NCBI GenBank assembly: GCA_016192455.1
Contig: JACPUC010000008.1
Location: 62,001 to 126,000, forward strand
DNA from: Candidatus Tectimicrobiota bacterium
GTDB lineage: Bacteria; JACPUC01
Direction of reading: 5' to 3'
Length of the DNA: 64,000 nt
Shown: one piece after another, positions 1 through 64,000 of the stretch
Numbering within the stretch: position 1 is the first letter of the stretch
Layout of the letters: every line of letters starts with the position of its first letter
The notes under the pieces: generated by a model
The model's database searches: none
Seen by the model: the letters and a program-made list of their open reading frames with translations, nothing else
Told to the model about the DNA's origin: nothing
Position numbers and translations under genes: made by a program

Positions 1-521
1 CCGCGCTCGAACGTCGGCAGGGTATCCCCATCCTGCCAGAGGAGGCGGGCGGTGAGGTGCGCCGCGCCGTTCTCCTCCGCCTTCGTCTTCAGCTCCCGGA
101 AGCCGTAGGTGCCGAGGAGCATCCCCTCCACCGCGGCCTGCGCGGCCTCCCCGATGCCGGCGATGAGCCGTTGCCGGCCGGGGATGCTGAGCGCAAGTTG
201 CGGCACCTTCAACCTCGCGGCAGCCGCGGCGAGGCGCGCGCTGGCCTCGCGCACCTTTTCCAGGGTGAAGCCCTCCGCCTTCCCCAAACCGATGAGGATC
301 GCACGCCCGGCGCGGGCCGCCGGGGGCAGGTAGAGGACCAGCTCTTCGCCCTCCTTGCCGCTGAAGTCACCTCGCTCCAGGACCCCCCGGATCAGCCCGC
401 CGCTCCGCGCGTCGAGCTCGGCAGCCTCCCCCGACACCACGCCGCCATCGGCGAAGAGGCCGAGCCCTATCGCCGCCGCGCGTTGCGTTGCAAGGCTACC
501 CACGACAGCATGGATCTCCAT
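1..521 (-). CDS. pepA: Leucyl aminopeptidase (M17, PepA), N-terminal part
   Basis: Open reading frame on the minus strand from an ATG at 521 running off the left edge, so only about 173 N-terminal residues are visible. It reads like the M17 N-terminal (macro-like) domain: a glycine-rich strand with ILIGLGKAEGFTLEKVREA, an alanine-rich helix, then EGMLLGTYGFRELKTK, which matches the family's 'EG..LG.Y.F...K' segment that leads into the catalytic domain. The catalytic metal-binding half lies outside the window. An AAGGGA ribosome site sits about 8 bases before the ATG. The family is a cytosolic, two-metal, hexameric aminopeptidase that also serves as a DNA-binding regulator in some bacteria. 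It is divergent from the acyl-CoA ligase at 958. Assignment rests on the N-terminal domain only. Confidence 0.8.
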   Translation of the reverse strand, partial: MEIHAVVGSLATQRAAAIGLGLFADGGVVSGEAAELDARSGGLIRGVLERGDFSGKEGEELVLYLPPAARAGRAILIGLGKAEGFTLEKVREASARLAAAAARLKVPQLALSIPGRQRLIAGIGEAAQAAVEGMLLGTYGFRELKTKAEENGAAHLTARLLWQDGDTLPTFER

Positions 522-957
522 GCGCCATTCCCTTGCCGATCGCTAGTTGCAATGGGGTCGCCAGAGATATTCGTTCAGGAGGAGTTTGGAAGCGAACGAC
601 CTGGCGCTCAACATGAGGTCAGCTCCAGCCAGGAGGTCCAGGCGCGGTCGGTGGCGTGCACCATGGCCGGGCAGAGCGGCAAACCGCGACCCTCTCGCCC
701 ACCTGGCCACGATGCTGGCCAGCGCACGAGCACGACTGCGGGATCAGCTCTCCTGCGCTCTGCTGGGGAGTGTAGGACCGCTTCCTCCCCCCTGTCCAGT
801 GCGAAAATCCCCTTCCATCCCCCCGGGAAACTCCGTCGCCGCGCCAGGACATTGCGGGCAGGACGCCGCTATGGTAGAGGAATGAACCTGGAGCGGAGGA
901 GCGCGGGCAGCCATCGCGCCGAGCTGCGACGCCTCCCCGACCCTGACGAGGTTCCCC
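522..957. other. Divergent intergenic region, no gene seen
   Basis: 436 bases between the divergent pepA and acyl-CoA ligase starts. The frames open across it have no family resemblance and arginine/proline-rich shadow composition. It presumably carries promoters for both genes, but no clear -35/-10 pair stands out. Confidence 0.5.
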
Positions 958-2658
958 ATGGACGAGAGCACCAGCGCGAACATTGCAGCCGCCCGCACGC
1001 TCCCCGGCGCGCGGCGGGACGAAACCCCGGATACGGGCGGCTTCGCCTCGCTCCTCGAAGTCTGGCGACGGCGTGCCGGCGAGTCACCCCAGCAGCCCTA
1101 TCTGACGTTCTATGACGAGGGCGGCGCCGCCGAGCGCCTGAGCTACGGCGCGTGCTGGGAGCGCATCGCACGGCTCGCCACCTACCTCACCGGCGAGCTG
1201 CGCCTGCGCCCCGGCGATCGCCTGGCCACGCTGATGGTGAACCACAGCGATACGGTGCTCCTCTACTTCGCGGCCTGGTGCGCCGGGCTCACCGTTGTAC
1301 CGATCAACGTCGAGGAGTCGCCCGAGCGCATCCGCTTCACGCTGGAGAACTCAGAGGCGCGGGCGCTCTTCGTCTACGGTCCCCTGCGGGAGAAGGCGGA
1401 GCACCTCGTTCTGGGTTTGGCGTCGCTCCAGCACATCGTCAGCATCGAGGCGGACGGCTGGGAGGGCGACTCCCGCTTCCGCCGCCGCGTGGCCGCTTGC
1501 TCGCCCGTCTTCGCGCCGAAGCAGGCGCCGGACGTCGATACCGAGGCGTTCATCGTCTACACCTCCGGCACCACCGGCACCCCCAAGGGAGTGATCCTGA
1601 CGCAGGGGAACCTCCTCGTCGATGCCGCCGCCATCGCCGCCTGGCACCGCATCGGCGCCGGCGCGCGGATGATGTGCGTGCTGCCGATCCACCACGTCAA
1701 CGGCACGGTGGTGACACTGCTGACGCCGCTGGTGGCGGGCGGCAGCGTGGTTCTGAACCGGCGCTTCCGCTCCGCCGGCTTCTGGCGCCGCGTTGCGGAG
1801 GAGGGCGTCGAGATCATCAGCGTCGTGCCGACGCTGCTGCAGTTCCTCCTCGAGGCGAAGGAGCGCCGCGACGGGCTGGACCTCCGTCGCCTGCGCCACT
1901 TCATCTGCGGCGCCGGCCCACTCACGGTCGATCTGGCGCGGCGCTTCGAGGAGCGCTTCGGCGTGCCGATCATGCACGGCTACGGCCTCTCCGAGACCAC
2001 CTGCTACTCCTGCTTCCTGCCCCTGGAGCTGACCCCCGAGGAACACCGCCGCTGGCTGAGCCACTACGGCTTCCCCTCCATCGGCGTGCCCCTGCCGTGC
2101 AACGCCATGGCAATCTTCGACAAAGAGGGCCAGGGAGTCGAGCAGCCGGAGGGGGAACGCGGCGAGATCGCCATCCGTGGCCCCAACGTCATGGTCGGCT
2201 ATCACCAGCGCCCCGACGCCAACGCCGAGACTTTCGTCTACCAGTGGTTCCGCAGCGGCGACGAGGGCTTCATGAGGCGCGACGCCCGCGGCCGCCCTTT
2301 CTTCTTCATCACCGGCAGGCTCAAGGAACTCATCATCCGCGGCGGCGTCAACCTCTCCCCCTTCGAGATCGACGAGGTGCTGCAGCGCTGCCCAGGGGTG
2401 AAGAGCGCTATTGCCGTGGGCTTCGAGCATGACTATATGGGGGAAGAGGTAGGCGCCTACGTGCAGCGCGAGCCCGGCGCCTCCCTGACAGCGCAGGAGA
2501 TCCAGGAGCACTGCCGCAAGGACGGTCTGGCGTTTGCGAAGATGCCGAAGGTGGTGCTGTTCGGCGAGGACATGCCGGTCACCTCCACCGGCAAGTACCA
2601 GCGCACCCGCCTGCAGCACCTCTTCGAGCCGTATCGCAGCATGCAGTTCCGCGAGTGA
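958..2658 (+). CDS. AMP-dependent acyl-CoA synthetase/ligase
   Basis: A 566-residue class I adenylate-forming enzyme that activates a carboxylic acid to acyl-AMP and then to the CoA thioester. The P-loop-like motif YTSGTTGTPKG is at about residues 201-211. An aromatic/GYGLSE adenine-binding segment follows (HGYGLSETT), then the hinge region GRLKELIIRGGVNLSPFEID, and the C-terminal catalytic lysine lies in TSTGKYQRT. Length is normal for the family. The start at 958 follows a GAGG; residues 1-30 are an extension before the first conserved block. The stop overlaps the next gene (TGATG), so the two are translationally coupled. Substrate cannot be read from the sequence; medium or long-chain fatty acids or aryl acids are all possible. 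Confidence 0.9.
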   Translation: MDESTSANIAAARTLPGARRDETPDTGGFASLLEVWRRRAGESPQQPYLTFYDEGGAAERLSYGACWERIARLATYLTGELRLRPGDRLATLMVNHSDTVLLYFAAWCAGLTVVPINVEESPERIRFTLENSEARALFVYGPLREKAEHLVLGLASLQHIVSIEADGWEGDSRFRRRVAACSPVFAPKQAPDVDTEAFIVYTSGTTGTPKGVILTQGNLLVDAAAIAAWHRIGAGARMMCVLPIHHVNGTVVTLLTPLVAGGSVVLNRRFRSAGFWRRVAEEGVEIISVVPTLLQFLLEAKERRDGLDLRRLRHFICGAGPLTVDLARRFEERFGVPIMHGYGLSETTCYSCFLPLELTPEEHRRWLSHYGFPSIGVPLPCNAMAIFDKEGQGVEQPEGERGEIAIRGPNVMVGYHQRPDANAETFVYQWFRSGDEGFMRRDARGRPFFFITGRLKELIIRGGVNLSPFEIDEVLQRCPGVKSAIAVGFEHDYMGEEVGAYVQREPGASLTAQEIQEHCRKDGLAFAKMPKVVLFGEDMPVTSTGKYQRTRLQHLFEPYRSMQFRE

Positions 2659-3437
2659 TGCAGACGTCCCAACGCCCCAGCTTGATCATCGCCGTGCAGG
2701 AGGTCTCGCCTCTCTATCGGGAGGAGCTCTTCGAGATTCTGAGCCAGCTCGACCGCCGCCGCCTGGCGCCGCGGAACCTGCTGGTGGCGCCGTGCCTGCA
2801 CGGCCAGCACCGCGTCACAGATGATCCGGCGTTCCTAGCCTGGCTGCACCGGCTCCACGAGGCCGGGGATGAGATCGTGCAGCACGGCTTCACCCAGCGC
2901 TACGTCCCGCAGCCGACGCACGGCTGGCGCGCGCGGTTGGTCGGCGGCTACCTCTGCGCCGGACGCGCCGAGCTCCTCACCACGGGCTACATCGAGGCTC
3001 GCCAACGCTTCGCCGCCGGCCGACGCATGCTGCGGCAGGCCGGATTCGACGCCGCCGGCTTCGTCGCCCCGTGCTGGCAACTGAGCCGGATGGCCTGGCG
3101 CGCCGTACGCGACGCGGGCTTCCACTACGTGGGCACGGCGCGCGGCCTGGTGGACCTGCGGCGCGAACAACGCTGGCCGCTTCCCACCGCCTGCTTCACC
3201 ACCACCCCGCCATGGCTTGACGGCCTCCTGCGGCTGCGGGCGCGCTACCTGGCGCAGCGCCGGCAGCGCTCGCCGGTCCTCGGCGTGGCGATCCACCCCC
3301 ACGACCTGCACGGCAGCGTCCCGTTCACGGCGGTGCTCCGCTTCCTCGATGCCGTGGCGGCGGGACGCGACTGCCTGACCTACAGCGGCTTCCTTCGCCA
3401 GCAGGCGACGCAGCCGGGATCGTTCCGCCGCCTCTGA
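2658..3437 (+). CDS. Polysaccharide deacetylase-like protein (DUF2334 type)
   Basis: About 259 residues. The ATG at 2658 overlaps the ligase stop (TGATG); a GTG one codon upstream is also in frame. It reads as the NodB-like/DUF2334 fold: an N-terminal strand (SLIIAVQEVSP), then HEAGDEIVQHGFTQRY, where DUF2334 proteins have a conserved 'GHEIGLHGxxH'-like metal-site segment, then FVAPCWQLS and a late AIHPHDLHG histidine motif. The usual catalytic Asp-Asp pair after strand one is not obvious (EVSP), so it may act on an unusual substrate or be partly degenerate. No signal peptide is visible, so it is probably cytoplasmic. Coupling to an acyl-CoA ligase hints at lipid or glycolipid chemistry, but that is inference. 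Confidence 0.65.
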   Translation: MQTSQRPSLIIAVQEVSPLYREELFEILSQLDRRRLAPRNLLVAPCLHGQHRVTDDPAFLAWLHRLHEAGDEIVQHGFTQRYVPQPTHGWRARLVGGYLCAGRAELLTTGYIEARQRFAAGRRMLRQAGFDAAGFVAPCWQLSRMAWRAVRDAGFHYVGTARGLVDLRREQRWPLPTACFTTTPPWLDGLLRLRARYLAQRRQRSPVLGVAIHPHDLHGSVPFTAVLRFLDAVAAGRDCLTYSGFLRQQATQPGSFRRL

Positions 3438-3607
3438 GACCGCCGCCGCACGCACGCCAGCCACAGGGGGGATGCGGCATGGCGCTCGCCAACGGTTTCA
3501 GGGGGCCGCGAAGAGGAGCGGTGCGGCGTGAAATAAAATCACCCCTGCCTGTCGTTCTCCGCAGTGAAGAGAGTGGCGGGCGGGAAATCGTTGAGGAGGA
3601 GGTTTCA

Positions 3608-4318
3608 ATGAAACCAGGGATTGCAACGGTGCAAAAGGCTCAGGACCTGACGCCGAACGTCCGCGAAGTGGAGATGCGGGTGAGAGAGCCCGCCGACTTC
3701 TCCTTCAAGCCGGGGCAATTCATCTCGGTGACGGTGGCCGAGAAGGTGATGCGTCCCTACTCGCTCGCCATCTCTCCCGAGGAGTCGGCGGAGAACGGCG
3801 CCCTGCTGCGCATCTGCGTCAAGCTGCAAGACGGCGGCATCGGCTCGGGCTTCCTGCGCGGCCTGCGACCGGGCGATGCGGTGAACTTCCGCGGGCCGTT
3901 GGGGCGCTTCACCATCCAGCCGGAAAGCCCGCGCACGAACCTGCTCTTCATCGCCACGGGCACCGGCATCTCGCCCCTGCGCAGCATGATCACCCACCTC
4001 CTGGCGAACGGCACGAAGAAGAACGTCACTCTCCTACACGGCCTGCGCTCGGAGGAGGACGTCTTTTACAGCGACCTGTTCAGCCGGCTCGCCGAGCGCC
4101 ACGCGAACTTCACCTACCGGCCGACGCTCTCCCGCCCGAAGGGGGAATGGCAGGGCCTGGTGGGGCGCTGCACGGCACACCTCGAGCACTACGTCGACGG
4201 CCTGCAGACCACCGAGACCTACATGTGCGGCAACGACGCCATGATCAACGAAGTGGTGCGGAAGCTCACCGACCTGGGCTTCCCGAAGGAGCAAATCCAT
4301 AACGAGAAGTTCGGGTAG
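3608..4318 (+). CDS. FAD-binding ferredoxin/flavodoxin reductase-family oxidoreductase
   Basis: 236 residues from the ATG at 3608, chosen because a GAGGAGG box lies just upstream; a longer in-frame ORF reaching 3479 lacks this support. The two domains of ferredoxin-NADP+ reductase are visible: an N-terminal FAD barrel with the flavin-binding RPYSLA motif (about residue 52) and GPLGRF, then an NAD(P) domain with GTGISPLRSM (about residues 118-127) and the terminal CGN segment (MCGNDAMI). No [2Fe-2S] domain is attached, so the electron acceptor is a separate protein. It closely resembles reductase components of oxygenases and ferredoxin reductases. It stands alone, convergent with the MetE-like gene. 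Confidence 0.85.
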   Translation: MKPGIATVQKAQDLTPNVREVEMRVREPADFSFKPGQFISVTVAEKVMRPYSLAISPEESAENGALLRICVKLQDGGIGSGFLRGLRPGDAVNFRGPLGRFTIQPESPRTNLLFIATGTGISPLRSMITHLLANGTKKNVTLLHGLRSEEDVFYSDLFSRLAERHANFTYRPTLSRPKGEWQGLVGRCTAHLEHYVDGLQTTETYMCGNDAMINEVVRKLTDLGFPKEQIHNEKFG

Positions 4319-4350
4319 GAAGTCGGCCCGCCGCAGTTTCATCACGTATG

Positions 4351-4446
4351 TCTGCGAGGGAGCCTTGCCCTCTCGCGCACCCCTTCGGCGCGAACTGCTG
4401 CGCAGCTCGCGGGAACAGGGGCGCGGAGGAGTTTCTAATTCCCCAC
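4351..4446 (+). repeat. Dispersed two-hairpin intergenic repeat, copy A
   Basis: Intergenic element between convergent genes. It begins TCTGCGAGGGAG, forms a first hairpin GCGAGGG...CTCTCGC followed by GCACCC, then GCGCAGCTCGCGG, and ends with a degenerate second arm at TTCCCCAC. Hand alignment to copy B (17210-17306) gives 72 of 96 identical positions. Related copies in the opposite orientation lie at 18683 and 41886. Confidence 0.75.
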
Positions 4447-4531
4447 CTCTGCTCGAACCCGCTCCCGGCCGTACTCGACAATCCTTGGGGACACCCATCG
4501 AAGCAGACCAAGCAGAGACCGCTTGTCCCCC

Positions 4532-5566
4532 CTATTCCTCCCTGCCGGTCAGCTCGCGGCGCACGAGGCGGGTGCCCTGCACCATGGCGACGAGTTTGCG
4601 GTAGGCGATCCAGCGGGGCATGGCGAGGAAGCCGCAGTCGGGGTTGACGGTGAGCTTCTCCGGCGCGACGTAGCGCAGCGCCTGGCGGATGCGCTCGGCC
4701 ACGTCTTCCGGGCGCTCGATGTAGCACGACTTCACGTCCACCAGCCCCGCCCCCAGCTCCTTGTCGCTCCCCCACTCCTTCCAGAGCTCGATCTCGCTCA
4801 TCTCGCGGTTGGCGAACTCCAGGACGAACTGGTCCACCCGCGCCTCCAGGAGGGCGGGGAAGATGCGGCGCCAGGTGCGCTTGCCGCGCGGGCGGCTGCC
4901 GAGGTTGCCGAAGCAGACGTGCAGGGCGATCTTCGCCTGCACCCCCTCGACGACGCGGTTGAAGAGCCGCACCCACTCCGTCAGCTCTCCCGGCATGGTA
5001 ACGAAGGAGGGCTCGTCGATCTGGATGAAATCGGCGCCGGCGGCGACAAGGGCGCGCAGCTCCGCGTTCACCGCCGGGGCGATCTCCTCCGCGGCGGCGA
5101 AGTGGTGCGGGTAGACGTCGTTGAGTTCGAGCAGGATGGTGAAGGTCAGCGGCCCGGGGCAGGCGACCTTCAGCGGCTTGCTGGTGTGGGCGCGGGCGAA
5201 GGTGAACTCCTCGACAATGCCGAGGCCGCGCGGCACGCCGAGGCGCTCGCGCACCCGCCAGCGCTCCTGCGTGTCGTAGGAGGGCAGGCCCACCCGGCGG
5301 CGCGGCGGCAGCGGATCGAGGCCGGCGAAGCGCGGGTAGAAGCCGTGGAAGAAGCCGCTGCGCCGCAGCTCGCCGTCGGAGATGATGTCCACCCCGGCGC
5401 GCTCCTGGTCAAGCATGGCAAGCCGCACCGCGTCGTCGAACGTTTCGCTCCGGTCGGTCTCGCCGTACCTGCCGGCCTCGATCTCGCCCAGGGCGGTGAG
5501 CAGCCAGGAGGGCGAACCGTAACTCCCCACAACGCTGGTCGGCAGCAGCGGCAGCTTGGTGTTCAT
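4532..5566 (-). CDS. MetE-like cobalamin-independent methionine synthase family protein
   Basis: 344 residues from the ATG at 5566, preceded by a GGGAGGAAG box; an upstream in-frame ATG at 5641 is unlikely. The protein matches the C-terminal catalytic half of MetE (UROD/MetE-like TIM barrel): PTSVVGSYG at the N terminus, SDGELRRSGFF, the substrate-binding segment QIDEPSF, and the zinc-site candidates HVCFGN, LEFANREM and NPDCGF. It lacks the N-terminal MetE domain, so it belongs to the short archaeal-type or uncharacterised methyltransferase group. The methyl donor cannot be told from sequence; a methylcobalamin or other methyl-carrier substrate is likely, given the corrinoid gene elsewhere in the window. 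Convergent with the reductase at 3608. Confidence 0.82.
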   Translation of the reverse strand: MNTKLPLLPTSVVGSYGSPSWLLTALGEIEAGRYGETDRSETFDDAVRLAMLDQERAGVDIISDGELRRSGFFHGFYPRFAGLDPLPPRRRVGLPSYDTQERWRVRERLGVPRGLGIVEEFTFARAHTSKPLKVACPGPLTFTILLELNDVYPHHFAAAEEIAPAVNAELRALVAAGADFIQIDEPSFVTMPGELTEWVRLFNRVVEGVQAKIALHVCFGNLGSRPRGKRTWRRIFPALLEARVDQFVLEFANREMSEIELWKEWGSDKELGAGLVDVKSCYIERPEDVAERIRQALRYVAPEKLTVNPDCGFLAMPRWIAYRKLVAMVQGTRLVRRELTGREE

Positions 5567-5717
5567 GGGCTTCCTCCCGGTGGCACCCAGTCGAGTTGCA
5601 ACCTTGGCCCAGCCTGGTACTATACGACGCGACAACCCCACAACCCGCGTGGCTGCCGCGATGCATCATCAGCCGCCGGCAGCGGCGTCGGGCAGCTCCG
5701 GGCAAGGAGACCGCATC

Positions 5718-6482
5718 ATGAGTCGAGACTACTCCGTGTACGGCCTGCTGATCGGCACCGGAGCGAGCTGGGTGCCCACCGGCATCATGCCCCTATGGCG
5801 CTCCGAGGAACGCCGCGCCGAGGCCGTTCCCGTGCCCATTTGGGCCATCCAGCGCAATGGCCGCACCATCGTCGTTGATACCGCCTTCGACCGCGCCCTC
5901 ACGGGCGACGCCTGGGCCAGCAACTTCTCCTACCGCCCGCAGGCGGAGGCGCTGCGGGAGATCGGCGTCGACATCGACGAGGTCGAGACGGTAATCCTCA
6001 CCCACCTCCACCTCGATCACGCCACCGGCCTGGATCACTTCCCGCGGGCGCGGTTCATCATGCAGCGCAGCGAGTACGAGTTCTGGACCGGCCCCATGAG
6101 CGCCTATCCGCCCATTGCCCGCATGTGCCCCGCGGCGGTGGTGCAACGCCTGCGCAGCCTGCACGCCGAAGGGCGGCTCGTCTTCCTCGACGGAGACCAC
6201 GAGTTGCAGCCGGGGCTGCGTCTGGTTGCCGTCGGCGGTCATACCCCCGGCATGCAGATGGTGGCCATCGACACGAGCAAGGGGACGCTGGTGCTCTGCA
6301 GCGACGTCGCCTACGTCTACGAGAACATCGCGCAGCGCTGGCCGATCGGCCTCTACCACGATTTCGCCGCCACCATCCTCGCCCTGGAGCGCGCGCTCAC
6401 GATCGCCTCGAGTGACAGCCTGGCGGTGCCGAACCACGACATCCAGCTCTGGCGGAAGGAGCCGGTGGTGCAGCTCGTGTGA
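5718..6482 (+). CDS. N-acyl homoserine lactonase-type metallo-beta-lactamase hydrolase
   Basis: 254 residues from the ATG at 5718, with AAGGAGA upstream. The metallo-beta-lactamase signature HLHLDHATG is at residues 96-104, followed by further metal-ligand segments GGHTPGMQ and CSDVAY, and a late PNHD. This pattern fits the AttM/AiiB-type lactonase group, which opens lactone or thioester rings with two metals. Cytosolic, with no signal peptide. It is divergent from the MetE-like gene and convergent with the YfhO gene. Quorum quenching is possible, but general lactone or ester hydrolysis in catabolism is equally likely. Confidence 0.85.
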   Translation: MSRDYSVYGLLIGTGASWVPTGIMPLWRSEERRAEAVPVPIWAIQRNGRTIVVDTAFDRALTGDAWASNFSYRPQAEALREIGVDIDEVETVILTHLHLDHATGLDHFPRARFIMQRSEYEFWTGPMSAYPPIARMCPAAVVQRLRSLHAEGRLVFLDGDHELQPGLRLVAVGGHTPGMQMVAIDTSKGTLVLCSDVAYVYENIAQRWPIGLYHDFAATILALERALTIASSDSLAVPNHDIQLWRKEPVVQLV

Positions 6483-6501
6483 GCCGAGGAGGTTCCACGC
6501 C

Positions 6502-9027
6502 TCACCCCCTGGCTCCTTGCGGGGCGCCTTTCCCCTCCCGAACCAGGGCCGGGGAGCGCTGCCGTCGTCCCTCCCGTCGCGCCTCCCAGGAGAGCAGGGC
6601 CGCCACCAGCACCATGGCGCCCAGGCTGATCAGCACGCCGAGCCGGAACGACAGCGGCTCGTAGCGGAACTCGACGACGCTTTCCCCCGGCGGGGTGACG
6701 ACCGCCCGCATGACGTAGTTGGCCCGCAACAGCTTCGACTCCCTGCCGTTCACGTAGACCTTCCAGCCGGGAAACCAGGGATCGCTGAGGACGAGGAGGG
6801 CGTAGCGCGGCTGCGAGGTCTCGATGCGGACCCAGTTCAACCCCGAGGCCGCGATGCGCGGCGGCGCCTCGTCGGCGCCCGGCGGCTTCGCCCCGGCAGG
6901 CTGATCGGGGGGCTCCTCCAGGATCGCAAAGGAGCGCGGCTCGAAACTCTCCTTCGCCATTGCGGCGACAATCGCCCGCTCCTCCGACAAGACTTTCCCA
7001 TCCGCCACGTTCCAAACGCGCGGCAGGTACTTCGGATTCTTGTAGATGACGCGCTTCGGCGTTCGCAGCACCTCTTCCAGGCCCTGCGGGCGCTCCGCAT
7101 CGCTGTCGATCATGACGTACTTCAGGTTGAGCATGCGCGCGAACTTGGTGATGCGGTTCACTCTGAGGGTCAGCCGGATTTCGTCGATCATCCTGCCGTC
7201 ATTGACGTTGATGAAGCGATGGTAGCGGCGCTGGACGAGGGCGTCATAGCCTCCCACGTTGCTGATCCCATAGGCCATCCCCGTGTTCACGTCGATGAGG
7301 TGGGGGTTGTGGATGTAGCTGATGCGGAAGGGCTCCTTGTCGCGCGCAAAGAAGTCGACGACCTCCGGCTCCCAGAGCGACAGGCGCTCCGGGTAGACGA
7401 GGAGGTAGCGGCTGCTGAAACTCCAGAGATCGAGGAGAAGGAAGAGGAGCGCCAGCCCTCCCCAGAGGTGCCGCCACCTCAGCCTGCCTCGCAGGGCGAG
7501 GAGAACCAGGCAGCCCGCCAGCACCACCAGGAAGCGCCAGCTAGTCTCCGACGTTTCCCGGTAGGCGGTCTCGTAGAAGCGGGGGTCCCGCTCGTAGATT
7601 TCGAGAGGCCCGCGCACCCCGCTCTCGATGGTCGCCTTGACGACCTGTCGCCACGCCGCGGGGTGCCGTCCGTAGCGCAAGTACAGGAGACTCACCCCGA
7701 CCGTGCCGGCAAGCAGGACGAGGAGGAGCACGGCGAAGCCCGCGCGCCAGGTCCGCCGGCTGATCGTTCCCAGCCGCTCGGTGAGCAGCCGGAAGCCGAA
7801 CCCACCGGCGAGCGAGAGGAAGAGGGCGCCGAGGAAGAGGAACTTCGAGCTGCCGCGGAAGAGGCGGTACCCCGGAACGAGGTAGTACATCACGTAGAAG
7901 AAGGGCGTGCTCTTCCCCAGCGCCAGCAGCAGGCTGAGGCCGGCCATGCCGAGGCAAAAGCGGTAGTGCGGCGAGCGCTCCTCGCGCACCGCCCAGCCCG
8001 CCAGAACGAGCGGCAGGATGCCGAGGTAGCCGCACATCTCCCAGATGAAGTAGGCTCCCCAGTACCCTTCCGTGAGGTTGCTGCCGAACAGCGAGGGGGT
8101 GAGGAAGAGCAGGAGGTTCTCGAAGGTCACGGAGAAGGAGCCGACGAACTCCAGCGTCGCCTGCCGGCGCATCGAGTGCTGCACGAACTCGAAGGCCGGC
8201 AGGAGCTGCAGCGCCGGCAGCAGCGCGCCCATGCCGAAGAGGACCCCGAACGAGACGGCGGCGCGCCGCAGGTGGGTTGCGCGCTCCTCGCTCCGGAGAT
8301 GGCGCGCCAGGTGCACGAGGTAGCGCACCATGACCGCCAGGCCGCCATAGAAGACATACTGCGCATGCCCCGCCAGAAGCTGGAGCCCCAAGGTGCAGGC
8401 GCCCAGGAGCGCATAGCGCAGCGGCCGCCGGCGCAACGACAGCTCCACCCAGACGAGGAGCAGCGGCGTCCATGGAATGGTGTTGAGGTTCGAGAGATGC
8501 CCGGGGTAGATGTTCAGCACGTACGGGCCGCTGAACATGAAGGTGACGCCGGCGAAGGCGCTGGGGAGCGGGCCGAGGCCATAGACGCGGGCCAGGAGGT
8601 AGGTGAAGGCGCCCGCCAGGAAGAGGTGCAGAATGATGCTGACGTTGATCGCCGTGCCGACCGGCAGTACGAGGTAGATGACATTGAGGGGGTAGAAGAT
8701 CGCCGATTGCATCCCGGCGATGAACGGCGTGCCGGAGTAGAGGTAGGGATTCCACAAGGGTAGCTCGCCGCGGGCCAGGGCCTCGAAGCCGAGCTTCCGC
8801 CAGTAGTAGAACTGGTAGCGGATATCGCTGATGTTCGGCTGAAAGCTGCTGAGGATTGAGTTTGGCTCGGCAAGAAGGAGCGAGCGGAAGTAGAAGAGCG
8901 TCAGCCCTCCAAGGAGGAGGAGCATCGCGGTATCGCTCGTCAGCCAAGCTGGGAGCCGCGAAGGGTCGTCGCCGATCTGGGTAGGCGCCGCCTTCGGATG
9001 AGCTGGGGGCTTGCCTGCGCGCCGCAT
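6502..9027 (-). CDS. YfhO-family polytopic membrane protein
   Basis: About 841 residues from the ATG at 9027, which has AGAGAGGG just upstream; the ORF stays open to 9081 but the extra residues are basic and low in complexity. The layout is that of YfhO/DUF-type GT-C-like membrane proteins: a first TM segment (AMLLLLGGLTLFYF), a periplasmic loop with LPLWNPYLYSGTPFIAGMQ, about 10-12 further hydrophobic segments to residue about 510, then a large extracytoplasmic C-terminal domain with PGWKVYVNG and a final TM helix. The WNPYLYSGTP motif is typical of the family. Known members help glycosylate teichoic acids or move lipid-linked sugars. Divergent from a phosphodiesterase gene, suggesting a shared envelope role (inference). 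Confidence 0.85.
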   Translation of the reverse strand: MRRAGKPPAHPKAAPTQIGDDPSRLPAWLTSDTAMLLLLGGLTLFYFRSLLLAEPNSILSSFQPNISDIRYQFYYWRKLGFEALARGELPLWNPYLYSGTPFIAGMQSAIFYPLNVIYLVLPVGTAINVSIILHLFLAGAFTYLLARVYGLGPLPSAFAGVTFMFSGPYVLNIYPGHLSNLNTIPWTPLLLVWVELSLRRRPLRYALLGACTLGLQLLAGHAQYVFYGGLAVMVRYLVHLARHLRSEERATHLRRAAVSFGVLFGMGALLPALQLLPAFEFVQHSMRRQATLEFVGSFSVTFENLLLFLTPSLFGSNLTEGYWGAYFIWEMCGYLGILPLVLAGWAVREERSPHYRFCLGMAGLSLLLALGKSTPFFYVMYYLVPGYRLFRGSSKFLFLGALFLSLAGGFGFRLLTERLGTISRRTWRAGFAVLLLVLLAGTVGVSLLYLRYGRHPAAWRQVVKATIESGVRGPLEIYERDPRFYETAYRETSETSWRFLVVLAGCLVLLALRGRLRWRHLWGGLALLFLLLDLWSFSSRYLLVYPERLSLWEPEVVDFFARDKEPFRISYIHNPHLIDVNTGMAYGISNVGGYDALVQRRYHRFINVNDGRMIDEIRLTLRVNRITKFARMLNLKYVMIDSDAERPQGLEEVLRTPKRVIYKNPKYLPRVWNVADGKVLSEERAIVAAMAKESFEPRSFAILEEPPDQPAGAKPPGADEAPPRIAASGLNWVRIETSQPRYALLVLSDPWFPGWKVYVNGRESKLLRANYVMRAVVTPPGESVVEFRYEPLSFRLGVLISLGAMVLVAALLSWEARREGRRQRSPALVREGKGAPQGARG

Positions 9028-9335
9028 CCATCCCTCTCTGTCACGACGGCGCCGGGAGAACGAGAACCCTCCCCTCGGCACTCCCCGCGCCGCACTCCCG
9101 GCCGGGAGCGGCTGGGGAATCCGCCCCCGCCACCTGGACAGCCTGCCGGCACTCGGCTACCATACCACTCCAAGGCGGGCTGGCGCCACCCTGGCTGGCC
9201 CGGCTTCTCAGGCCGGCGCGGCGGGCCAGCGCACGCTCCTTTCGGCCCACCTCCGTGAGCGCGCGGCTCAGGCCTCCTTACCACCCGCAGGGACGAGAGA
9301 CCCCCGAACGATCCTGCGGCGGCCGCTTCGAGACC

Positions 9336-11264
9336 ATGCAGAACCAGCTCCTCATCCTCGGCATCGACTCGATCGTCCCCCCCATGCTGAAGCAGCTCGT
9401 CGCGGCGGGTCGCCTGCCGAACTTCCGGCGCGCCTTCGCGGAGGGATACTCCAGCGACGTCATCCCGACCTTTCCCCCCTGGACGCCCCCCGGCTGGGCC
9501 ACCGTCGGCACCGGCGCCTGGCCCAGCACGCACGGCATCGAAGGCTTCACGCTGCACTTCCCGGGCGAGCCGCTGGACCTCGAGCACCCCCCCTTCCATA
9601 GCCATCTCTGCCGCGCCGAGTACCTCTGGGAGGCGGCGGCGCGCGCCGGCCGGCGCGCCATCGTGGTGAAGTTCCCCGGCACCTGGCCGCCGCGGTCCGC
9701 CGGCGTGGTGCAGGTGGGCGGAGCGGGAGGCTACGCCCGCGACATCAACCCGAACGACATCAGCCACGCCGCTTGCTACACAACGCGCGGCGATCTGCCC
9801 GGCGCCATCCGGGTAAGCCTCGAGCCGGCGACGAGCTGGGAAGAGCCGCCCCCCAGCCACTTGCCGCCGCTGGAAACGATCTTCGTCGTGGCTCCCTGTC
9901 GAGCGGGTCGGCCCAGGCTCTACCACGGCCTCATCTACGCCGCCGCGGGAGCGGCCTACGACCGCCTCCTGGTGGCCCGCCGCCGCCATGCGCGCGAGGC
10001 GCTGACCATCCTGGCGCCCGGAGCCTGGAGCCGCTGGCTCGAAGACGAGTTCGCCCTGCGGGAGGGCGCGGTAACCGGCGTCTTTCGCCTGAAGCTCCTC
10101 GAGCTGGCACCGGACGGCTCAGGCTTGCAGCTCTTCATGACCCAGAACCACCCCAAGGAGGGGTACACGCAGCCGCCGGAGCTCGCCGCCGAGCTGAACG
10201 CGGCGGTCGGCCCGTTCGCCGAGAACATCTCGATCCGCCACCGCCTGCGGGGCTGGATTGACGATGCCACCCTCCTGGAGCTGTGGGAGGAGCATACGGC
10301 CTGGCTCGAGCGCACCATCCTGCACCTCGGCCGCACGCATGCGTGGGACCTCCTCTGCACCCAGTGGCACCCCATTGATTTCATCCTGCACGGTTTCAGC
10401 GGCGGCATCGACCCGCAGCATCCGGACTACGATCCCCTGCGGGAGCCGTACTACCGCGAACTCATCGCCCGCACCCACGTGCTGGCCGATCGCCTCGTGG
10501 GCTGCGCGTTCGAACTCATGGAGGACCACCCCGGCCTCCTCGTCGGCATCATGGGGGATCACGGGCATGGCTTCCACCGCCAAACCGTGCATCTCAACAA
10601 CCTGCTCGTGCACCATGGGCTGTTGCACGTCGAGCCCGTCCCCCAGGAGGGTCGCTTCCGCGTCGACTGGTCGAAGAGCCGGGCCTACGCCATGAGCGCC
10701 TGCCATATCTTCCTGAACGTCAAGGGCCGCGAGCCGGAGGGTATCGTCGAGCCGGGCGGGGAGTACGAGGAGCTGCGCCAGCGCATCAGCACCCTGCTCA
10801 AGGACCTGCGCGACCCGGCGGCCGGGCGCCCCATCGTGGACGCGGTGTTCCGCCGGGAGGAGATGAGGCCCTGGGGCCTCTACGGTGATGGGGTGGGGGA
10901 CCTCATCTACTGCCTCCACGACGGCTACGACAGCGGCGCCATTGCGCGCTCGCTCGTGGCGGGCGATCCGGGGGTTACCGAGGACCTCGCCCTCCTGCGC
11001 CCCACCCGTCTCCTCCAGGGGTTCACCGGCGAGCATCCCGCCTTCCTTCCGTACGAGGAGCACCTGCGCACCTCGCTCCTCATCGTCGGCGCCGGTGTGC
11101 GCCGCGGGTACGCGCGCCGCATTCCCATCCAGATGGTGGATATCGCGCCGACCCTCGCCTACCTGGCGGGCCTGCCGCTGCCAGCGCAAGCCGAGGGCTC
11201 GATCCTCACCGACGTCTCCCTCAACCATGGCGGCATGGCGATCCTTGGAACCAATAATGCTTGA
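9336..11264 (+). CDS. Type I phosphodiesterase/alkaline phosphatase-superfamily protein
   Basis: 642 residues from the ATG at 9336; the ORF is open to 9255 but conserved sequence begins right after this ATG (LLILGIDSI). Metal and nucleophile segments of the alkaline phosphatase fold are visible: the Asp in GIDS, the threonine nucleophile region TPPGWATVGTG (about residues 49-59), the late GDHGHGFHRQ with its Asp-His pair, and MVDIAPTLAYLAGLP near the end. It resembles the nucleotide pyrophosphatase/phosphodiesterase proteins found in uncultured bacteria with unknown substrates. No signal peptide is obvious, so a cytosolic or membrane-surface enzyme is likely. The stop overlaps the HAD gene by 8 bases, implying one transcript. 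Confidence 0.85.
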   Translation: MQNQLLILGIDSIVPPMLKQLVAAGRLPNFRRAFAEGYSSDVIPTFPPWTPPGWATVGTGAWPSTHGIEGFTLHFPGEPLDLEHPPFHSHLCRAEYLWEAAARAGRRAIVVKFPGTWPPRSAGVVQVGGAGGYARDINPNDISHAACYTTRGDLPGAIRVSLEPATSWEEPPPSHLPPLETIFVVAPCRAGRPRLYHGLIYAAAGAAYDRLLVARRRHAREALTILAPGAWSRWLEDEFALREGAVTGVFRLKLLELAPDGSGLQLFMTQNHPKEGYTQPPELAAELNAAVGPFAENISIRHRLRGWIDDATLLELWEEHTAWLERTILHLGRTHAWDLLCTQWHPIDFILHGFSGGIDPQHPDYDPLREPYYRELIARTHVLADRLVGCAFELMEDHPGLLVGIMGDHGHGFHRQTVHLNNLLVHHGLLHVEPVPQEGRFRVDWSKSRAYAMSACHIFLNVKGREPEGIVEPGGEYEELRQRISTLLKDLRDPAAGRPIVDAVFRREEMRPWGLYGDGVGDLIYCLHDGYDSGAIARSLVAGDPGVTEDLALLRPTRLLQGFTGEHPAFLPYEEHLRTSLLIVGAGVRRGYARRIPIQMVDIAPTLAYLAGLPLPAQAEGSILTDVSLNHGGMAILGTNNA

Positions 11265-11985
11265 AGCGGTGATCTTCGACTTCAACGGCGTCATCATCGA
11301 CGACGAGGGGGTGCACTGCGAGCTCTTCCAGGAGCTGCTCGCCGAGCGCGGCTTCACGCTCAGCCGCCAGGAGTACGACGAGCGCTACCTTGCCTATGAT
11401 GATGCGGCCTGCTTCCGGCGCATGTTCGCCGATCGCGGGCGTTCCCTCTCGGAGGCCGAGCTGCGGGAGCTGCTCGCCAGGAAGTCACGACGCTACCACA
11501 CGCGCCTCGGCTCGGGGATGGTGATCTTCCCCGGCGCCGTCGAGCTCGTGCGCCGCTGCGCCGAGGTCTACCCCCTGGCGCTCGGCTCGGGGGCGCGGCG
11601 GGACGAGATCGAAGCGGTCTTGAAGCACCTGTCGCTGCTCGCCTGCTTCACCTGCATCGTCAGCGCCGATGAGGTCGCCGAGAGCAAGCCCCAGCCGGAG
11701 ACCTATACGACCGCCCTGCGCCTCCTCAATGCCGCGCGGGGGGCGCGCGAGTCCTCCATTCCCCCGTCGCACTGCCTCGTCATCGAGGACACGCCGGGAG
11801 GCGTCGCGGCGGCCCGCGCCGCCGGCATGCGCTGCCTGGCGGTCACCCACTCCGTGCCCGCTGCGCACCTGCGCGCGGCGGACGCCGTGGTGGAGACCCT
11901 GCGCGGACTCGACCTCGCCCTCCTGCGCGTCGTGGGGCAGGCGGGCTCCGTGCCGCCTGGGGCGTGGAGCCTGAGCGACGAATGA
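11257..11985 (+). CDS. HAD-superfamily hydrolase (subfamily IA), DxN variant
   Basis: 242 residues. The ATG at 11257 overlaps the upstream stop. HAD motifs: motif I VIFDFNGVIIDD (residues 5-16, nucleophile Asp8), motif II LGSGARRDE, motif III lysine in SKPQPETY, motif IV VIEDTPGG. A helical cap between motifs I and II fits beta-phosphoglucomutase/phosphatase-like enzymes. The residue two after the nucleophile is Asn10 rather than the usual general acid/base Asp; 'DFNG' variants are a recurring HAD subgroup. Substrate unknown; phosphorylated sugars are typical for the family. It ends just before a hairpin at 11989. Confidence 0.87.
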   Translation: MLEAVIFDFNGVIIDDEGVHCELFQELLAERGFTLSRQEYDERYLAYDDAACFRRMFADRGRSLSEAELRELLARKSRRYHTRLGSGMVIFPGAVELVRRCAEVYPLALGSGARRDEIEAVLKHLSLLACFTCIVSADEVAESKPQPETYTTALRLLNAARGARESSIPPSHCLVIEDTPGGVAAARAAGMRCLAVTHSVPAAHLRAADAVVETLRGLDLALLRVVGQAGSVPPGAWSLSDE

Positions 11986-11988
11986 GAA

Positions 11989-12014
11989 AAGCCATACCGG
12001 TAACGGCATGGCTT
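11989..12014 (-). terminator. Hairpin with U-tract on the minus strand
   Basis: AAGCCAT at 11989-11995 pairs with ATGGCTT at 12008-12014, with an inner CCG/CGG. On the minus strand the stem is followed by TTTTCTC, so it can end transcription of the cupin gene. It lies between convergent genes; on the plus strand it is followed by C-rich sequence rather than T. Confidence 0.5.
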
Positions 12015-12073
12015 CCCCCGGGCCTCACGCGCTGGCGCGGCCCCCTTTATCTATGCTCACCTCCCGCGTGACC

Positions 12074-12514
12074 TTACGCGACCGCCTTCGACGGCTGGCG
12101 ACTCGTCGCGGTGGCGGGTCGCCGCGCCGCCGCGCCGCGCAGAGTGGTGTCCAAAATGCGGCCCTGGAACTGAATCGGCGGCTCCTGGACGCTGAGGTAC
12201 TCCAGGCCTTTCTCGCTTGCCTCGAGGCAATGCCAGGTGCGCGCTGGAATGTTGATGAGGTCGTCTGGGTAGACCATCACCTCTTTGCGCCGCTCGCTGT
12301 GGATGAGCTTCCCCTCGCCGCGCAGGATGAAGAGCAGCGACTCCGACTCCTCATGCCGATGCTCCTTCAAGCGTCCGAGCGGCGGCAGCGTCACCTGCAT
12401 GACCCCGATGCGGCCGCGAAAGGCCGTGTTGTGTCCGCAGAGCTTCACCTTCGCACCCAGCTTCCTGCGCGCTGGAATATCTCGTAAGTTCTTGACACGC
12501 AATGTCCTTGCCAC
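12074..12514 (-). CDS. Cupin-domain protein
   Basis: 146 residues starting at GTG 12514, preceded by GAGGTGATGGGAA. A single conserved beta-barrel: metal motif 1 LKEHRHEESESLLFILRGEG (residues about 49-68) and motif 2 ending PARTWHC (about residues 90-96), giving the usual His/His/Glu/His ligand set. The C-terminal 25 residues are Ala/Arg/Thr-rich and look disordered. Single-domain cupins of this size bind metal and act as isomerases, dioxygenases or sensor domains; the exact role cannot be told. It stands alone and has an AT-rich inverted repeat about 30-50 bases upstream of its start. Confidence 0.8.
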   Translation of the reverse strand: MARTLRVKNLRDIPARRKLGAKVKLCGHNTAFRGRIGVMQVTLPPLGRLKEHRHEESESLLFILRGEGKLIHSERRKEVMVYPDDLINIPARTWHCLEASEKGLEYLSVQEPPIQFQGRILDTTLRGAAARRPATATSRQPSKAVA

Positions 12515-12970
12515 TTCCCATCACCTCGCTTTCCCGACATCTCTCCATATATAAAAATATGGTTCTTTCCTCTCCAAACACAAGGCAGAGGAAGCCGCAT
12601 TCCCGCAGGCATCCACTTCCTGAAGTGCGCCTTCCACTTCCGCAATCGCCCTTGTCGGCCCACCCTGCCCGGGGGAAGGGGCAGGAGCTTGTCGCCGCGC
12701 CGGAGGCTCTGCCGGCTGCCCAGCCGCGGGAGGCTCCCCGGGGGATCGTAAGCCCTTGACCCGCAAGGCAGGAAGCTCCTATCGTGGGGATTTCCCGCCG
12801 CTGTCGAGGAAACAAGGGGTCTGCCCGCGGATCGACTTGGAGAGGGAACTCTTCCCCCCGGCGCCGACTCGGATCGGGCCAGAGGGCATGCGCAGCCCCG
12901 CCTGGCGGCCGCAGGAGCAACCGCAGGTCCGCCCTCAACCGTAGCCGCTCTCACGCAACGAGGTGCTGGT
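12515..12970. other. Divergent intergenic region with AT-rich inverted repeat
   Basis: 456 bases without a convincing gene. At 12545-12562 CCATAT and ATATGG flank six A/T-rich bases, an unusually AT-rich palindrome for this sequence. On the minus strand TTGTGT, an 18-base spacer and TATTTT lie so that the palindrome would overlap the -10 of a cupin promoter. Both are candidates only. Confidence 0.4.
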
Positions 12971-13504
12971 ATGCCGCAACAACATCGTGCCCCATGTGCT
13001 GCTGACGCTGCGCCGGGGAGACTCCGGCGACTCACCGTCGCCGCGCTCTTCGGCGCCTGCCTTCTGCTTGGCGCTCCCGTCGCCGCCCCAGCCCAAGCGC
13101 CGGGGGCAGGCCAGCCGAACGCCCGCGAGGTGGTGACGCGCTTGCACCAGCGCTGGGTGCAGGCGGTCGAGCGCGAGAACCTCGGCGAACTGGCGAACCT
13201 CTACCTGCAGGATGAGTCGTTGCGCCAGATCACCGCCCGCCTGGCGCTCCGTGTGGAGGGCTGGGAGGCGGTGCGGCGCAGCTTCGACCGCCTCTTCGCG
13301 GCCACGACGACGCTGCAGCTCGACGTCTTTCACCGCGACGTGGTGATCATGGGTGCCACCGGCCTTGTTTCTGCTTATATTGCAGTGACAGCCGCGGTCG
13401 GGCAGGAGACGCAGCGCTACCTGTTGCGGCAGACGCAGGTCTACCACCAGCTCGCCCAGGGCTGGCGCATGGTGCACGAGCACCTCTCCGAAGCGAGCGA
13501 CTGA
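12971..13504 (+). CDS. Secreted SnoaL/NTF2-like protein
   Basis: 177 residues from the ATG at 12971, with GAGGTG upstream. An N-terminal basic stretch (RLRR) and a hydrophobic core (LTVAALFGACLLLGAPVAAPAQA) form a Sec signal peptide with cleavage near residue 42. The mature part reads as a single NTF2-like cone: REVVTRLHQRWVQAVERENL, then ANLYLQDESL, then alternating strands ending in GWRMVHEHLSE, as in DUF4440/SnoaL-like proteins. These bind small ligands or catalyse simple isomerisations. It is followed closely by a nitroreductase gene in the same direction. Confidence 0.75.
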   Translation: MPQQHRAPCAADAAPGRLRRLTVAALFGACLLLGAPVAAPAQAPGAGQPNAREVVTRLHQRWVQAVERENLGELANLYLQDESLRQITARLALRVEGWEAVRRSFDRLFAATTTLQLDVFHRDVVIMGATGLVSAYIAVTAAVGQETQRYLLRQTQVYHQLAQGWRMVHEHLSEASD

Positions 13505-13576
13505 GCGGACCTGGGAGCGGCGACGGCATCTGGGTTCCTTGCGAACCATGGGCAGGACGCCGGTGGAGAGAGAACG

Positions 13577-14089
13577 ATGAATGTCCAGGAGTGCATCCGC
13601 AAGCGCCGGGCCATCCGCGAGTTCCTCGACAAGGCGGTGCCCGACGAGGTGATCCTGAAGATTCTCCATGCCGGGCGGCTGGCGCCCAGCCAGCGGAATC
13701 GCCAGCCGTGGCACTTCATCGTCGTGAAGAACCGCGAGACGCTGCGGCGCCTTGCCGAGGCGGCCCCTTACGGGGGCTACATCGCCGGCGCGCCGCTGGC
13801 CATCGCGGTGGTGCTGCAGAACGCCAAGATGCCGCAGTTCGACAGCGGCCGCTGCATCGAGAACATGCTCCTGGCGGCCTGGGAGGAAGGCGTCGGCACC
13901 TGCTTCAACAGCGGCTTCGATCAGGAGAAGGTGAAGGCGGCGCTCCACATCCCCCCCGAGATGGAGGTGGCCGCCATCATGCCCTACGGTTACCCGAAGG
14001 AGCCGACCACGAAACGCAGGAAGGATCGCAAGCCGCTGGCGGAGATCGCCCACCTTGAAACCTTTGGGACGCCGTTGCCGGGAGCCTGA
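13577..14089 (+). CDS. Nitroreductase-family FMN oxidoreductase
   Basis: 170 residues from the ATG at 13577, with a GAGAGAG ribosome site. Family features: an N-terminal RRAIREFLDKAVPDE, the FMN-binding segment RLAPSQRNRQPWHFIVV (about residues 34-50), a middle DSGRCIENMLLAAWEEGVGT helix, and a C-terminal MPYGYPKE segment. It is short, but in range for the compact nitroreductases that act as dimers using NAD(P)H. The substrate is not predictable (nitroaromatics, quinones, enones or a dehalogenase-like reaction). The gap to the preceding secreted protein is only 72 bases. Confidence 0.87.
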   Translation: MNVQECIRKRRAIREFLDKAVPDEVILKILHAGRLAPSQRNRQPWHFIVVKNRETLRRLAEAAPYGGYIAGAPLAIAVVLQNAKMPQFDSGRCIENMLLAAWEEGVGTCFNSGFDQEKVKAALHIPPEMEVAAIMPYGYPKEPTTKRRKDRKPLAEIAHLETFGTPLPGA

Positions 14090-14261
14090 GCTGCGGCGGG
14101 CGCCGGCGCGTATCAACCGTTCACGCCGGCCCAGGCAGGCGTGATGGGACGAGGTTGCGGGAGTCGGCCGGCGGCTACGGGCGGGGTGGCTGCATCCCGC
14201 CGCGGCAGCGCACGCGCCGCCGGCCGGCGAGGCGAGGGGTGGGGCAGGAGGCTGCGGCACG

Positions 14262-15116
14262 ATGCGACTGGCAACCTTTAACGACCACCGGCTGGGCGTG
14301 GTACGGGACGGCACGATCGTCGATGTGACGGAGGCGCTCGGCAACCGTCAGGTCCTCTTTCCGCTCACCGCCATGCACCATGTCATCTACGACTACGAGG
14401 AGCTGGCGCCCCAGCTCCGGGCGCGCGCCGAGGCGGGCCCCGCCCAGCCCCTCGGCGACGTGCGGCTCATGGCGCCGCTGCCGCACCCAACGAAGATCGT
14501 CGCCGTGGGGTTGAACTACAAAGCCCACTCCATCGAGATGGGGTATGGTCCGAAGCCCGCGCCGGAGCCGGAGATTTTCCTGAAATCGCCCGGCTCGGTG
14601 ATCGGCCCTGGCGGCAGCATCCAGCTTCCCGACATGCCGGGGCGGGTCTTCCACCACGAGTGCGAGCTGGCCTTCGTGGTGAGGAGCCGACTCGACTCCT
14701 GCCCAGCCAGCCAAGCCATGGACGCCATCTTCGGCTACACCATGCTCATCGACGTGACGGTGCGCGGCCAGGGAGACCGCTGCTTCCGCAAGTCGATGAA
14801 GGGGTTCACCCCCATCGGACCGTGGATCGTCACCGCCGATGAGGTCCCCAACCCGGAGAACCTCGACATCAAGCTCTGGGTGAATGATGAGCTGCGCCAG
14901 CACGCCAACACCAACGACCTCATCTGGTCCATCCCCGAGGTCATCGAGTACACCAGCCGGCACATGATCCTGACGCCAGGGGACGTCTTCACCACCGGCA
15001 CACCGGCGGGCGTGGGGCCGCTGGCGCCCGGCGACGTCGTGCGCATCGAGATCGAGTCGATCGGCAGCATGACCGTGAGCGTGACGAGCTCCGCCGCCGG
15101 TCCTGCTGCGGCGTAG
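14262..15116 (+). CDS. Fumarylacetoacetate hydrolase-family protein
   Basis: 284 residues from the ATG at 14262, with AGGAGG about 9 bases upstream. An N-terminal small domain precedes the FAH fold. IVAVGLNYKAHSIEMG (about residues 79-94) is the usual entry motif, the metal ligands lie in FHHECELAFVV, and LIDVTVRGQGDRCFRKSM, IWSIPEVIEYTS and the GTPAGVGPL loop follow. The family hydrolyses or decarboxylates beta-diketo acids and 2-hydroxyhepta-2,4-diene-1,7-dioates in aromatic breakdown, using a divalent metal. Neighbouring nitroreductase and FrhB-like genes suggest a catabolic cluster, but coupling is not shown. Confidence 0.9.
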   Translation: MRLATFNDHRLGVVRDGTIVDVTEALGNRQVLFPLTAMHHVIYDYEELAPQLRARAEAGPAQPLGDVRLMAPLPHPTKIVAVGLNYKAHSIEMGYGPKPAPEPEIFLKSPGSVIGPGGSIQLPDMPGRVFHHECELAFVVRSRLDSCPASQAMDAIFGYTMLIDVTVRGQGDRCFRKSMKGFTPIGPWIVTADEVPNPENLDIKLWVNDELRQHANTNDLIWSIPEVIEYTSRHMILTPGDVFTTGTPAGVGPLAPGDVVRIEIESIGSMTVSVTSSAAGPAAA

Positions 15117-15214
15117 GGGCGAACGGTTCAGCCGGCGGTGATGAGGTAAGACGACGGCCGGACGTGCCCGACCAGCGCGCCGGCTCCGTCGCGGCGAGGG
15201 ACGAAACGGGGGAG

Positions 15215-16390
15215 ATGATGCGTCACGACACCAAGCCGTTCCCAAGCTTCAAGGACATGATGAACGACGTGGTGGACTACGGGAGCTGCTGCGAATGCGG
15301 GTCCTGCGTGGTCGTCTGCCCCTACGACGTCATCCACTACATCGACGGCAAGCCGAAGCAGGTGGCCAAGCCGGACGCCGCCTTCGACTACTGCGCCGTC
15401 AGCGAAGGCATCGGCTGCGACGTCTGCGCCTCCGTCTGCCCGCGTCTCACCCCGCGCGAGGGCGACCTCTACGACCGCGTCTTCGGCGGCGACCGCCCAT
15501 TCAGCGAGAACTTCGGCGTCTACCGCAGCATCTTCGCGGCGCGCTGCAAGGACGAGCGCGTGCTCCAGGGCGCCCAGGACGGCGGGGTGGTGACGGCGAT
15601 CCTGGCCTGGGCGCTGCGCCAGGGGTTCATCGAGGGCGCTGTGGTCTCGGCCCTCGACGGCGGCAAGCTCTGCCAGCCGGTCCCCAAGGTGGTGACGACG
15701 GAGGAGGAGCTGATCGCCTCGGCGGGCTCCTGGTACACCTACTGCCCGAACAACCTCGCCCTGCGCCAGGCGCGCGAACAAGGGTTGAGCAAGGTGGCCT
15801 TCGTCGGCACGCCCTGCCAGATCACGCCGCTGCGCAAGATGCAGTACATGGACGACGCCCACCTCGAGGGACCGAAAAAGAAGGCCAAGAACATCGAGCG
15901 CCAGAAGGATCACCTGCACGGCTTCGCCACCAATGTCGTCTTCAGCATCGGCCTGCTGTGCTCCGAGGTCTTTACCTACGAGGGCCTGATGGAGCAGAAG
16001 ATCGAGCAGGAGATGGGCATCCCCCTGAGCGAGGTGGAGAAGTTCAACGTCAAGGGGAAGGTGCTGATCTACAAGAAGGACCGCGAGGTCGTGGAGCTGA
16101 ACCTGAAGGAGGCGCAGCAGCACGCCCGGCCCGAGTGCCACCACTGCGGCGACTTCTCGGCGGAGCTGGCCGACATAAGCTGCGGCGGCGTCGGCGCCAT
16201 GGGCTGGACGATCACCATCGCCCGCACCAAGAAGGGCGAAGAAATCCTCACCCGCCTCATCGAGCAGGGGGTTATCGAGACGCGGCCCATCGAGGAGTTC
16301 GAGCGCTCCTGGAAAATCCTCAAGCGCCTCACCCGCCTCCAGCGCGAGCGCGTGCCCGTGCCGCCGTGGCTGGGCGGGGATGGGGACTAA
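15215..16390 (+). CDS. Coenzyme F420 hydrogenase/dehydrogenase beta-subunit (FrhB/FdhB)-family protein
   Basis: 391 residues from the first of two adjacent ATGs (15215/15218); an upstream in-frame start at 15164 is possible. A two-[4Fe-4S] ferredoxin-like segment opens the protein: CCECGSCVVVCPYDV and GCDVCASVCPR (about residues 25-90). The FrhB core follows, with QDGGVVTAILAWAL, FVGTPCQITPLRKMQ and a later ECHHCGDFSAELADISCGG cluster. Members bind FAD and F420 or another deazaflavin or flavin, and pass electrons between Fe-S clusters and a two-electron carrier. In bacteria without F420 hydrogenase they serve as reductases of uncertain substrate. Thirty bases separate it from an AT-rich gene of different origin. 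Confidence 0.85.
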   Translation: MMRHDTKPFPSFKDMMNDVVDYGSCCECGSCVVVCPYDVIHYIDGKPKQVAKPDAAFDYCAVSEGIGCDVCASVCPRLTPREGDLYDRVFGGDRPFSENFGVYRSIFAARCKDERVLQGAQDGGVVTAILAWALRQGFIEGAVVSALDGGKLCQPVPKVVTTEEELIASAGSWYTYCPNNLALRQAREQGLSKVAFVGTPCQITPLRKMQYMDDAHLEGPKKKAKNIERQKDHLHGFATNVVFSIGLLCSEVFTYEGLMEQKIEQEMGIPLSEVEKFNVKGKVLIYKKDREVVELNLKEAQQHARPECHHCGDFSAELADISCGGVGAMGWTITIARTKKGEEILTRLIEQGVIETRPIEEFERSWKILKRLTRLQRERVPVPPWLGGDGD

Positions 16391-16419
16391 ACGAGAATAG
16401 TCAGCCTGGGAGCCTTCTC

Positions 16420-17148
16420 GTGGAAGAGTTCGACGACCTTGTTGAATCAGATCAGGAAAAGTTAGGGCGACAGTTAGCGACGCACCCACTGCTTCGCGAG
16501 TTGCTTAATAAACTCTTTAAGTTTAATCGCAAGGTAATCGAGAGTGAACAATTCCGTATAAGGAGTAGAATTGCATCTTCTCTCTTACATTTGTCTAATC
16601 GACTGTTTTTTCGAGGCTACATCCATATCCTTCAATTTCATGATATTGAAGCAATGAGCTTATTTCGATCTGCTCTCGAAACTGCGGCCTATAGCTATAC
16701 GCTCGGCAAGAATCATAATTTAATCCCAATATATCTTAAACGCAACAAGGATCCGAAGGCATTTAACAAAGCTTTTCGTGACGGTGGGATAAAGAAAAAG
16801 TTGTTTTCTAAACATCCTGTCCTTGAGAGTCTTTATGACGAGTATTACGACAAGTTTAGTATTTATGCGGCACACCCGAATCCTGAAGTCCTTACTGCCT
16901 TGGTGGAGATTATTGAGCAACCTGATGGTCTACAACCTAGATACCACTGGTATATCAAAACAATAGAGCAAAATCCGAAATCTTTTGTTCGCATATTTGT
17001 TCTCGGGTTCTTCCTTCAACTACGCACTCTGGAAATTTTCTTTGAATTTCTCCCTTCTGAGTTCATGCAGGAAGAATGGGAAAGTATCGTTGAGAACTTT
17101 CAAACTGCTATGCAAGAGTATGGCTTCATCAAGAATCTCAATGCGTAG
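16420..17148 (+). CDS. AT-rich protein of unknown function, DUF5677/HEPN-like
   Basis: 242 residues from GTG 16420, with GGGAG about 7 bases upstream. The frame is open further upstream into the FrhB gene, but that part is a shadow. Base composition changes sharply: single lines are near 43% G+C against a much higher level on both sides, and codon use is A/T-ending. The predicted protein is all-helical, with LFRSALETAAYSYTLGKNH in the middle, resembling the conserved helix of DUF5677-type (HEPN-related) proteins; that match is by memory and weak. No membrane helix or signal is clear. Its composition and its position beside a dispersed repeat point to transfer. Confidence 0.6.
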   Translation: MEEFDDLVESDQEKLGRQLATHPLLRELLNKLFKFNRKVIESEQFRIRSRIASSLLHLSNRLFFRGYIHILQFHDIEAMSLFRSALETAAYSYTLGKNHNLIPIYLKRNKDPKAFNKAFRDGGIKKKLFSKHPVLESLYDEYYDKFSIYAAHPNPEVLTALVEIIEQPDGLQPRYHWYIKTIEQNPKSFVRIFVLGFFLQLRTLEIFFEFLPSEFMQEEWESIVENFQTAMQEYGFIKNLNA

Positions 17149-17209
17149 TGTTCCGTCACATACATTCTTCAGTAAAAAGGCAGGAGCTTTTTTCAATCTA
17201 AGCAGCTTT

Positions 17210-17306
17210 TCTGCGAGGGAGCATTGCCCCCTCGCGCACCCCAATTACGCGAGCTGCTCCGCAGCTCGCGCTGTGCGGGGGCGTGGGGGAGCGGTTGCTC
17301 CCCCAC
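17210..17306 (+). repeat. Dispersed two-hairpin intergenic repeat, copy B
   Basis: The best-preserved copy. Hairpin 1 is GCGAGGG...CCCTCGC (17213-17235) followed by GCACCCC. A GCAGCTCGCG block follows, then hairpin 2, GTGGGGGAGC with GCTCCCCCAC. Six A bases follow, so it is not a canonical terminator on the plus strand. It lies between the AT-rich gene and the convergent LLM gene. Confidence 0.8.
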
Positions 17307-17332
17307 AAAAAAGTCCTAACTGATACTTCCCC

Positions 17333-18352
17333 CTACCCCTTCCCCATCACCTCCTCCCCGAACAGCCGCAGCGCCGCCAGTGATTCCTCCATCGGCATGC
17401 CGGGCCAGTGCAGGCGGAAGATGAAGTGGTTGACGCCGAGGCGCTGCTGGTACTCGGCGATCTTGTCGCGGCAGAAGGCGGCGTCGCCGATGATGAAGCG
17501 GTCCTCGATCATGGCCTCGAAACCGGCGTTGAAGCGCTCCTCCTCGTCCATCACCTCATCCTGTCCCCAGGCCTGGTAGGCGGCGTACTTGCCTTCGAGG
17601 TAGGGGCGGCAGGCGTCGATGGCGGCTTGCCGAGTGGGCGCCACGAAGAGCTCCCGCATGATCGGCAGCTCCTCCGGCTCGAACTTGCCGCAGCTCTCCA
17701 GCTCGTCGCGGTAGACCGCAAGCTGGTCCTCGAGGGCGGCAAGGCTGGCGTGCGGGTTGATGAGCCAGGCGTCGGCCAGGCGGGCGGCGCGGCGGATGCC
17801 GGCCAGGGAGTTGGCGCCGATCCAGAGCGGCGGGTGCGGCTGCTGGACGGGAGGGACGCTGATCGACACCCCCTCGCAGGTGAAGTGGCGTCCCTGGAAC
17901 TTCACGTCGCGCTGCGTCCACAGCGCCGGCAGCAGTTCGAGCGCCTCCTCGAAGCGTCCCAGCCGCTGGCGGCGCGTCATCCCGAAGGCGGCCAGCTCCT
18001 CGGCGCGATAGCCCAGCCCCACGCCGATGACAAGGCGGTTGCCGTCCGCGGCGCAGAGGGCGTCGAGGCTCGCCGTCTCCTCCGCCAGCGCCACCGGGTG
18101 GTGGAAGGCGAGGAGAAGGACGCCGGCGCCCAGCGTCATGCCCTGGACTTGGCCGGAGAGGCGCGCCAGCAGCGGCAGGGGTTGGAACATCTGGTACGGG
18201 GCGGTGACGAAATGCTGGACGGCCCAGAGGGAGTGGTAGCCGGCGCCGGCGGCGGCCGCGGCGAAGGCGACAATCTCACGCACGAGGGCCGCCGCGCCCC
18301 CTTGCAGGGGCTGCACGGGATGCTGCACTGGGAGCACGAGACCGAATCGCAT
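17333..18352 (-). CDS. LLM-class flavin-dependent oxidoreductase
   Basis: 339 residues of the bacterial luciferase-like TIM barrel. It begins MRFGLVLPVQHPVQP; YHSLWAVQHFV carries the usual '[W/S]..EHH' position, followed by GAGVLLLAFHHPVALAEE, GVGLGYRAEELAAFGM, the F420/FMN-site segment PLWIGANSLAGIRRAARLADAW, and a C-terminal FRLHWPGMP. The family uses reduced FMN or F420 for monooxygenation or hydride transfer. The length and the motif RRAARLADAW match the TIGR03619/F420-dependent-like branch. The cofactor cannot be decided from sequence. It is convergent with the AT-rich gene and upstream of a small zinc ribbon on the same strand. Confidence 0.88.
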   Translation of the reverse strand: MRFGLVLPVQHPVQPLQGGAAALVREIVAFAAAAAGAGYHSLWAVQHFVTAPYQMFQPLPLLARLSGQVQGMTLGAGVLLLAFHHPVALAEETASLDALCAADGNRLVIGVGLGYRAEELAAFGMTRRQRLGRFEEALELLPALWTQRDVKFQGRHFTCEGVSISVPPVQQPHPPLWIGANSLAGIRRAARLADAWLINPHASLAALEDQLAVYRDELESCGKFEPEELPIMRELFVAPTRQAAIDACRPYLEGKYAAYQAWGQDEVMDEEERFNAGFEAMIEDRFIIGDAAFCRDKIAEYQQRLGVNHFIFRLHWPGMPMEESLAALRLFGEEVMGKG

Positions 18353-18444
18353 CCCACCTCCGGAGGTGAAGGGCGCGGCGACCGCCAGCTACCGAGCGCC
18401 ACACGCATCCCCCCACAGCGTCGCTGGCGGACTCGCAACGAGCG

Positions 18445-18600
18445 CTACTCGCGGATTTCCGGGCTGTCGCTATCGAGGAAGCGGTGGCGGCATTTCGGGC
18501 ACATGAGCTTGATCGAGCTGTGGCGAAGCTGGTTGTCGCAGTAGAACTTCTCGCCGCACCGCGGGCACGTCACCCAAAAAATATCCTCGCGAACCGGCAT
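18445..18600 (-). CDS. Small zinc-ribbon protein
   Basis: 51 residues from the ATG at 18600, preceded by GCGAGGTGAGCC (a strong GAGGTGA site). Two CxxC knuckles are spaced as in rubredoxin-like zinc ribbons: TCPRCGEKFYC near residues 11-21 and MCPKCRHRF near residues 33-41. An acidic tail ends DSPEIRE. It resembles the MJ0042/FmdB-type ribbons often encoded beside redox or regulatory genes. It is on the same strand as the LLM oxidoreductase and 92 bases upstream of it, so they may share a message. Function unknown; metal binding is the only safe statement. Confidence 0.7.
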   Translation of the reverse strand: MPVREDIFWVTCPRCGEKFYCDNQLRHSSIKLMCPKCRHRFLDSDSPEIRE

Positions 18601-18682
18601 GGCTCACCTCGCTTCATGTCGCGTCCTAGAATCAGCCCGGAAACCCCGGTGCATGAGAAGGGGTGCTGAAAAGAGGTAGTTG

Positions 18683-18790
18683 GTGGGGGATTCTTAATCC
18701 CCCACACCCCCTCTCGCCGCGAGCTGTAGGGGCGGTTCGCGAACCGCCCGTAAGATCATGGGTGCGCGAGGGGACAAGGTTCCCTCGCCT
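18683..18790 (-). repeat. Dispersed two-hairpin intergenic repeat, copy C (inverted)
   Basis: Read on the minus strand it has the same order as copies A and B: GCGAGGG...CCCTCGCGCACCC, then CAGCTCGCGG, then GTGGGGGATT...AATCCCCCAC. A perfect 20-base palindrome, GGGCGGTTCGCGAACCGCCC, sits in the middle at 18730-18749 and is absent from A and B. Confidence 0.75.
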
Positions 18791-18840
18791 GCTTCCCTCT
18801 TGCGAACGGCCGCGCACACCCGCCCGCGGCCCACCGCCGC

Positions 18841-20211
18841 CTACCCCAGCCACTCCTCCAGCTTGCAGCTCTCCACCGCCTGCCGCGGCACTTGCGCCTT
18901 CCTCGGGAACGGCTCGTCGAGCGGCACGGTGGCGTCGATGACCACGCGGTCGGCGCGCGGCATCCCCTTCAGGACGTTGATGTCCTGGTGCAAGCGGGCG
19001 CGCGTGACGACGGCCCAGATGACATCTTCTTCGTTGAAGACATCCACGTCCTCATCCACGACCACAACGAATTGCATATGGTGCACGTGCAGGTGCGGCA
19101 CCATGCCGACAAGCTTGGCGTCCGCCTCGCGCCGCTTCTTGATGGAGACGTAGCAGGTGTAGCGCCCGACGCCGGAGTGCGGCAGATAGACCGCCTGCAC
19201 GCCTCGATAGACGCGCTTGATCTCCGAGTAGATGCCCCCCTCCTTGGCCAGGCTGCCGAGGTTAAAGTGGTCGGCGTGGCCGGGAAAGACGCCCTGGATG
19301 ACGGCCTTGCGGCGGTGCGTGACGGCCGTCACCTCCATGTAGGGGACCGCCACCTGCGGCTGGTAGTAGCGGCTGAACTCGCCGAAGGGGTTCTGGATTT
19401 CGGCGGCGTGGGGCGGGATGACCCCCTCGATGATCATCTCGGCGTCCGCCGGCACCAGGAAGTCATCGCCCAGGCTCGTGGAGGGCGTGAGGCGCAGGGG
19501 CTGCCCCAGAAAACTGCCGAGGGTGCCGTAGTCGTCATTGCCAAACGTGGTAAGGGCACTCGCCCCCAGGGAGAGGGCGGGATGGTGCCCGAGGATGAAC
19601 GCCACCGGAGTGGGCCGCCCGCGCTCCTCGTTCTTCTCCAGGATGGTGAGGAGGTGCTTGCTCAGCTTGCGCTGCAAAGAGACCGTTAGGCGCCGCGGGC
19701 TGAGGTACATATTCTTGCAAAAGGAGATGTCGTAGAACCCGTCATCGGGGTCCTTCATCACCGCCAGCATGGTGAGGTACTGCCCGATATCCTGCTCGTG
19801 GTAACGAAACATCGGCACCGTGGTCATGTTCACGGCCTCGCCGCTGAGCACCACCTCCTTCACCGGGGCGCGGCTGGGGTCCATGACTTCCGGCTCGCGG
19901 TGCTCTTCGCCCCGGCGCGCGAACTCCAGGCTGAGGGGCATCTTGACGGCGCCGCGGGGATGGCCGATGGCCTGGGCGCAGAGCTCGCGGGTGAGGAAGA
20001 GGTTGTAGACGAGGGAGAAGTCGGTCGGGCGGCCCTCCAGGTCCAGCGTCTTCTCGAAGCGCACGACGCGCCGGTCGCCGCGGTTCTCAAGCTGCTGCAG
20101 GATTGCCGCGACGTCGAAACCGCGGGGATCAACCGGGCGGCTCACCCGCAGGACGTCGTTCGAGCCAGCGGCTTCCAAAGTTTGAAAGTACTCGCGCAGA
20201 TCCTTGACCAT
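18841..20211 (-). CDS. UbiD-family (prenyl-FMN) decarboxylase
   Basis: 456 residues from the ATG at 20211, with GGGGGAGAGG upstream; an in-frame ATG at 20244 is less likely. UbiD features are clear throughout: DLREYFQTLEAAG, then SGEAVNMTTVPMFRYHEQDIG, YLSPRRLTVSLQRKLSKHL in the prenyl-FMN/metal region, ALSLGAS, the NPFGEFSRYYQP segment corresponding to the EGPFG(E/D) motif, and KEGGIYSEIKRVYRGVQAVYLPHSG. The family reversibly decarboxylates aromatic or alpha,beta-unsaturated acids. The EGPFG glutamate position appears to be Gln (IQNPFG), which is atypical. A second, clearly different UbiD gene starts at 62770. No ubiX flavin prenyltransferase gene is present in the window. Confidence 0.9.
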   Translation of the reverse strand: MVKDLREYFQTLEAAGSNDVLRVSRPVDPRGFDVAAILQQLENRGDRRVVRFEKTLDLEGRPTDFSLVYNLFLTRELCAQAIGHPRGAVKMPLSLEFARRGEEHREPEVMDPSRAPVKEVVLSGEAVNMTTVPMFRYHEQDIGQYLTMLAVMKDPDDGFYDISFCKNMYLSPRRLTVSLQRKLSKHLLTILEKNEERGRPTPVAFILGHHPALSLGASALTTFGNDDYGTLGSFLGQPLRLTPSTSLGDDFLVPADAEMIIEGVIPPHAAEIQNPFGEFSRYYQPQVAVPYMEVTAVTHRRKAVIQGVFPGHADHFNLGSLAKEGGIYSEIKRVYRGVQAVYLPHSGVGRYTCYVSIKKRREADAKLVGMVPHLHVHHMQFVVVVDEDVDVFNEEDVIWAVVTRARLHQDINVLKGMPRADRVVIDATVPLDEPFPRKAQVPRQAVESCKLEEWLG

Positions 20212-20536
20212 CAAGCCTCTCCCCCACGGGCAGCGGCATCGCACCTTCTCCGATGATCACGGGGAACCACCCGCACCGGCAGCGCCGGGCGCACCCATGC
20301 TTGGCTCCCTCCGCGTCGAGGTAGGATAGCATACTCCTTGCCGGTACGACGTGAAATCGCGCCCTTCGCGTCGTATGGGGAGGGTGACCACGATCACACG
20401 CGCTCCCCCAAATGGGGCCGGGACGATGCAGCGATATCCACTCCCGGTAGCTGGTCTCACACTCTGCCGCGGACCACGCGCATGAGCCTCAGGCGGCAGT
20501 CGTGATTGGCTCCTTCCGCTCTCTGTGAGAACAGCT
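20212..20536. other. Intergenic region, no gene seen
   Basis: 325 bases between the UbiD gene start and the hsdS 3' end, both on the minus strand. It should hold the UbiD promoter. It marks the boundary between GC-rich host-like sequence and the lower-GC restriction locus. No repeat or integrase remnant seen. Confidence 0.4.
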
Positions 20537-21887
20537 CTACACCGCTGTTTCGCCGAGGATCGCTTCCTCCACCACCCGCTTAGCTTCGTCCAGTAGGCGC
20601 TGGGCTTCGCGGCGGGCGGCGATGGATTCGCGCACGTTGGCGACGATTTTCCGCCGAGTCGCGTCATACGGAAGGGCAATCGGAATCCTCATAAGGTCCG
20701 GAGTCGAAATGGCCGGGTACATACTGGCTGTGGTGTGCACATCAAGTACTTCGCAAACAAGCGGCAGGCGTAGGTAAAGCAGCAGCAGTTCAGGCGCCAT
20801 ATCTTCCCGTGGCTCGAGGACCGCGAAGCCTGATGAACAGACGTAGCCGCTCTGATCCTCGGTGATGATGGCCGACAGTCGGCGGATCGGGCGGACAGTG
20901 GTTGTGATGATGTCGCCTGGCTGAACGACCCACGTTGCCCGGCTCGGCGCCGCCTCGCCGACTACCGCCTTACTGTCCGCTGTACCGCTGCCGGTTACGT
21001 CAGCGATTTCGATGTACTGGAACTGGATGCCGGGCCTGGCTTTGAATCGCTCTTTGGACAGGTTCGCTACGTCAGCGATGATCAAGCCATCGCGCGACAA
21101 AGCCGTGATTAGGTTCTGCATGCGAGGGCTGAAGTATTCAGCGTCGAACCGGCCAGCGGCTTGTGTGTCACCGTAGGACCGCTCGTAATACAACCGAGGG
21201 GTCAAGTCCAGCTTGTCGAGGCCCAACGCTGATTCCAACAGCGCTTCCGCTTCGGAGTAAAGTCGCCGAGAATCCCTACGGCGTGCGTATGTTTCCCTCG
21301 TAAGACTGGCAATTCTATCGTGCTGCGCAGTACGAACGATGCGCAGGGTCTTAATCCTTTCAATGAAGAGATTAAGCTGTACATTGCCGGTCGATTCACG
21401 AAATATCTGGAAACGACCCAACTTGGTATTTAGGAAAGTGGAAAGAAAGTAGGGGTCAAAACCACTACCAGGATTAACTCGTATGATACCAAGGTGACGG
21501 TCAGCATTCGCTGGCAACAGGTCTATAGTCTATAGTGGCCACAGCAGCGTTGCCAATTGTACCGACAGTAATAAGCAAAACATCATCAATCTTCATCTGT
21601 GTGCGCTTATTCGCTCTATGCTTGGCTTCGCTGATAAAGAGCGTATCTCCAAGGGCAAACTCGTTATCCTTGACGCACTTCGCCGACAGGTAACAGACAC
21701 CACCTTCTTCAACGATATCAGGTGATGCATGAATGCCATCAGTAACATAGGCGAAGGCCCCTACCGTTATAGGTTTCATGCGCTCGAGGGAGTTAGCGAG
21801 CGTAAGGTAATCCGGTTTGTAATACTCGGCATCTAGACGTGCAGCAGTTGCCACCTGTGAGAGGGGAATTGCGCTCCACACCGCCAT
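20537..21887 (-). pseudogene. hsdS: Restriction-modification specificity subunit S, frameshifted
   Basis: Two abutting frames together encode one specificity subunit of about 448 residues. The first (21887 to about 21530) has the target-recognition-domain pattern AFAYVTDGIHASPDIVEEGG with YLSAKCVKD and VLLITVGTIGNAAVATID. The second (to 20537) continues LPANADRHLGIIRVNPG, a coiled-coil spacer (LTRETYARRRDSRRLY), a second TRD with IEIADVTGSG, and a final helix (REAQRLLDEAKRVVEEAI). Two TRDs and two helical spacers are the normal layout. The frame is broken by a 7-base tandem duplication at 21522-21535; deleting one copy gives an uninterrupted V-A-T-I-D-L-L-P-A-N. The start overlaps the upstream stop as TAATG. 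Confidence 0.85.
21522..21535. repeat. 7-bp tandem duplication inside hsdS
   Basis: TCTATAG occurs twice in direct succession. The second copy shifts hsdS out of frame; with one copy the specificity subunit reads through. It is either a recent slippage event, a switchable site, or an assembly error. Confidence 0.9.
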
Positions 21888-24005
21888 TACCCGCCCTCCC
21901 CGTTATCTGAGCAGAAGGCGAAACCTTGTTTTCTTCCCCACTCACGGAACGCATCGGCGATGCCAGGGCGGTCGGGCACAAATGGGAGTTTGAAGGCATA
22001 GGCATCACGAATGGGCCGCCTTTGCGCATCGGTTCGCGCCGCGGCCAGCCGCTGCTCGAGCTGCTTCGCTACATAGGTCCGCAGGTTGAACAGGTCGTGG
22101 TTAACCATCGGGTGGCTGTGCAGATCGTAAAGCCGGCTTCCTTTGTCGTCGGTTAGATAGACATACTCACCGCTTGTGTCCTTGCCACCATGTTGGCTTA
22201 CGGCGAAGAAGATGGGATAGTCATCAACTCGGGGACAACGCAGGCGCGGTGAGGCGCCAGGATCGTCGTTCCATTTCTGTAGGAAGAGGATGCTCGTCTT
22301 GGTCCCGGTATGCGGCTTGAACATGTTGCCGTGCAGGCCGACCACGGCCAGGATGCGGGCGTGTTGGGCAACGAAGTCGCGGATATTCTTGTCGGTGGTG
22401 TTGTTGAGCCGACCTTGTGGCAGGACGATTGCCATTCGTCCGCCGGGTTTCAGGAACTCCAGGTTGCGCTGGACGAACAGGACATCACGGCCAACCTTGG
22501 TCTGCCACTTGCCGTTGGCCTTCTTTGCAAGGTCAAACTGGTGAATGATCCGTGAATCCTTGATGTCGCCAGCAAAGGGTGGATTCGTCAGCCGCACGTC
22601 GAAGGCGAAGTAACGGTAGTGCTCCTGGTTCCAGCGGTCGCGCTGAGGGTCGTCTGGAAAACGTTGCAGGCGGTCGCGTAGGCCAACCCTGACCTCATCA
22701 GGCCAAGTGCGGGGATCCAGGGTGTTGGCGCGGTAAACATTGCTTCGACCATCTCCGGCGATCAGATTAAGGGCTTTGGCGATCTTTATGTTTCGTGGAT
22801 CGAAGTCGATGGCGTAGTCGTGCTCGCGGGCGTACTCGGCCTGCCACGGTGTCGGGCCATTGGCGGTGAACTCGTTGCCCCAGACGTGGAAAATCGTGTG
22901 AACCGTGAAGCCGCAAGACCCAGCGGCGGTGTCAATCACGTACTCGTCTATGCCGGGATTCAGCATCTTCACCGCCATGTCGATGACGTGGCGGGGCGTG
23001 AAATACTGTCCCTATCTTGCGCTTGCCGACCTCGACAGCCAGGTACTCGAAAGCTTCGTCGATAACCTGAAGGTTGCTGTTGAACAGCTTGACGTTTTCC
23101 AGGTAGGACCCACAGGTGACCAAGTGCTCCGGGGTCAAGTCGATACGCTCGCCGTCCAGGAACACGCCTGGCCATTTAACCTTGGAATTGTCGAACAAGT
23201 CGTTGATCTTCTGTTTGAACTCGCTGGGGGTGGCCCCGCTGACCCGGAACTGAAGGTAGCGCCTCTGTCGTTCGCCCTGGGCAGCCTGGGCTTCGTCATA
23301 GAGCTTGGCGTAGATGAGTTTGAAGACTTCCTCGAAGGCGTCCACGCCAGCGTTGGCCAGGACGAGATTCTCCATGTCCAGGATGATCTTCTTCAGCGTG
23401 GTTTGCTCTTTGACCAGGACGTTACCCCTGGCCAGGTCGTCCAGCGTCCAGCGCTCGCCCAGCAGCTCGGAGAGGGTCTGGCCGGCGCGGGGGATATCGG
23501 GAAGATTCTGAAAGTAGTTGGGGTCGCGGCGATGCAGAATGATGGTTTCGCCACCGTTTGTCCAGACGCCGATGGGCGCCCCCTCGGCGTGTAAGTAGCT
23601 CTTGAGCTGTTCCAAGCCGTCGGACCGCTTGGGCTCCTTACACTCAATGATGATGAAAACGGTACCAGGGTCGTCCTTATCCCACACCACGATGTCCGCC
23701 GCCTTCTCATGGACGGCAGATCCGAACTGGACAGGCTTCTCGATGGCGATGCGCTCTGCTGGGTAGCCGTAGTGGTCCATCAGCATTTTCACGTAAAGCT
23801 GCCGCACTACCTCCTCGGGCTTGGCGGGGCGTTCCGTGCCGGTTGCGTAGCATGTCAGGTAGGGCTTGCCGCGCTTTAAGGTGATGGACAGGCGAGCGAT
23901 GGCGTTGGGCTTGAAGATGGTCAGGGCGTGGGTTGAGCCTCGCAGGATTTCATCCACCGATGGCGGATGGTTCGCTTCGTACCGCTTCTTGTCTTCGTTG
24001 TTCAT
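21887..24005 (-). pseudogene. Nuclease-methyltransferase fusion subunit of a BcgI-like R-M system, frameshifted
   Basis: One reading unit of about 705 residues from the ATG at 24005 (site GAAAGGAAG), broken once. Residues 1 to about 180 form a type I R-like N-terminal PD-(D/E)xK domain: KAADIVVWDKDD then FIIIECKEPKRSDGLEQLKSYLHAEG. A helical part leads to the N6-adenine methylase: RKIG|QYFTPRHVIDMAVKML, DTAAGSCGF, FDVRLTNPPF (catalytic NPPF) and GGRMAIVLPQG. The frame breaks in the GGG at 23011-23013, where one base fewer restores KIG-QYFTPRHV. With an S subunit coupled downstream and no separate R translocase gene, the layout resembles BcgI-type (type IIB) enzymes. As read here it would make no full-length enzyme. 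Confidence 0.85.
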
Positions 24006-24118
24006 CGTCTTCCTTTCGGGAATCCCAGTCGCATGGCACGAAGCTTGGCCAAAAGCCGGGCAATATCCTGCTCCTGGAGAAAGACAAACATAAGGCCTCC
24101 AGACTCCGGCAACGTCAT
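24002..24118 (-). CDS. Small ORF coupled to the R-M operon
   Basis: 38 codons from the ATG at 24118, with AGGA about 6 bases upstream. Its TGA overlaps the ATG of the nuclease-methylase gene (ATGA). The product contains LQEQDIARLLAKLRAMRLGF, a plausible amphipathic helix, and no family is recognised. The frame is open upstream to 24205, so it could instead be the tail of a lost upstream gene. The start-stop overlap is the only real support. Confidence 0.35.
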   Translation of the reverse strand: MTLPESGGLMFVFLQEQDIARLLAKLRAMRLGFPKGRR

Positions 24119-24294
24119 GTGGTATCCTGCTCTCTCCCACGTGCCGACCGCGGCAGGGCTTACCCCTGAGGTTTTAAGGCCGACTCCCAGAAGAGGCAAG
24201 CCCAAGGGCGACGCCGGCTGGCTGTGTCCCGGGCCTCCGACGTGCTATCTTGCGGCGTTTCCCGCTCCCCACCTCTGCTGAGGAAACCTCGACG

Positions 24295-25158
24295 ATGCTC
24301 GCCCAGTTCCTGGCCCTCTTAGGCGCCGTCACCTTTGCGGTCAATCACATCCTGGTCAAGAAAGGGCTGCTCGCGGGCGCCACGCCGACGGTCTGCACCT
24401 TGGTGAACATCACCTCGAATGCGGTCTGCCTGTGGATCCTCGCCCTCTTCCTCACCCCCCTTGGCGCCCTCGCCGCGCCGCAATCGCTCATCTTCATCCT
24501 CGTCGGCATCCTCGTCCCCGGCCTGGCCCGCATCCTCTTCTTCACGGGCATGGACCGCCTCGGCGTGTCGCGCGCCACCGCCGTCATCGGCGCGGCGCCC
24601 ATTTTCTCGACCATCGTCGCCATGGTGGCGCTGCGGGAGCGTCCGGACCTCCTCACCGCCCTGGGAACCCTCTGCGTCGTCGGCGGGCTGGCGGGCTTGT
24701 CGCTCGAGCGCCACGTGCGCATCACTTGGAAACGGTCCGACCTGCTCTTCCCGCTGGCTTCGGCGCTCCTCTTCAGCGCCCGCGACAACCTGACCCGCCT
24801 CGCGACGCGAAGCTGGGCCTACCCCCTGCTCGGCTCCGCCATCGCCACCGGGGCCGCCACGTTCTTCGTCTTCCTCGTCAATGCGCCGCTCGCCCCGGCC
24901 GGCAGCCTGCGCTGCAACCGCACCAGCTTCTTCTTCTTCGCTCTCTCCGGCATCACCTCGGCGGTCGGCTACCTCTGCTTCTACTCCGCTCTGAGCATGG
25001 CCCCCGTGGTGCGCGTCGCCCCCCTCCTGTACACCATCAACATCTTCAGCGTCATCCTGTCGTACTTCTTCCTGAAGGACTCCGAGATCCTCACGCTACG
25101 GGTGATCTTGAGCGCCCCCGTTATCTTCACCGGCATTCTCCTCGTCACCGCTTTCTGA
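24295..25158 (+). CDS. EamA/DMT-family transporter, full length
   Basis: 287 residues from the ATG at 24295, chosen for its GAGGAAA site; the ORF is open to 24250. Ten hydrophobic segments in two repeated halves follow the EamA pattern: half one starts FLALLGAVTFAVNHILVKKG and ends at about residue 135, half two starts LFPLASALLFSARDNLTRLA and ends LSAPVIFTGILLVTAF. Such carriers move metabolites, amino acids or small organic compounds across the inner membrane. Substrate not predictable. It is convergent with two half-length EamA genes. Confidence 0.88.
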   Translation: MLAQFLALLGAVTFAVNHILVKKGLLAGATPTVCTLVNITSNAVCLWILALFLTPLGALAAPQSLIFILVGILVPGLARILFFTGMDRLGVSRATAVIGAAPIFSTIVAMVALRERPDLLTALGTLCVVGGLAGLSLERHVRITWKRSDLLFPLASALLFSARDNLTRLATRSWAYPLLGSAIATGAATFFVFLVNAPLAPAGSLRCNRTSFFFFALSGITSAVGYLCFYSALSMAPVVRVAPLLYTINIFSVILSYFFLKDSEILTLRVILSAPVIFTGILLVTAF

Positions 25159-25211
25159 CGGCTCCCCGAGCGCGGCGCCGCCCGGCGCCCCCCCCGGCCC
25201 CCGCCAGGCGC

Positions 25212-25634
25212 TCAGAGCACCACCAGCACGCCGCCGAGGATCGTCAGGCAGGTGCCGATGAGGATGCGCCCGGTGATCCGCTCCTCCCGGAGGAACAGCA
25301 TCACCAGGAACAGGGTGACGAGGGGGTAGGTGCTGTTCAACGGCACGATGACCGAGACCTGCCCGTAGCTCAGCCCTTTCCAGTAGAAGTAGGTGCCAAG
25401 GATGCTGCAGACCCCCGATCCAGCAATGGCCGCATAAGCCTGCCAGGTATACCCCCAGGGGGTTAAGCGCAGGCCGAGGAGACGAAGCATAAGGTAAAAG
25501 ACGGGCATGCTGACGATGGGCGCCATCAGCGCGCCAACCGCCGCGGCGCCCCCGAGGTTCACCCCCAGCTTGGCGAAGTTCGGGCTCAGCCCCCAGGAGA
25601 GCGCCGCCAGAAAGGCAAAGAGGTACTTCATCAT
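25212..25634 (-). CDS. Half-length EamA/DMT transporter subunit
   Basis: 139-140 residues (ATG at 25634 or 25631) with about five hydrophobic segments: YLFAFLAALSWGLSPNFAK, then VGALMAPIVSMPVFYLML, AYAAIAGSGVCSILGTYFYW, VIVPLNSTYPLVTLFLVMLF and ILIGTCLTILGGVLVVL. It is exactly one EamA repeat, as in EmrE-sized or split DMT carriers that function as pairs. It lies 27 bases downstream of a second half-length EamA gene on the same strand, so a heterodimer is likely (inference). Confidence 0.8.
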   Translation of the reverse strand: MMKYLFAFLAALSWGLSPNFAKLGVNLGGAAAVGALMAPIVSMPVFYLMLRLLGLRLTPWGYTWQAYAAIAGSGVCSILGTYFYWKGLSYGQVSVIVPLNSTYPLVTLFLVMLFLREERITGRILIGTCLTILGGVLVVL

Positions 25635-25661
25635 GACCCGGATGCTCTCACGCCACGAAGG

Positions 25662-26087
25662 TTACTCTCGCGTCAGGAAGTAGAGGCCCGAGAAGACGAG
25701 GAGGCTGCCCAGGACGATATTCCAGCGCAGCGTTTCCTGGAAGAGGAAGACCGCCGCGATCGGCGCGATGAGCACGCGCGAGGAGCCGATGGCGGTGCTG
25801 ACGCTGGTGCCGATGCGGGAGACGCTGAGGAAATAGAAGGAGCGCCCGCAGAGCGCCGTGAGGAGGCCACTCGCGGTGAAGGCCAGGAGCACGCCGGCGG
25901 GAAGCGTGAGGATGGTCTGCGGCGGGTAGCCTTCCAGGTAGGCCACCACGAGCATGGTGGGGAGCGCCGCGACAAGCGACAGGAAGCCGGCGACGAGGGC
26001 CTGCACCCGGTTCGTCGCCAGCTTGGCGAACAGCCCCGCTGATCCCCAGAAGATCAGGGAGATAAGCGTCAGGAGAATGCCTTTCAT
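25662..26087 (-). CDS. Half-length EamA/DMT transporter subunit
   Basis: 141 residues from the ATG at 26087. A single EamA repeat: ILLTLISLIFWGSAGLFAKL, LVAGFLSLVAALPTMLVVAY, LLAFTASGLLTALCGRSFYF, TAIGSSRVLIAPIAAVFLF and IVLGSLLVFSGLYFL. It is the first gene of a two-gene unit with the similar half-length protein downstream. The pair differs enough in sequence to suggest complementary subunits rather than a recent duplication. Confidence 0.8.
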   Translation of the reverse strand: MKGILLTLISLIFWGSAGLFAKLATNRVQALVAGFLSLVAALPTMLVVAYLEGYPPQTILTLPAGVLLAFTASGLLTALCGRSFYFLSVSRIGTSVSTAIGSSRVLIAPIAAVFLFQETLRWNIVLGSLLVFSGLYFLTRE

Positions 26088-26550
26088 GGAGTCCCGCCTT
26101 TCCGCTCCACGGCGAGGAGCGCGCCGCTCTTCCCCTTCGGGCAGCGCCAGGGGAAGGAACCGTCCGGCCGCCCAGCACTCGGGCTTGCCGGCTCCGCAGC
26201 CGCTCCGCTACGGACCTCGGCCTCCTACCATACCTTGACTCTGCCCTCTTTTGCTACCGCCGCGCCGCCCCTCCCGGCAACCCCCGCCGCCCGCGGCTGT
26301 CGAGGCCGCGGGAGCAGCCGGCGGCTGCGCTCCGCCGCCGATGAGCGCGCCCGCGGGGCCTTGCCTCGGTACGGTCATCTGCGCTAGACTGGCTGCTTGG
26401 GTGGCAAAGGACCCTTCCGCATCCAGAAGTTCTCGACTTGCCCGCGGGGGGCGGCATGGCGGAGCCACTTCACAGGGGCGACGCCGCCGCAGCGCTGTCA
26501 TCCCGCGGCAGGGTCTGCGTCTCAGCGCACCGAGAGCGTGGTGAGCCGGA
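26088..26550. other. Divergent intergenic region upstream of the Liv operon
   Basis: 463 bases between the EamA pair and livH, GC-rich and without a convincing gene. It must contain the livH promoter and the EamA promoter; no clear boxes are visible. Confidence 0.4.
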
Positions 26551-27426
26551 ATGTTCCTCGAGCAGGTCGTCAACGGCATCTTCCTCGGCAGCATGTACGC
26601 CTTGGTGGCGATCGCCTTCACGCTCATCATGGGCATCTTCGGCATGCTCAACATCGCGGTGGGCGAGGTGTTCATGCTCGGGGCGTTCTTCGGCATGTCG
26701 CTGATCATGGCCGGCGTGCCCTTCCACTTCGCCTTGCCGCTCGCCATGATCGGCAGCGGGGTGGTAAGCCTGGTCATCGAGCGCCTGTCGTTCCGGCCGC
26801 TCCGCCACGCGCCCCTGCTGGTGCCCCTCCTGAGCACCATCGGCTTCTCGATCCTACTACAGAACCTCGCCAACATCGTCTGGGGAACCGAGCGCCTCGA
26901 GTTCCCGGGCGTGGCGGCGCTCCCCGACCTGAAGCTCGGCAGCATGGTCATCCCCTCGGTGCAGTTCCTGGTGCTGGGGTCGGCCGTGGCGCTCATCCTA
27001 GCGCTGGACCTCTTCATCCAGCGCACGCGCGTCGGGCGCGGCATGCGCGCCGTGGCGGAGAACCTGGAGACGTCCTCCATCCTTGGCGTCGAGCCGAACG
27101 GCATCATCCTCGTCACCTTCTTCGTCTCGGGTCTCTTGGCGGGGGCCAGCGGCGTCTTCTTCGGCCTGACGTTCTCCCTGATCGCCCCGACGATCGGCCT
27201 GGAGGTGGGGCTGAAGGGCATCGCCGCCATGGTCGTAGGGGGCCTCGGCAACATGCGGGGAGGCATCATCGGCGGCCTCCTCATCGGCATCACCGAGACG
27301 TTGAGCGTCGCCTACATCAGCGCTTCATACCGCGATGTCTTCGTCTACAGCCTTCTCTTCCTGGCCCTGATCATCCGTCCCGAGGGCATTCTCGGCACCG
27401 TGCAGCAGGAGAAGGGACGGGCCTAG
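26551..27426 (+). CDS. livH: Branched-chain amino acid-type ABC permease (LivH)
   Basis: 291 residues, about eight hydrophobic segments. The opening VVNGIFLGSMYALVAIAFTL and the following GIFGMLNIAVGEVFMLGAF are the standard LivH N terminus. The cytoplasmic coupling loop RTRVGRGMRAVAENLETSSILGV contacts the ATPases, and GLKGIAAMVVGGLGNMRGGIIGG is the conserved late helix. First gene of livHMGF-K, followed by a 115-base gap before livM. With the partner subunits it forms an inner-membrane importer of branched amino acids or, as often in such organisms, aromatic or carboxylate compounds. Confidence 0.93.
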   Translation: MFLEQVVNGIFLGSMYALVAIAFTLIMGIFGMLNIAVGEVFMLGAFFGMSLIMAGVPFHFALPLAMIGSGVVSLVIERLSFRPLRHAPLLVPLLSTIGFSILLQNLANIVWGTERLEFPGVAALPDLKLGSMVIPSVQFLVLGSAVALILALDLFIQRTRVGRGMRAVAENLETSSILGVEPNGIILVTFFVSGLLAGASGVFFGLTFSLIAPTIGLEVGLKGIAAMVVGGLGNMRGGIIGGLLIGITETLSVAYISASYRDVFVYSLLFLALIIRPEGILGTVQQEKGRA

Positions 27427-27541
27427 GCTGCCGCCCGCGCCGACCTCGCCGCTCCGCCCGCGTAAACCGGCCAGGGGGAGGCGGCGCGGGGGCCACGGCA
27501 CGGCGCGCAAACCCCGGCGGCGTGCAACGGGATACTCCAGG

Positions 27542-28423
27542 ATGTTCAGCTCGTATCAAGAAGGCCTCCTTGTCCTCCTGGGGATCAATGTCCTGACGGC
27601 CTTCAGCGTTTACAGCCCGCTGGCCACCGGGCAGCTCTCGCTCGGCAACGCCGGGTTCATGGCTATCGGGGCGTACATCTCGGCCATTCTGACGCTCAAT
27701 TTTGGAGTTGGCCTGCAAGCGGCGCTCATCCTCGGCGGGCTGAGCGCCGGGGTGAGCGGCGTGCTCGTCGGCTTTCCCGCCTTGCGCCTGCGGGGAGTCT
27801 TCCTCGCCATGGCGACGCTGGCTTTCGGCGAGGTGGTGCGGACCATCTTCCTGAACCTCTCTTACACCGGCGGCGCCTATGGCCTGCGCGGCATGATGGG
27901 GACGACGCTGCCGATGGTCTGGCTCTGGGTCCTGGCGGTCACGCTCTTCTTCTTCCTCCTGATGCGTTCCCCTTTTGGCCTGAACATCCACGCCACCCAC
28001 GACGATGAGGAGGTGGGCGAACTCACCGGCATCAACGTCACCCGGGTCAAGGTGGGCGCGTTCGGCATCGGCGCGTTCATCGCCGGCGTCGCCGGAGGGC
28101 TCTACGCGCACTACCTCCTCTACATCGAGCCGAGCCTCTTTGGGTTCCTCGAGTCGATCTACATGCTCCTCTACGTCATTCTTGGCGGCATGACGACGTT
28201 CTGGGGCTGTCTCGTCGGCGCCGCCGTGTTCACGCTCCTGCCCGAGTACCTCCGCTTCCTCGAGCGGTGGCGCGGCGCCTTCTTCGGCGCCATCATCGTC
28301 CTCATGATGATTTTGCGCCCCCAAGGGTTGCTGACCCGCGAGCTGCTCCGGCTGCTGACGAACCGCCGCGGCCCGACGCAGCCTGAGGAGGTGCCGGCGC
28401 GCGTGCAGGAGGTGGGAGAGTGA
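27542..28423 (+). CDS. livM: Branched-chain amino acid-type ABC permease (LivM)
   Basis: 293 residues. Typical LivM opening (LVLLGINVLTAFSVYSPLATGQLSLGNAGF at about residues 10-40), LRLRGVFLAMATLAFGEVV, and the coupling region SPFGLNIHATHDDEEVGELTGINV, where LivM normally has 'RAIREDE.AAEAMGI'. A C-terminal ILRPQGLL follows. The last base of the stop region overlaps the GTG start of livG. It forms the membrane pore with LivH. Confidence 0.92.
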   Translation: MFSSYQEGLLVLLGINVLTAFSVYSPLATGQLSLGNAGFMAIGAYISAILTLNFGVGLQAALILGGLSAGVSGVLVGFPALRLRGVFLAMATLAFGEVVRTIFLNLSYTGGAYGLRGMMGTTLPMVWLWVLAVTLFFFLLMRSPFGLNIHATHDDEEVGELTGINVTRVKVGAFGIGAFIAGVAGGLYAHYLLYIEPSLFGFLESIYMLLYVILGGMTTFWGCLVGAAVFTLLPEYLRFLERWRGAFFGAIIVLMMILRPQGLLTRELLRLLTNRRGPTQPEEVPARVQEVGE

Positions 28424-29178
28424 CGCCGCCGCTCCTGCATCTCCAGAAGCTCACGAAACACTTCGGCGGCGTGCTGGCCGTCGAGGCGCTGGACCTTGCG
28501 GTCGCAGAAGGGCAGATCGCCGCCCTCATCGGCCCGAACGGCGCGGGCAAGACGACGGTCTTCAACCTCATCACCCGCGTCCTGCCGGCGGATGAGGGCT
28601 CGGTCCACTTCCGCGGCCGCGACCTTTCGCATCTGCCGCGGCATCGCATCGTGCGGGTGGGCGTGGGGCGGACCTTCCAGAACATCCGCCTCTTCGCCAC
28701 GATGACCGTTCTCGAACACGTCCTGGTCGGCCAGAACGTGCGCCTCCACCCCGGTTGGAAGCGGTTTATCCCGGTGGAGTACGGGGAAGCGAAGCGGCGG
28801 CGCGCCGAGGCCGAGGAGCTGCTGAACTTCCTGCACCTCTGGGAACGCCGCCACTTGCCGGCGGACACGCTGCCCTACGGCGAGCAGCGGCGGGTGGAGA
28901 TCGCCCGGGCCCTGGCCACGCGGCCGGCGCTCCTCCTCCTGGATGAACCCGCGGCCGGCATGAACCCGAGCGAGTCGCGCGCCCTCGTGAAGCTCCTGCA
29001 GACGATCCGTGACCGGCAGGTCACCATCCTGCTGATCGAGCATGACATGCAGGTGGTCATGGACGTCTGCGACCAGGTGACCGTCCTCAACTTCGGCGAG
29101 AAAATCGCCGAGGGCACGCCCAGCGAGGTGCGCCAAGACCCCCGTGCCCTCGAGGCCTATCTAGGACATGACGCCTGA
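28420..29178 (+). CDS. livG: ABC transporter ATPase (LivG)
   Basis: 252 residues from GTG 28420, overlapping the livM stop (GTGA). Walker A GPNGAGKTT (about residues 39-47), Q-loop at GVGRTFQNIRLF, signature LPYGEQRRVEIARAL (Leu-Pro-Tyr-Gly replaces the common LSxG, as usual in LivG), Walker B LLLLDEPAAGMNP, switch His in LIEHDMQVVMDVCD. The stop overlaps the livF ATG (TGATG). Confidence 0.93.
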   Translation: MTPPLLHLQKLTKHFGGVLAVEALDLAVAEGQIAALIGPNGAGKTTVFNLITRVLPADEGSVHFRGRDLSHLPRHRIVRVGVGRTFQNIRLFATMTVLEHVLVGQNVRLHPGWKRFIPVEYGEAKRRRAEAEELLNFLHLWERRHLPADTLPYGEQRRVEIARALATRPALLLLDEPAAGMNPSESRALVKLLQTIRDRQVTILLIEHDMQVVMDVCDQVTVLNFGEKIAEGTPSEVRQDPRALEAYLGHDA

Positions 29179-29960
29179 TGTTGAAGGTCGAGGACTTGCG
29201 CACCCGCTACGGACACATCGAGGCCTTGCGCGGGGTCTCCCTCGAGGTGAAGGCCGGCGAGATCGTGACGCTGATCGGCGCCAACGGCGCGGGCAAGACG
29301 ACGCTCCTGAAGACCCTCTGCGGGGTGCTCTCGCCCGCCACCGGCCGCATCACCTACGCCGGGGAACGCCTCGAGCGCCGGCCGCCGGCGCAGCGGGTGC
29401 GCCGCGGGCTTGTCCTCGTCCCCGAGGGGCGCATGATCCTGCGCCGCATGACCGTGCATGAGAACCTCCTCATGGGGACCTACGCCCGATCGGACCTGCA
29501 CCGGGTGGCCGACGAGCTGGAAGAGGTCTACACCACGTTCCCGATCCTGCGCGAGCGCCGCCGTGCCTCGGCGAGCGTGCTCAGCGGCGGCGAGCAGCAG
29601 ATGCTCGCCATCGGCCGGGCGCTCATGGCCAAGCCCCGCCTCCTCATGCTCGACGAGCCGTCCCTGGGGCTGGCCCCCCTGGTGGTGAAAGAGATCTTCC
29701 GCATCATCGGCAGCCTGCGCCAGCAGCGGATCACCATCCTGCTCGTGGAGCAGAATGCCCTGCAGGCGTTGAAACTCGCCGACCGGGGCTACGTCATGGA
29801 GCTCGGCCGGATCGTCATGGCCGACACGGCGAAGGAGCTGTTGCACAGTGAGCGCCTCGGTGAGGCGTATCTTGGAGGGTCGCCCAAGGGGAGCCCAGCA
29901 ACGGAGAGCGCGCCGGCAGAGCCAAGCCTGGACGGACCAGCCGCCCGCGCCGGCGGCTGA
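29178..29960 (+). CDS. livF: ABC transporter ATPase (LivF)
   Basis: 260 residues from the ATG at 29178. Walker A GANGAGKTT, Q-loop and LVPEGRMILRRMTVHENL typical of LivF, signature LSGGEQQMLAIGRALM, Walker B LLMLDEPSLGLAP, switch LLVEQNALQAL. The C terminus carries about 20 extra Pro/Ala/Glu-rich residues (SPATESAPAEPSLDGPAARA), likely disordered. Pairs with LivG as the energy module. Confidence 0.93.
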   Translation: MLKVEDLRTRYGHIEALRGVSLEVKAGEIVTLIGANGAGKTTLLKTLCGVLSPATGRITYAGERLERRPPAQRVRRGLVLVPEGRMILRRMTVHENLLMGTYARSDLHRVADELEEVYTTFPILRERRRASASVLSGGEQQMLAIGRALMAKPRLLMLDEPSLGLAPLVVKEIFRIIGSLRQQRITILLVEQNALQALKLADRGYVMELGRIVMADTAKELLHSERLGEAYLGGSPKGSPATESAPAEPSLDGPAARAGG

Positions 29961-30028
29961 ACCACGGCCTCGGCCAGCGGGGCGCCGTCTCCACGGTGTG
30001 ACTCGTTTCTCTCTGGGAGGGTAGCAGC

Positions 30029-31294
30029 ATGGAAAGAGACGTGCATGAACCAGCAGGTGAACTGATCGGTGGGTCCACGCGCCGCGAGTTCTTCCAGCAG
30101 CTCGGCATTGCCGGCACCGGGCTGGTGGGGGCCATGGCCGTGCCGGGCGTGCTCGGCTGGGGCGCGCGCCGGGCCTACGCGCTGGCGGGGAGCGAGGTGC
30201 GCCTCGGGGTGGCGCAGCCGGTGACGGGCGTCTTCGCAACTTGGGCGCAGAAACACGCCGTCGCCATGGAGATGTTGGCTGAGAAGGTAAATGCCAGCGG
30301 GGGCGTTGGCGGCGTGCCGGTGAAGTTCATCTGGGAAGACACCGGCAGCAACCCAACCGGCGCCGCGAACGCCGTGCGCAAGCTGGCCAGTGAACACAAC
30401 GTGCTCGCCATCGTGGGGCCGCTCTCGAGCTCCGAGTGCGAGGTGGCCTTCCCGGTGGGGAACCGCATCGGCATCGTCATGTGCGCCCAGGCCTCCTCGA
30501 AGCCGGGGGTCTCGAAGGCCAACCGGCCGTATGCCTTCCGCAACACCATGGACGAAGCGAAGCTGGCGAAGGCCTGCCTGCCGATCTTCGCCAAGGAGAT
30601 GAAGGTCAGCAAGGTGGCGGTGGTGCACGACGCCAAGGACGCAGTGAGCCTATCGCTCGGCACGATGGTCCTCCCCACCGTGGCGAAGGCGGTGGGGCTG
30701 CAGATTGTCAATCCTGACAAGTACGTCACCTTCACCACCGGCGACTTCGACTTCAAGGCCCAGGTGACGCGGATGAAGCAGATGGAGTTTGACGGCATCC
30801 TCTTCGGCGGTCTGTACGCCGACTGCGTCGCCTTCGCCAAGGAGCTGCGCCGGCAAGGGATGAAGCAACCGATCACCGGCGGCAGCCCGCTCATCCATCC
30901 CGACCTGCCGAAAGCGGAAGGCGGCGTCGCCGACAACACCTATGCCCCCTGCACCTTCTGGTCAGACATGCCGGGCGCGGAGGTCGAGGCGTTCGTGAAG
31001 GAGTTCGAGCGCCGCGCCGCGGGAAAGGCGACCTTGAAGACGAAGTCGCCCGATATGTACGACGTGAACATGTACGACATCGGGCAGCTCTTCATCCAGA
31101 TCATCAAGACAGGCGGCGTGACGAACAAGCCGGAGGACCTGAAGGCGGACCGCACGAAGATCATGGAAGGGATGACGAAGACGACGGCCTTCCCCGGCCT
31201 GGCCGGCAAGTTCGGCTTTGACAAGGATGGCGACGGCGTGAAACCGATTTACACCGTCAAGGCGCAGGGAGGGAAGTGGGTGAAGGCTGGCTAG
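30029..31294 (+). CDS. livK: Liv-type periplasmic substrate-binding protein, Tat-exported
   Basis: 421 residues, GGGAGGG site 8 bases before the ATG. The N terminus is a twin-arginine signal: STRREFFQQLGIAGTGLVGA (about residues 16-35), then a processed site near ARRAYALAG. The mature part is a type I periplasmic binding protein (Peripla_BP_6): LGVAQPVTGVFATWAQKHAVAMEMLAEKVNASGGVGG, AIVGPLSSSECEVAFPV, GILFGGLYADCVAFAKELRRQG. Last gene of the importer operon, 68 bases after livF. Use of the Tat route is less common than Sec for this family and implies folding before export. Ligand unknown. Confidence 0.92.
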   Translation: MERDVHEPAGELIGGSTRREFFQQLGIAGTGLVGAMAVPGVLGWGARRAYALAGSEVRLGVAQPVTGVFATWAQKHAVAMEMLAEKVNASGGVGGVPVKFIWEDTGSNPTGAANAVRKLASEHNVLAIVGPLSSSECEVAFPVGNRIGIVMCAQASSKPGVSKANRPYAFRNTMDEAKLAKACLPIFAKEMKVSKVAVVHDAKDAVSLSLGTMVLPTVAKAVGLQIVNPDKYVTFTTGDFDFKAQVTRMKQMEFDGILFGGLYADCVAFAKELRRQGMKQPITGGSPLIHPDLPKAEGGVADNTYAPCTFWSDMPGAEVEAFVKEFERRAAGKATLKTKSPDMYDVNMYDIGQLFIQIIKTGGVTNKPEDLKADRTKIMEGMTKTTAFPGLAGKFGFDKDGDGVKPIYTVKAQGGKWVKAG

Positions 31295-31512
31295 GGCAGG
31301 CGCCACGGCCCGTGCAGCCAGGTACGAGACAGGTGCCGCGAGCTTCCCCCCGGCTGCGCGGAAGCTTGCGGCACGCCTCGGTGAGCAACCCCCCACCCCG
31401 TGACGACCGCACCACCGCCGCCGTCACCCCCGCCTGTTCACCCTGCCGTTCGGCCGCCGGGCCGCGGCGGATGCCGCAGCCGCAAGCCCTCGTCCCTCTC
31501 GGTGCCCGTGGC

Positions 31513-32253
31513 ATGATCAGCCCGTGCTCTTACTACATCGAGCGCCGCCGCTTCAGGCCGGGGCCGCCTCCTACCCTCCCCCAGCCCCAGCTCAGCCCGC
31601 GGCTGTTGCGCCTCATCCACGCCGAGCCGCTGGCGACCGCGGCCGTCCTCGACCTCGGCTGCGGCACGGGAAGGCTGGCGCTGGCGCTGGCGCCCCACGC
31701 CGCCTGGGTATGCGGCGCGGACTGGTCGGAAGCCGCCGTGCTGGCGGCGCGTCGGCAGGCCGCGGCAGCGGGGCTGACGAACTGCGAGTTCCGAATCGCT
31801 GATGCCGAGGCCATTGACTACGACGCCCTCCTGCCCGCCGCGGGCGCCTTCCCGCGCTGGGACCTGATCGTTGCCCATCTCTGCATGGCGGATGCGATGA
31901 TCGAGCGCGCGGCCCAGGCGCTTGCCGCCGGCCACTGCCTCTGCTTCGTGGCCTTCCATGGGGACCAGTGGTCGGAAACGGGCCGCCGCTCGCGCTTTGC
32001 CTACGACGAGGAGCAGCTTGCCCAGGTCCTCGCGGCGGCTGGCTTCCGTGTTGAGTTCCTGGGGGTCGAGCAGGAGATCGTCAGCTTTGAGAGCGCCGAG
32101 ATCGCCTTCTCGCACTACTTCACGGCCGGCGACCTCGTGCAGCGCTGGCAGGAGGACGGGCGCCTGGAGGGCCTGCGGAGCTACTTCGCCGCCGGCGGTC
32201 GCACCTTCACCGCCAAGAGCCACGTGATCGTGAAGGCGCGGCGCGTGGCGTAG
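31513..32253 (+). CDS. Class I SAM-dependent methyltransferase
   Basis: 246 residues from the ATG at 31513 (MISPCSYYIERRRF). The frame is open back to 31276, but that part overlaps livK and is unlike any family; ATG 31471 is an alternative. The nucleotide-binding motif AVLDLGCGTGRLALALAP (about residues 42-59) and the following acidic strand end (CGADWS) define the Rossmann-fold methyltransferase; FRIADAEAIDYD and DLIVAHLCMADAMI are motifs II/III. Small-molecule methylation of unknown target. Weak ribosome site. Confidence 0.8.
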   Translation: MISPCSYYIERRRFRPGPPPTLPQPQLSPRLLRLIHAEPLATAAVLDLGCGTGRLALALAPHAAWVCGADWSEAAVLAARRQAAAAGLTNCEFRIADAEAIDYDALLPAAGAFPRWDLIVAHLCMADAMIERAAQALAAGHCLCFVAFHGDQWSETGRRSRFAYDEEQLAQVLAAAGFRVEFLGVEQEIVSFESAEIAFSHYFTAGDLVQRWQEDGRLEGLRSYFAAGGRTFTAKSHVIVKARRVA

Positions 32254-32386
32254 CGTCGGCCCGTGAGCCATGGCTGCGCAGCTTCCCCCGCTCTGCCCTG
32301 GGCCCTCTCGGCCAGTGAACGCCTTTCTCAGCCGCGGCGGCGCACCCCCGCTCCACGTCAGGGCGCCGCCGGGCAGGAGAGTCCCC

Positions 32387-32860
32387 ATGAGCCGCAAACT
32401 TGGCAACACCTTGCCCGATGATCTCTTCGAGCGCCTGCGGCCCCAGCAGACCGAGGCCAAGCTCACCAAGGTCCTCCCTCTGTGCAGCCTGGACGAGGCG
32501 GGATTTCCCCACTTCTGCCTGCTGTCGCACCGCGAGCTGGCGGCGAAGGACCGCCGCAGCCTGCGTCTGGCCACCTACGCCGGCTCCTCCACCACGAAGA
32601 ACCTGCAGCGCGGCGGCAAGGCGACCCTCATGGTGCTGGACGAGGAGATGTCCTACTACATCAAGCTCAACGTGCGGCAGATCAAGGCAACGATGCAGAC
32701 CGCGCCGGGGCTCAGCATGTTTCACCTCGAGGTGGAGCAGGTGATCGAAGACAGGGAGCCGCAGAACCCGATCACCAGCGGCGTCACCTTCCTCAACCGC
32801 GACCCCAAAGGCTTTGTCGATTTCGCCGCGAAGACTTTCGCAGAGCTGCTCGAGGATTGA
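32387..32860 (+). CDS. Pyridoxamine 5'-phosphate oxidase-like FMN-binding split-barrel protein
   Basis: 157 residues from the ATG at 32387 with GGAGAG upstream; an ORF open to 32270 has no conserved sequence. Split-barrel features: LPLCSLDEAGFPHFCLLSHREL, then LRLATYAGSSTTKNLQRGGKATLMVLDEE, the 'S..T.NL..n..v.l' phosphate-binding region. It ends 3 bases before the M20 gene. Members bind FMN, haem or F420; substrate unknown. Confidence 0.78.
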   Translation: MSRKLGNTLPDDLFERLRPQQTEAKLTKVLPLCSLDEAGFPHFCLLSHRELAAKDRRSLRLATYAGSSTTKNLQRGGKATLMVLDEEMSYYIKLNVRQIKATMQTAPGLSMFHLEVEQVIEDREPQNPITSGVTFLNRDPKGFVDFAAKTFAELLED

Positions 32861-32863
32861 GGC

Positions 32864-34102
32864 ATGGCGTTCGAGAAGGCGCAGCGCGACGCCGTGGAGC
32901 GCGTCAGCCCGCAGCGGGCGGTGGGGCTCACCAGCGAGCTTGTGCGCCTCGACAGCCACAACCCGCCGGGGCGCGAGCTGGCCGCCGCCCGCCACCTCGG
33001 CGAGCGGCTGGACGCCCTGGGCCTGGAGGTGGAGATCATCCCGCACGGCACGGGCGCGGCCGGTGCCGGGGAGGATCAAGGCAGCAGCGATCGCGCCACC
33101 CTCCTTGCCCGCCTGCGCGGCGGCGGCGAGCAGCCCGCCCTGGTGTTCGCCGGCCACCTCGACACCGTCCCCCCCGGCGCCTCGGCCTGGGAACGCCCCG
33201 TCACCTCCGGGGAGGTTGCCGAGGGCTGCGTCTGGGGACTGGGCGCGACGGACATGAAGTCGGGCCTTGGCGCCATGGTGGAGGCGGTGCGCGCCATCAA
33301 GGAGTCGGGCCTGCCGCGCCGGGGCGACCTCCTCCTCGTGGCCACGGCGGGCGAGGAGGTGGACAGCCTCGGGGCCAAGGAGCTCGTCCGCCGGGGGTTG
33401 CTTGCTGATCCCGGCTTCTTCGTCATCGGCGAGCCGACCGAGAACGGCATCGTCACCGCCGAGAAGGGGGTGCTCTGGCTGCGCCTCCGCACCGTCGGCA
33501 GAACGGCGCACGGCTCGCTGCCGCACCTGGGCGTCAACGCCATTGTGAAGATGGGCAAGGTTATCGAGGCGCTCCAGGCGCTGCGCCTGCCGCATCATCC
33601 CCACCCGCTGCTGGGCGGCTGCACCCTCAACATCGGCACCATCAGCGGCGGGGTGAAGACGAACATCGTCCCGGACGCCTGCGAGATTTCCCTCGACGTG
33701 CGCACCGTCATTGGCCAGAGCAACGAGGCCGTCATCGCCGCCATCCAGGCTGCCATCGAGCAGCTCCGCGGCGGGGATGCCGAGCTCGCCGCCGAGGTGG
33801 AGCTGATCATCGACCGTCCCCCCGTGGAGGTCTCGCCGCAGGCGGCCGCCGTGCAGCAGTTCATGGCGGCGCACGCGGAGATCACGCGGCGCCGCGAGCA
33901 GGCACAGGGGGCGACGTTCGCCACTGACGCCTCGGTCTTCATTCCCGCCACCAAGGCGCCGATGGTCATCTGCGGGCCGGGCCTGCCGTCGAAGGCCCAC
34001 ACGCCGAACGAGTACGTCCAGATCGAGCGCCTGGTCGAGGCGGCGCGCATCTATACCCTCGCCGGGGCGCGCTACCTGGCGGGCGCTCCCGCAGGGCGGT
34101 AA
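32864..34102 (+). CDS. M20-family metallopeptidase (ArgE/DapE-like)
   Basis: 412 residues. Metal-site motifs: FAGHLDTVPPGA (about residues 97-108, His and Asp ligands), WGLGATDMKSGLGAMV (bridging Asp), TAGEEVDSLGAKELV (catalytic Glu-Glu), GEPTENGI, and the late AKAPMVICGPG...AHTPNEYV segment with the final His. The dimerisation (lid) domain lies between about residues 200 and 320. Deacylates or hydrolyses an N-acyl amino acid or dipeptide. Tightly follows the split-barrel protein (same transcript). Confidence 0.9.
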   Translation: MAFEKAQRDAVERVSPQRAVGLTSELVRLDSHNPPGRELAAARHLGERLDALGLEVEIIPHGTGAAGAGEDQGSSDRATLLARLRGGGEQPALVFAGHLDTVPPGASAWERPVTSGEVAEGCVWGLGATDMKSGLGAMVEAVRAIKESGLPRRGDLLLVATAGEEVDSLGAKELVRRGLLADPGFFVIGEPTENGIVTAEKGVLWLRLRTVGRTAHGSLPHLGVNAIVKMGKVIEALQALRLPHHPHPLLGGCTLNIGTISGGVKTNIVPDACEISLDVRTVIGQSNEAVIAAIQAAIEQLRGGDAELAAEVELIIDRPPVEVSPQAAAVQQFMAAHAEITRRREQAQGATFATDASVFIPATKAPMVICGPGLPSKAHTPNEYVQIERLVEAARIYTLAGARYLAGAPAGR

Positions 34103-34368
34103 AGGCGAGCGGAAAGCGCCGGCGGATGCGCCGCACCCCTGCTCTTCTTGACAGTGGTCCATGCGGGGCGCGGTGACGTCGTGCGACAAGGCGTACTATG
34201 GTATGATCCCGGCGCGCGGCATTTCGCCCTCGAAGCCGCGCCCCAGCAGCGAAAGGCAGGCGTTTGCGGTGCGGGGGATCGTCGCTCCCGTCATTGAACC
34301 GCGGTTCACCCAGGGCCGCGGCAGGAGCGGAACGGGGGCAGGTGGCAGCAGCAGAGGGAGGCGGGAGC

Positions 34369-36009
34369 ATGGTCGCGGCCCCATTCTTCGGCACCACGGG
34401 GACGTGTCTGCGCGAGCTGGCGCAGCGCTGGCCCGACAAGCCCGCGCTGCTGGCGGACGAGCGCCGGCTCACCTTCGCCGAATACGATGCGGAGGCCAAT
34501 CGCCTGGCGCACTACCTGCGCGACGCGGGCATCCGGAAAGGCGACAATGTCGGGTTGGTGCTCGTCAACTGCCCCGAGCTGGCGACGGCGCTCGTCGCCC
34601 TCCACAAGGTCGGTGCGGTGGCCTGCCTGTGGAACTTCCGGCTGGCCAGCGGCGATATCGGCTACCTGGTGCGGAAGAGCCAGGCGCCGTTGGTGATCTT
34701 CAACGCCGACTTCCAGGCCACGGTGCTGGCTGCCGGCGCCCTTGCCGGCGTGCGGCCGCGCTACCTCTGCGTCGAAACGGCAGACGCCGCGGGCCAGGTG
34801 GAGCACCTCGCCGGCGCGCTTGCCGGGGCGCCCGCGCACGAGCCGCCGGACGCCGCGCCCCAGGCCGACGACCCCTGCACGGTCATCTACACCTCCGGCA
34901 CCACCGGGCGACCGAAGGGGGCGGCCTTTACCCATACGAGCCAGGCGTTGTCGGCCCTCCAGTACAGCCTGGAGATGGGGCTGGACCGTGGGCACGTGGG
35001 GCTGAGCGCCGCGCCGATCATCCATGGCGCCGCGACGAACTTCTTCGCCGCCTTCCACTTCCTCGGCGCCACCCAGGTCCTCTGCGGGCGCTACGAGGCC
35101 GGCAAGGTGCTGCGCCAGATCACCGAGCATCGCGTCACCGAGCTGATGGCGGTGCCCACCCAGATGGAAGAGCTCGCCCGCCTCGGCGCCGCCCAGGGCG
35201 GCAACGCCACGCCGACGCTCCGCCTCATCCGCAGCGGCGGCTCGCGCCTCACCCCCGGGGTGGTGGAGCGCGTCAAGGCCGCCCTCGGCAGCGACATCCT
35301 GAACACCTACGGCATGACCGAGAACTGCTCCAACACCACCGCCTTCTCGACGGCCATCGATCCCCCGGAGAAGTACGCCAGCATCGGCAAGGCGACGCAC
35401 TTCTGGGAGCTGCGGGTGGTGACCGACGATCGCGAACGCGAGGTGAGCCCCGACGAGGTGATCACGCCGCCCGGCCGGGGACAGCTCATCGTGCGCGGCA
35501 AGCAGAACGTCAGCGGCTACTACCTGGCTCCGGAGGAGCCCTTGCGCCTGCGCGACGGCTGGCTCTACACGCGGGACATCGTCGAGGTGGACGACGACGG
35601 CTACCTGCTCCTCGTCGACCGCATCGACAACATCATCATCTCCGGCGGCATCAACATTTACCCGCAGGAAGTCGAGCAGGTGCTCCTCGATCATCCGAAG
35701 GTGCGCGAAGCCGCCGTCATCGGAGTGCCCGACCCGAAGTGGGACGAAGCCGTCGCCGCCATCATCGTGCCCAAGGACGCCGCCCTGAGCGCCGCGGAGC
35801 TCGACGCCTACTGCCGCTGTCATGAGGGCCTGGCGAACTTCAAGCGGCCGCGCCATTTCGTCTTCGTTGAGACGCTGCCGCGCAATGTCCTCGGCAAAGT
35901 CGAGCGGGAGAGGCTGAAGAAGGAGTACACCGGCCTCGCCGGCGCGCAGGCCGCCGCGGCCACCGCCGGGCCCCCCGCCGCGGCGAAGCCGTCGCGCCCC
36001 ACGGGGTGA
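34369..36009 (+). CDS. AMP-dependent acyl-CoA synthetase/ligase
   Basis: 546 residues from the ATG at 34369, with GGGAGGCGGGAG upstream; the frame is open to 34264 but without conserved residues. Motif YTSGTTGRPKGAAF at about residues 174-187, TYGMTENCSNTT, the hinge DRIDNIIISGGINIYPQEVEQVL, and the catalytic lysine in RNVLGKVERERLK. The C terminus adds an Ala/Pro-rich tail of about 30 residues. It belongs to the FadD/cyclohexanecarboxylate-CoA ligase-like group by pattern; the acid it activates is unknown. Not closely similar to the ligase at 958. Confidence 0.9.
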   Translation: MVAAPFFGTTGTCLRELAQRWPDKPALLADERRLTFAEYDAEANRLAHYLRDAGIRKGDNVGLVLVNCPELATALVALHKVGAVACLWNFRLASGDIGYLVRKSQAPLVIFNADFQATVLAAGALAGVRPRYLCVETADAAGQVEHLAGALAGAPAHEPPDAAPQADDPCTVIYTSGTTGRPKGAAFTHTSQALSALQYSLEMGLDRGHVGLSAAPIIHGAATNFFAAFHFLGATQVLCGRYEAGKVLRQITEHRVTELMAVPTQMEELARLGAAQGGNATPTLRLIRSGGSRLTPGVVERVKAALGSDILNTYGMTENCSNTTAFSTAIDPPEKYASIGKATHFWELRVVTDDREREVSPDEVITPPGRGQLIVRGKQNVSGYYLAPEEPLRLRDGWLYTRDIVEVDDDGYLLLVDRIDNIIISGGINIYPQEVEQVLLDHPKVREAAVIGVPDPKWDEAVAAIIVPKDAALSAAELDAYCRCHEGLANFKRPRHFVFVETLPRNVLGKVERERLKKEYTGLAGAQAAAATAGPPAAAKPSRPTG

Positions 36010-36115
36010 GGCGCGGTGCTCGGGCGGCGCCAAGCTGGTCATCGCTCCTCCAACCGTGTCGTTTGAGGTTCTCCAGTCACACTTCGGAAGCAGGAGGAGA
36101 AGGGAGGAACGTTCC

Positions 36116-37399
36116 ATGAGCGGAAACGGGTCGAACGGCTTCTGGCCTACCTTGTCGCTGGCTGAACGCGATCGGCGCTGGAAAGCCGTGCGAGCGGAGA
36201 TGGTCGCCCAGGGCATCGATTGCCTCGTCGTTTCAGGGGACCAGGGGAACTGGGGCGGGAACATGGCCAATCCCCGCTACCTCACGGGCATTGGCGACCG
36301 CGGCTTCGCCATCTTCCCGAAGGAAGGCGAGCCGGCGCTCCTCACCTGGTGGATCGGCCCCTACAAGATTCGCCAGCGCACCCATACCGATGCGTTGACG
36401 AAGACGATCCTGGCCAAGGCCAAGAAGCGCCAGAAGCTCCCCAACCCGTGGCGGCTCGAGGCGCCGTGGATCAGGGACCTGCGCCAGGCGGGACCCCTCT
36501 GGTCGAAGCAGATCATCCGCACCATCAAGGATTTCGGCTACGAGCGCGGCACCATCGGCATGGTCGGAACGAGCCAGGACTGGGAACCGGAGGGTCTCTT
36601 CCCTTACACGACACTGCAGAACCTGCGCAAGGGGCTGCCCCGCGCCACCATCGTCGAGGACGTCACCTGGATCATCGAGAAGCAGCGCCTGCGCAAGAGC
36701 CCCGAGGAGATCGCCTGCCACCAGAAGGCCGCCGACATCGCCGACGTGGGCATCGAAACGATCAAGGAGGTGGCGCGCGCCGGGGTGAGCGAGCTGAAGG
36801 TCTACTCCGCCATTGTGCAGCGCATGCTGGAGGCCGGCTCCGAGCGCTACCTGATGATCTTCTGGGAGAGCGGCCCCACGCCCACCCATGTCGCCCTCTA
36901 CCAGCCCCTCGATCGGCCGCTCCTGAAGGGCGACCTCATCTGCGATGAGATCACGCCGCGCTACGCCGGCTACGTCGCCCATCCGCACCAGCCAGTCTGC
37001 GTCGGCAAGCCGATGAAAGAGTACCAGCAGATGTTCGAGCTGCTGAAGGGGGCCTTCCTGAAGGCGATGGAGACGCTGAAGCCCGGCGTCACGGTGGGGA
37101 AGATCGAGGACCTCCTCACGGTGCCGCTGCGGGAGAAGGGCTACAGCTACGTGCACTGCCCCTTCCACGGCCTGGGGCTGTCGGGCCTGGAGCAGCCGAC
37201 GGCGCGCTTCGGCAGCCATGCCCCCATGGTCCCCTCGCCGCGCCGCCTGAAGTTCGAGGAAGGAATGGTCATCGCCCTGGAGCCGATGATCTCCACCGGC
37301 GATCAGAAGATCGGCATCCCGCTGGGGGACACCGTGGTGGTCACCGCCGACGGCTGCCGCGGCATGAGCCGCTATGCGCGGGACATCATCATCGTGTAG
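36116..37399 (+). CDS. M24-fold (pita-bread) hydrolase with altered metal site
   Basis: 427 residues from the ATG at 36116 (GGGAGGAAC site). N-terminal creatinase-like domain (residues 1 to about 180: VSGDQGNWGG, YLTGIGDRG) and C-terminal pita-bread domain. The expected five metal ligands of Xaa-Pro peptidases are only partly kept: Asp277 in ICDEITPRYAGYVAH matches ligand 1, the second Asp position looks like His or Ala, His351 (FHGLGLSG) and Glu389 (LEPMI) are present, but the last Glu is Gly404 (PLGDTVVVT). It may use another metal arrangement, as in DddP-like or creatinase-like relatives, or be non-peptidase. Confidence 0.85.
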   Translation: MSGNGSNGFWPTLSLAERDRRWKAVRAEMVAQGIDCLVVSGDQGNWGGNMANPRYLTGIGDRGFAIFPKEGEPALLTWWIGPYKIRQRTHTDALTKTILAKAKKRQKLPNPWRLEAPWIRDLRQAGPLWSKQIIRTIKDFGYERGTIGMVGTSQDWEPEGLFPYTTLQNLRKGLPRATIVEDVTWIIEKQRLRKSPEEIACHQKAADIADVGIETIKEVARAGVSELKVYSAIVQRMLEAGSERYLMIFWESGPTPTHVALYQPLDRPLLKGDLICDEITPRYAGYVAHPHQPVCVGKPMKEYQQMFELLKGAFLKAMETLKPGVTVGKIEDLLTVPLREKGYSYVHCPFHGLGLSGLEQPTARFGSHAPMVPSPRRLKFEEGMVIALEPMISTGDQKIGIPLGDTVVVTADGCRGMSRYARDIIIV

Positions 37400-37488
37400 G
37401 CGGCATCAGGCGGCGCTGCGAGAGAGCACGGTCCCCCCGGCGGCACGGCGGAGCGGCGCCGCTCGCCGCATGGAGCCGGGGGTGGGCG

Positions 37489-38550
37489 CTAGGCGTAGCG
37501 GCCGTATTCGCGGCAGGCTTCGACCATCGCCAGGATATTCTCCCGCGGGGTCGGCGGCGGCACCTCGCAGCCGCACATGAGCACGAAGCCACGCGCGCTC
37601 TTCATCCCTTGCTCGATGGCGATCCTGCTGAGCTCCTTGACGCGCTCCGGGGTACCCTGCATCACCTCGGCGGTGTCGAGGTTGCCGGCCAGGATGTTGC
37701 GCTCGCCGAGCAGGCGCACGGCGGTCGGCAGACTCGTCTGCGAGCCGAGGCTCAGGAAGCCGGGCTTGCCGAAGTCCACCTTCGCCCAGCGCGGCAGGTT
37801 GAGGTTATGGTCCCCGCAGAGGTGGGCGGAGATGGAGCGCACCCCCATGGCCCGCACGGCGTCGGCGACCTGCTGCGCGTAGGGGAGCGAGAACTCCTCG
37901 AACTGTTCGCCGGAGATGAGCATGTTCGAGTCCATCGTTGATCCGAAGGCCGCCATCAGGCTGCCGGCGCCGAACTCCCCCGCGAAGAGCTCCACGACGC
38001 GGATGCAGAACTCGGCGATTTTCTTCAAGGCCGCGTGCACGAGGTCGGGGGTGTCGATGAGCCAGAGCATGAGGTTCTCCACCCCCATGGCGTTGCCGGC
38101 CACCGTGAACGGCGTGCCGCACTGCACCGAGATGCCGGTCTTGTTCTTGCGGCAGAGATGGGCAAACTCGAGCATCATCGGGATGGTGCCGGCGGTGCGA
38201 GGGTCCGGCACCTTTAGCCGCTCCACCTTCTCCAGCGTGTCGAGCCCCGGCTTCATGACCATCGGCGCCTGCAGGCGCTCATCCTCCGGGTTCATCACCT
38301 CGCCGCCGAACTCGCCGCCGCCGAACGAGGCAAAGCCGTAGTTGGGGCTGCCCTCGTACCCAAGCATCTGCGCCGCCCGCGCCTGGCCCGCGTAGCAGGC
38401 CTCGGCAGCGGTGTAGAAGTCCTTGATGCTGATGCCGGCCACCTTCGCCGCGAAGGCCATGGCGAAGGGGACGCACGGCACGCGGTCGAGCGGCTCGCCC
38501 AGAAAGAGGGCGCGCATACGCTGCCGGGATGTCAGACGATCTTCTGTCAT
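37489..38550 (-). CDS. UROD-fold corrinoid/methyl-transfer protein (MtaA/CmuA-like)
   Basis: 353 residues from the ATG at 38550 with GGAGAGAG upstream; the ORF extends to 38874 without conserved sequence. The TIM barrel of the uroporphyrinogen decarboxylase superfamily with the zinc-site triad of methyltransferases rather than of HemE: AHLCGDHNLNL (His and Cys) and a late CGCEVPPPTPRENI (Cys). MtaA/MtbA-type proteins move methyl groups between a corrinoid protein and a thiol carrier. It is divergent from a corrinoid-binding protein gene, supporting such a pairing. No MT1 (substrate:corrinoid) gene is adjacent. Confidence 0.85.
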   Translation of the reverse strand: MTEDRLTSRQRMRALFLGEPLDRVPCVPFAMAFAAKVAGISIKDFYTAAEACYAGQARAAQMLGYEGSPNYGFASFGGGEFGGEVMNPEDERLQAPMVMKPGLDTLEKVERLKVPDPRTAGTIPMMLEFAHLCRKNKTGISVQCGTPFTVAGNAMGVENLMLWLIDTPDLVHAALKKIAEFCIRVVELFAGEFGAGSLMAAFGSTMDSNMLISGEQFEEFSLPYAQQVADAVRAMGVRSISAHLCGDHNLNLPRWAKVDFGKPGFLSLGSQTSLPTAVRLLGERNILAGNLDTAEVMQGTPERVKELSRIAIEQGMKSARGFVLMCGCEVPPPTPRENILAMVEACREYGRYA

Positions 38551-38799
38551 ACGCTCTCTCCACCTCGGGGGGCCTCCCCTCGGCTCGAACCAGAATGGCT
38601 GGCACACTCCCTGATTGGTCCACTTGCTTCTCGCGCCAGCGCGCGCGCCCGGAAGACTCTGGAGCCGACGCCGTGGCGCGCGCCTGGACCGCTTGCCTTC
38701 ACCGTAGCGCATCGGCAGGCCAGAGGCAAGCGCTGGGCGCGAGCGCGAGGTCCTTCGGTCGAGGGAGCGCGGTGCCGCCGGCGGCGCCGCAGACAGCCC

Positions 38800-38835
38800 T
38801 TGCTTTTCAGAACCAGCGCGCCTATCATGTGATAG
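38800..38835 (+). promoter_or_regulatory. Sigma70-like promoter with overlapping 14-bp palindrome
   Basis: TTGCTT (38800-38805), a 17-base spacer and TATCAT (38823-38828) lie 45 bases before the corrinoid protein ATG. A perfect palindrome CTATCATGTGATAG (38822-38835) covers the -10, a typical repressor operator position. It lies in the 322-base gap between the divergent UROD-fold and corrinoid genes, which otherwise shows no gene. Confidence 0.5.
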
Positions 38836-38872
38836 TTCCGTCTCGCCCCGACCACGTTTTTGGAGACCCTCC

Positions 38873-39556
38873 ATGCAGTCGCCCTCCGCGCAGTCAATTG
38901 AAGAGATCTACAAGGAGATCGCCCAGCACGTCATCCTCGGTCGCCAGAAGGAGTGCTACGACTGCACCCAGCTTGTGATCTCCATGGGTGCGGCGCCCAA
39001 ATCCGTCATCAATGACGCCCTCATCGCGGGGATGACCGTGGTCGGGATCAAGTTCCGCGACGGTGAGTACTTCGTGCCCCAGGTGCTGCTGTCGGCGCGC
39101 GCCATGCAGCACGCCCTGGAGATCATCCGCCCCCTCCTGAAGGAGACCGACGCGGAAAAACCCGGCACCGTGGTCCTCGGCGTGGTGCGGGGCGACATCC
39201 ACAACATCGGCAAGAGCCTCGTCGGCATGATGACGGAGGGCGCCGGCTTCACGGTCGTGGACCTGGGCGTGAATGTTCCGGAGGAGAAGTTCGTGCGCGC
39301 CATCGAAGAGCACAAGCCGCAGGTCCTCGGCATGTCGGCGCTCATGACCACCACGATGATCGGCATGCGCGAGACCATCCAGGCGGTGACCGATGCCGGC
39401 TACCGCGAGCAGGTGCGCATCATGGTCGGCGGGGCGCCCGTGAACCAGCGCTTCGCGAACGAGATCGGCGCCGACGGCTACGCGCCCGACGCCACCGGCG
39501 CCGTGGGGCTGGTGAAGGGCTTCATGAAGGAGATGCGGGTGGGCGCGGTGTCGTAA
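38873..39556 (+). CDS. Corrinoid (B12)-binding methyl-carrier protein
   Basis: 227 residues from the ATG at 38873 (GGAG site 8 bases upstream). N-terminal helical cap domain of the MetH/MtaC type (residues 1 to about 95), then the Rossmann-like B12 domain with the base-off/His-on motif VRGDIHNIGKSL: Asp108, His110 and Gly113. MSALMTTTMI and MVGGAPVNQRFANEIGADGY follow. The protein carries a methyl group on cobalt and is paired with the divergent UROD-fold methyltransferase. The partner that loads the methyl group is not in the immediate neighbourhood. Confidence 0.92.
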   Translation: MQSPSAQSIEEIYKEIAQHVILGRQKECYDCTQLVISMGAAPKSVINDALIAGMTVVGIKFRDGEYFVPQVLLSARAMQHALEIIRPLLKETDAEKPGTVVLGVVRGDIHNIGKSLVGMMTEGAGFTVVDLGVNVPEEKFVRAIEEHKPQVLGMSALMTTTMIGMRETIQAVTDAGYREQVRIMVGGAPVNQRFANEIGADGYAPDATGAVGLVKGFMKEMRVGAVS

Positions 39557-39934
39557 GTCGCCGGAACCTCAGGCGCCCCTGCCGCGTGCATCATCATCGG
39601 CCTGGCGGCGGGCGTCTCCCTGCCCGCCGGCGCGAGACAGAACGTTCACTCTCGGAGGCGCGCCTTCACGTTTCTGACCGTGCGCCCGGAGCGGTGTTCC
39701 CCCTTGGCCGCGGGGAGGCAAGTCGCTCCAGCGCGCAGCTCGACCGCGTGTAACCTCAGCTCCCTCCCCATGGCTCTCCGTCGCTTTCCTCCGCTGGCAC
39801 CCTGCTTGACTCCGGCTAGAAATTGCACCGGTTTTCGTCTACTATAGGTAACGCGTAGAGGTATCGCGGGGGCAGGGATGCGAAGCTCTGCCATGGAGGT
39901 GAGAGCTACGCATTGCGAGGAGGTAACTTCTGCG
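39557..39934. other. Intergenic region, no gene seen
   Basis: 378 bases. The right part (39805-39850) is AT-richer than its surroundings and includes TTGACT and TACTATAG, but their spacing (28 bases) does not fit a standard promoter. The cytochrome start at 39935 has a strong GAGGAGGTAAC site. Confidence 0.4.
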
Positions 39935-40915
39935 ATGTGGACGTTCTGGATGTCGGGGTTGTTGGCGCTGGCGCTGCTCCTCGGTGGTGGCGCGCCGGCG
40001 GTGTCGCAGGTCGTCGTCAAACCGCCCCCCCCAAATGGACCGGTCATCCGGCCCGACGCCGCCGAGACCCCGTCGCTCTTCCTCGTGCAAGAGCAGTCGG
40101 GGGGTACGATGACGGGGTTGCAGCGGGTAGGGCAAGCCCTGCTGGAGAACACCCGGCTCTACCTCATCATGCAGAACCGGCGCTACGCCGAGCGCATTCC
40201 GGATGAGCTCACGAGCTGCCTCCTCTGCCACCCGAACGGGCACACGAATGGCAGCTTCGTGGCGGCGCCGGATGGCTCCGGCCTGCGCTATGACGCCCCG
40301 TCGCTGCGCGGCGCCGCGTTCACCTTCCCGTACGCCTTCAAGCGGCAGCTCAACTCGCTGGAGCGTTTCATCTTCACCGAAATCCGCGCCGCGCACGTCG
40401 CCTTCACGTGGGAGCCCCAGATGCAGATTCCCTTCACAGGCGGAGGGCCGAGCCTCACCGAGGAGGAGCTTGACGCCATGGCGGCATTCATCCGCGCCCT
40501 GGATTTCCCGCCCAACCCGAAGCTCGATCGCTTCGGCAAGCTGAAGGCGGAGAGGGCCACGGCCGCCGAGCTGCGCGGTCAGGAGCTCTTCTTCGGCAAG
40601 GCGCGCTGCGCGGAGTGTCATGAGCCGCCCTTCTACACGGACCTGAAGGCGTACAACTTGCAAATTTCCGGCGAGAATCCGCCTTCCGGCATGATCAATG
40701 TGCCGACCCTGCGAGGCATCCGCTTTTCGGCGCCCTACTTCCACGATGGACGGTTCGACGGCCTCGGCGGGCGGTTCCCCGATGACGCGCCGATCGACCG
40801 CATCGACGTTGATGCCGCGCTCGGCGAGGTGGTCAGCTTCTTTAACGAGCTGCTGGAGCTGCAGTTGACGGCGGACGAAGAGGGCTCCCTGGTGGCATTC
40901 CTGAAAGCCCTTTAG
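39935..40915 (+). CDS. Di-haem cytochrome c (cytochrome c peroxidase/MauG-like)
   Basis: 326 residues from the ATG at 39935; GAGGAGGTAAC upstream decides this start over 39878. A Sec signal (FWMSGLLALALLLGGGAPAVS) is followed by two covalent haem sites, CLLCH at 95-99 and CAECH at 225-229, one in each half as in bacterial CCP/MauG proteins. Between the halves lies FPPNPKLDRFGKLKAERATAAELRGQELFF, typical of CCP domain 2 entry. LRGIRFSAPYFHDGRFDGLGG follows the second haem as in CCP-like proteins. Periplasmic electron transfer or peroxide reduction. The next gene is a secreted TPR protein. Confidence 0.85.
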   Translation: MWTFWMSGLLALALLLGGGAPAVSQVVVKPPPPNGPVIRPDAAETPSLFLVQEQSGGTMTGLQRVGQALLENTRLYLIMQNRRYAERIPDELTSCLLCHPNGHTNGSFVAAPDGSGLRYDAPSLRGAAFTFPYAFKRQLNSLERFIFTEIRAAHVAFTWEPQMQIPFTGGGPSLTEEELDAMAAFIRALDFPPNPKLDRFGKLKAERATAAELRGQELFFGKARCAECHEPPFYTDLKAYNLQISGENPPSGMINVPTLRGIRFSAPYFHDGRFDGLGGRFPDDAPIDRIDVDAALGEVVSFFNELLELQLTADEEGSLVAFLKAL

Positions 40916-41110
40916 GGCGGCGCCTTGAACCTTCGGGCCAAAGAACGAGCCTGGGCTGAGAGCTCGCCCGTTGGTCTCCGGCTCGTCGAGCAGATAGGTT
41001 TGGGCTGGATCACTGATAGCGTATCGCGCCTGTCGTCGCGCCCGCGGAGCAGACGCGAGGATGGGGCGAGGCGCCCTGCCTGCGGCGCAGCGGCAGGCAA
41101 GGAGGGATGG

Positions 41111-41818
41111 TTGCCTCGCACGAGACCTGCCGCCCAAGCTGCCACGACTTACTTCTGCAACGTCTGGCTGGCGCTTCTCGCCTTGACCGCGCTCTGCTGG
41201 CTTGCGGCGCCCGCGGTGGGCGCCGCCGAGGCGCCCAGCGCGGCGGTTCCACCCCTTGGTGCAGAGAACCTCCCCGGCCGTGGCCGCCCGGCGGCGGCTG
41301 GGGAGGAGCCGGCCTCGTTCTTCTCCTTGTACTACGCCGGCGCGCTGGCGCTCGACCGCAAGCAGTACGACTTTGCCATCTCTGCCCTGCGGCAGGCCAT
41401 CGCCCTGCGGCCGGACTTCGCGGAGTCCTACTGCGAGCTGGGGATCGCGGAGCTGGGGCTGAAACGCCCGCGGCGCGCCATTGCAGCCCTGAAGCAGTCG
41501 CTGGCTTTGGGGCCGAGCTATGCCAGCCGCTACATGGCGCGGTTCTCGCTCGGCGAGGCGTACCAGCTTCTCGGTCTGTCACAGCGCGCGGCGGCGGCCT
41601 ACCAGAGCGCCCTGCGCCTGCATGGGAACCTGGCCGTGGCGCACAAGCGGCTGGCGGAAATCTACCTCACGCAGCAGCAGCGCGCCCGCACCATCGCCGC
41701 CTACTGGAGCTACGTCGCCTTCGCGCCCGCCGCCACCGACGCGGCCAGCATCGCGCGGCGGGCGCGCAGCCTGCAGGAGGAGGCGCGGCGCGCACAGCCC
41801 GCGCCCGGCAACCGTTAG
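41111..41818 (+). CDS. Secreted TPR-repeat protein (TTG start)
   Basis: 235 residues starting at TTG 41111, placed there because AAGGAGGG lies 5 bases upstream and a signal peptide (YFCNVWLALLALTALCWLAAPAVG) follows at once; the frame is open to 40925 but that section lacks signal or homology. An out-of-frame ATG at 41107 would give a shadow. Three to four TPR units occupy residues about 70-190 (YYAGALALDRKQYDFAISALR, YCELGIAELGLKRPRRAIAAL, FSLGEAYQLLGLSQRAAAAYQ, HKRLAEIYLTQQQRARTIAA). Probably periplasmic scaffold; its neighbour is the di-haem cytochrome. Confidence 0.75.
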   Translation: MPRTRPAAQAATTYFCNVWLALLALTALCWLAAPAVGAAEAPSAAVPPLGAENLPGRGRPAAAGEEPASFFSLYYAGALALDRKQYDFAISALRQAIALRPDFAESYCELGIAELGLKRPRRAIAALKQSLALGPSYASRYMARFSLGEAYQLLGLSQRAAAAYQSALRLHGNLAVAHKRLAEIYLTQQQRARTIAAYWSYVAFAPAATDAASIARRARSLQEEARRAQPAPGNR

Positions 41819-41885
41819 CGTTGCGTCACACCAGGGCGCTGACGCATGTGACGCCTTGCAGTCAGGATTGCTCAGCGGCTTTCTG

Positions 41886-41992
41886 GTGGGGGACCCTTGC
41901 TCCCCCGCACCCCGCCCTCATCCGTTCCCTCTGCCATTGGGAGAGAGCCAGGGGTAGGGATGCGCGAGGGGAGGCGCTCATAGGTTCTCGCC
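41886..41992 (-). repeat. Dispersed two-hairpin intergenic repeat, copy D (inverted)
   Basis: Read on the minus strand: GCGAG...CCCCTCGCGCATCCC, a divergent centre, then GTGCGGGGGAGC...GTCCCCCACC. The order and the ends match copies A-C. It lies in the 320-base gap between the TPR gene and the selenoprotein gene, where nothing else is seen. Confidence 0.65.
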
Positions 41993-42138
41993 TGACCTTT
42001 CCCACCAAAACCAGAAACCAATGCTGGGAAGTAATTCCCTGCGACGTCGCGCGCGTCGCTCCGCACGGCTGCGCGGCGCCATGCCGCCGCATCCAAGCGT
42101 GACGTTCGCCGCCGGCGCCGCGTCGAGAGGAGCCTCTG

Positions 42139-42981
42139 ATGGAAATCGTGCGAATCAAGGAGCCCCACGAGTACCCGCCAAAGAGTCAACGGGTGTTTGA
42201 ACGCGTCAAGGATTGGTTCGGGGTCGATTTCGTCCCCAAGATGGATCGGGCGCAGAACCACTACCCCGAGTTCGGCGACGGGTTTCGGCGCGCCGCCAAA
42301 GTGACGATGCCCGATGGCGATCTCAGCCGCGGCCAGAAGGAGATGATCGCCGGGGCGGTGAGCGCCATCAATGTCTGCGAGTACTGAGGCCAGGCCCACA
42401 TCGCTGCCGGGATGCAGCAAGGCCTGGATGATGAGGACCTCTGGTTCGAGATGGCCTACACCGCCTCCGCCACCCATGGGCTCAACGCGGTCGCCGATGG
42501 CCTGCGCCTGCCCCTCGACTTCGCCGGCGCGGCGGGGACGGGCAACGGCGGGGCGCCGCCGTTCATCCCTCTGCTGAGCTACGAGGAGGCGTCCGGCAGC
42601 GTCCGGCGCATCTATGACGACATCAAGGCCTATTACGCCATGGATGATGTCCCGAACGTCTTCACGGCCATCGCCGACGATGCCACCTACCTGCGCGAAA
42701 CGTGGAGCTACGTGAAGGGGACGTTCACGACCAAAAAGCTGGAGCGCAGCTTCAAGGAGTGCCTCGCCTTCGCCGTCTCGCTCACCGGCAAGTCGGCCTA
42801 TGGCGCTGATTTCCACCTGCGGGAGATGCGGCGCCTGGGCGTGAGTCCGAAGGCGGTTCGCGAGGTCATCCAGGTGACGCAGCTCTTCAATGTAGCGACG
42901 AAGCTGGCGGACGCCCTGCACCTCGAGCCCGACCTGTCGCCCCAGGTCATCAAGGCGCAACGTCAAAAGACCGCGCCATGA
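42139..42981 (+). CDS. Selenocysteine-containing AhpD-like (carboxymuconolactone decarboxylase-fold) protein
   Basis: One 280-codon frame from the ATG at 42139, interrupted only by an in-frame TGA at 42385-42387. The TGA is codon 83, exactly the second Cys of the AhpD redox motif E-x11-C-x2-C-x3-H: Glu68, Cys80 (NVCEY), Sec83, His87 (GQAH). A SECIS-like hairpin follows at once (42390-42427). The second half repeats the fold with the motif decayed: Glu207, Ser219 in place of Cys, Gly222, His226 (SAYGADFH). So this is a tandem AhpD domain with a CxxU active site in copy one. AhpD-fold proteins act as peroxidases or thiol-disulphide partners. If TGA were a true stop, the reading would end one residue into the motif. 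Sec insertion machinery is not in the window. Confidence 0.85.
42385..42427 (+). promoter_or_regulatory. Bacterial SECIS-like element after in-frame UGA
   Basis: Starting 2 bases after the UGA: lower stem CCAGGCC (42390-42396) pairs perfectly with GGCCTGG (42421-42427); upper stem GCTGC (42403-42407) pairs with GCAGC (42414-42418); apical loop CGGGAT carries the G-G. The loop guanines lie 22-24 bases after the UGA, inside the spacing known for bacterial selenoprotein genes. It lies within the coding region, as SelB requires. Confidence 0.75.
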
Positions 42982-43341
42982 AGGCGCGCCGAGGTTCCGA
43001 ACGGCAGAAGCCGAAGAGGTTCGCCGGCGGAGGCTCGCGGCCGCTGGCTAGCGGCGCGGCCACCGCCCCTTGGAAGTGTGAGGGGAGCGCGAGCGTGGGG
43101 TCGGGCAATGGGGCAGCGGAGTGGCTGGCAACCATGCGGCAGGGAATGGGGTTGCGAAGCGAGAGGAAGTTCTCCATAGTGTATGTTTTGCGTCGTCAGC
43201 GGCATCCACGCGCGACGCGACCGGTATCCTGAGCATTGTCAACTCGCCGTCGGCGCCTCACGCCGAACTCTGACAGCCCAGCGCGCAACGCAATCTGAAG
43301 GGCTTGCACGCAAACGCGACTGTAGGAGGTCAAGGAGAACC
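42982..43341. other. Intergenic region before rpoZ
   Basis: 360 bases with no convincing gene; short frames are basic shadows. It should contain the rpoZ promoter. AGGAGGTCAAGGAGAACC directly before rpoZ is a double ribosome site. Confidence 0.4.
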
Positions 43342-43599
43342 ATGGACGATAGCCTCATCACCCAGGCCGCCTCCAAAGTCGGCAACCGCTACCTGCTCAT
43401 CAATATTGTGACACGGCGCATCAAGCAGTTGAAGGCCGGCTCGCATCCTCTCGTTGAGACCGAAAGCGAGTCCCACCTGGAGGTCGCCCTGCGCGAGGTG
43501 ATCGCTGGGAACACCTTGGCGCGCTTTCCGGAGGAAGCCACGGAGCCAGCGGAAGCGGTGCACGCTGCTCATGATGAGGAGCCGGCATCAGCGACCTGA
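43342..43599 (+). CDS. rpoZ: RNA polymerase omega subunit
   Basis: 85 residues from the ATG at 43342, with AGGAGGTCAAGGAGAACC upstream; the longer ORF from 43183 is a shadow extension. The omega fold is recognisable: ITQAASKVGNRYLLINIVTRRIKQL (residues 5-29), matching the 'A...v.nRf.LV.va..R..qL' helix pair that clamps the beta-prime subunit, then LEVALREVIAGN. The C-terminal 20 residues are acidic and Ala/Glu-rich. It stabilises RNA polymerase and in some bacteria mediates (p)ppGpp binding. A short tail and no gmk or relA neighbour: the usual gmk-rpoZ-dfp context is absent. Confidence 0.82.
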   Translation: MDDSLITQAASKVGNRYLLINIVTRRIKQLKAGSHPLVETESESHLEVALREVIAGNTLARFPEEATEPAEAVHAAHDEEPASAT

Positions 43600-43726
43600 C
43601 AGCGATCGCGCCACCCCACCCGCGGCAGGCGGCAGGCCGTAGGGAGGGCGCAAGAGGGTGCGCTCTTCCCCCAAGAACCGGCGCAGCGGCGCTCGCTGTC
43701 CCGGGACGCCTCGCGGGAGCGTGCCA

Positions 43727-44308
43727 TCACTCCGGCGGCGTGCTCCATCCCGCTCCCGCCGTCCCATCCAACGCCTTCAGCTCCATGCGGCGCATGGAGT
43801 CCGTGTCCCGGAGCACTTTCTGGATTTCGCGCTGCACGTTTTCCGAGCTGAGGAGCTCCGAGAGGAGCATGCGGTTGTAACTGATGCGGCGCAGATCGTC
43901 GTTGAGGTACTCATCCCGCTCCTCGTGAAGCTTGCGCGTGGCGCGGTAAAGACGCTCCTCGAGGGCCTCGTTCTCCGTCAACAGCGCCATGACGAGGTGC
44001 GATTCCTTGCGCCGCATCCCGAACAGCCCCACCTTCGCTAGTTTCTTCCGGTAGTTCTCGTTCAGGGTCTCGAGCTGCTCGATGCGGCTGCGCAGCTTCT
44101 GCACCTCCTTCTCAAGACCGACCTTGTGGGCGTCCCAGAAGTCGTTCAGGGCGCGCTCTATGGTGAAGAGACGCTGGTTCCGGTCCTCTGCCAGCCGGCG
44201 GAACTTGCGCCCCCACCAAAGGCGGCCCAGGGCGATGCCGATGCTGAGGAGCGCCGCTGCGGCGAAAATGAGGATGAACAGATCACGCGGATCACTCGTG
44301 AAGGTCAT
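43727..44308 (-). CDS. Membrane-anchored coiled-coil protein
   Basis: 193 residues from the ATG at 44308. One N-terminal transmembrane segment (LFILIFAAAALLSIGIALGRLWWGRKF, about residues 10-36), then a long charged helix with heptads (EVQKLRSRIEQLETLNENYRKKLAKVG and ALLTENEALEERLYRATRKLHEERDEYL). The C-terminal half is still helical and ends in a Ser/Thr-rich tail. No catalytic motif. This is the single-span coiled-coil layout of envelope, division or sensor scaffold proteins; no family is recognised. Convergent with rpoZ. Confidence 0.65.
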   Translation of the reverse strand: MTFTSDPRDLFILIFAAAALLSIGIALGRLWWGRKFRRLAEDRNQRLFTIERALNDFWDAHKVGLEKEVQKLRSRIEQLETLNENYRKKLAKVGLFGMRRKESHLVMALLTENEALEERLYRATRKLHEERDEYLNDDLRRISYNRMLLSELLSSENVQREIQKVLRDTDSMRRMELKALDGTAGAGWSTPPE

Positions 44309-44510
44309 TCTCGCTCTCCGGAAATCCCCCCGAGGTTCCTCTCGCGGCAGGCGCCTTCACCCAAAGACCGCGGCACAACCTCTCATTACCGTACCCTAGC
44401 GCGCCCCTCCCTGGTTCGTCAAGACGATACCGCATGAGAGCCGAGGGTGCCTGCCGACTGGTCGCTCCCCGGACGCCGGCCGCGATACCCTGCGAGGCTA
44501 ATAATTGTCC

Positions 44511-44539
44511 TTGACATCTTTTTTCGCCTTGCCTACCGT
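44511..44539 (+). promoter_or_regulatory. Candidate promoter for the AOR operon
   Basis: A consensus TTGACA at 44511-44516, a 17-base spacer and TACCGT at 44534-44539 (matches TAnnnT), about 115 bases before the zinc-ribbon ATG. It lies in the 344-base gap between the coiled-coil gene and the operon. The region is AT-richer than its surroundings. Not tested for any regulator site. Confidence 0.4.
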
Positions 44540-44652
44540 AACAGCGTCGAACTGGCGTGTCGGCCTCCGCCTGGCCGGGAAGCACCCTGTTCGCTTGCTA
44601 CCCCTTTTCCTCGCACGGCGATCGTTCACGTTACGGTTGTGGAGATGGTGGC

Positions 44653-44856
44653 ATGGCCGCTGACGTCAAAACCGCCGCGATTCGCTGCAAGTCCTGCAAC
44701 TGCCGCTTCGACGTGCCCGACGGCCAAAAGGAGGTTGTCTGTCCCGAATGCGGCCAGGGCTGGAAGATGCGCTGGTTTCGACCCGGGGTGGGCATGATCA
44801 TCGCGCCGCTCAACTGGACGCAGTTCCAGAAGGAGGCGAGAAGGGTTCAGGAATGA
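44653..44856 (+). CDS. Zinc-ribbon protein coupled to AOR
   Basis: 67 residues from the ATG at 44653 with GGAGATGG upstream; a GTG at 44557 opens the frame earlier but adds a cysteine-poor stretch. Two zinc knuckles, RCKSCNCRFDV and VCPECGQGWKM, about 18 residues apart. The C terminus (VGMIIAPLNWTQFQKEARRVQE) is helical. Its TGA overlaps the AOR ATG (ATGA), so it is translated with AOR. It could deliver metal, help assemble the tungstopterin enzyme, or bind nucleic acid; none is shown. Confidence 0.7.
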   Translation: MAADVKTAAIRCKSCNCRFDVPDGQKEVVCPECGQGWKMRWFRPGVGMIIAPLNWTQFQKEARRVQE

Positions 44857-46736
44857 GCAACAAGATTGCATGGGTCAACTTGGCGACCCGTGAGGTGCGG
44901 ATAGAGGAGATTCCGGAGGAGTGGCGGCGGAAATACATCGGCGGGCGCGGCATCAATCAGTACCTCCTCTTCCAGCTCGTCGATAACTCCACCGAGCCGC
45001 TCGGGCCGGAAAACCCCCTCATCGTCGGCGCGGGCGCACTCTCCGGGGTGCTGGGCATCGCCAACTGCCGCGTCAACTTCTCCGCCAAGTCGCCCGAGAC
45101 AGGGCACTTGGGTGACTCCAGCATGGGGGGCTTCTTCGCCTCCGAGCTGCGCCAGGCGGGGTTCGACCATATCGTCTTCACGGAGCGCGCCGAAGAGCCC
45201 ATCTACGTCACCGTGCGGGACGGCGCCATCTGCTTCCACGCCGCGGCGCACCTCGCTGACACGAACGCCATCAGCATTCAGGACCGCATCAGGGAGGAGC
45301 TGGGAGACCCCCGGGTGCAGGTGGCGGCGATCGGCCCGGCAGGGCGCAACAAGGTGGTGTGGGCCTGCATCCTCAACGGCTCGAGCGACGCCGCCGGTCG
45401 CACCGGCATGGGCGCCGTCATGGGATCGAAGAACATCTGGGCCATCGCCGCCCGCGGCACCAAACCGCTGCAGGTGCACGACCCCGCCAAGCTCCTCGAA
45501 GTGACGAACCGGCAGTACACCCAGGTGACGACGACGAAAGGCTTCCTGGCCACCTCCGTGTATGGGACGCTCATCCGCCTCAACAACACCCGCACCCAGG
45601 GCTACGAGGGGGGCCACAACCACCAGTTCAACATGATGGAGGAGGGGGGGGAGGAACTCGACTCCGACATCTTCCTGGAGCGCTACGAGTCGGCCAAGAC
45701 CTCCTGCTTCAACTGCCCCACCCACTGCCGGCACCACTACGAGATCAAAGAGGGACCGTTTGCGGGGACGAAGGGCGGCTCCATGGAGTACTACGGCGCC
45801 GGCGGCTGGGGCAGCCAATGCGGCAGCGGCGACTGGAACACCATCCTGGTAGCCTTCGCGCGCTGCAACGAGTGGGGCCTCGACGTCGGCTCCGCCACGG
45901 CCTACACCGGCTGGCTGATGGAGCTGTGGGAGAAAGGCATCCTCACCCGCGAGCACACCGACCTCGACTTCACCTGGGGCAACCAGGAGGCCATCTTCGG
46001 CATCCTCGAGCAGACGACCTTCCGCAAGGGATTCGGCAACCTCGTTGCCGACGGCTGGATGAAGACGGCCGCGTACCTCGGCAACGACGCCGGCCGTTAC
46101 ATCGACCACGTCAAGGGGCTGACCATCGAGCCGGACGACGTGCGCGGTCACCGCGCCCAGGCCCTCGGGCTCGCCACCTCATCGCGCGGCGCCGATCACC
46201 TGCGCAGCCGCTACACCCTCGAGGAGTTCAGCCTGCCGCCCCAGGTCACGGCGAAGCTCACCGGCCGCGCCATCCCGGCCTCGGCGGAGAGCTACGAGGG
46301 GAAGGAGTGGGCCTGCTTCTGGACCGAATCCCTCTGCGCCGTCGCCGACGCCTTGGGGATTTGCAAGTTCCTCACCAAGTGGCTGAGCGCCGGGCTGCTG
46401 GGGTTCGACGAGTTCAGTGAGTGGCTGGGGGCCGCCAGTGGCCTGAAACTGACGGCGCAGGAAATCCTCGAGGTGGGCGAGCGCATCTACAACGTCGAGC
46501 GCCTCTTCCTCGTGCGCCACGGCTTCCGCCGCAAGGACGACGACGTGCCGCTGAAGTTCTACCACGCCTGGACGCACGGCCCGCGCGCCGGCACGCGGGT
46601 GGAGCCGGAGCACTTCCAGCCGCTCCTCGAGCGCTACTACGAGCTGCACGGCTGGGATAGCGACGGCGTGCCGACGGAGGCAACGCTGCAACGCCTGGGC
46701 ATCGACCTGCGCATCGAGGCGAGCGCAACGGTTTAA
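44853..46736 (+). CDS. Aldehyde:ferredoxin oxidoreductase (tungsten, bis-pterin)
   Basis: 627 residues from the ATG at 44853, overlapping the zinc-ribbon stop. The AOR family pattern is clear: IAWVNLATREVRIEEIPEEW, YIGGRGINQYLLF (domain 1, pterin), GALSGVLGIANCRVNFSAKSPETG, GPAGRNKVVWACILN, and the [4Fe-4S] ligands CFNCPTHC (Cys285, Cys288, Cys292) with the fourth at Cys504 (GICKFL), matching the Pyrococcus AOR spacing. Domain 2/3 catalytic segments follow. The enzyme oxidises an aldehyde to the acid with ferredoxin, or reduces the acid. Neighbouring ferredoxin and MoaD-like genes support a tungstopterin system. Confidence 0.93.
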   Translation: MSNKIAWVNLATREVRIEEIPEEWRRKYIGGRGINQYLLFQLVDNSTEPLGPENPLIVGAGALSGVLGIANCRVNFSAKSPETGHLGDSSMGGFFASELRQAGFDHIVFTERAEEPIYVTVRDGAICFHAAAHLADTNAISIQDRIREELGDPRVQVAAIGPAGRNKVVWACILNGSSDAAGRTGMGAVMGSKNIWAIAARGTKPLQVHDPAKLLEVTNRQYTQVTTTKGFLATSVYGTLIRLNNTRTQGYEGGHNHQFNMMEEGGEELDSDIFLERYESAKTSCFNCPTHCRHHYEIKEGPFAGTKGGSMEYYGAGGWGSQCGSGDWNTILVAFARCNEWGLDVGSATAYTGWLMELWEKGILTREHTDLDFTWGNQEAIFGILEQTTFRKGFGNLVADGWMKTAAYLGNDAGRYIDHVKGLTIEPDDVRGHRAQALGLATSSRGADHLRSRYTLEEFSLPPQVTAKLTGRAIPASAESYEGKEWACFWTESLCAVADALGICKFLTKWLSAGLLGFDEFSEWLGAASGLKLTAQEILEVGERIYNVERLFLVRHGFRRKDDDVPLKFYHAWTHGPRAGTRVEPEHFQPLLERYYELHGWDSDGVPTEATLQRLGIDLRIEASATV

Positions 46737-46778
46737 GACCACCTGGAAAGCCGGGGCACGAGGAAGGGCGCCGCTGCC

Positions 46779-47207
46779 ATGATGAAGCTCGTGGTGAAGA
46801 AGAACCACTGCACCGGCTGCATGCTCTGCGAGTCGGCCTGCTCGCTCTTCCACGAAGGCGTGGCGAACTTGGAGCGGGCGCGGGTGCAGATTGCCCGCGG
46901 CGAGGCCCTCAGCCACAACTACGGCATCAACATCTGCCGCCAGTGCAAGGTCTGCCCGCCCATCGACGCCTGCCCGGTGCGCGCCATCTCCCGCGACGGC
47001 GAGCACGGCGCCATCATCATCAACTACGACGCCTGCCTGCCGGGCTGCTCGATCTGCGTCGCGGCGTGCCACCTCGACGCCATCTTCCAGGCGGGCGGCG
47101 GGAAGCCGGTGGTCTGCGATCTCTGCGGCGGCGATCCGCAGTGCGTGAAGATGTGCGAGCCGCTCGCCCTCGGCATCACCGAGGTGAGGATGGCGGCGGC
47201 CAACTGA
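46779..47207 (+). CDS. Polyferredoxin-type 4Fe-4S protein (HycB/CooF-like)
   Basis: 142 residues (ATG 46779 or 46782). Four cysteine clusters: NHCTGCMLCESACS, NICRQCKVCPPIDACPV, DACLPGCSICVAACHLDAIF and CDLCGGDPQCVKMCEP, the standard set of electron-transfer subunits such as HycB, CooF and the AOR-partner ferredoxin. No signal peptide. It would carry electrons to or from AOR. 42 bases after the AOR gene, same operon. Confidence 0.9.
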   Translation: MMKLVVKKNHCTGCMLCESACSLFHEGVANLERARVQIARGEALSHNYGINICRQCKVCPPIDACPVRAISRDGEHGAIIINYDACLPGCSICVAACHLDAIFQAGGGKPVVCDLCGGDPQCVKMCEPLALGITEVRMAAAN

Positions 47208-47232
47208 GGCGGCCGGCGGGAGGGAACACGCC

Positions 47233-47508
47233 ATGATCACCGTGAAGCTTCGCCCGCCCCTCACGGGCCTGATCGGCGCCAAGGAGCTGACCGTCAAGCT
47301 GCGCCAGGGGACGCTGCGCGAGGTCCTCGAAGCCGCCGGCGGCGACCATCCCAAGCTGCGGGCGGCCGTCTGCGAGGAGGACGGCAGCTTCAGCCAGGAC
47401 TTCAAGTTCATCCTCAACAACGAGAGCATCAACCTGAAAGACAACCTGGAGACGCTGGTCAGCGAACGGGATGAGCTGATCCTGCTGATGCCGATTGCGG
47501 GGGGGTAG
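47233..47508 (+). CDS. MoaD/ThiS-like sulphur-carrier protein
   Basis: 91 residues from the ATG at 47233 (GGGAGGG upstream). Ubiquitin-like beta-grasp: LTVKLRQGTLREVLEAAGG, ILNNESINLKDNLETLVSERDELILLMPIAGG, ending in the diglycine needed for thiocarboxylate chemistry. It supplies sulphur for the pterin dithiolene of the adjacent tungsten enzyme, as MoaD does for molybdenum cofactors. Last gene of the operon; MoaE and the rest of cofactor synthesis are not in the window. Confidence 0.9.
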   Translation: MITVKLRPPLTGLIGAKELTVKLRQGTLREVLEAAGGDHPKLRAAVCEEDGSFSQDFKFILNNESINLKDNLETLVSERDELILLMPIAGG

Positions 47509-47587
47509 GAGCAGGTCCGGATATTTCTTCACCGATGTCCTCAATCGGTAGGCAATCCATTCTCGATGAGCCGGTTTTCAACCTCAG

Positions 47588-48229
47588 TCATGGTGGTCCT
47601 GAAACAGGAAACCAGGCTTTCATCAAATCTCTGAATTGCTGGAAAGAGGTGTCGGTACACCGTTCAAGGCTCACGCGCTCTGCAAGAGCGCGATAGATGG
47701 CCGAGGAACGCGGAGTCCGAACTTCGCGTAGGACCGCGTGCAACGTTTCCTTGGGGCGCGGCGGTTTTAACGCACCAGGAGGCCAAAACTGCCGCTCCGA
47801 CAACCAATCTCGCAGTTGTGGTGTGCGACCTTCCCAACCAAGAGCCCGACCGACCTCTGGAGAGTCGCTCCAAACCCAATTCTCCAGTTCCGGTTGGATA
47901 ATCAAGACCCGCGACCGATCTTCCCAGCCTGCAGCAGCTAATCTTCTTTCGAGATCCGCTCGAACATCATCCGCCTGGCGATCTTCCTGCCCTGATCCTT
48001 CGTAATCAAACATGACCAGCGAATGCTTGGCGCGACGCCGATAGGTTTCAAGAACCTCCGGCGCCTCATGAAAACAACCGGGGTCACGTCGTGGGTGGAA
48101 AAGGAGTTCATAACGAATCGGTCGAATGCCAAGGCTCTTTTGCCGATGCGACAGCAGGCAATCAAGGGTTTCGCTATCGTCCTTTCCCGGAAGGAGGGCA
48201 ATCAGGTCCAAATCGAATCCATGGTTCAT
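47588..48229 (-). CDS. TOPRIM/DUF4276-like partner protein
   Basis: 213 residues from the ATG at 48229, which overlaps the ATPase stop (ATGA); the frame is open to 48280. An acidic strand (ALLPGKDDSETLDCLLSHR), then LVMFDYEGSGQED, resembling the DxD/DxE strand of TOPRIM folds, and IIQPELENWVWSD, which resembles the conserved segment of DUF4276/TOPRIM-related proteins. The TOPRIM glutamate is not in the usual position, so the activity is uncertain. With the OLD-like ATPase upstream the pair has the layout of two-gene defence systems (OLD/TOPRIM, PARIS-like). That label is inference. Confidence 0.6.
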   Translation of the reverse strand: MNHGFDLDLIALLPGKDDSETLDCLLSHRQKSLGIRPIRYELLFHPRRDPGCFHEAPEVLETYRRRAKHSLVMFDYEGSGQEDRQADDVRADLERRLAAAGWEDRSRVLIIQPELENWVWSDSPEVGRALGWEGRTPQLRDWLSERQFWPPGALKPPRPKETLHAVLREVRTPRSSAIYRALAERVSLERCTDTSFQQFRDLMKAWFPVSGPP

Positions 48230-49473
48230 CCGAGGACCCCTGTGGCAAATAATGTCCCTAAATCCGTGCCTCGTTTCCATTCGCGAAGGTTGGGGTGCTC
48301 ATCACCACGGACGACGTCGGTCGCTCCTTCGGGGGAACGCGCGAAGCACAGGATCTGGTCGGGATTAGCAAGCGACAGCATCACCGGGGAATGAGTCGCG
48401 CAGAGAACCTGGCTTTCGTAAGCAGAAGAGAGCGACTGGAACACCGTCTCCACCGCCCTCGGGTGAATGCCGTTCTCGGGTTCCTCGATGAGGTAGATGT
48501 GCCCAGGCTCACCAATATAGGCCAGCAAGGTGAGCGCCAACAACCGCATCGTCCCATCCGATACGGTCCAGGAGGGAACCTTCAAGCCGGTTTTATAGAC
48601 CACCTGGAGGTATCGATGTTTGTCTTCCGGCCGCTCAACGGTCTCGATGGTTTTTAGATCTGGTAGCGCTGTGCGCACGTGCGCTATCCAGCGATCGAAC
48701 GCACGGCCGCTCTTTCGGGAAAGGTTGTCAATCGTCCATGGTAAATTGGAACCATCCGGGCGGAATCCCTTTGGCTGTCCGGGTGGGCTTGGTTTCCGCA
48801 TGATCGCACTGTTGAGGACAAGGGTCTCAATTCCCTCGTTAAGAACTCCTTTCAACCATGTGGAAACGGGAAACTTCGATTCGTCCTCCGGAAGGTTCGC
48901 CAAAGCAGATTTGCGTGGGCCAAGCTTGAAGGCATGATCCCAGCCCTTTCCTGTTTCGTCATAGAAATTGTCATTCCCCCCCCGCACTTTATTGACGACC
49001 GTTTTAGCTCCCCTTGAAGGAACCCTGGTTAAGATCGAGTTGGGTGGGGTCGGCAAATCCGGGAACAATTCCTTTTGGACAGAAGCTTCTGGCATCCGCG
49101 ACATAAGAAGGACGCGTTCGGCAAGTATGGCATTTTCTTCCGTCGTTCGGTCAATGCCTATGGCTACTTCGTAACGACACGTATGGTAGTCAGGTTGTTG
49201 CAAGAGCCTCTGGCGTTCTTCTGGTATCGCCATCTCGACAGCAAGTTCAAACCTATTCCCCTCCTGCTGCCAGAATAGGTCCCGGAGGTTCTCCGTGCGC
49301 TCGCGCACCGCGGCCTCCAGTCCTCCCGACGCTAGTTGGCCGAGGAAGCGGGCTGCGTCCAGGAACGTTGTCTTGCCGCTTGCATTTGGTCCCACCAGGA
49401 TTTGAAAGGGAGCAACGTCGCGTTGCAGATTACGGAGGCAGCGGTAGCGTAAGGCTTCGATCCGTCGAATCAT
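48226..49473 (-). CDS. OLD/RecF-like AAA ATPase
   Basis: 415 residues from the ATG at 49473, which overlaps the stop of the upstream frame (ATGA) and has GGAG before it. ABC-type ATPase domain split around a coiled region: Walker A GPNASGKTT (residues 28-36), signature-like SDGTMRLLALTLLAYI, Walker B YLIEEPENGIHP, and switch CATHSPVMLS. Such proteins (AAA_15/AAA_21) accompany nucleases in OLD, PARIS and similar defence systems. It is translationally coupled to the TOPRIM-like gene downstream. The lower GC level marks a transferred cassette. Confidence 0.85.
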   Translation of the reverse strand: MIRRIEALRYRCLRNLQRDVAPFQILVGPNASGKTTFLDAARFLGQLASGGLEAAVRERTENLRDLFWQQEGNRFELAVEMAIPEERQRLLQQPDYHTCRYEVAIGIDRTTEENAILAERVLLMSRMPEASVQKELFPDLPTPPNSILTRVPSRGAKTVVNKVRGGNDNFYDETGKGWDHAFKLGPRKSALANLPEDESKFPVSTWLKGVLNEGIETLVLNSAIMRKPSPPGQPKGFRPDGSNLPWTIDNLSRKSGRAFDRWIAHVRTALPDLKTIETVERPEDKHRYLQVVYKTGLKVPSWTVSDGTMRLLALTLLAYIGEPGHIYLIEEPENGIHPRAVETVFQSLSSAYESQVLCATHSPVMLSLANPDQILCFARSPEGATDVVRGDEHPNLREWKRGTDLGTLFATGVLG

Positions 49474-49852
49474 GGTGCTCCGATCTCCCGTCGATGGCCA
49501 GCGTACTTTACAGCCTCCGCGCAAACTTCGAAGAACCGCCGTGCCGGAATCTCCTGTTTCTCAAGATCGAGCCGGAATGCGAGGTCCTGGATGCGGGCCA
49601 GCTCGGGGCCTTGTCCAGCGAATCCGAGGCCACCTCAAGTCGGTACGTCTCAGCCAGTTGCTCTGCTTTATACCATTCGTTCGTGGTCAAGTGAACAGGC
49701 TGCCCAAGCGTGCGCCTCTTAACCTCAACACGCTTCACGACGACATCCTCGACAACCTCGCACCCCGGCTTGTCCGCGCGTACCTCAAAACCGTAACCTC
49801 GTTGACCTCCTCCTTCAGGCGCGCGGCGATTCGTGCTATGCTCAAGCGGGTA
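49470..49852 (-). pseudogene. DUF3883-type protein, truncated and frameshifted
   Basis: A remnant upstream of the ATPase. One frame gives GYGFEVRADKPGCEVVED, VVKRVEVKRR and VHLTTNEWYKAEQLAETYRLEV, the characteristic DUF3883 core ('IEVK...v.LT.nEw..A.....Y.L'). A one-base shift in the CCCC near 49607 continues to ELARIQDLAFRLDLEKQEIP and FFEVCAEAVKYAG, ending in a TGA that overlaps the ATPase ATG. The N-terminal part beyond about 49852 is missing or unrecognisable. So the cassette once had at least three coupled genes. Confidence 0.65.
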
Positions 49853-50027
49853 GGGCCGCAGGCTCTGCCCGCTTTTCCGTTCCGCAGCCGCGGTCGGTTC
49901 GCGCCATACCGGCATGGCGTGGGAAACATATAGCCCCGAAAGCATTTGCGAGGAACACCTGCCGTACTGCCAGGCTGGGCTGGGGAGTGCGCGGTCGCCA
50001 TCACCTCGGCGAGAGGAGGAACGTCTG

Positions 50028-51392
50028 ATGGGATCCAATGGGGGAAAAGGTGGCTTGTGGAATCGGCCGGCCGAGACGCTATCGCGCGCGGAGTACGTCC
50101 GCCTCCAGGAAGCCAAGCTGCGCGCTTTGCTGGACAAGCTGAACCGCGAGTCGCCGTTCTACCGCAGGAAGTTCAAGGAAGCCGGCGTCGATCCGACCGG
50201 CGTGCGCACCCTCGACGACCTGCGGCGCCTCCCCACCACCGACAAGGAGGACCACCGCCACAGCCAGCTCGAGAAGCCGCCGCTGGGGGATTTCCACCTC
50301 GTCAGCCTGCAGAACGGCGCCAAGCTGCACGGCTCCGGCGGCACCACCGGCAAGCCGCTCCTCTACCTCGACAGCCTGCGGAGCTGGAACTGGGTTTCCG
50401 AGGTCTGGGCCTACTGCCTGACGGCTCAGGGGGTCGGCCCCAGCAGCGTCGTTCTCATGCCCTCCGGCTACAACATGTTCATCGGCTTCTGGGGGGCGCA
50501 CCACGGCATCGAGAAGGTGGGCGGCATCACGGTTCCCGCCGGCGCCACCTCGACCGAGCGCCGCGTCGAGATGATCCTCGAGTTCGGCTGCACGAACTTC
50601 ATCTGCACCCCCTCCTACGCCATCCACATGGGCGAGACGGCGCAGAAGATGGGCATCGACCCGGCCACCACGCCGATTGTCGGCACGCACCACGCCGCCG
50701 AGCCCGGCGCCTCGATTCCGGCCACGAAGCGGCGCATCGAGCAGCTCTGGGGCGCGAAGTGCTACGACAACTACGGCATGGTGGAGCTCGGCAGCTCAAT
50801 CATGTACGAGTGCGGCGAGCGCAGCGGCATGCACATCATGGAGGACCAGATCATCGCCGAGTTCATCCACCCCGAGACGCGCCAGCCGGTGAAGGCAGGC
50901 GAGGAGGGCGAGATCATCTGGACGAGCATCGGGGTGCGCGGCTTCGAGGCCCTGCCCTTGGTCCGCTACCGCTCGAAAGACCTCGCGGTTTACACCGAGG
51001 AACCCTGCCCCTGCGGGCGGACGACGCGGCGCCTGGTCGGCGGCATCCGCGGCAAGCTCGACGACATCAAGAAGGTGCGCGGCGTCAACCTCTTCCCGCC
51101 GGCCATCGAGAGCACGCTGGCGCGCTTCGAGGAGCTGAGCCACGAGTGGGAGGCGGTGATCGACCGCCCGCGCGAGCTTGACACGATTACCGTCTCGGTG
51201 GAAGCCAGCCCCGGCTACCCGCGGGAGCGCTGGCCGGATCTCACCGAGCGGGTCGCCAAGGCCCTGGCCTCGGCCATCATGCTGAGCTGCGAGGTGCGGA
51301 TCGCGCCGCCGGGGGAGATCGGCCCGCGCTACGCCAACGTCCTGAAGCCGGGCTGGAAGCGCCTCATCGACAAGCGCGACGTGCCCTTCTGA
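50028..51392 (+). CDS. PaaK-like phenylacetate/aryl-CoA ligase
   Basis: 454 residues from the ATG at 50028 (GAGAGGAGG upstream); the ORF opens at 49914 without conserved sequence. PaaK-type features: short N-terminal helices (YVRLQEAKLRALLDKLNRESPFYRRKF), the motif GSGGTTGKPLLY at residues 102-113, NYGMVELGSS, RYRSKDLAVYTEEPCPCGRTTRRL (the cysteine-rich loop typical of PaaK), and RGKLDDIKKVRGVNLFPPAIE as hinge. It activates an aromatic or other acid to its CoA thioester. First gene of an operon with a 52-residue protein and a thiamine-diphosphate enzyme. Confidence 0.88.
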   Translation: MGSNGGKGGLWNRPAETLSRAEYVRLQEAKLRALLDKLNRESPFYRRKFKEAGVDPTGVRTLDDLRRLPTTDKEDHRHSQLEKPPLGDFHLVSLQNGAKLHGSGGTTGKPLLYLDSLRSWNWVSEVWAYCLTAQGVGPSSVVLMPSGYNMFIGFWGAHHGIEKVGGITVPAGATSTERRVEMILEFGCTNFICTPSYAIHMGETAQKMGIDPATTPIVGTHHAAEPGASIPATKRRIEQLWGAKCYDNYGMVELGSSIMYECGERSGMHIMEDQIIAEFIHPETRQPVKAGEEGEIIWTSIGVRGFEALPLVRYRSKDLAVYTEEPCPCGRTTRRLVGGIRGKLDDIKKVRGVNLFPPAIESTLARFEELSHEWEAVIDRPRELDTITVSVEASPGYPRERWPDLTERVAKALASAIMLSCEVRIAPPGEIGPRYANVLKPGWKRLIDKRDVPF

Positions 51393-51475
51393 TGGCTGGG
51401 GGAGCAGAGCAACGATGGATGCGGCGGCACCGGTATCGCCGTCGTGCGCGGCCCGCGCGCGCTGGAGGAGAGAGC

Positions 51476-51634
51476 ATGGAGCTGAACGTCGCCCGGAGCA
51501 AAATCGAGGAGGTCATCGCGCTGCTCGAGGAGCTGGCCACGGTGGAGGAGGCGTTCATCGCCAACAACGCCCGCTGCGCCCTCGCTTACCTGGAGAACTG
51601 CCGCCTGGCGTTTCCCGAGGTGCATCTCGGCTAA
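51476..51634 (+). CDS. Small helical protein between PaaK-like and ThDP genes
   Basis: 52 residues from the ATG at 51476 with GGAGGAGAGAG upstream. Sequence is one amphipathic helix pair: VARSKIEEVIALLEELATVEEAF, then ANNARCALAYLENCRLAF. No family is recognised. It lies 83 bases after the ligase and 42 before the ThDP enzyme, in the same direction. A small regulatory or adaptor subunit is possible. The strong ribosome site and operon position are the support. Confidence 0.5.
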   Translation: MELNVARSKIEEVIALLEELATVEEAFIANNARCALAYLENCRLAFPEVHLG

Positions 51635-51676
51635 GTCGCCGGACCCTTGGCGTTGAGGGAATTGAGGAGGAGACGC

Positions 51677-53524
51677 ATGCAGAGACCACGTGCGGGCGAT
51701 CCCAAGGCCAGTGCTCGCGCACCGAGGCGGCGCACGACGCAGTCCGCCGCGGGCGGTGTGGCGGCTGCCAGAGCCGCCGCGCCCGAGTTCGGCTCGGATG
51801 TCATTGTTGATCTCTTGCGCGCGCAAGGCATCGAGTACGTCGCCCTCAATCCCGGCGCCACCTTTCGGGGTCTGCACGACTCCCTCGTCAACTACGGCGG
51901 CAACCGCGCGCCCGAGATCATCCTGTGCACCCACGAGGAGATCTCCGTCGCCATCGCGCACGGTTACGCCAAAGCGGCCGGCAAGCCGATGGCCGCCGCC
52001 GTCCATAACATCGTCGGCCTGCAGCACGCCACGGCGGCGATCTTCAACGCCTGGTGCGACCGCGTCCCCATCCTCGTTTACGGCGGCACCGGTCCCATGG
52101 ATACCACCCGGCGGCGACCCTGGATCGACTGGATTCACACCGCGCTGGTGCAGGGGAATGCCATCCGCGACATCGTCAAGTGGGACGACCAGCCGCACAC
52201 CCTGGCGAGCGTGCCGGCCTCGATGATCCGCGCCTACCGCGTCGCCATGACTGAGCCGCGGGGCCCTGTCTACGTCTGCTTCGACGCCGAGATGCAGGAG
52301 CGCGCCATCGACGGCCCGCCTCCCCTTCCCCCCCTGGCGCGCTTCGCACCGCCGGCGCCGCCGCAGGCGGAGGCCGGAGCCCTGCGCGAGGCGGCCCGCC
52401 TCCTCACAGCGGCGCAGCAGCCGGCGCTGGTCACCGATTTCACCGGACGCCACCCCGAGAACGTTGCCCACCTCGTCGCCCTCGCCGAGTTCCTCGGCGC
52501 GCCGCTCCTCGACCGCGGCAACAGCATGAACTTCCCCACCACCCATCCCCTCAACCTCACGGGGGCGAACGCCAAGGTCCTGGCCACCGCCGACGTGCTC
52601 CTGGCGCTCGACGTGCAGGACCTCTTCGGCGCCCTGCGCACCACCGACAAGCAGACGCGCCAGACTCGGCTGCTCTTGCCCGACAGCGCCCGCGTCATTC
52701 ACGTCACCCTGGACCACCTCGCCATCAAGAGCTGGGCCGCCGATTTCCAGGAGCTGCAGGCGGTTGATCTGCCGATTGCCGCCGACACCTCGGTTGCCCT
52801 GCCGGCCCTCCTCGACGAGCTGCGCCGCGCCATCGGCCGCAACAGCGCCTGGGAGGCCAAGCGGGACCACCGCGCCGCCCACTGGCGGCGCGAGCACGCG
52901 GCCCTGCGGCGGGGCTGGCGGCAGCAATTGCAAGCGACATGGGACGAGAGGCCCATCTCCGTGCCCCGTCTGGCGCACGAAGTCTGGGAGGTGGTCAAGG
53001 GGGAGGACTGGGTGATCGCGAACGGCGAGCTGGCGGGCTGGGCGCAGCGGCTCTGGGAGTGGACGCAGCCGCACCAGTACCTGGGACGCAGCGGCGGCGG
53101 TGGGTTGGGGTACGGCATCGGCGCGGCCATCGGCGCCGCCCTGGCGCATCGCGGCAGCCCCCGCCTCTGCCTCGACCTGCAGGCGGACGGCGATCTCCTT
53201 TACACCGCCTCAGGCCTGTGGACCGTCGCCAAGCACGAGCTGCCGCTCCTCATCGTCATGCATAACAACCGCAGCTACTACAACTCCGAGGAGCACGCCG
53301 CCGAGGTGGCCCTGGCCCGCGACCGCAACGTGGCGAAGCGAGGGATCGGCACCGTCCTTGCCGACCCCTGCGTCGATTTCGCCACCCTGGCGCGCTCGTT
53401 CTCCGTGCACGGCATCGGCCCCGTGGAAGCGCCCGAGGCGCTGCGGCCCGCCCTCGAGGAGGCGCTGCGGGTTGTCAAGGAGGGCCGCCCCGCCCTCGTC
53501 GACGTGGTCACCCAGGCGCGCTAG
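51677..53524 (+). CDS. Thiamine diphosphate-dependent enzyme (acetolactate synthase/benzoylformate decarboxylase superfamily)
   Basis: 615 residues from the ATG at 51677 (GAGGAGGAG upstream). N-terminal Pyr domain with the catalytic Glu in CTHEEISVAIAHGYAKAAGKP, a central FAD-like domain (residues about 230-370), and the C-terminal PP domain with the Mg/ThDP motif starting at GDLLYTASGLWTVAKHELPL and ending in NN (VMHNNRSYYN). The first 40 residues are basic and Ala/Arg-rich, an unusual extension. The operon with a PaaK-like ligase suggests aryl-keto-acid or acyl-CoA metabolism (inference). Substrate not predictable. Confidence 0.85.
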   Translation: MQRPRAGDPKASARAPRRRTTQSAAGGVAAARAAAPEFGSDVIVDLLRAQGIEYVALNPGATFRGLHDSLVNYGGNRAPEIILCTHEEISVAIAHGYAKAAGKPMAAAVHNIVGLQHATAAIFNAWCDRVPILVYGGTGPMDTTRRRPWIDWIHTALVQGNAIRDIVKWDDQPHTLASVPASMIRAYRVAMTEPRGPVYVCFDAEMQERAIDGPPPLPPLARFAPPAPPQAEAGALREAARLLTAAQQPALVTDFTGRHPENVAHLVALAEFLGAPLLDRGNSMNFPTTHPLNLTGANAKVLATADVLLALDVQDLFGALRTTDKQTRQTRLLLPDSARVIHVTLDHLAIKSWAADFQELQAVDLPIAADTSVALPALLDELRRAIGRNSAWEAKRDHRAAHWRREHAALRRGWRQQLQATWDERPISVPRLAHEVWEVVKGEDWVIANGELAGWAQRLWEWTQPHQYLGRSGGGGLGYGIGAAIGAALAHRGSPRLCLDLQADGDLLYTASGLWTVAKHELPLLIVMHNNRSYYNSEEHAAEVALARDRNVAKRGIGTVLADPCVDFATLARSFSVHGIGPVEAPEALRPALEEALRVVKEGRPALVDVVTQAR

Positions 53525-53609
53525 GGCAGCCTCCCGCGCCAGGGGCACGCCGCTGGTGTGTGGAGAGCTGAGAACACGTCGTAGAACGAATCAGTGATCG
53601 CCGGGCCGC

Positions 53610-54578
53610 CTACCGCTGCGAGATGCGCTCCGGCCGCAGCAGCAGGCTCGCGGCTTTTAGGGGCGTCTTGATCAACTCGTGGCGGTGCAGCGCATCGGCG
53701 ATGAGCTGCAGGCGCTCCACGCTCAGGCGGGTGGACCAGCGACTGAGCAGCATGTTCGGGGCCACGGCGTCGCTGAGCATGAGCCATTCCTGGAGGACAG
53801 ACACGGCGTTGCCCCGATCCCGCTGCAACCACTCGACGGCCTCCTCCAAGCCGCGCAGGAGGCGGTCGGAGCTGTGGGGACGCCGTTCCGCCCACTGCCG
53901 ATTCGCCGCCAGCCCCGTCAGGGGGATACCCTGGCCCAACTCGAAGTAGGGATAGGCCAGCGTCAGCATCTCTTGCTCCGCCTTCAGCATCGTGGCGTAC
54001 GGCTCCGGCGCCACCACTGCGGCAATCTCCTTCCGCTGGAACACAAACGGCAGCTCCCGCACGTTCACGGGCTGCAAGATGACCTTCTTCGGGTCCGCCT
54101 TGTTCTGGCGCAGCAGCTCAAGCAGAGCGAGCCTGGCGAGTTCCTCCCCTGCGCCGATGGCAACCTGTTTGCCCTCCAACGCCTTGATGCTCACCACGGG
54201 GTTCGCCCTCGGCGTCTGCAGGGCCAGGACATCCGGAATGGCATCCCGCGCAATTTCCAGGTTGGCGAGAATCGCCAGGCCGGCGCCCTTGTCGATGCGC
54301 TGCAAGAGGGTGGCGTAGTCGGTCATCGCCACATCGACGTTGCCCGCCACCACTTTCTCCAACGCCAGCTCCGGAGTAAGCCCCGGGACGATACGCACGG
54401 TCAGGCCGGCATCCCTGAAGTACCCTTGTCGTTGCGCAACATAGAGGGGCGCGGCGCTCGGCGTCGGCTGCACGGCGATGCGCATCTCCAACGCCGGGGC
54501 GAGGTGAGGAGTCAGCGTCACCACCGCGAAAACCCACACCAGCAGGAGAACGATCCGGCGACCCAGCAACGATTCCAT
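53610..54578 (-). CDS. NMT1/SsuA-type ABC substrate-binding protein
   Basis: 322 residues from the ATG at 54578. Sec signal (IVLLLVWVFAVVTLTPHLAPALE), then the NMT1/THI5-like fold: RIAVQPTPSAAPLYVAQRQGYFRDAGL, VVAGNVDVAMTDYATLL, ALEGKQVAIGAGEELARL. Such proteins bind taurine, alkanesulphonates, nitrate or thiamine precursors for ABC import. No permease or ATPase gene lies nearby, so its partner is elsewhere. A weak SD (GGAAAAGGAGAGG) lies upstream. Confidence 0.85.
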   Translation of the reverse strand: MESLLGRRIVLLLVWVFAVVTLTPHLAPALEMRIAVQPTPSAAPLYVAQRQGYFRDAGLTVRIVPGLTPELALEKVVAGNVDVAMTDYATLLQRIDKGAGLAILANLEIARDAIPDVLALQTPRANPVVSIKALEGKQVAIGAGEELARLALLELLRQNKADPKKVILQPVNVRELPFVFQRKEIAAVVAPEPYATMLKAEQEMLTLAYPYFELGQGIPLTGLAANRQWAERRPHSSDRLLRGLEEAVEWLQRDRGNAVSVLQEWLMLSDAVAPNMLLSRWSTRLSVERLQLIADALHRHELIKTPLKAASLLLRPERISQR

Positions 54579-55601
54579 CCTTCCTCTCCTTTTCCTCGAA
54601 ACTGCCTACGCCCGTTCCTGTCGCGGCTTTCAGCCTGGCAACGTTGCGCAGGGAAGCTCTTCAGGGAGCTTTTGGAGCGTTGCGAAGCGGCCATCAGGAG
54701 TTCGCTACCCGTCCCCCATGCACCCCGCAGGCGGCCGTTCTCGCTGAGTCACGCCTCTGCACTTTTGCCGTTTGACCCCAATAGAGGAAAGTCGTTTCAC
54801 AAAAAGCGTCTCGCTGGCGGGTTTTTCCTGGGACTCGACGAATGACCGCCGCGCCTCGGCGTCCCAGCTTCATGCCCGCTTCAGCCGATCGGCGGCGGTA
54901 GGAACCGCGCAGCAGGCTCGCAGCTTCCACTCCCCTGGCACCGCCGCGACAGCCGGATGACCCGCCCGCCATTCCTCACCTGCCCCATCTCCCTGCCTTT
55001 CCGTTTCTTGTCCTACAAAAAGTTGACGCCGATCTTCCACACTCTTCCCGGCACCTGGCCAGCACCTGCCACGATGAACGCCGCGCCACCGTGGGGTGAG
55101 GTGCGGGCGCCACAGCGGCTGCCGCGGTGAAGCCCGCGGACATCCTGGCCATGGATGGCGACACCAGACATCCACTCCGCCTTCTGGTCTGGCTCGGAGC
55201 TACGCCCGGAGCACGAGACCGCGCTGATCGCCATCTCCAGCTCGCCCGCGCTTTCAGAGCGTGCAGCCTTGCGGGCGATCGCTACCCCCTCCTTCCGGCA
55301 CGCGTAGGAACCAACGCTGATCATATGGCTGCCCAGCAACGAGGGGAGCGCTGCCTTCCTTTCATCGCCGCGCCAGCGCTCGGCTTGCCGGACGTCGCCG
55401 CCCTGGCGGGGGAGCCGATGTGAGCTTCGCTCGTGGGTACGGCACAAACTTTGCTTCCTGCCGGCATGGCTTGAGTTTCATGAGTTCGCACCATGCGATG
55501 CCAACGAGCGCACCGGGCGTGCGAGAGAGGTCGAGGCTGTCCTCTGCCATGAGGGCTGCACGCCTGTTTGGATATTCCCAGACCTCGGGAGGACTACCAC
55601 C
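54579..55601. other. Long intergenic region, no confident gene
   Basis: 1,023 bases. Open frames on both strands are short; the longest minus frame (55447 to 55013) ends in VWKIGVNFL, faintly like an outer-membrane protein C terminus, but has no clear family and no ribosome site. It could be a decayed gene or a regulatory region for the large secreted protein gene at 55602, whose ribosome site is GGGAGGA. Confidence 0.35.
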
Positions 55602-58600
55602 ATGGTCGGGCGTCGAACCTCTATTCGTCGCTGCGCACGCCATTCCTCGCACTGGTATCGCAGGGTCGTCTTGCCCTTGACGCTGTGCCTGGGGATGATT
55701 GCCCTCGGCTGGACGTCTGCCGCCGCCCAGGGGCCGGACTTCGGTCCTCTCCCCGCACCTGGGTTCGGCCCTGCCGGTCCCGACTTCCCCACCGGCCCCG
55801 ATGCTGGCTTTGGGGGGTTCCAAGGACCTGGCACAAGCTTCGCCGGCCCAGGACCGGGATTCCCCGGACCGCAAGGCCCCACCGGACCAGGATTCCCCGG
55901 ACCACAGGGCCAGGGACCGGGATTCCCTGGACCGCAAGGTCCCGCCGGACCAGGATTCCCCGGACCACAGGGCCAGGGACCGGGATTCCCTGGACCGCAA
56001 GGCCCGGGACCGGGATTTGGGGGGCCCTCCTTTGGTGGTGGGCCAGGAGGTCCTGGTGACCCAACAGGACTCAATCGCTGCATCAGTCCGTTCGGTCAAG
56101 ATGGACGCTTCGCCAGCAGCGCCGCGAAAGGCCAGAGCCTCCTGGATGCGCTGGGACTGGGCAATGGCGAGACGAACGAGGCGGGAAGCGCCCTCCTCTC
56201 TCCCCCCGAAGGGCTGACGGCCCAGTACGAAGGATGCGCGGTTATCGGCATCTCGCGCATCTGCTCGGAGATCAGCCTCGAAGATGACGGCACCGCCATC
56301 ACCGGTTCCGCCGAGTTCTTCGATTCCGCAACGGACATCCGCGTGGCAACCGGCAGGCTTCTGAGCGCTCAGTTTGACAGCGAGCAGGCGAGCCTGACGA
56401 TAGAGCTTCAGGTACAGATTGCCAGGGTGCCGGACGCCCTCAACGTGACCGAGGTCTGTCAGGTTGGGGAGCGCTTCCAGTCGATTACCTGCCCCACCCT
56501 GGGAAGCCTCACCGCGGGTGGAGACCTTGGCGGTCACTTCGTCGGCAGGACACTCATCGGTTTCTCGCCGCTCGAGATCATGATGGACTCGACAGGGCTC
56601 GTCGATGGGGTTCTGCGGGCGGAGCTGCAGGGAAGCCTCTTCGGTAATGTGGTTGCCACGGCAACCGCGACGGGTACAGAAGAGACGGATGAGCAGGGGG
56701 GTCGCATCCTGCGGCTGCAGGGCAATCTCAGCCTGCCCGACGGCACCATGGCGGCATTCAGTGATTCGGGAGTCATTGCGCCCGACGGGCAGAGCATCAC
56801 CTTCAACCTCTTGGGAACCCTGAGTCTCCAGGAGGAAGAGGAGTTCCCCGGAGGTCCCGAAGACTTCGGCGGCGGGATTGAAGGCCCCGGGCCGCTTCCT
56901 CCTGGCGGACAGCCGGGCGGCCCCATCCCGCGCGACGGGCGTTTCCCCCCTGGTCCCGGCGGCCCTGGCGGCGGTCCGGGAAGGGGTCCTGGCAGGCAGC
57001 CCAACCAAAACATAGGACCACCCCCGTTCGCCATCATCGACCAGGGCTTGCTGGTCGTCACCGAACCTGAACGTTTCCCGCTGACGAATGACTGCAGGCT
57101 CGATGAGCAGGGAATCGTCCTCTGTCCCGTCGACCTCATCTTCCTCGATCCCCTGAGTTTCTTGCCCCAACCGTACGGCAACTTCTTCCCGCCCGATGCA
57201 GGATTTACCGTGCGCGCCCCCCAGGAGCTGGGCCTGGCGCTGCGCGTCCCGGAAGGATTCGGGCTGCTGCAGATGGGACCAAAGCCGCGGCGGCTGCCGG
57301 AGATTCCCCGCCTCGCCACTCTGGAGTGCCCTGACGTGCCGTTCCTCATCACGGAGGAGCTGTTCGTCTACATCTCCGAGCCTGATCACTTCTCGCCTCC
57401 TGCCGGCGTGCGGGTGCGGAATGATGGCTTCCTCGGCGCTGAACGAGGGTCGTTCTTTACCATTGAGGAGGTGTTTGGGCAGCTCGGCGAGGCGGTGGTG
57501 AACCTCTTCGGCGAGCGTCTCGTCGGCCTCCAGGCCGAGGAACCGGACGGCCTCCTGCGCTTCACCGACCGCCGTCCACGGCCGCAGCCACGTCGGGAGG
57601 AACAGAGGTGTCCGGCCGTCATGAGCGATGGCTTCATCGCCGTGCTTGACCTGAATGAGTTTGGCCCGCTGCCGGAAGGAATCAGTGCTGACGAACGCGG
57701 CTTCCTCGTCGCCAGCAATCCCAACGCCTTCTTCAGGGTTGAGGAGCTGCTGCCCGAAGCCTGCCGTGATCGCCGCTTCCTCGGTCCCACGATTGGCTTC
57801 ATCGCCGATCCGGAGTTCGGCGGCCGCCTGCGCGGCACCGACCGGCCCTTCGTGCCGGCGCCGGAGCGCGCTGAACCACCCTTCCGCAACGCCAACGGCT
57901 TTATCGTCATCACGCGGCCCGGGGAAGTCCCCTTGCCGGCTGGGCTGAGTCTGGATGCGAACGGCTTCGTGCTCGCTCAGGAACCAAACTTCTTCATCAG
58001 GTTCGAGGAGCTGATCCCGCCGCGCTTCGCCACCCTGCGTGAACGTTTCTTCGGACCCACGATCGGCTTCATCGCTGATCCGGAGTTCGGCCTCCGCATG
58101 CGCGGCACCGATCAAGAGCCCATCCAGGGGCCGCAGCGCGTCGAACCTCCGTTCCAGAACGTGGACGGTTTCCTGGTCCTCACGCGGCCCGATGAGGTCC
58201 CCTTGCCGCCCGGCTTGAGCCTCGATGAGCAAGGCTTCGTGCGGGCGCAGCAACCCAACTTCTTCATCAGGTTCGAGGAGATCATCCCGCAGCAGTATCT
58301 CTCCTTCCGCGAGCGATTCTTCGGCCCTTCCGTTGGGTTCTTCGCGGACGAGAACTCCGGCAACGCCCTGAGGAGCACCGATCGCCCGCCGCGTCAAGGC
58401 CCGGCGCCGACCCCCACGGGACCCCGCCAACCTGAGCCGATCCCGGGCGGTGGGCCAGGACCTAGCAGCGGACCAGGCCCCAGCACCGGGCCGGGACCTG
58501 AGCAGCCTCAGCCAAGCGATGGGACGAGCGGCGTGGTCCAACTCTCACTCTTCCTCATCCCGGAGAACATCGTGATGCAGGTGGGCGACAGCCGCTCGCT

Positions 58601-59126
58601 GCAGGTCTTCGGCAGCCTTCGGCTTGACGACCCACGCCGCGACCTGACGGGCTTCTCCATGGAGTGGTCCTCGAAGGATCCTGAGATCGCCTCGGTCGAT
58701 GGCAGTGGAAACATCCGGGCGGAAGCGCCGGGTGAGACGGTCATCCGTGCCCGCGTGCCGGCAAACTCGATCGAGGAGGGGCAGGTGGAGCTCGTCGGCG
58801 AAGCGAGGGTCACCGTGGAGGGTGAGCGGACTACCATCATCGAGGGAGAGCCGCGGGAAGCCACCCTGCTTGCTGGGCCTAGGATCGAGTTCGCGGTTCT
58901 CTCCGTTGACGCTGAGCGAGTCGCCGAGAGCGCAGCGCGGCGATCCGAGAAGACCACCGTGACGCAGGGGGACCACCGTAACCGGGGCATGGCCGTCTCG
59001 TCGGCGTCGGACGAGATGCGCCTCCGCGCCATTTTGGAGGGAGCGGTCCGCTACCGAAACCTCGCCTCCTGGTGTGGTGTCCCGGATGTGGCTCTGCGCA
59101 TTGATTGCGCTGAAGGCGGAAGGTAG
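55602..59126 (+). CDS. Large secreted protein: collagen-like segment, five about-90-residue repeats, Big2 domain
   Basis: 1,174 residues from the ATG at 55602 (GGGAGGA 8 bases upstream). A signal peptide (LPLTLCLGMIALGWTSAAAQ) is cut near residue 43. Residues about 44-155 are Gly/Pro-rich with GPGFPGPQGP repeats, collagen-like in period but irregular. A cysteine-containing domain (about 155-400) follows, then a Gly/Pro linker. Five repeats of about 90 residues start near 480, 583, 674, 763 and 853; the last three share NFFIRFEE and RERFFGP. A bacterial Ig-like Big2 domain (about 978-1080, LFLIPENIVMQVGDSRSLQV then IRAEAPGETVIRARV) and a polar tail end the protein. A surface or matrix protein of unknown role; no sortase motif or anchor seen. 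Ends before a strong terminator. Confidence 0.8.
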   Translation: MVGRRTSIRRCARHSSHWYRRVVLPLTLCLGMIALGWTSAAAQGPDFGPLPAPGFGPAGPDFPTGPDAGFGGFQGPGTSFAGPGPGFPGPQGPTGPGFPGPQGQGPGFPGPQGPAGPGFPGPQGQGPGFPGPQGPGPGFGGPSFGGGPGGPGDPTGLNRCISPFGQDGRFASSAAKGQSLLDALGLGNGETNEAGSALLSPPEGLTAQYEGCAVIGISRICSEISLEDDGTAITGSAEFFDSATDIRVATGRLLSAQFDSEQASLTIELQVQIARVPDALNVTEVCQVGERFQSITCPTLGSLTAGGDLGGHFVGRTLIGFSPLEIMMDSTGLVDGVLRAELQGSLFGNVVATATATGTEETDEQGGRILRLQGNLSLPDGTMAAFSDSGVIAPDGQSITFNLLGTLSLQEEEEFPGGPEDFGGGIEGPGPLPPGGQPGGPIPRDGRFPPGPGGPGGGPGRGPGRQPNQNIGPPPFAIIDQGLLVVTEPERFPLTNDCRLDEQGIVLCPVDLIFLDPLSFLPQPYGNFFPPDAGFTVRAPQELGLALRVPEGFGLLQMGPKPRRLPEIPRLATLECPDVPFLITEELFVYISEPDHFSPPAGVRVRNDGFLGAERGSFFTIEEVFGQLGEAVVNLFGERLVGLQAEEPDGLLRFTDRRPRPQPRREEQRCPAVMSDGFIAVLDLNEFGPLPEGISADERGFLVASNPNAFFRVEELLPEACRDRRFLGPTIGFIADPEFGGRLRGTDRPFVPAPERAEPPFRNANGFIVITRPGEVPLPAGLSLDANGFVLAQEPNFFIRFEELIPPRFATLRERFFGPTIGFIADPEFGLRMRGTDQEPIQGPQRVEPPFQNVDGFLVLTRPDEVPLPPGLSLDEQGFVRAQQPNFFIRFEEIIPQQYLSFRERFFGPSVGFFADENSGNALRSTDRPPRQGPAPTPTGPRQPEPIPGGGPGPSSGPGPSTGPGPEQPQPSDGTSGVVQLSLFLIPENIVMQVGDSRSLQVFGSLRLDDPRRDLTGFSMEWSSKDPEIASVDGSGNIRAEAPGETVIRARVPANSIEEGQVELVGEARVTVEGERTTIIEGEPREATLLAGPRIEFAVLSVDAERVAESAARRSEKTTVTQGDHRNRGMAVSSASDEMRLRAILEGAVRYRNLASWCGVPDVALRIDCAEGGR
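55884..56006 (+). repeat. 63-bp tandem repeat in coding sequence (collagen-like)
   Basis: Two almost identical 63-base units (start 55884 and 55947), each 21 codons of Gly-Pro-rich sequence (GPGFPGPQGQ type), with partial units on both sides. Period 63 keeps the frame, so expansion or contraction changes only length. It is a likely hotspot for length variation. Confidence 0.8.
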
Positions 59127-59140
59127 GAAGGAGAATCTCC

Positions 59141-59178
59141 TATGAGGGATCAACTGATCCCTCATAGCCCCTTTTTTG
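59141..59178 (+). terminator. Rho-independent terminator
   Basis: Stem CTATGAGGGATCA (59141-59153) pairs with TGATCCCTCATAG (59156-59168), 13 matched positions, followed by CCCCTTTTTT to 59178. It lies 15 bases after the stop of the large secreted protein gene. The clearest intrinsic terminator in the window. Confidence 0.92.
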
Positions 59179-59314
59179 GCCTTGCAAGCCGCGTAGCACC
59201 TTCGGCGATCCGGGCGTGCCCAATCCACGAGCGTGGAGGGCACGTCTCCTTTCTTGCCCCTTCCCGCCGCAACCGAGAATCAGGAACCCTGCCTCACGTC
59301 CTGGAGCGGGGTTC

Positions 59315-60904
59315 CTACCCTCGCCGCTGCCACCATTTCTTCAGCCCCAGCTCCTCGGCGATCGCATTGGCGGCGTTGTAGCCGCAGGCGCCCCCGACGC
59401 TGCCGCCGGGATGGGTGCTCGGCCCGCACAGGAAGAGGTTGGGAATCGGCGAGCGGTTGGGGCCATAGCCGTGGATCGGTCGGAAGATGCCCATCTGGTC
59501 CTGCGACAGCTCGCCGGCCGAGAAGTCCCCGCCGATCATGGAGATGTTCTTGCGCTCCAGGTCCCGCGGGCTGATGACGTGCCGCGCCAGGATGACGTCC
59601 GGCGTCATGTTCGGCGCGTAGTCTCGCAGCACCTCCAAAATCTTATCGGCATAGCCTTCCTTCGCCTGGTCCCAGGCATCCACCCCGCCGCTGCCCAGGC
59701 GGGAAGGGGCATACTGCCAGAGCAGCATCGTATGCTTGCCCGGCGGGGCCTGGCTTGGATCGTAGAGCGTCGGCGTGACGGCGAGGAAGCCGATGCGCCG
59801 CGGCGGGATGCCCATGCGGATGTCGGCGAACTGGCTGTCGAGATCGGCGGATGAGCTCAGGCCGGCGCACACCGCCCAGCACTGGTTGAGGTCTGGCTGC
59901 GAGGCTGCCGCGCGCCAGCGCGGCGCCTCCTCGAGGGCCAAGTGCACGGTGAAGAGCGCCGCCTCGGCGGGGCGCCAGCGCTCCACCTGACGCACCACCT
60001 CCGCCGGCAAGTGCTCGACGCCGACGAGCCGCAGGAACGTCTGCTTCGGCTCCAGGTTGCTGGCCACGGCGCGCCGCGCCTCCAGCCTCGTACCATCCTC
60101 CAGGTATGCCGCCTCGACCCGCCCGCCGTTCAGCCCCAGCTTGGCGACGTGGCAGCCCGTGCGCACCACCCCCCCCTGCTCCTCGACGGCACGGCGCATC
60201 GCCAGGGCCAGATTGCCGCTGCCGCCGACCGCCAAGCCCCAGCCGCCTTCAAGCACCACCTGCGCCGGCACGAACATGCCGCTGCCGTACATGTCGCTGC
60301 TGATTCCCGCCTGCGTGATCTGCATGAGGAGGCAGGCGCGCACACGCTCATCCTCGAAGCGCTCGTGCACGATGTTGCGGGCGTTCGACATCATGAAGCG
60401 CAGCAGCTCGCGCCCATCCTGCGTCCCTTGCAGCAGCGCCGGCACCGTCGCCGGCGGCGTGGGCGGCAGGAAGAGGAAGGAACGCACGTAGTCCTTGAAG
60501 CGTGTGAACTCCTCGTGGAGCTGGTGGAACGCCTCGGCGTCGCGGCGCGAGAACTTGCCGATCTCCTCTTCAATGCGCCGCAGGTTGCTGTAGAAGATCA
60601 GCCCCGTCCCATCCGGGAAGATCGCGCCGAAGGGCTTGTCGGGAAAGATGTAGGCTGCCCCCAGGCGCTCGAGTTCGAGGTCCTTGTAGACGGGGCCGTA
60701 GTGAATCCAGCCATGGACGTTCGAGCAGGTGTTGTGCTTGAACCCCGGCAGGGTGACCTCCTCGGTGATCACGCCTCCCCCCACCACGGGCCGACGTTCC
60801 AGCACGCACACCGACAGACCGGCGCGGGCAAGGTAGGCGGCGCACACCAGACCATTGTGTCCGCCGCCGATCACGATCAGGTCATAGGCTTCCGGCACGC
60901 TCAC
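59315..60904 (-). CDS. FAD-dependent oxidoreductase (phytoene desaturase/PYROXD2-like)
   Basis: 529 residues. The FAD-binding beta-alpha-beta motif is immediate: DLIVIGGGHNGLVCAAYLARAGLSVCVLERR (residues 8-38), then GGGVITEEVTLPGFKHNTCS. The C-terminal FAD motif is NLFLCGPSTHPGGSVGGACGYNAA (about residues 490-515). The middle is the amine-oxidase/desaturase substrate domain. This group (PYROXD2-like) dehydrogenates or isomerises carotenoid-like or other polyunsaturated or amine substrates; the true substrate is unknown. Only 140 bases separate it from a Liv-type binding protein on the same strand. Confidence 0.88.
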   Translation of the reverse strand: MSVPEAYDLIVIGGGHNGLVCAAYLARAGLSVCVLERRPVVGGGVITEEVTLPGFKHNTCSNVHGWIHYGPVYKDLELERLGAAYIFPDKPFGAIFPDGTGLIFYSNLRRIEEEIGKFSRRDAEAFHQLHEEFTRFKDYVRSFLFLPPTPPATVPALLQGTQDGRELLRFMMSNARNIVHERFEDERVRACLLMQITQAGISSDMYGSGMFVPAQVVLEGGWGLAVGGSGNLALAMRRAVEEQGGVVRTGCHVAKLGLNGGRVEAAYLEDGTRLEARRAVASNLEPKQTFLRLVGVEHLPAEVVRQVERWRPAEAALFTVHLALEEAPRWRAAASQPDLNQCWAVCAGLSSSADLDSQFADIRMGIPPRRIGFLAVTPTLYDPSQAPPGKHTMLLWQYAPSRLGSGGVDAWDQAKEGYADKILEVLRDYAPNMTPDVILARHVISPRDLERKNISMIGGDFSAGELSQDQMGIFRPIHGYGPNRSPIPNLFLCGPSTHPGGSVGGACGYNAANAIAEELGLKKWWQRRG

Positions 60905-61045
60905 CTCCCCTCCGACAGCTCGCCGCGCCCCCCGGGCCAGGGGGCCTGCTGCGGATATCCTGGCGAGTGCACTCCAGGCACGTGGGTTCGGCGGCGCACG
61001 CTGAGGGGATGCTGAGATCGCCCCACCCCGCCTGGCCGCCAGCGT

Positions 61046-62215
61046 CTAAAAGAGCCGCTGCCAGGCGCCCTTCACAACCTTGAGGAGATAGTACTCGCGC
61101 AGCGCTTCGCCGTCCTGGTTCATGCTGATGCGACCCACCATGGAGGGGTAATCCTTCAGCTCCGCCCAGCCCTTGAGAATCTTCTCGCGATCGCCCCGCA
61201 GGTCCTCAGGTTTGTTCGTCACCCCGCGCGTCTCGATGATCCATTTCATGACGTGGATCGCGTCGTACATGCTCGTCGCCACGGTGTGCGGCAGGTGACC
61301 CTGCTTGTGACGCTCCTTGAACTTCTTGATGAACTCGCGCTGCCAGAGCGACGGCTTGTCATACCAGAGCTCGGAGACGGCGTACGTCCCCTCCGTGGCA
61401 TCCTTGCCCAGGTCGGTGTACTGTGGCCCGGAGATCGGCACGTCGCCGAGGATCGGCACGGTGAAGCCCTGCTTCTTCATCTCGCGCGCCACGTGCGCCG
61501 CCTGGATCGGCAGGGCGCCGATGACGACCGCGTCGGGTTTGGCGGCCTTCATCGTCGTCACCTGGGCGCTGTAGTCGATGTCGGTGGTGACGAACGTCTG
61601 CGTGGTGATGATCTCGATGTCGTGCTTCTTCAGGAAGACCGGCGCCACGAGTGTAGCGTAGAGCTTGCTCACCACGTCCTTGTTGTCGTGGATGAGCGCC
61701 ACGCGCTTCGCCTTCGTGTCACGCTTGAAGCGCTCCACAATAGGATCGGTGAGCTTGTCGCTGGTGGCCTCGTACTGGAAGGTCCAGGGGCGGTTCTCCT
61801 TCGCCAGGCCCGGCGCCGCGCACGAGGCGCTGACGGTTGGCACCTGGGCCCGGTTCACCACCGGGAAGACCACCCGGCAGCTACTACTCAGCATGGGCCC
61901 CAGGATGGCGAGGACGCGGTCACTCTCGATGAGCCGCTTGGCCACCGAGATGGCGGTGTCGCCCTTGCTGGCGGTATCGTAGATGATCACCTTGACGGGA
62001 ACCCCATCGATGCCGCCGGCGCCGTTGATCTCCTCCAGAGCGATGTTCAGGGCGATCTCCTGGCTGTCTCCATAGTAAGCGAGGATACCCGTCTTCGAGA
62101 GCAACGCGCCGATGCGAATCTCAGAGCCGGCAATCTTCGCCGGGGCGCTGCTCGCCACGGTCAGGCCCAAGCCGCCCAGGAGACAAAGAACGACAAAGGT
62201 ACGGATGTGCTTCAC
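61046..62215 (-). CDS. Liv-type ABC substrate-binding protein
   Basis: 389 residues from GTG 62215, chosen because GGGGGAGAG lies just upstream and a signal peptide (FVVLCLLGGLGLTVASSAPA) follows; the ORF is open to 62362. Peripla_BP_6 features: IRIGALLSKTGILAYYGDSQEIALNIALEEINGAGGIDGVPV, AILGPMLSSSCRVVFPVVN, AVVIGALPIQAAHVAREMKKQGF. A second binding protein of the livK type without its own transporter genes here, so it may use the operon at 26.5 kb or another locus. Sec signal, unlike the Tat-type protein at 30029. Confidence 0.9.
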   Translation of the reverse strand: MKHIRTFVVLCLLGGLGLTVASSAPAKIAGSEIRIGALLSKTGILAYYGDSQEIALNIALEEINGAGGIDGVPVKVIIYDTASKGDTAISVAKRLIESDRVLAILGPMLSSSCRVVFPVVNRAQVPTVSASCAAPGLAKENRPWTFQYEATSDKLTDPIVERFKRDTKAKRVALIHDNKDVVSKLYATLVAPVFLKKHDIEIITTQTFVTTDIDYSAQVTTMKAAKPDAVVIGALPIQAAHVAREMKKQGFTVPILGDVPISGPQYTDLGKDATEGTYAVSELWYDKPSLWQREFIKKFKERHKQGHLPHTVATSMYDAIHVMKWIIETRGVTNKPEDLRGDREKILKGWAELKDYPSMVGRISMNQDGEALREYYLLKVVKGAWQRLF

Positions 62216-62769
62216 TGGCTCTCCCCCTCTGCTCTGCTGGTACGCGTGCTGCCCGCGGGGAAACCGCGCCGCGATCAAGCTTCGCCGCGCACGGGCAAGC
62301 CCCCCTGGCAGGGATTCTATCGGGGCGCCGGAGCCGTGGCAACAGGTTTTGTGATGTGGCAAGTGGTGGAGGCGTGATCCTGCGGCAGCGGTTCTACGTT
62401 GCGCTGCGCGAGCCGGCGCCCGAGACGCGCCCTCCCTGGGAATGGCGCGCTGCCGCCGGTGCCGGCGCCGAGCAGCTCAATGGCCCGCTCAGCCGCGCCC
62501 CCGCGAGCCGGCGCCGCGGTCTCGCCAACCACTTGCGAAAGGCTCTCGTGATGCTTACCTGATGTGAAGAAGATGCCTGCCTGGCGCGAGGCCGCCTCCC
62601 CGTGGGAGAAAAGCCGCCGGCGAGGCAGGCGCGGGACGCTGCGCGGCATGCTCCAGCAGAGGAGCCGTGGCGGAGCTGGGCCAGGGAACCGGCCGGCATC
62701 CGCCCCGGCGTTCCGCTTGCATAAAGAGACGGTGGAGCAAACAGGGGATACCCGAAGGGGAGGGAGACT
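62216..62769. other. Divergent intergenic region, no gene seen
   Basis: 554 bases between the divergent binding-protein and second UbiD genes. Frames across it are basic shadows without family likeness. It must hold two promoters; none is obvious. Confidence 0.4.
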
Positions 62770-64000
62770 GTGGCTGCCGATCTTCGCTCATTCCTGCGGG
62801 CCGCCGAGGAGGCCGGCCGCGTTCGCCGCGTGCGGCGCGAGGTTGATCCGGATGCGAACATGGGGGAGCTCTGCTCGCAGAGCGACAACCCTTTGCTGTT
62901 TGAGAGCGTCAAGGGCTACCCCGGCTGGAGGGTCGCGGCGGCGCTCATGCAGGGCCGCGTCGATCAGGCGCTGGCCCTCGGCTGCTCCACGGGCGACGTG
63001 GTGTCGCATCTGGCGGCCCGTTTCGCCGAGGGTCCGGGTGAGATCGCGCGGGTGAGCCGCGCCCCCGTAAAAGCGAAGAAGTTCAGCGGCGGAGCGGCGG
63101 ACCTCTTTCGGCTGCCGGTCTGCCGCCACTCGGAGGAGGATGGGGGGCGGTACATCGGAGCCGGTATCAGCCTCGTCCGCGATCCGACGTCGGGGGTGCA
63201 GAACACCACCTACCCGCGCACGCAGCTTCTTCCTGGCCGGCATCCTCGCGTCTTCATCTCCTCCCGCCACACCTGGGAGATCATCAATGCCTGGCGCCGG
63301 CAGGGACATCCACGCATGCCGATGGCGCTCGTCATCGGTCACCACCCGGCCTACGAGGTGGCCGCGGGGTACAGCGGCGAGCACCCCGGCTGGGGCGAGG
63401 AGGCGTTGGCTCCGCGTCTGCTCGGCGAGCCGCTCGAGGTGATCGAGTGCGAGACGTGCGATCTCCTCGTGCCCGCCGCCGCGGAGATCGTCGTGGAGGG
63501 TGAGCTGAAGCTCACCGATTTCGAGGAAGAGGGCCCGTTCGGCAACTACATGGGGAACTACGAGTTCAGCTTCACGCCGAGCCCCGTCTTCGAAGTGCGC
63601 TGCATCACCATGCGCGAGGATGCCTATTACCGGCACATCCAGTCCACCACCTGGACGGACCATCAATCGCTCTTCTGCATGCAGACCGAGGCGCTCGTCT
63701 ACCGGGCCTGCCGAGAAGCCGGGCTCGAGGTGCACGACGTCCACATCCCGCCCTGGGGCTGCGCCTGTCTCACGGTGGTGCAGATGACGCCGCGTCACGA
63801 GGAGGATGTGGCGCGCGCCCTGGACCTGGCCGTGAAATGGCCCATCACGCCGGCGCGCATGTCAAAGCTCGGAGTGGCGGTGGACCGCGACGTGGACATC
63901 TACGACGCGCGCGATGTCTGGTGGGCCGTGAGCGTGCGCGCCAACACCCGCCGGGCCGTCCTGGAGATTCTCGATCCCGAGAAACGCAGCCAACGCAGCC
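62770..64000 (+). CDS. UbiD-family decarboxylase, 3' end outside window
   Basis: About 410 residues from GTG 62770 (GGGGAGGGAGA upstream) to the right edge. UbiD pattern: ADLRSFLRAAEEAGRVRRVRREVDPDA, SGVQNTTYPRTQLLPGRHPRVFIS, PMALVIGHHPAYEVAAGYSGEH, EGELKLTDFEEEGPFGNYMGNYEF (with the EGPFG motif intact) and TTWTDHQSLFCMQTEALVYR. It differs strongly from the UbiD gene at 18841 and keeps the motif that one lacks. Reversible (de)carboxylation with prenyl-FMN; substrate unknown. The last part of the protein is not visible. Confidence 0.92.
   Translation, partial: MAADLRSFLRAAEEAGRVRRVRREVDPDANMGELCSQSDNPLLFESVKGYPGWRVAAALMQGRVDQALALGCSTGDVVSHLAARFAEGPGEIARVSRAPVKAKKFSGGAADLFRLPVCRHSEEDGGRYIGAGISLVRDPTSGVQNTTYPRTQLLPGRHPRVFISSRHTWEIINAWRRQGHPRMPMALVIGHHPAYEVAAGYSGEHPGWGEEALAPRLLGEPLEVIECETCDLLVPAAAEIVVEGELKLTDFEEEGPFGNYMGNYEFSFTPSPVFEVRCITMREDAYYRHIQSTTWTDHQSLFCMQTEALVYRACREAGLEVHDVHIPPWGCACLTVVQMTPRHEEDVARALDLAVKWPITPARMSKLGVAVDRDVDIYDARDVWWAVSVRANTRRAVLEILDPEKRSQRS

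What the first reader, a model, noticed from the sequence alone, without database searches (positions are those of the whole stretch)
42139..42981. Selenocysteine in a tandem AhpD-like protein (CxxU motif)
An in-frame TGA at codon 83 falls exactly on the second Cys of the AhpD motif: Glu68-x11-Cys80-x2-Sec83-x3-His87. The reading frame is otherwise open for 280 codons with family-like sequence on both sides. The protein is two fused AhpD folds, the second with the motif decayed to Ser219/Gly222 while Glu207 and His226 stay in register. Known: Sec replaces catalytic Cys in bacterial thiol redox enzymes, and AhpD-like selenoproteins have been noted in selenoproteome surveys as far as I recall. 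Inference: an organism using Sec here should encode SelA, SelB, SelD and tRNA-Sec. Automatic gene callers would split this gene in two.
Basis: partly seen in the sequence, partly recalled or inferred. Interest (0 to 1): 0.85.

Follow-up and report, generated by a model that had tools for sequence, protein, structure and literature searches.

The report
Selenocysteine-containing AhpD-like redox protein
This gene really reads an apparent stop codon as the rare amino acid selenocysteine at its catalytic site; it is a sound new member of an already known kind of bacterial redox selenoprotein, and automatic annotation would cut it in two.

Summary
An in-frame TGA (codon 83, 42385-42387) sits at the second cysteine position of the AhpD motif (E68-x11-C80-x2-U83-x3-H87) in an otherwise open 280-codon frame. 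The window's own genome encodes SelA, SelB, a SelD that itself carries an in-frame TGA, and tRNA-Sec. Forty distinct near-full-length copies, mostly from Methylomirabilota/Rokubacteria, all have TGA at exactly this codon; no cysteine version of this two-half protein was found. A hairpin 15 nt after the UGA fits the published bacterial SECIS model, is nearly invariant in nucleotides (41 of 41 rows against about 8 expected from synonymous shuffling) and shows a compensatory change in the window gene. Single-domain Cys relatives lack it. The predicted structure (pLDDT 92) has two AhpD-type halves. One correction: the second half's motif is not decayed; Ser219, Gly222 and His226 are invariant. AhpD/CMD selenoproteins with CxxU have been known since 2005, so this is a new subfamily member, not a new kind. 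The enzymatic role (selenoperoxidase or thiol-disulfide oxidoreductase) is inferred, and selenium in the protein itself could not be tested.

The parts
42139..42981 (+). Complete AhpD/CMD-like selenoprotein gene, 280 aa plus stop, read through the internal UGA
   Evidence: Open frame apart from one TGA; PF02627 over its cut-off; 40 distinct loci aligned end to end
42125..42132 (+). Possible ribosome-binding site GAGAGGAG upstream of the ATG
   Evidence: Read from sequence; inference
42340..42342 (+). Codon for Glu68, proton-relay glutamate equivalent
   Evidence: Invariant 41/41; register of AhpD Glu118
42376..42378 (+). Codon for Cys80, partner of Sec in the CxxU motif
   Evidence: Invariant 41/41
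42385..42387 (+). UGA codon 83 read as selenocysteine
   Evidence: TGA in all 41 homologue rows at this column
42397..42399 (+). Codon for His87, proton-relay histidine equivalent
   Evidence: Invariant 41/41
42403..42418 (+). SECIS apical hairpin GCUGC-CGGGAU-GCAGC; its loop begins 20 nt after the UGA
   Evidence: Folded; counterpart GCAGC-CGGGAA-GCUGC in 38 of 41 rows, window variant compensatory; synonymous constraint
42390..42427 (+). Possible lower SECIS stem (CCAGGCC / GGCCUGG) enclosing the apical hairpin, in the window copy
   Evidence: 7-bp helix in the MFE fold; not conserved in homologues, so uncertain
42592..42921 (+). Second AhpD-type half (about residues 152-261) with invariant S219-x2-G222-x3-H226 and no redox cysteines
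   Evidence: Predicted helices 153-260; matches single-domain AhpD 2ouw, rmsd 1.8 A over 133 residues; conservation

Best explanation
The gene encodes a real selenoprotein of the AhpD/carboxymuconolactone-decarboxylase superfamily. UGA-83 is decoded as Sec by SelB and Sec-tRNA-Sec, helped by a SECIS hairpin that starts 15 nt after the UGA (shown by conservation and genome content, not biochemically). Inferred chemistry: Sec83, activated by the Glu68/His87 proton relay, attacks a hydroperoxide (or another electrophile or disulfide). Cys80 then resolves the product into a Sec-Cys selenenylsulfide, which a cellular thiol donor reduces. The second half, without CxxC but with invariant Ser/Gly/His, probably completes the pseudo-twofold AhpD unit and shapes the substrate pocket. 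The confidence given is for the selenoprotein claim; for peroxide reduction as the actual reaction it is about 0.55.
For: Sec machinery in the same genome: SelB 366 bits, SelA 596 bits next to it, SelD 389 bits with its own in-frame TGA in 'KVAGUAAK', tRNA-Sec 75.5 bits with UCA anticodon. TGA at the same codon in 41/41 homologue rows = 40 distinct loci, plus two more from other groups. E68, C80, Y82, H87 and AAG 89-91 invariant. Hairpin present 41/41 vs 7.8 expected under synonymous shuffling. Ala89 uses GCA in 38/41 rows although GCA is 37 of 1639 other Ala codons in the family. The window hairpin carries a compensatory A-U to U-A swap. Cys homologues L120, L122, L123 lack the hairpin. Published SECIS limits (stem, loop, G position, spacing, MFE) are all met. 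AF2 model pLDDT 92.3, pTM 0.91; fold matches M. tuberculosis AhpD 1knc at Z 16.6 and other AhpDs. Proton-relay residues defined in PMC3141380 are in register.
Against: No protein-level evidence of Sec exists here. The enzymatic activity and reductant are unknown, and gene neighbourhoods are not conserved. By MFE alone the 56-nt region is not unusually stable against dinucleotide shuffles (z -0.73); the argument rests on conservation. Most homologues come from one phylum and are related, so the rows are not independent.
Confidence: 0.96

Rival explanations
1. Sequencing error or a recent nonsense mutation (pseudogene) that by chance hits the motif cysteine.
For: One internal stop in a single draft genome could be an error.
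Against: The same TGA is in 40 distinct loci from dozens of genomes, including a paralogue in this genome at 45% identity. Sequence downstream of the TGA stays constrained.
Confidence: 0.01
2. UGA is read as Cys, Trp or another residue through a code change or readthrough, without selenium.
For: A conserved in-frame TGA alone does not prove Sec.
Against: The genome has the full Sec apparatus, and the gene itself ends in TGA after the point where homologues end. The SECIS-like hairpin goes with UGA and is absent from Cys relatives.
Confidence: 0.02
3. The gene is a selenoprotein as described, but its main reaction is not peroxide reduction: for example thiol-dependent reductive dehalogenation as in the CMD-family debrominase Bmp8, or an adaptor/disulfide reductase role.
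For: Bmp8 (6ohj, 6ohi) is among the best fold matches, Z 16.7; haloacid dehalogenases appear among weak sequence and fold matches. No AhpC partner was seen beside the gene.
Against: The whole proton-relay set of AhpD is kept. Fold similarity does not tell the substrate.
Confidence: 0.35
4. The conserved coding sequence is on the other strand (the 364-aa minus-strand ORF 41872-42966).
For: A long overlapping ORF exists.
Against: It has no Pfam match. Homology and domain match follow the plus strand; such shadow ORFs are usual in GC-rich DNA.
Confidence: 0.01

Closest known systems
AhpD-like and CMD-like selenoproteins with CxxU (Sargasso Sea and GOS surveys, PMC1088965, PMC2398784; catalogued under TIGR01926 and PF02627 in PMC13188914)
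   Same: Same superfamily, same CxxU redox motif with Sec at the second Cys, bacterial SECIS directly downstream
   Different: This subfamily scores below the TIGR01926 cut-off (64 vs 81.8 bits), is about 260-280 aa long with a full second half, and is Sec in every member found
NF041238 AhpD_rel_CFYUT alkylhydroperoxidase-related (seleno)protein
   Same: AhpD-related, CxYU motif
   Different: 36.9 bits against a cut-off of 175; the match lies at profile positions 214-246 of 357, so the Sec half sits elsewhere in the chain
M. tuberculosis AhpD (1knc, 1gu9) and P. aeruginosa PA0269
   Same: Fold (1knc Z 16.6) and E-x11-C-x2-C/U-x3-H relay in register
   Different: Cys instead of Sec; in M. tuberculosis AhpD the active motif is near the C-terminus; tyrosine here at the His132 position, as in PA0269
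Putative two-domain gamma-CMD 2q0t from Burkholderia xenovorans
   Same: Best structural match over both halves, Z 19.4, 225 residues, rmsd 2.9 A
   Different: 14% identity; not described as a selenoprotein

Membership tests
Bacterial selenoprotein | In-frame UGA at a conserved redox position | tested here: met
   41/41 rows TGA at the second position of the CxxC motif
Bacterial selenoprotein | Sec machinery in the genome (SelA, SelB, SelD, tRNA-Sec) | tested here: met
Bacterial selenoprotein | bSECIS element: 4-16 bp upper stem, 3-9 nt loop, G in first two loop positions, 16-37 nt from UGA, MFE at or below -7.5 | tested here: met
   5 bp, 6 nt (CGGGAU), G at loop position 2, 20 nt, -7.9 kcal/mol for the local 24 nt (model)
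Bacterial selenoprotein | Selenium present in the expressed protein | not testable with these tools
   Needs mass spectrometry or 75Se labelling
AhpD/CMD superfamily (PF02627) | Profile score over the gathering cut-off | tested here: met
   74 bits vs 23
AhpD/CMD superfamily (PF02627) | All-helical AhpD fold | tested here: met
   AF2 pLDDT 92.3; many AhpD chains at Z 13-17
AhpD | E-x11-C-x2-C-x3-H proton relay | tested here: met
   With Sec for the second Cys; invariant in 41/41 rows
AhpD | Peroxidase or AhpC-reducing activity | not testable with these tools
TIGR01926 peroxidase-related enzyme | Score over curated cut-off 81.8 | tested here: not met
   64 bits
NF041238 AhpD_rel_CFYUT | Score over curated cut-off 175 | tested here: not met
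   36.9 bits

The most novel reading that the evidence does not exclude
A distinct subfamily of two-half AhpD selenoproteins, apparently Sec-only (no Cys form found), in which the second half keeps an invariant Ser/Gly/His pocket that works with the Sec site on a specific, still unknown electrophilic substrate in Methylomirabilota and relatives.
Probability: 0.25. Interest if true: 0.5.

Novelty: new member of a known kind. Interest (0 to 1): 0.4.

Why it matters
It adds a well-supported selenoprotein subfamily that standard gene callers truncate at UGA, with a nearly frozen SECIS hairpin that could serve as a search pattern. An apparently Sec-only redox enzyme in uncultured soil and groundwater bacteria is a good test case for why Sec is kept instead of Cys. 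It does not overturn anything: AhpD-like CxxU selenoproteins are already catalogued, and a Methylomirabilota genome with 63 predicted selenoproteins has been reported.

Tried and rejected
Rfam scan of the window found nothing; the tRNA-Sec lies on another contig. Thermodynamic stability of the region alone did not separate it from shuffles, so conservation and synonymous-shuffle tests were used instead. The inverted-repeat finder with default lengths found nothing because the stems are only 5-7 bp. A first protein alignment of L031 used the wrong frame and is void. Gene neighbourhoods of 19 relatives showed no conserved partner. The minus-strand ORF was considered and rejected. A plasmid search gave only distant CMD proteins. 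The organism was not identified: its nearest held relatives share only the domain.

Full report
Observation. The frame at 42139-42981 (+) is open for 280 codons except for TGA at codon 83; the stop is TGA at codon 281. Glu68, Cys80, the UGA at 83 and His87 form E-x11-C-x2-U-x3-H, the exact spacing of the AhpD relay Glu118, Cys130, Cys133, His137. A plausible ribosome-binding site precedes the ATG. An ORF caller sees only 42412-42981. Pfam CMD (PF02627) matches across the UGA, 74 bits against a cut-off of 23.

Sec machinery. The window lies in a 4.46 Mb, 31-contig genome, 88% complete. It encodes SelB (366 bits, C23:40655-42544) beside SelA (596 bits, C23:42751-44103), SelD (389 bits, C3) with its own in-frame TGA, and a tRNA-Sec (75.5 bits, C8; UCA anticodon by ARAGORN).

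Homologues. Two named Rokubacteria loci were found first, then a search of 95 genomes of their phylum gave matches in 43. Forty-one near-full-length rows (40 distinct loci, since L031 and L066 are the same place) were aligned, the window gene and its paralogue among them. TGA stands at the same column in all; E68, C80, Y82, H87 and Ala-Ala-Gly 89-91 are invariant. Two further full-length relatives from other groups, L117 and L118, also carry Sec there. No cysteine form of the two-half protein was seen in this search or among 386 genomes searched with the family profile. SelA is detected in 40 of the 43 genomes with a match (not in G079, G118 and G136), but it is common in the phylum at large, 84 of 95, so this is consistency and not an independent correlation.

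SECIS. Starting 15 nt after the UGA, the RNA forms GCUGC-CGGGAU-GCAGC in the window gene and GCAGC-CGGGAA-GCUGC in 38 of 41 rows, with a G-U variant in two. The window differs from the rest by a paired A-to-U and U-to-A change, one of which alters an amino acid (Leu to Gln): a compensatory change. It meets all four limits of the published bacterial SECIS model. The hairpin occurs in 41 of 41 rows against 7.8 expected when codons are drawn at random from each gene's own synonymous usage; rows are related, so these are not 41 independent tests. Codons 90-93 are identical wherever the residue is kept, and Ala89 is GCA in 38 rows, a codon rare elsewhere in the family (37 of 1639). Single-domain Cys relatives L120, L122 and L123 encode a similar peptide without the hairpin. 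Free energy alone does not single the region out.

Structure. The AlphaFold2 model (pLDDT 92.3, pTM 0.91) shows two helical AhpD-type halves, residues about 14-121 and 153-260. Best matches are a putative two-domain gamma-CMD (2q0t, Z 19.4, 225 residues), AhpD-type peroxidases, the debrominase Bmp8 and M. tuberculosis AhpD (Z about 16-17). These AhpD chains align over stretches of both halves, so a second half without a redox motif looks like the usual pseudo-twofold plan of the family rather than a novelty. In this family the second half keeps Ser219, Gly222 and His226 without exception and Glu207 in 34 of 41, so it is under selection and not decaying.

Function. Sec83 most likely is the attacking selenol and Cys80 the resolving thiol (inference from the AhpD relay, PMC3141380). 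Peroxide reduction is the default reading; reductive dehalogenation or other thiol chemistry is not excluded. Neighbouring genes are a c-type cytochrome weakly matching di-haem peroxidases, a TPR protein, an Rpb6/omega-type RNA polymerase subunit, and an aldehyde ferredoxin oxidoreductase with a ferredoxin; no partner is conserved next to the gene in relatives.

Known or new. AhpD-like CxxU selenoproteins were described in 2005 and 2008 and are listed in a 2026 catalogue. This protein falls below the cut-offs of the specific NCBIfam models TIGR01926 and NF041238. A recent groundwater MAG survey cited in the review reports selenoprotein-rich Methylomirabilota and may already contain it; that paper was not read. 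Verdict: real, well supported, new member of a known kind.

Noticed in passing
G000:C31:111540-112337 (L027): A paralogue at 45% identity in the same genome, also a selenoprotein (CRYU) with the family SECIS hairpin GCAGC-CGGGAA-GCUGC.
   Followed up: yes
L090 (G000:C6:8860-9105) and L093 (G000:C3:18187-18411): Two more CMD/AhpD-type genes in the same genome with TGA in the motif (CPFU and CAYU), so this genome has at least four such candidate selenoproteins.
   Followed up: partly
L018 (G000:C3:190907-191827): SelD itself carries an in-frame TGA near its start (KVAGUAAKLGPG), i.e. a Sec-containing selenophosphate synthetase.
   Followed up: partly
L030 (JACPCF010000009.1), same place as L043: A Rokubacteria homologue with a short in-frame deletion in the second half that removes Ser219 and its flank, and an N-terminus that does not align.
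   Followed up: no
L119 (G370), L074, L079, L080: A more distant two-half AhpD group, also with Sec (CxYUIDSHxAA), about 22-29% identical to the window protein where measured.
   Followed up: no
window 37489-39556: A URO-D family gene and a corrinoid-binding protein, divergently oriented, suggesting corrinoid-dependent methyl transfer.
   Followed up: no
window 44748-47207: Aldehyde ferredoxin oxidoreductase followed by a 4Fe-4S ferredoxin.
   Followed up: no
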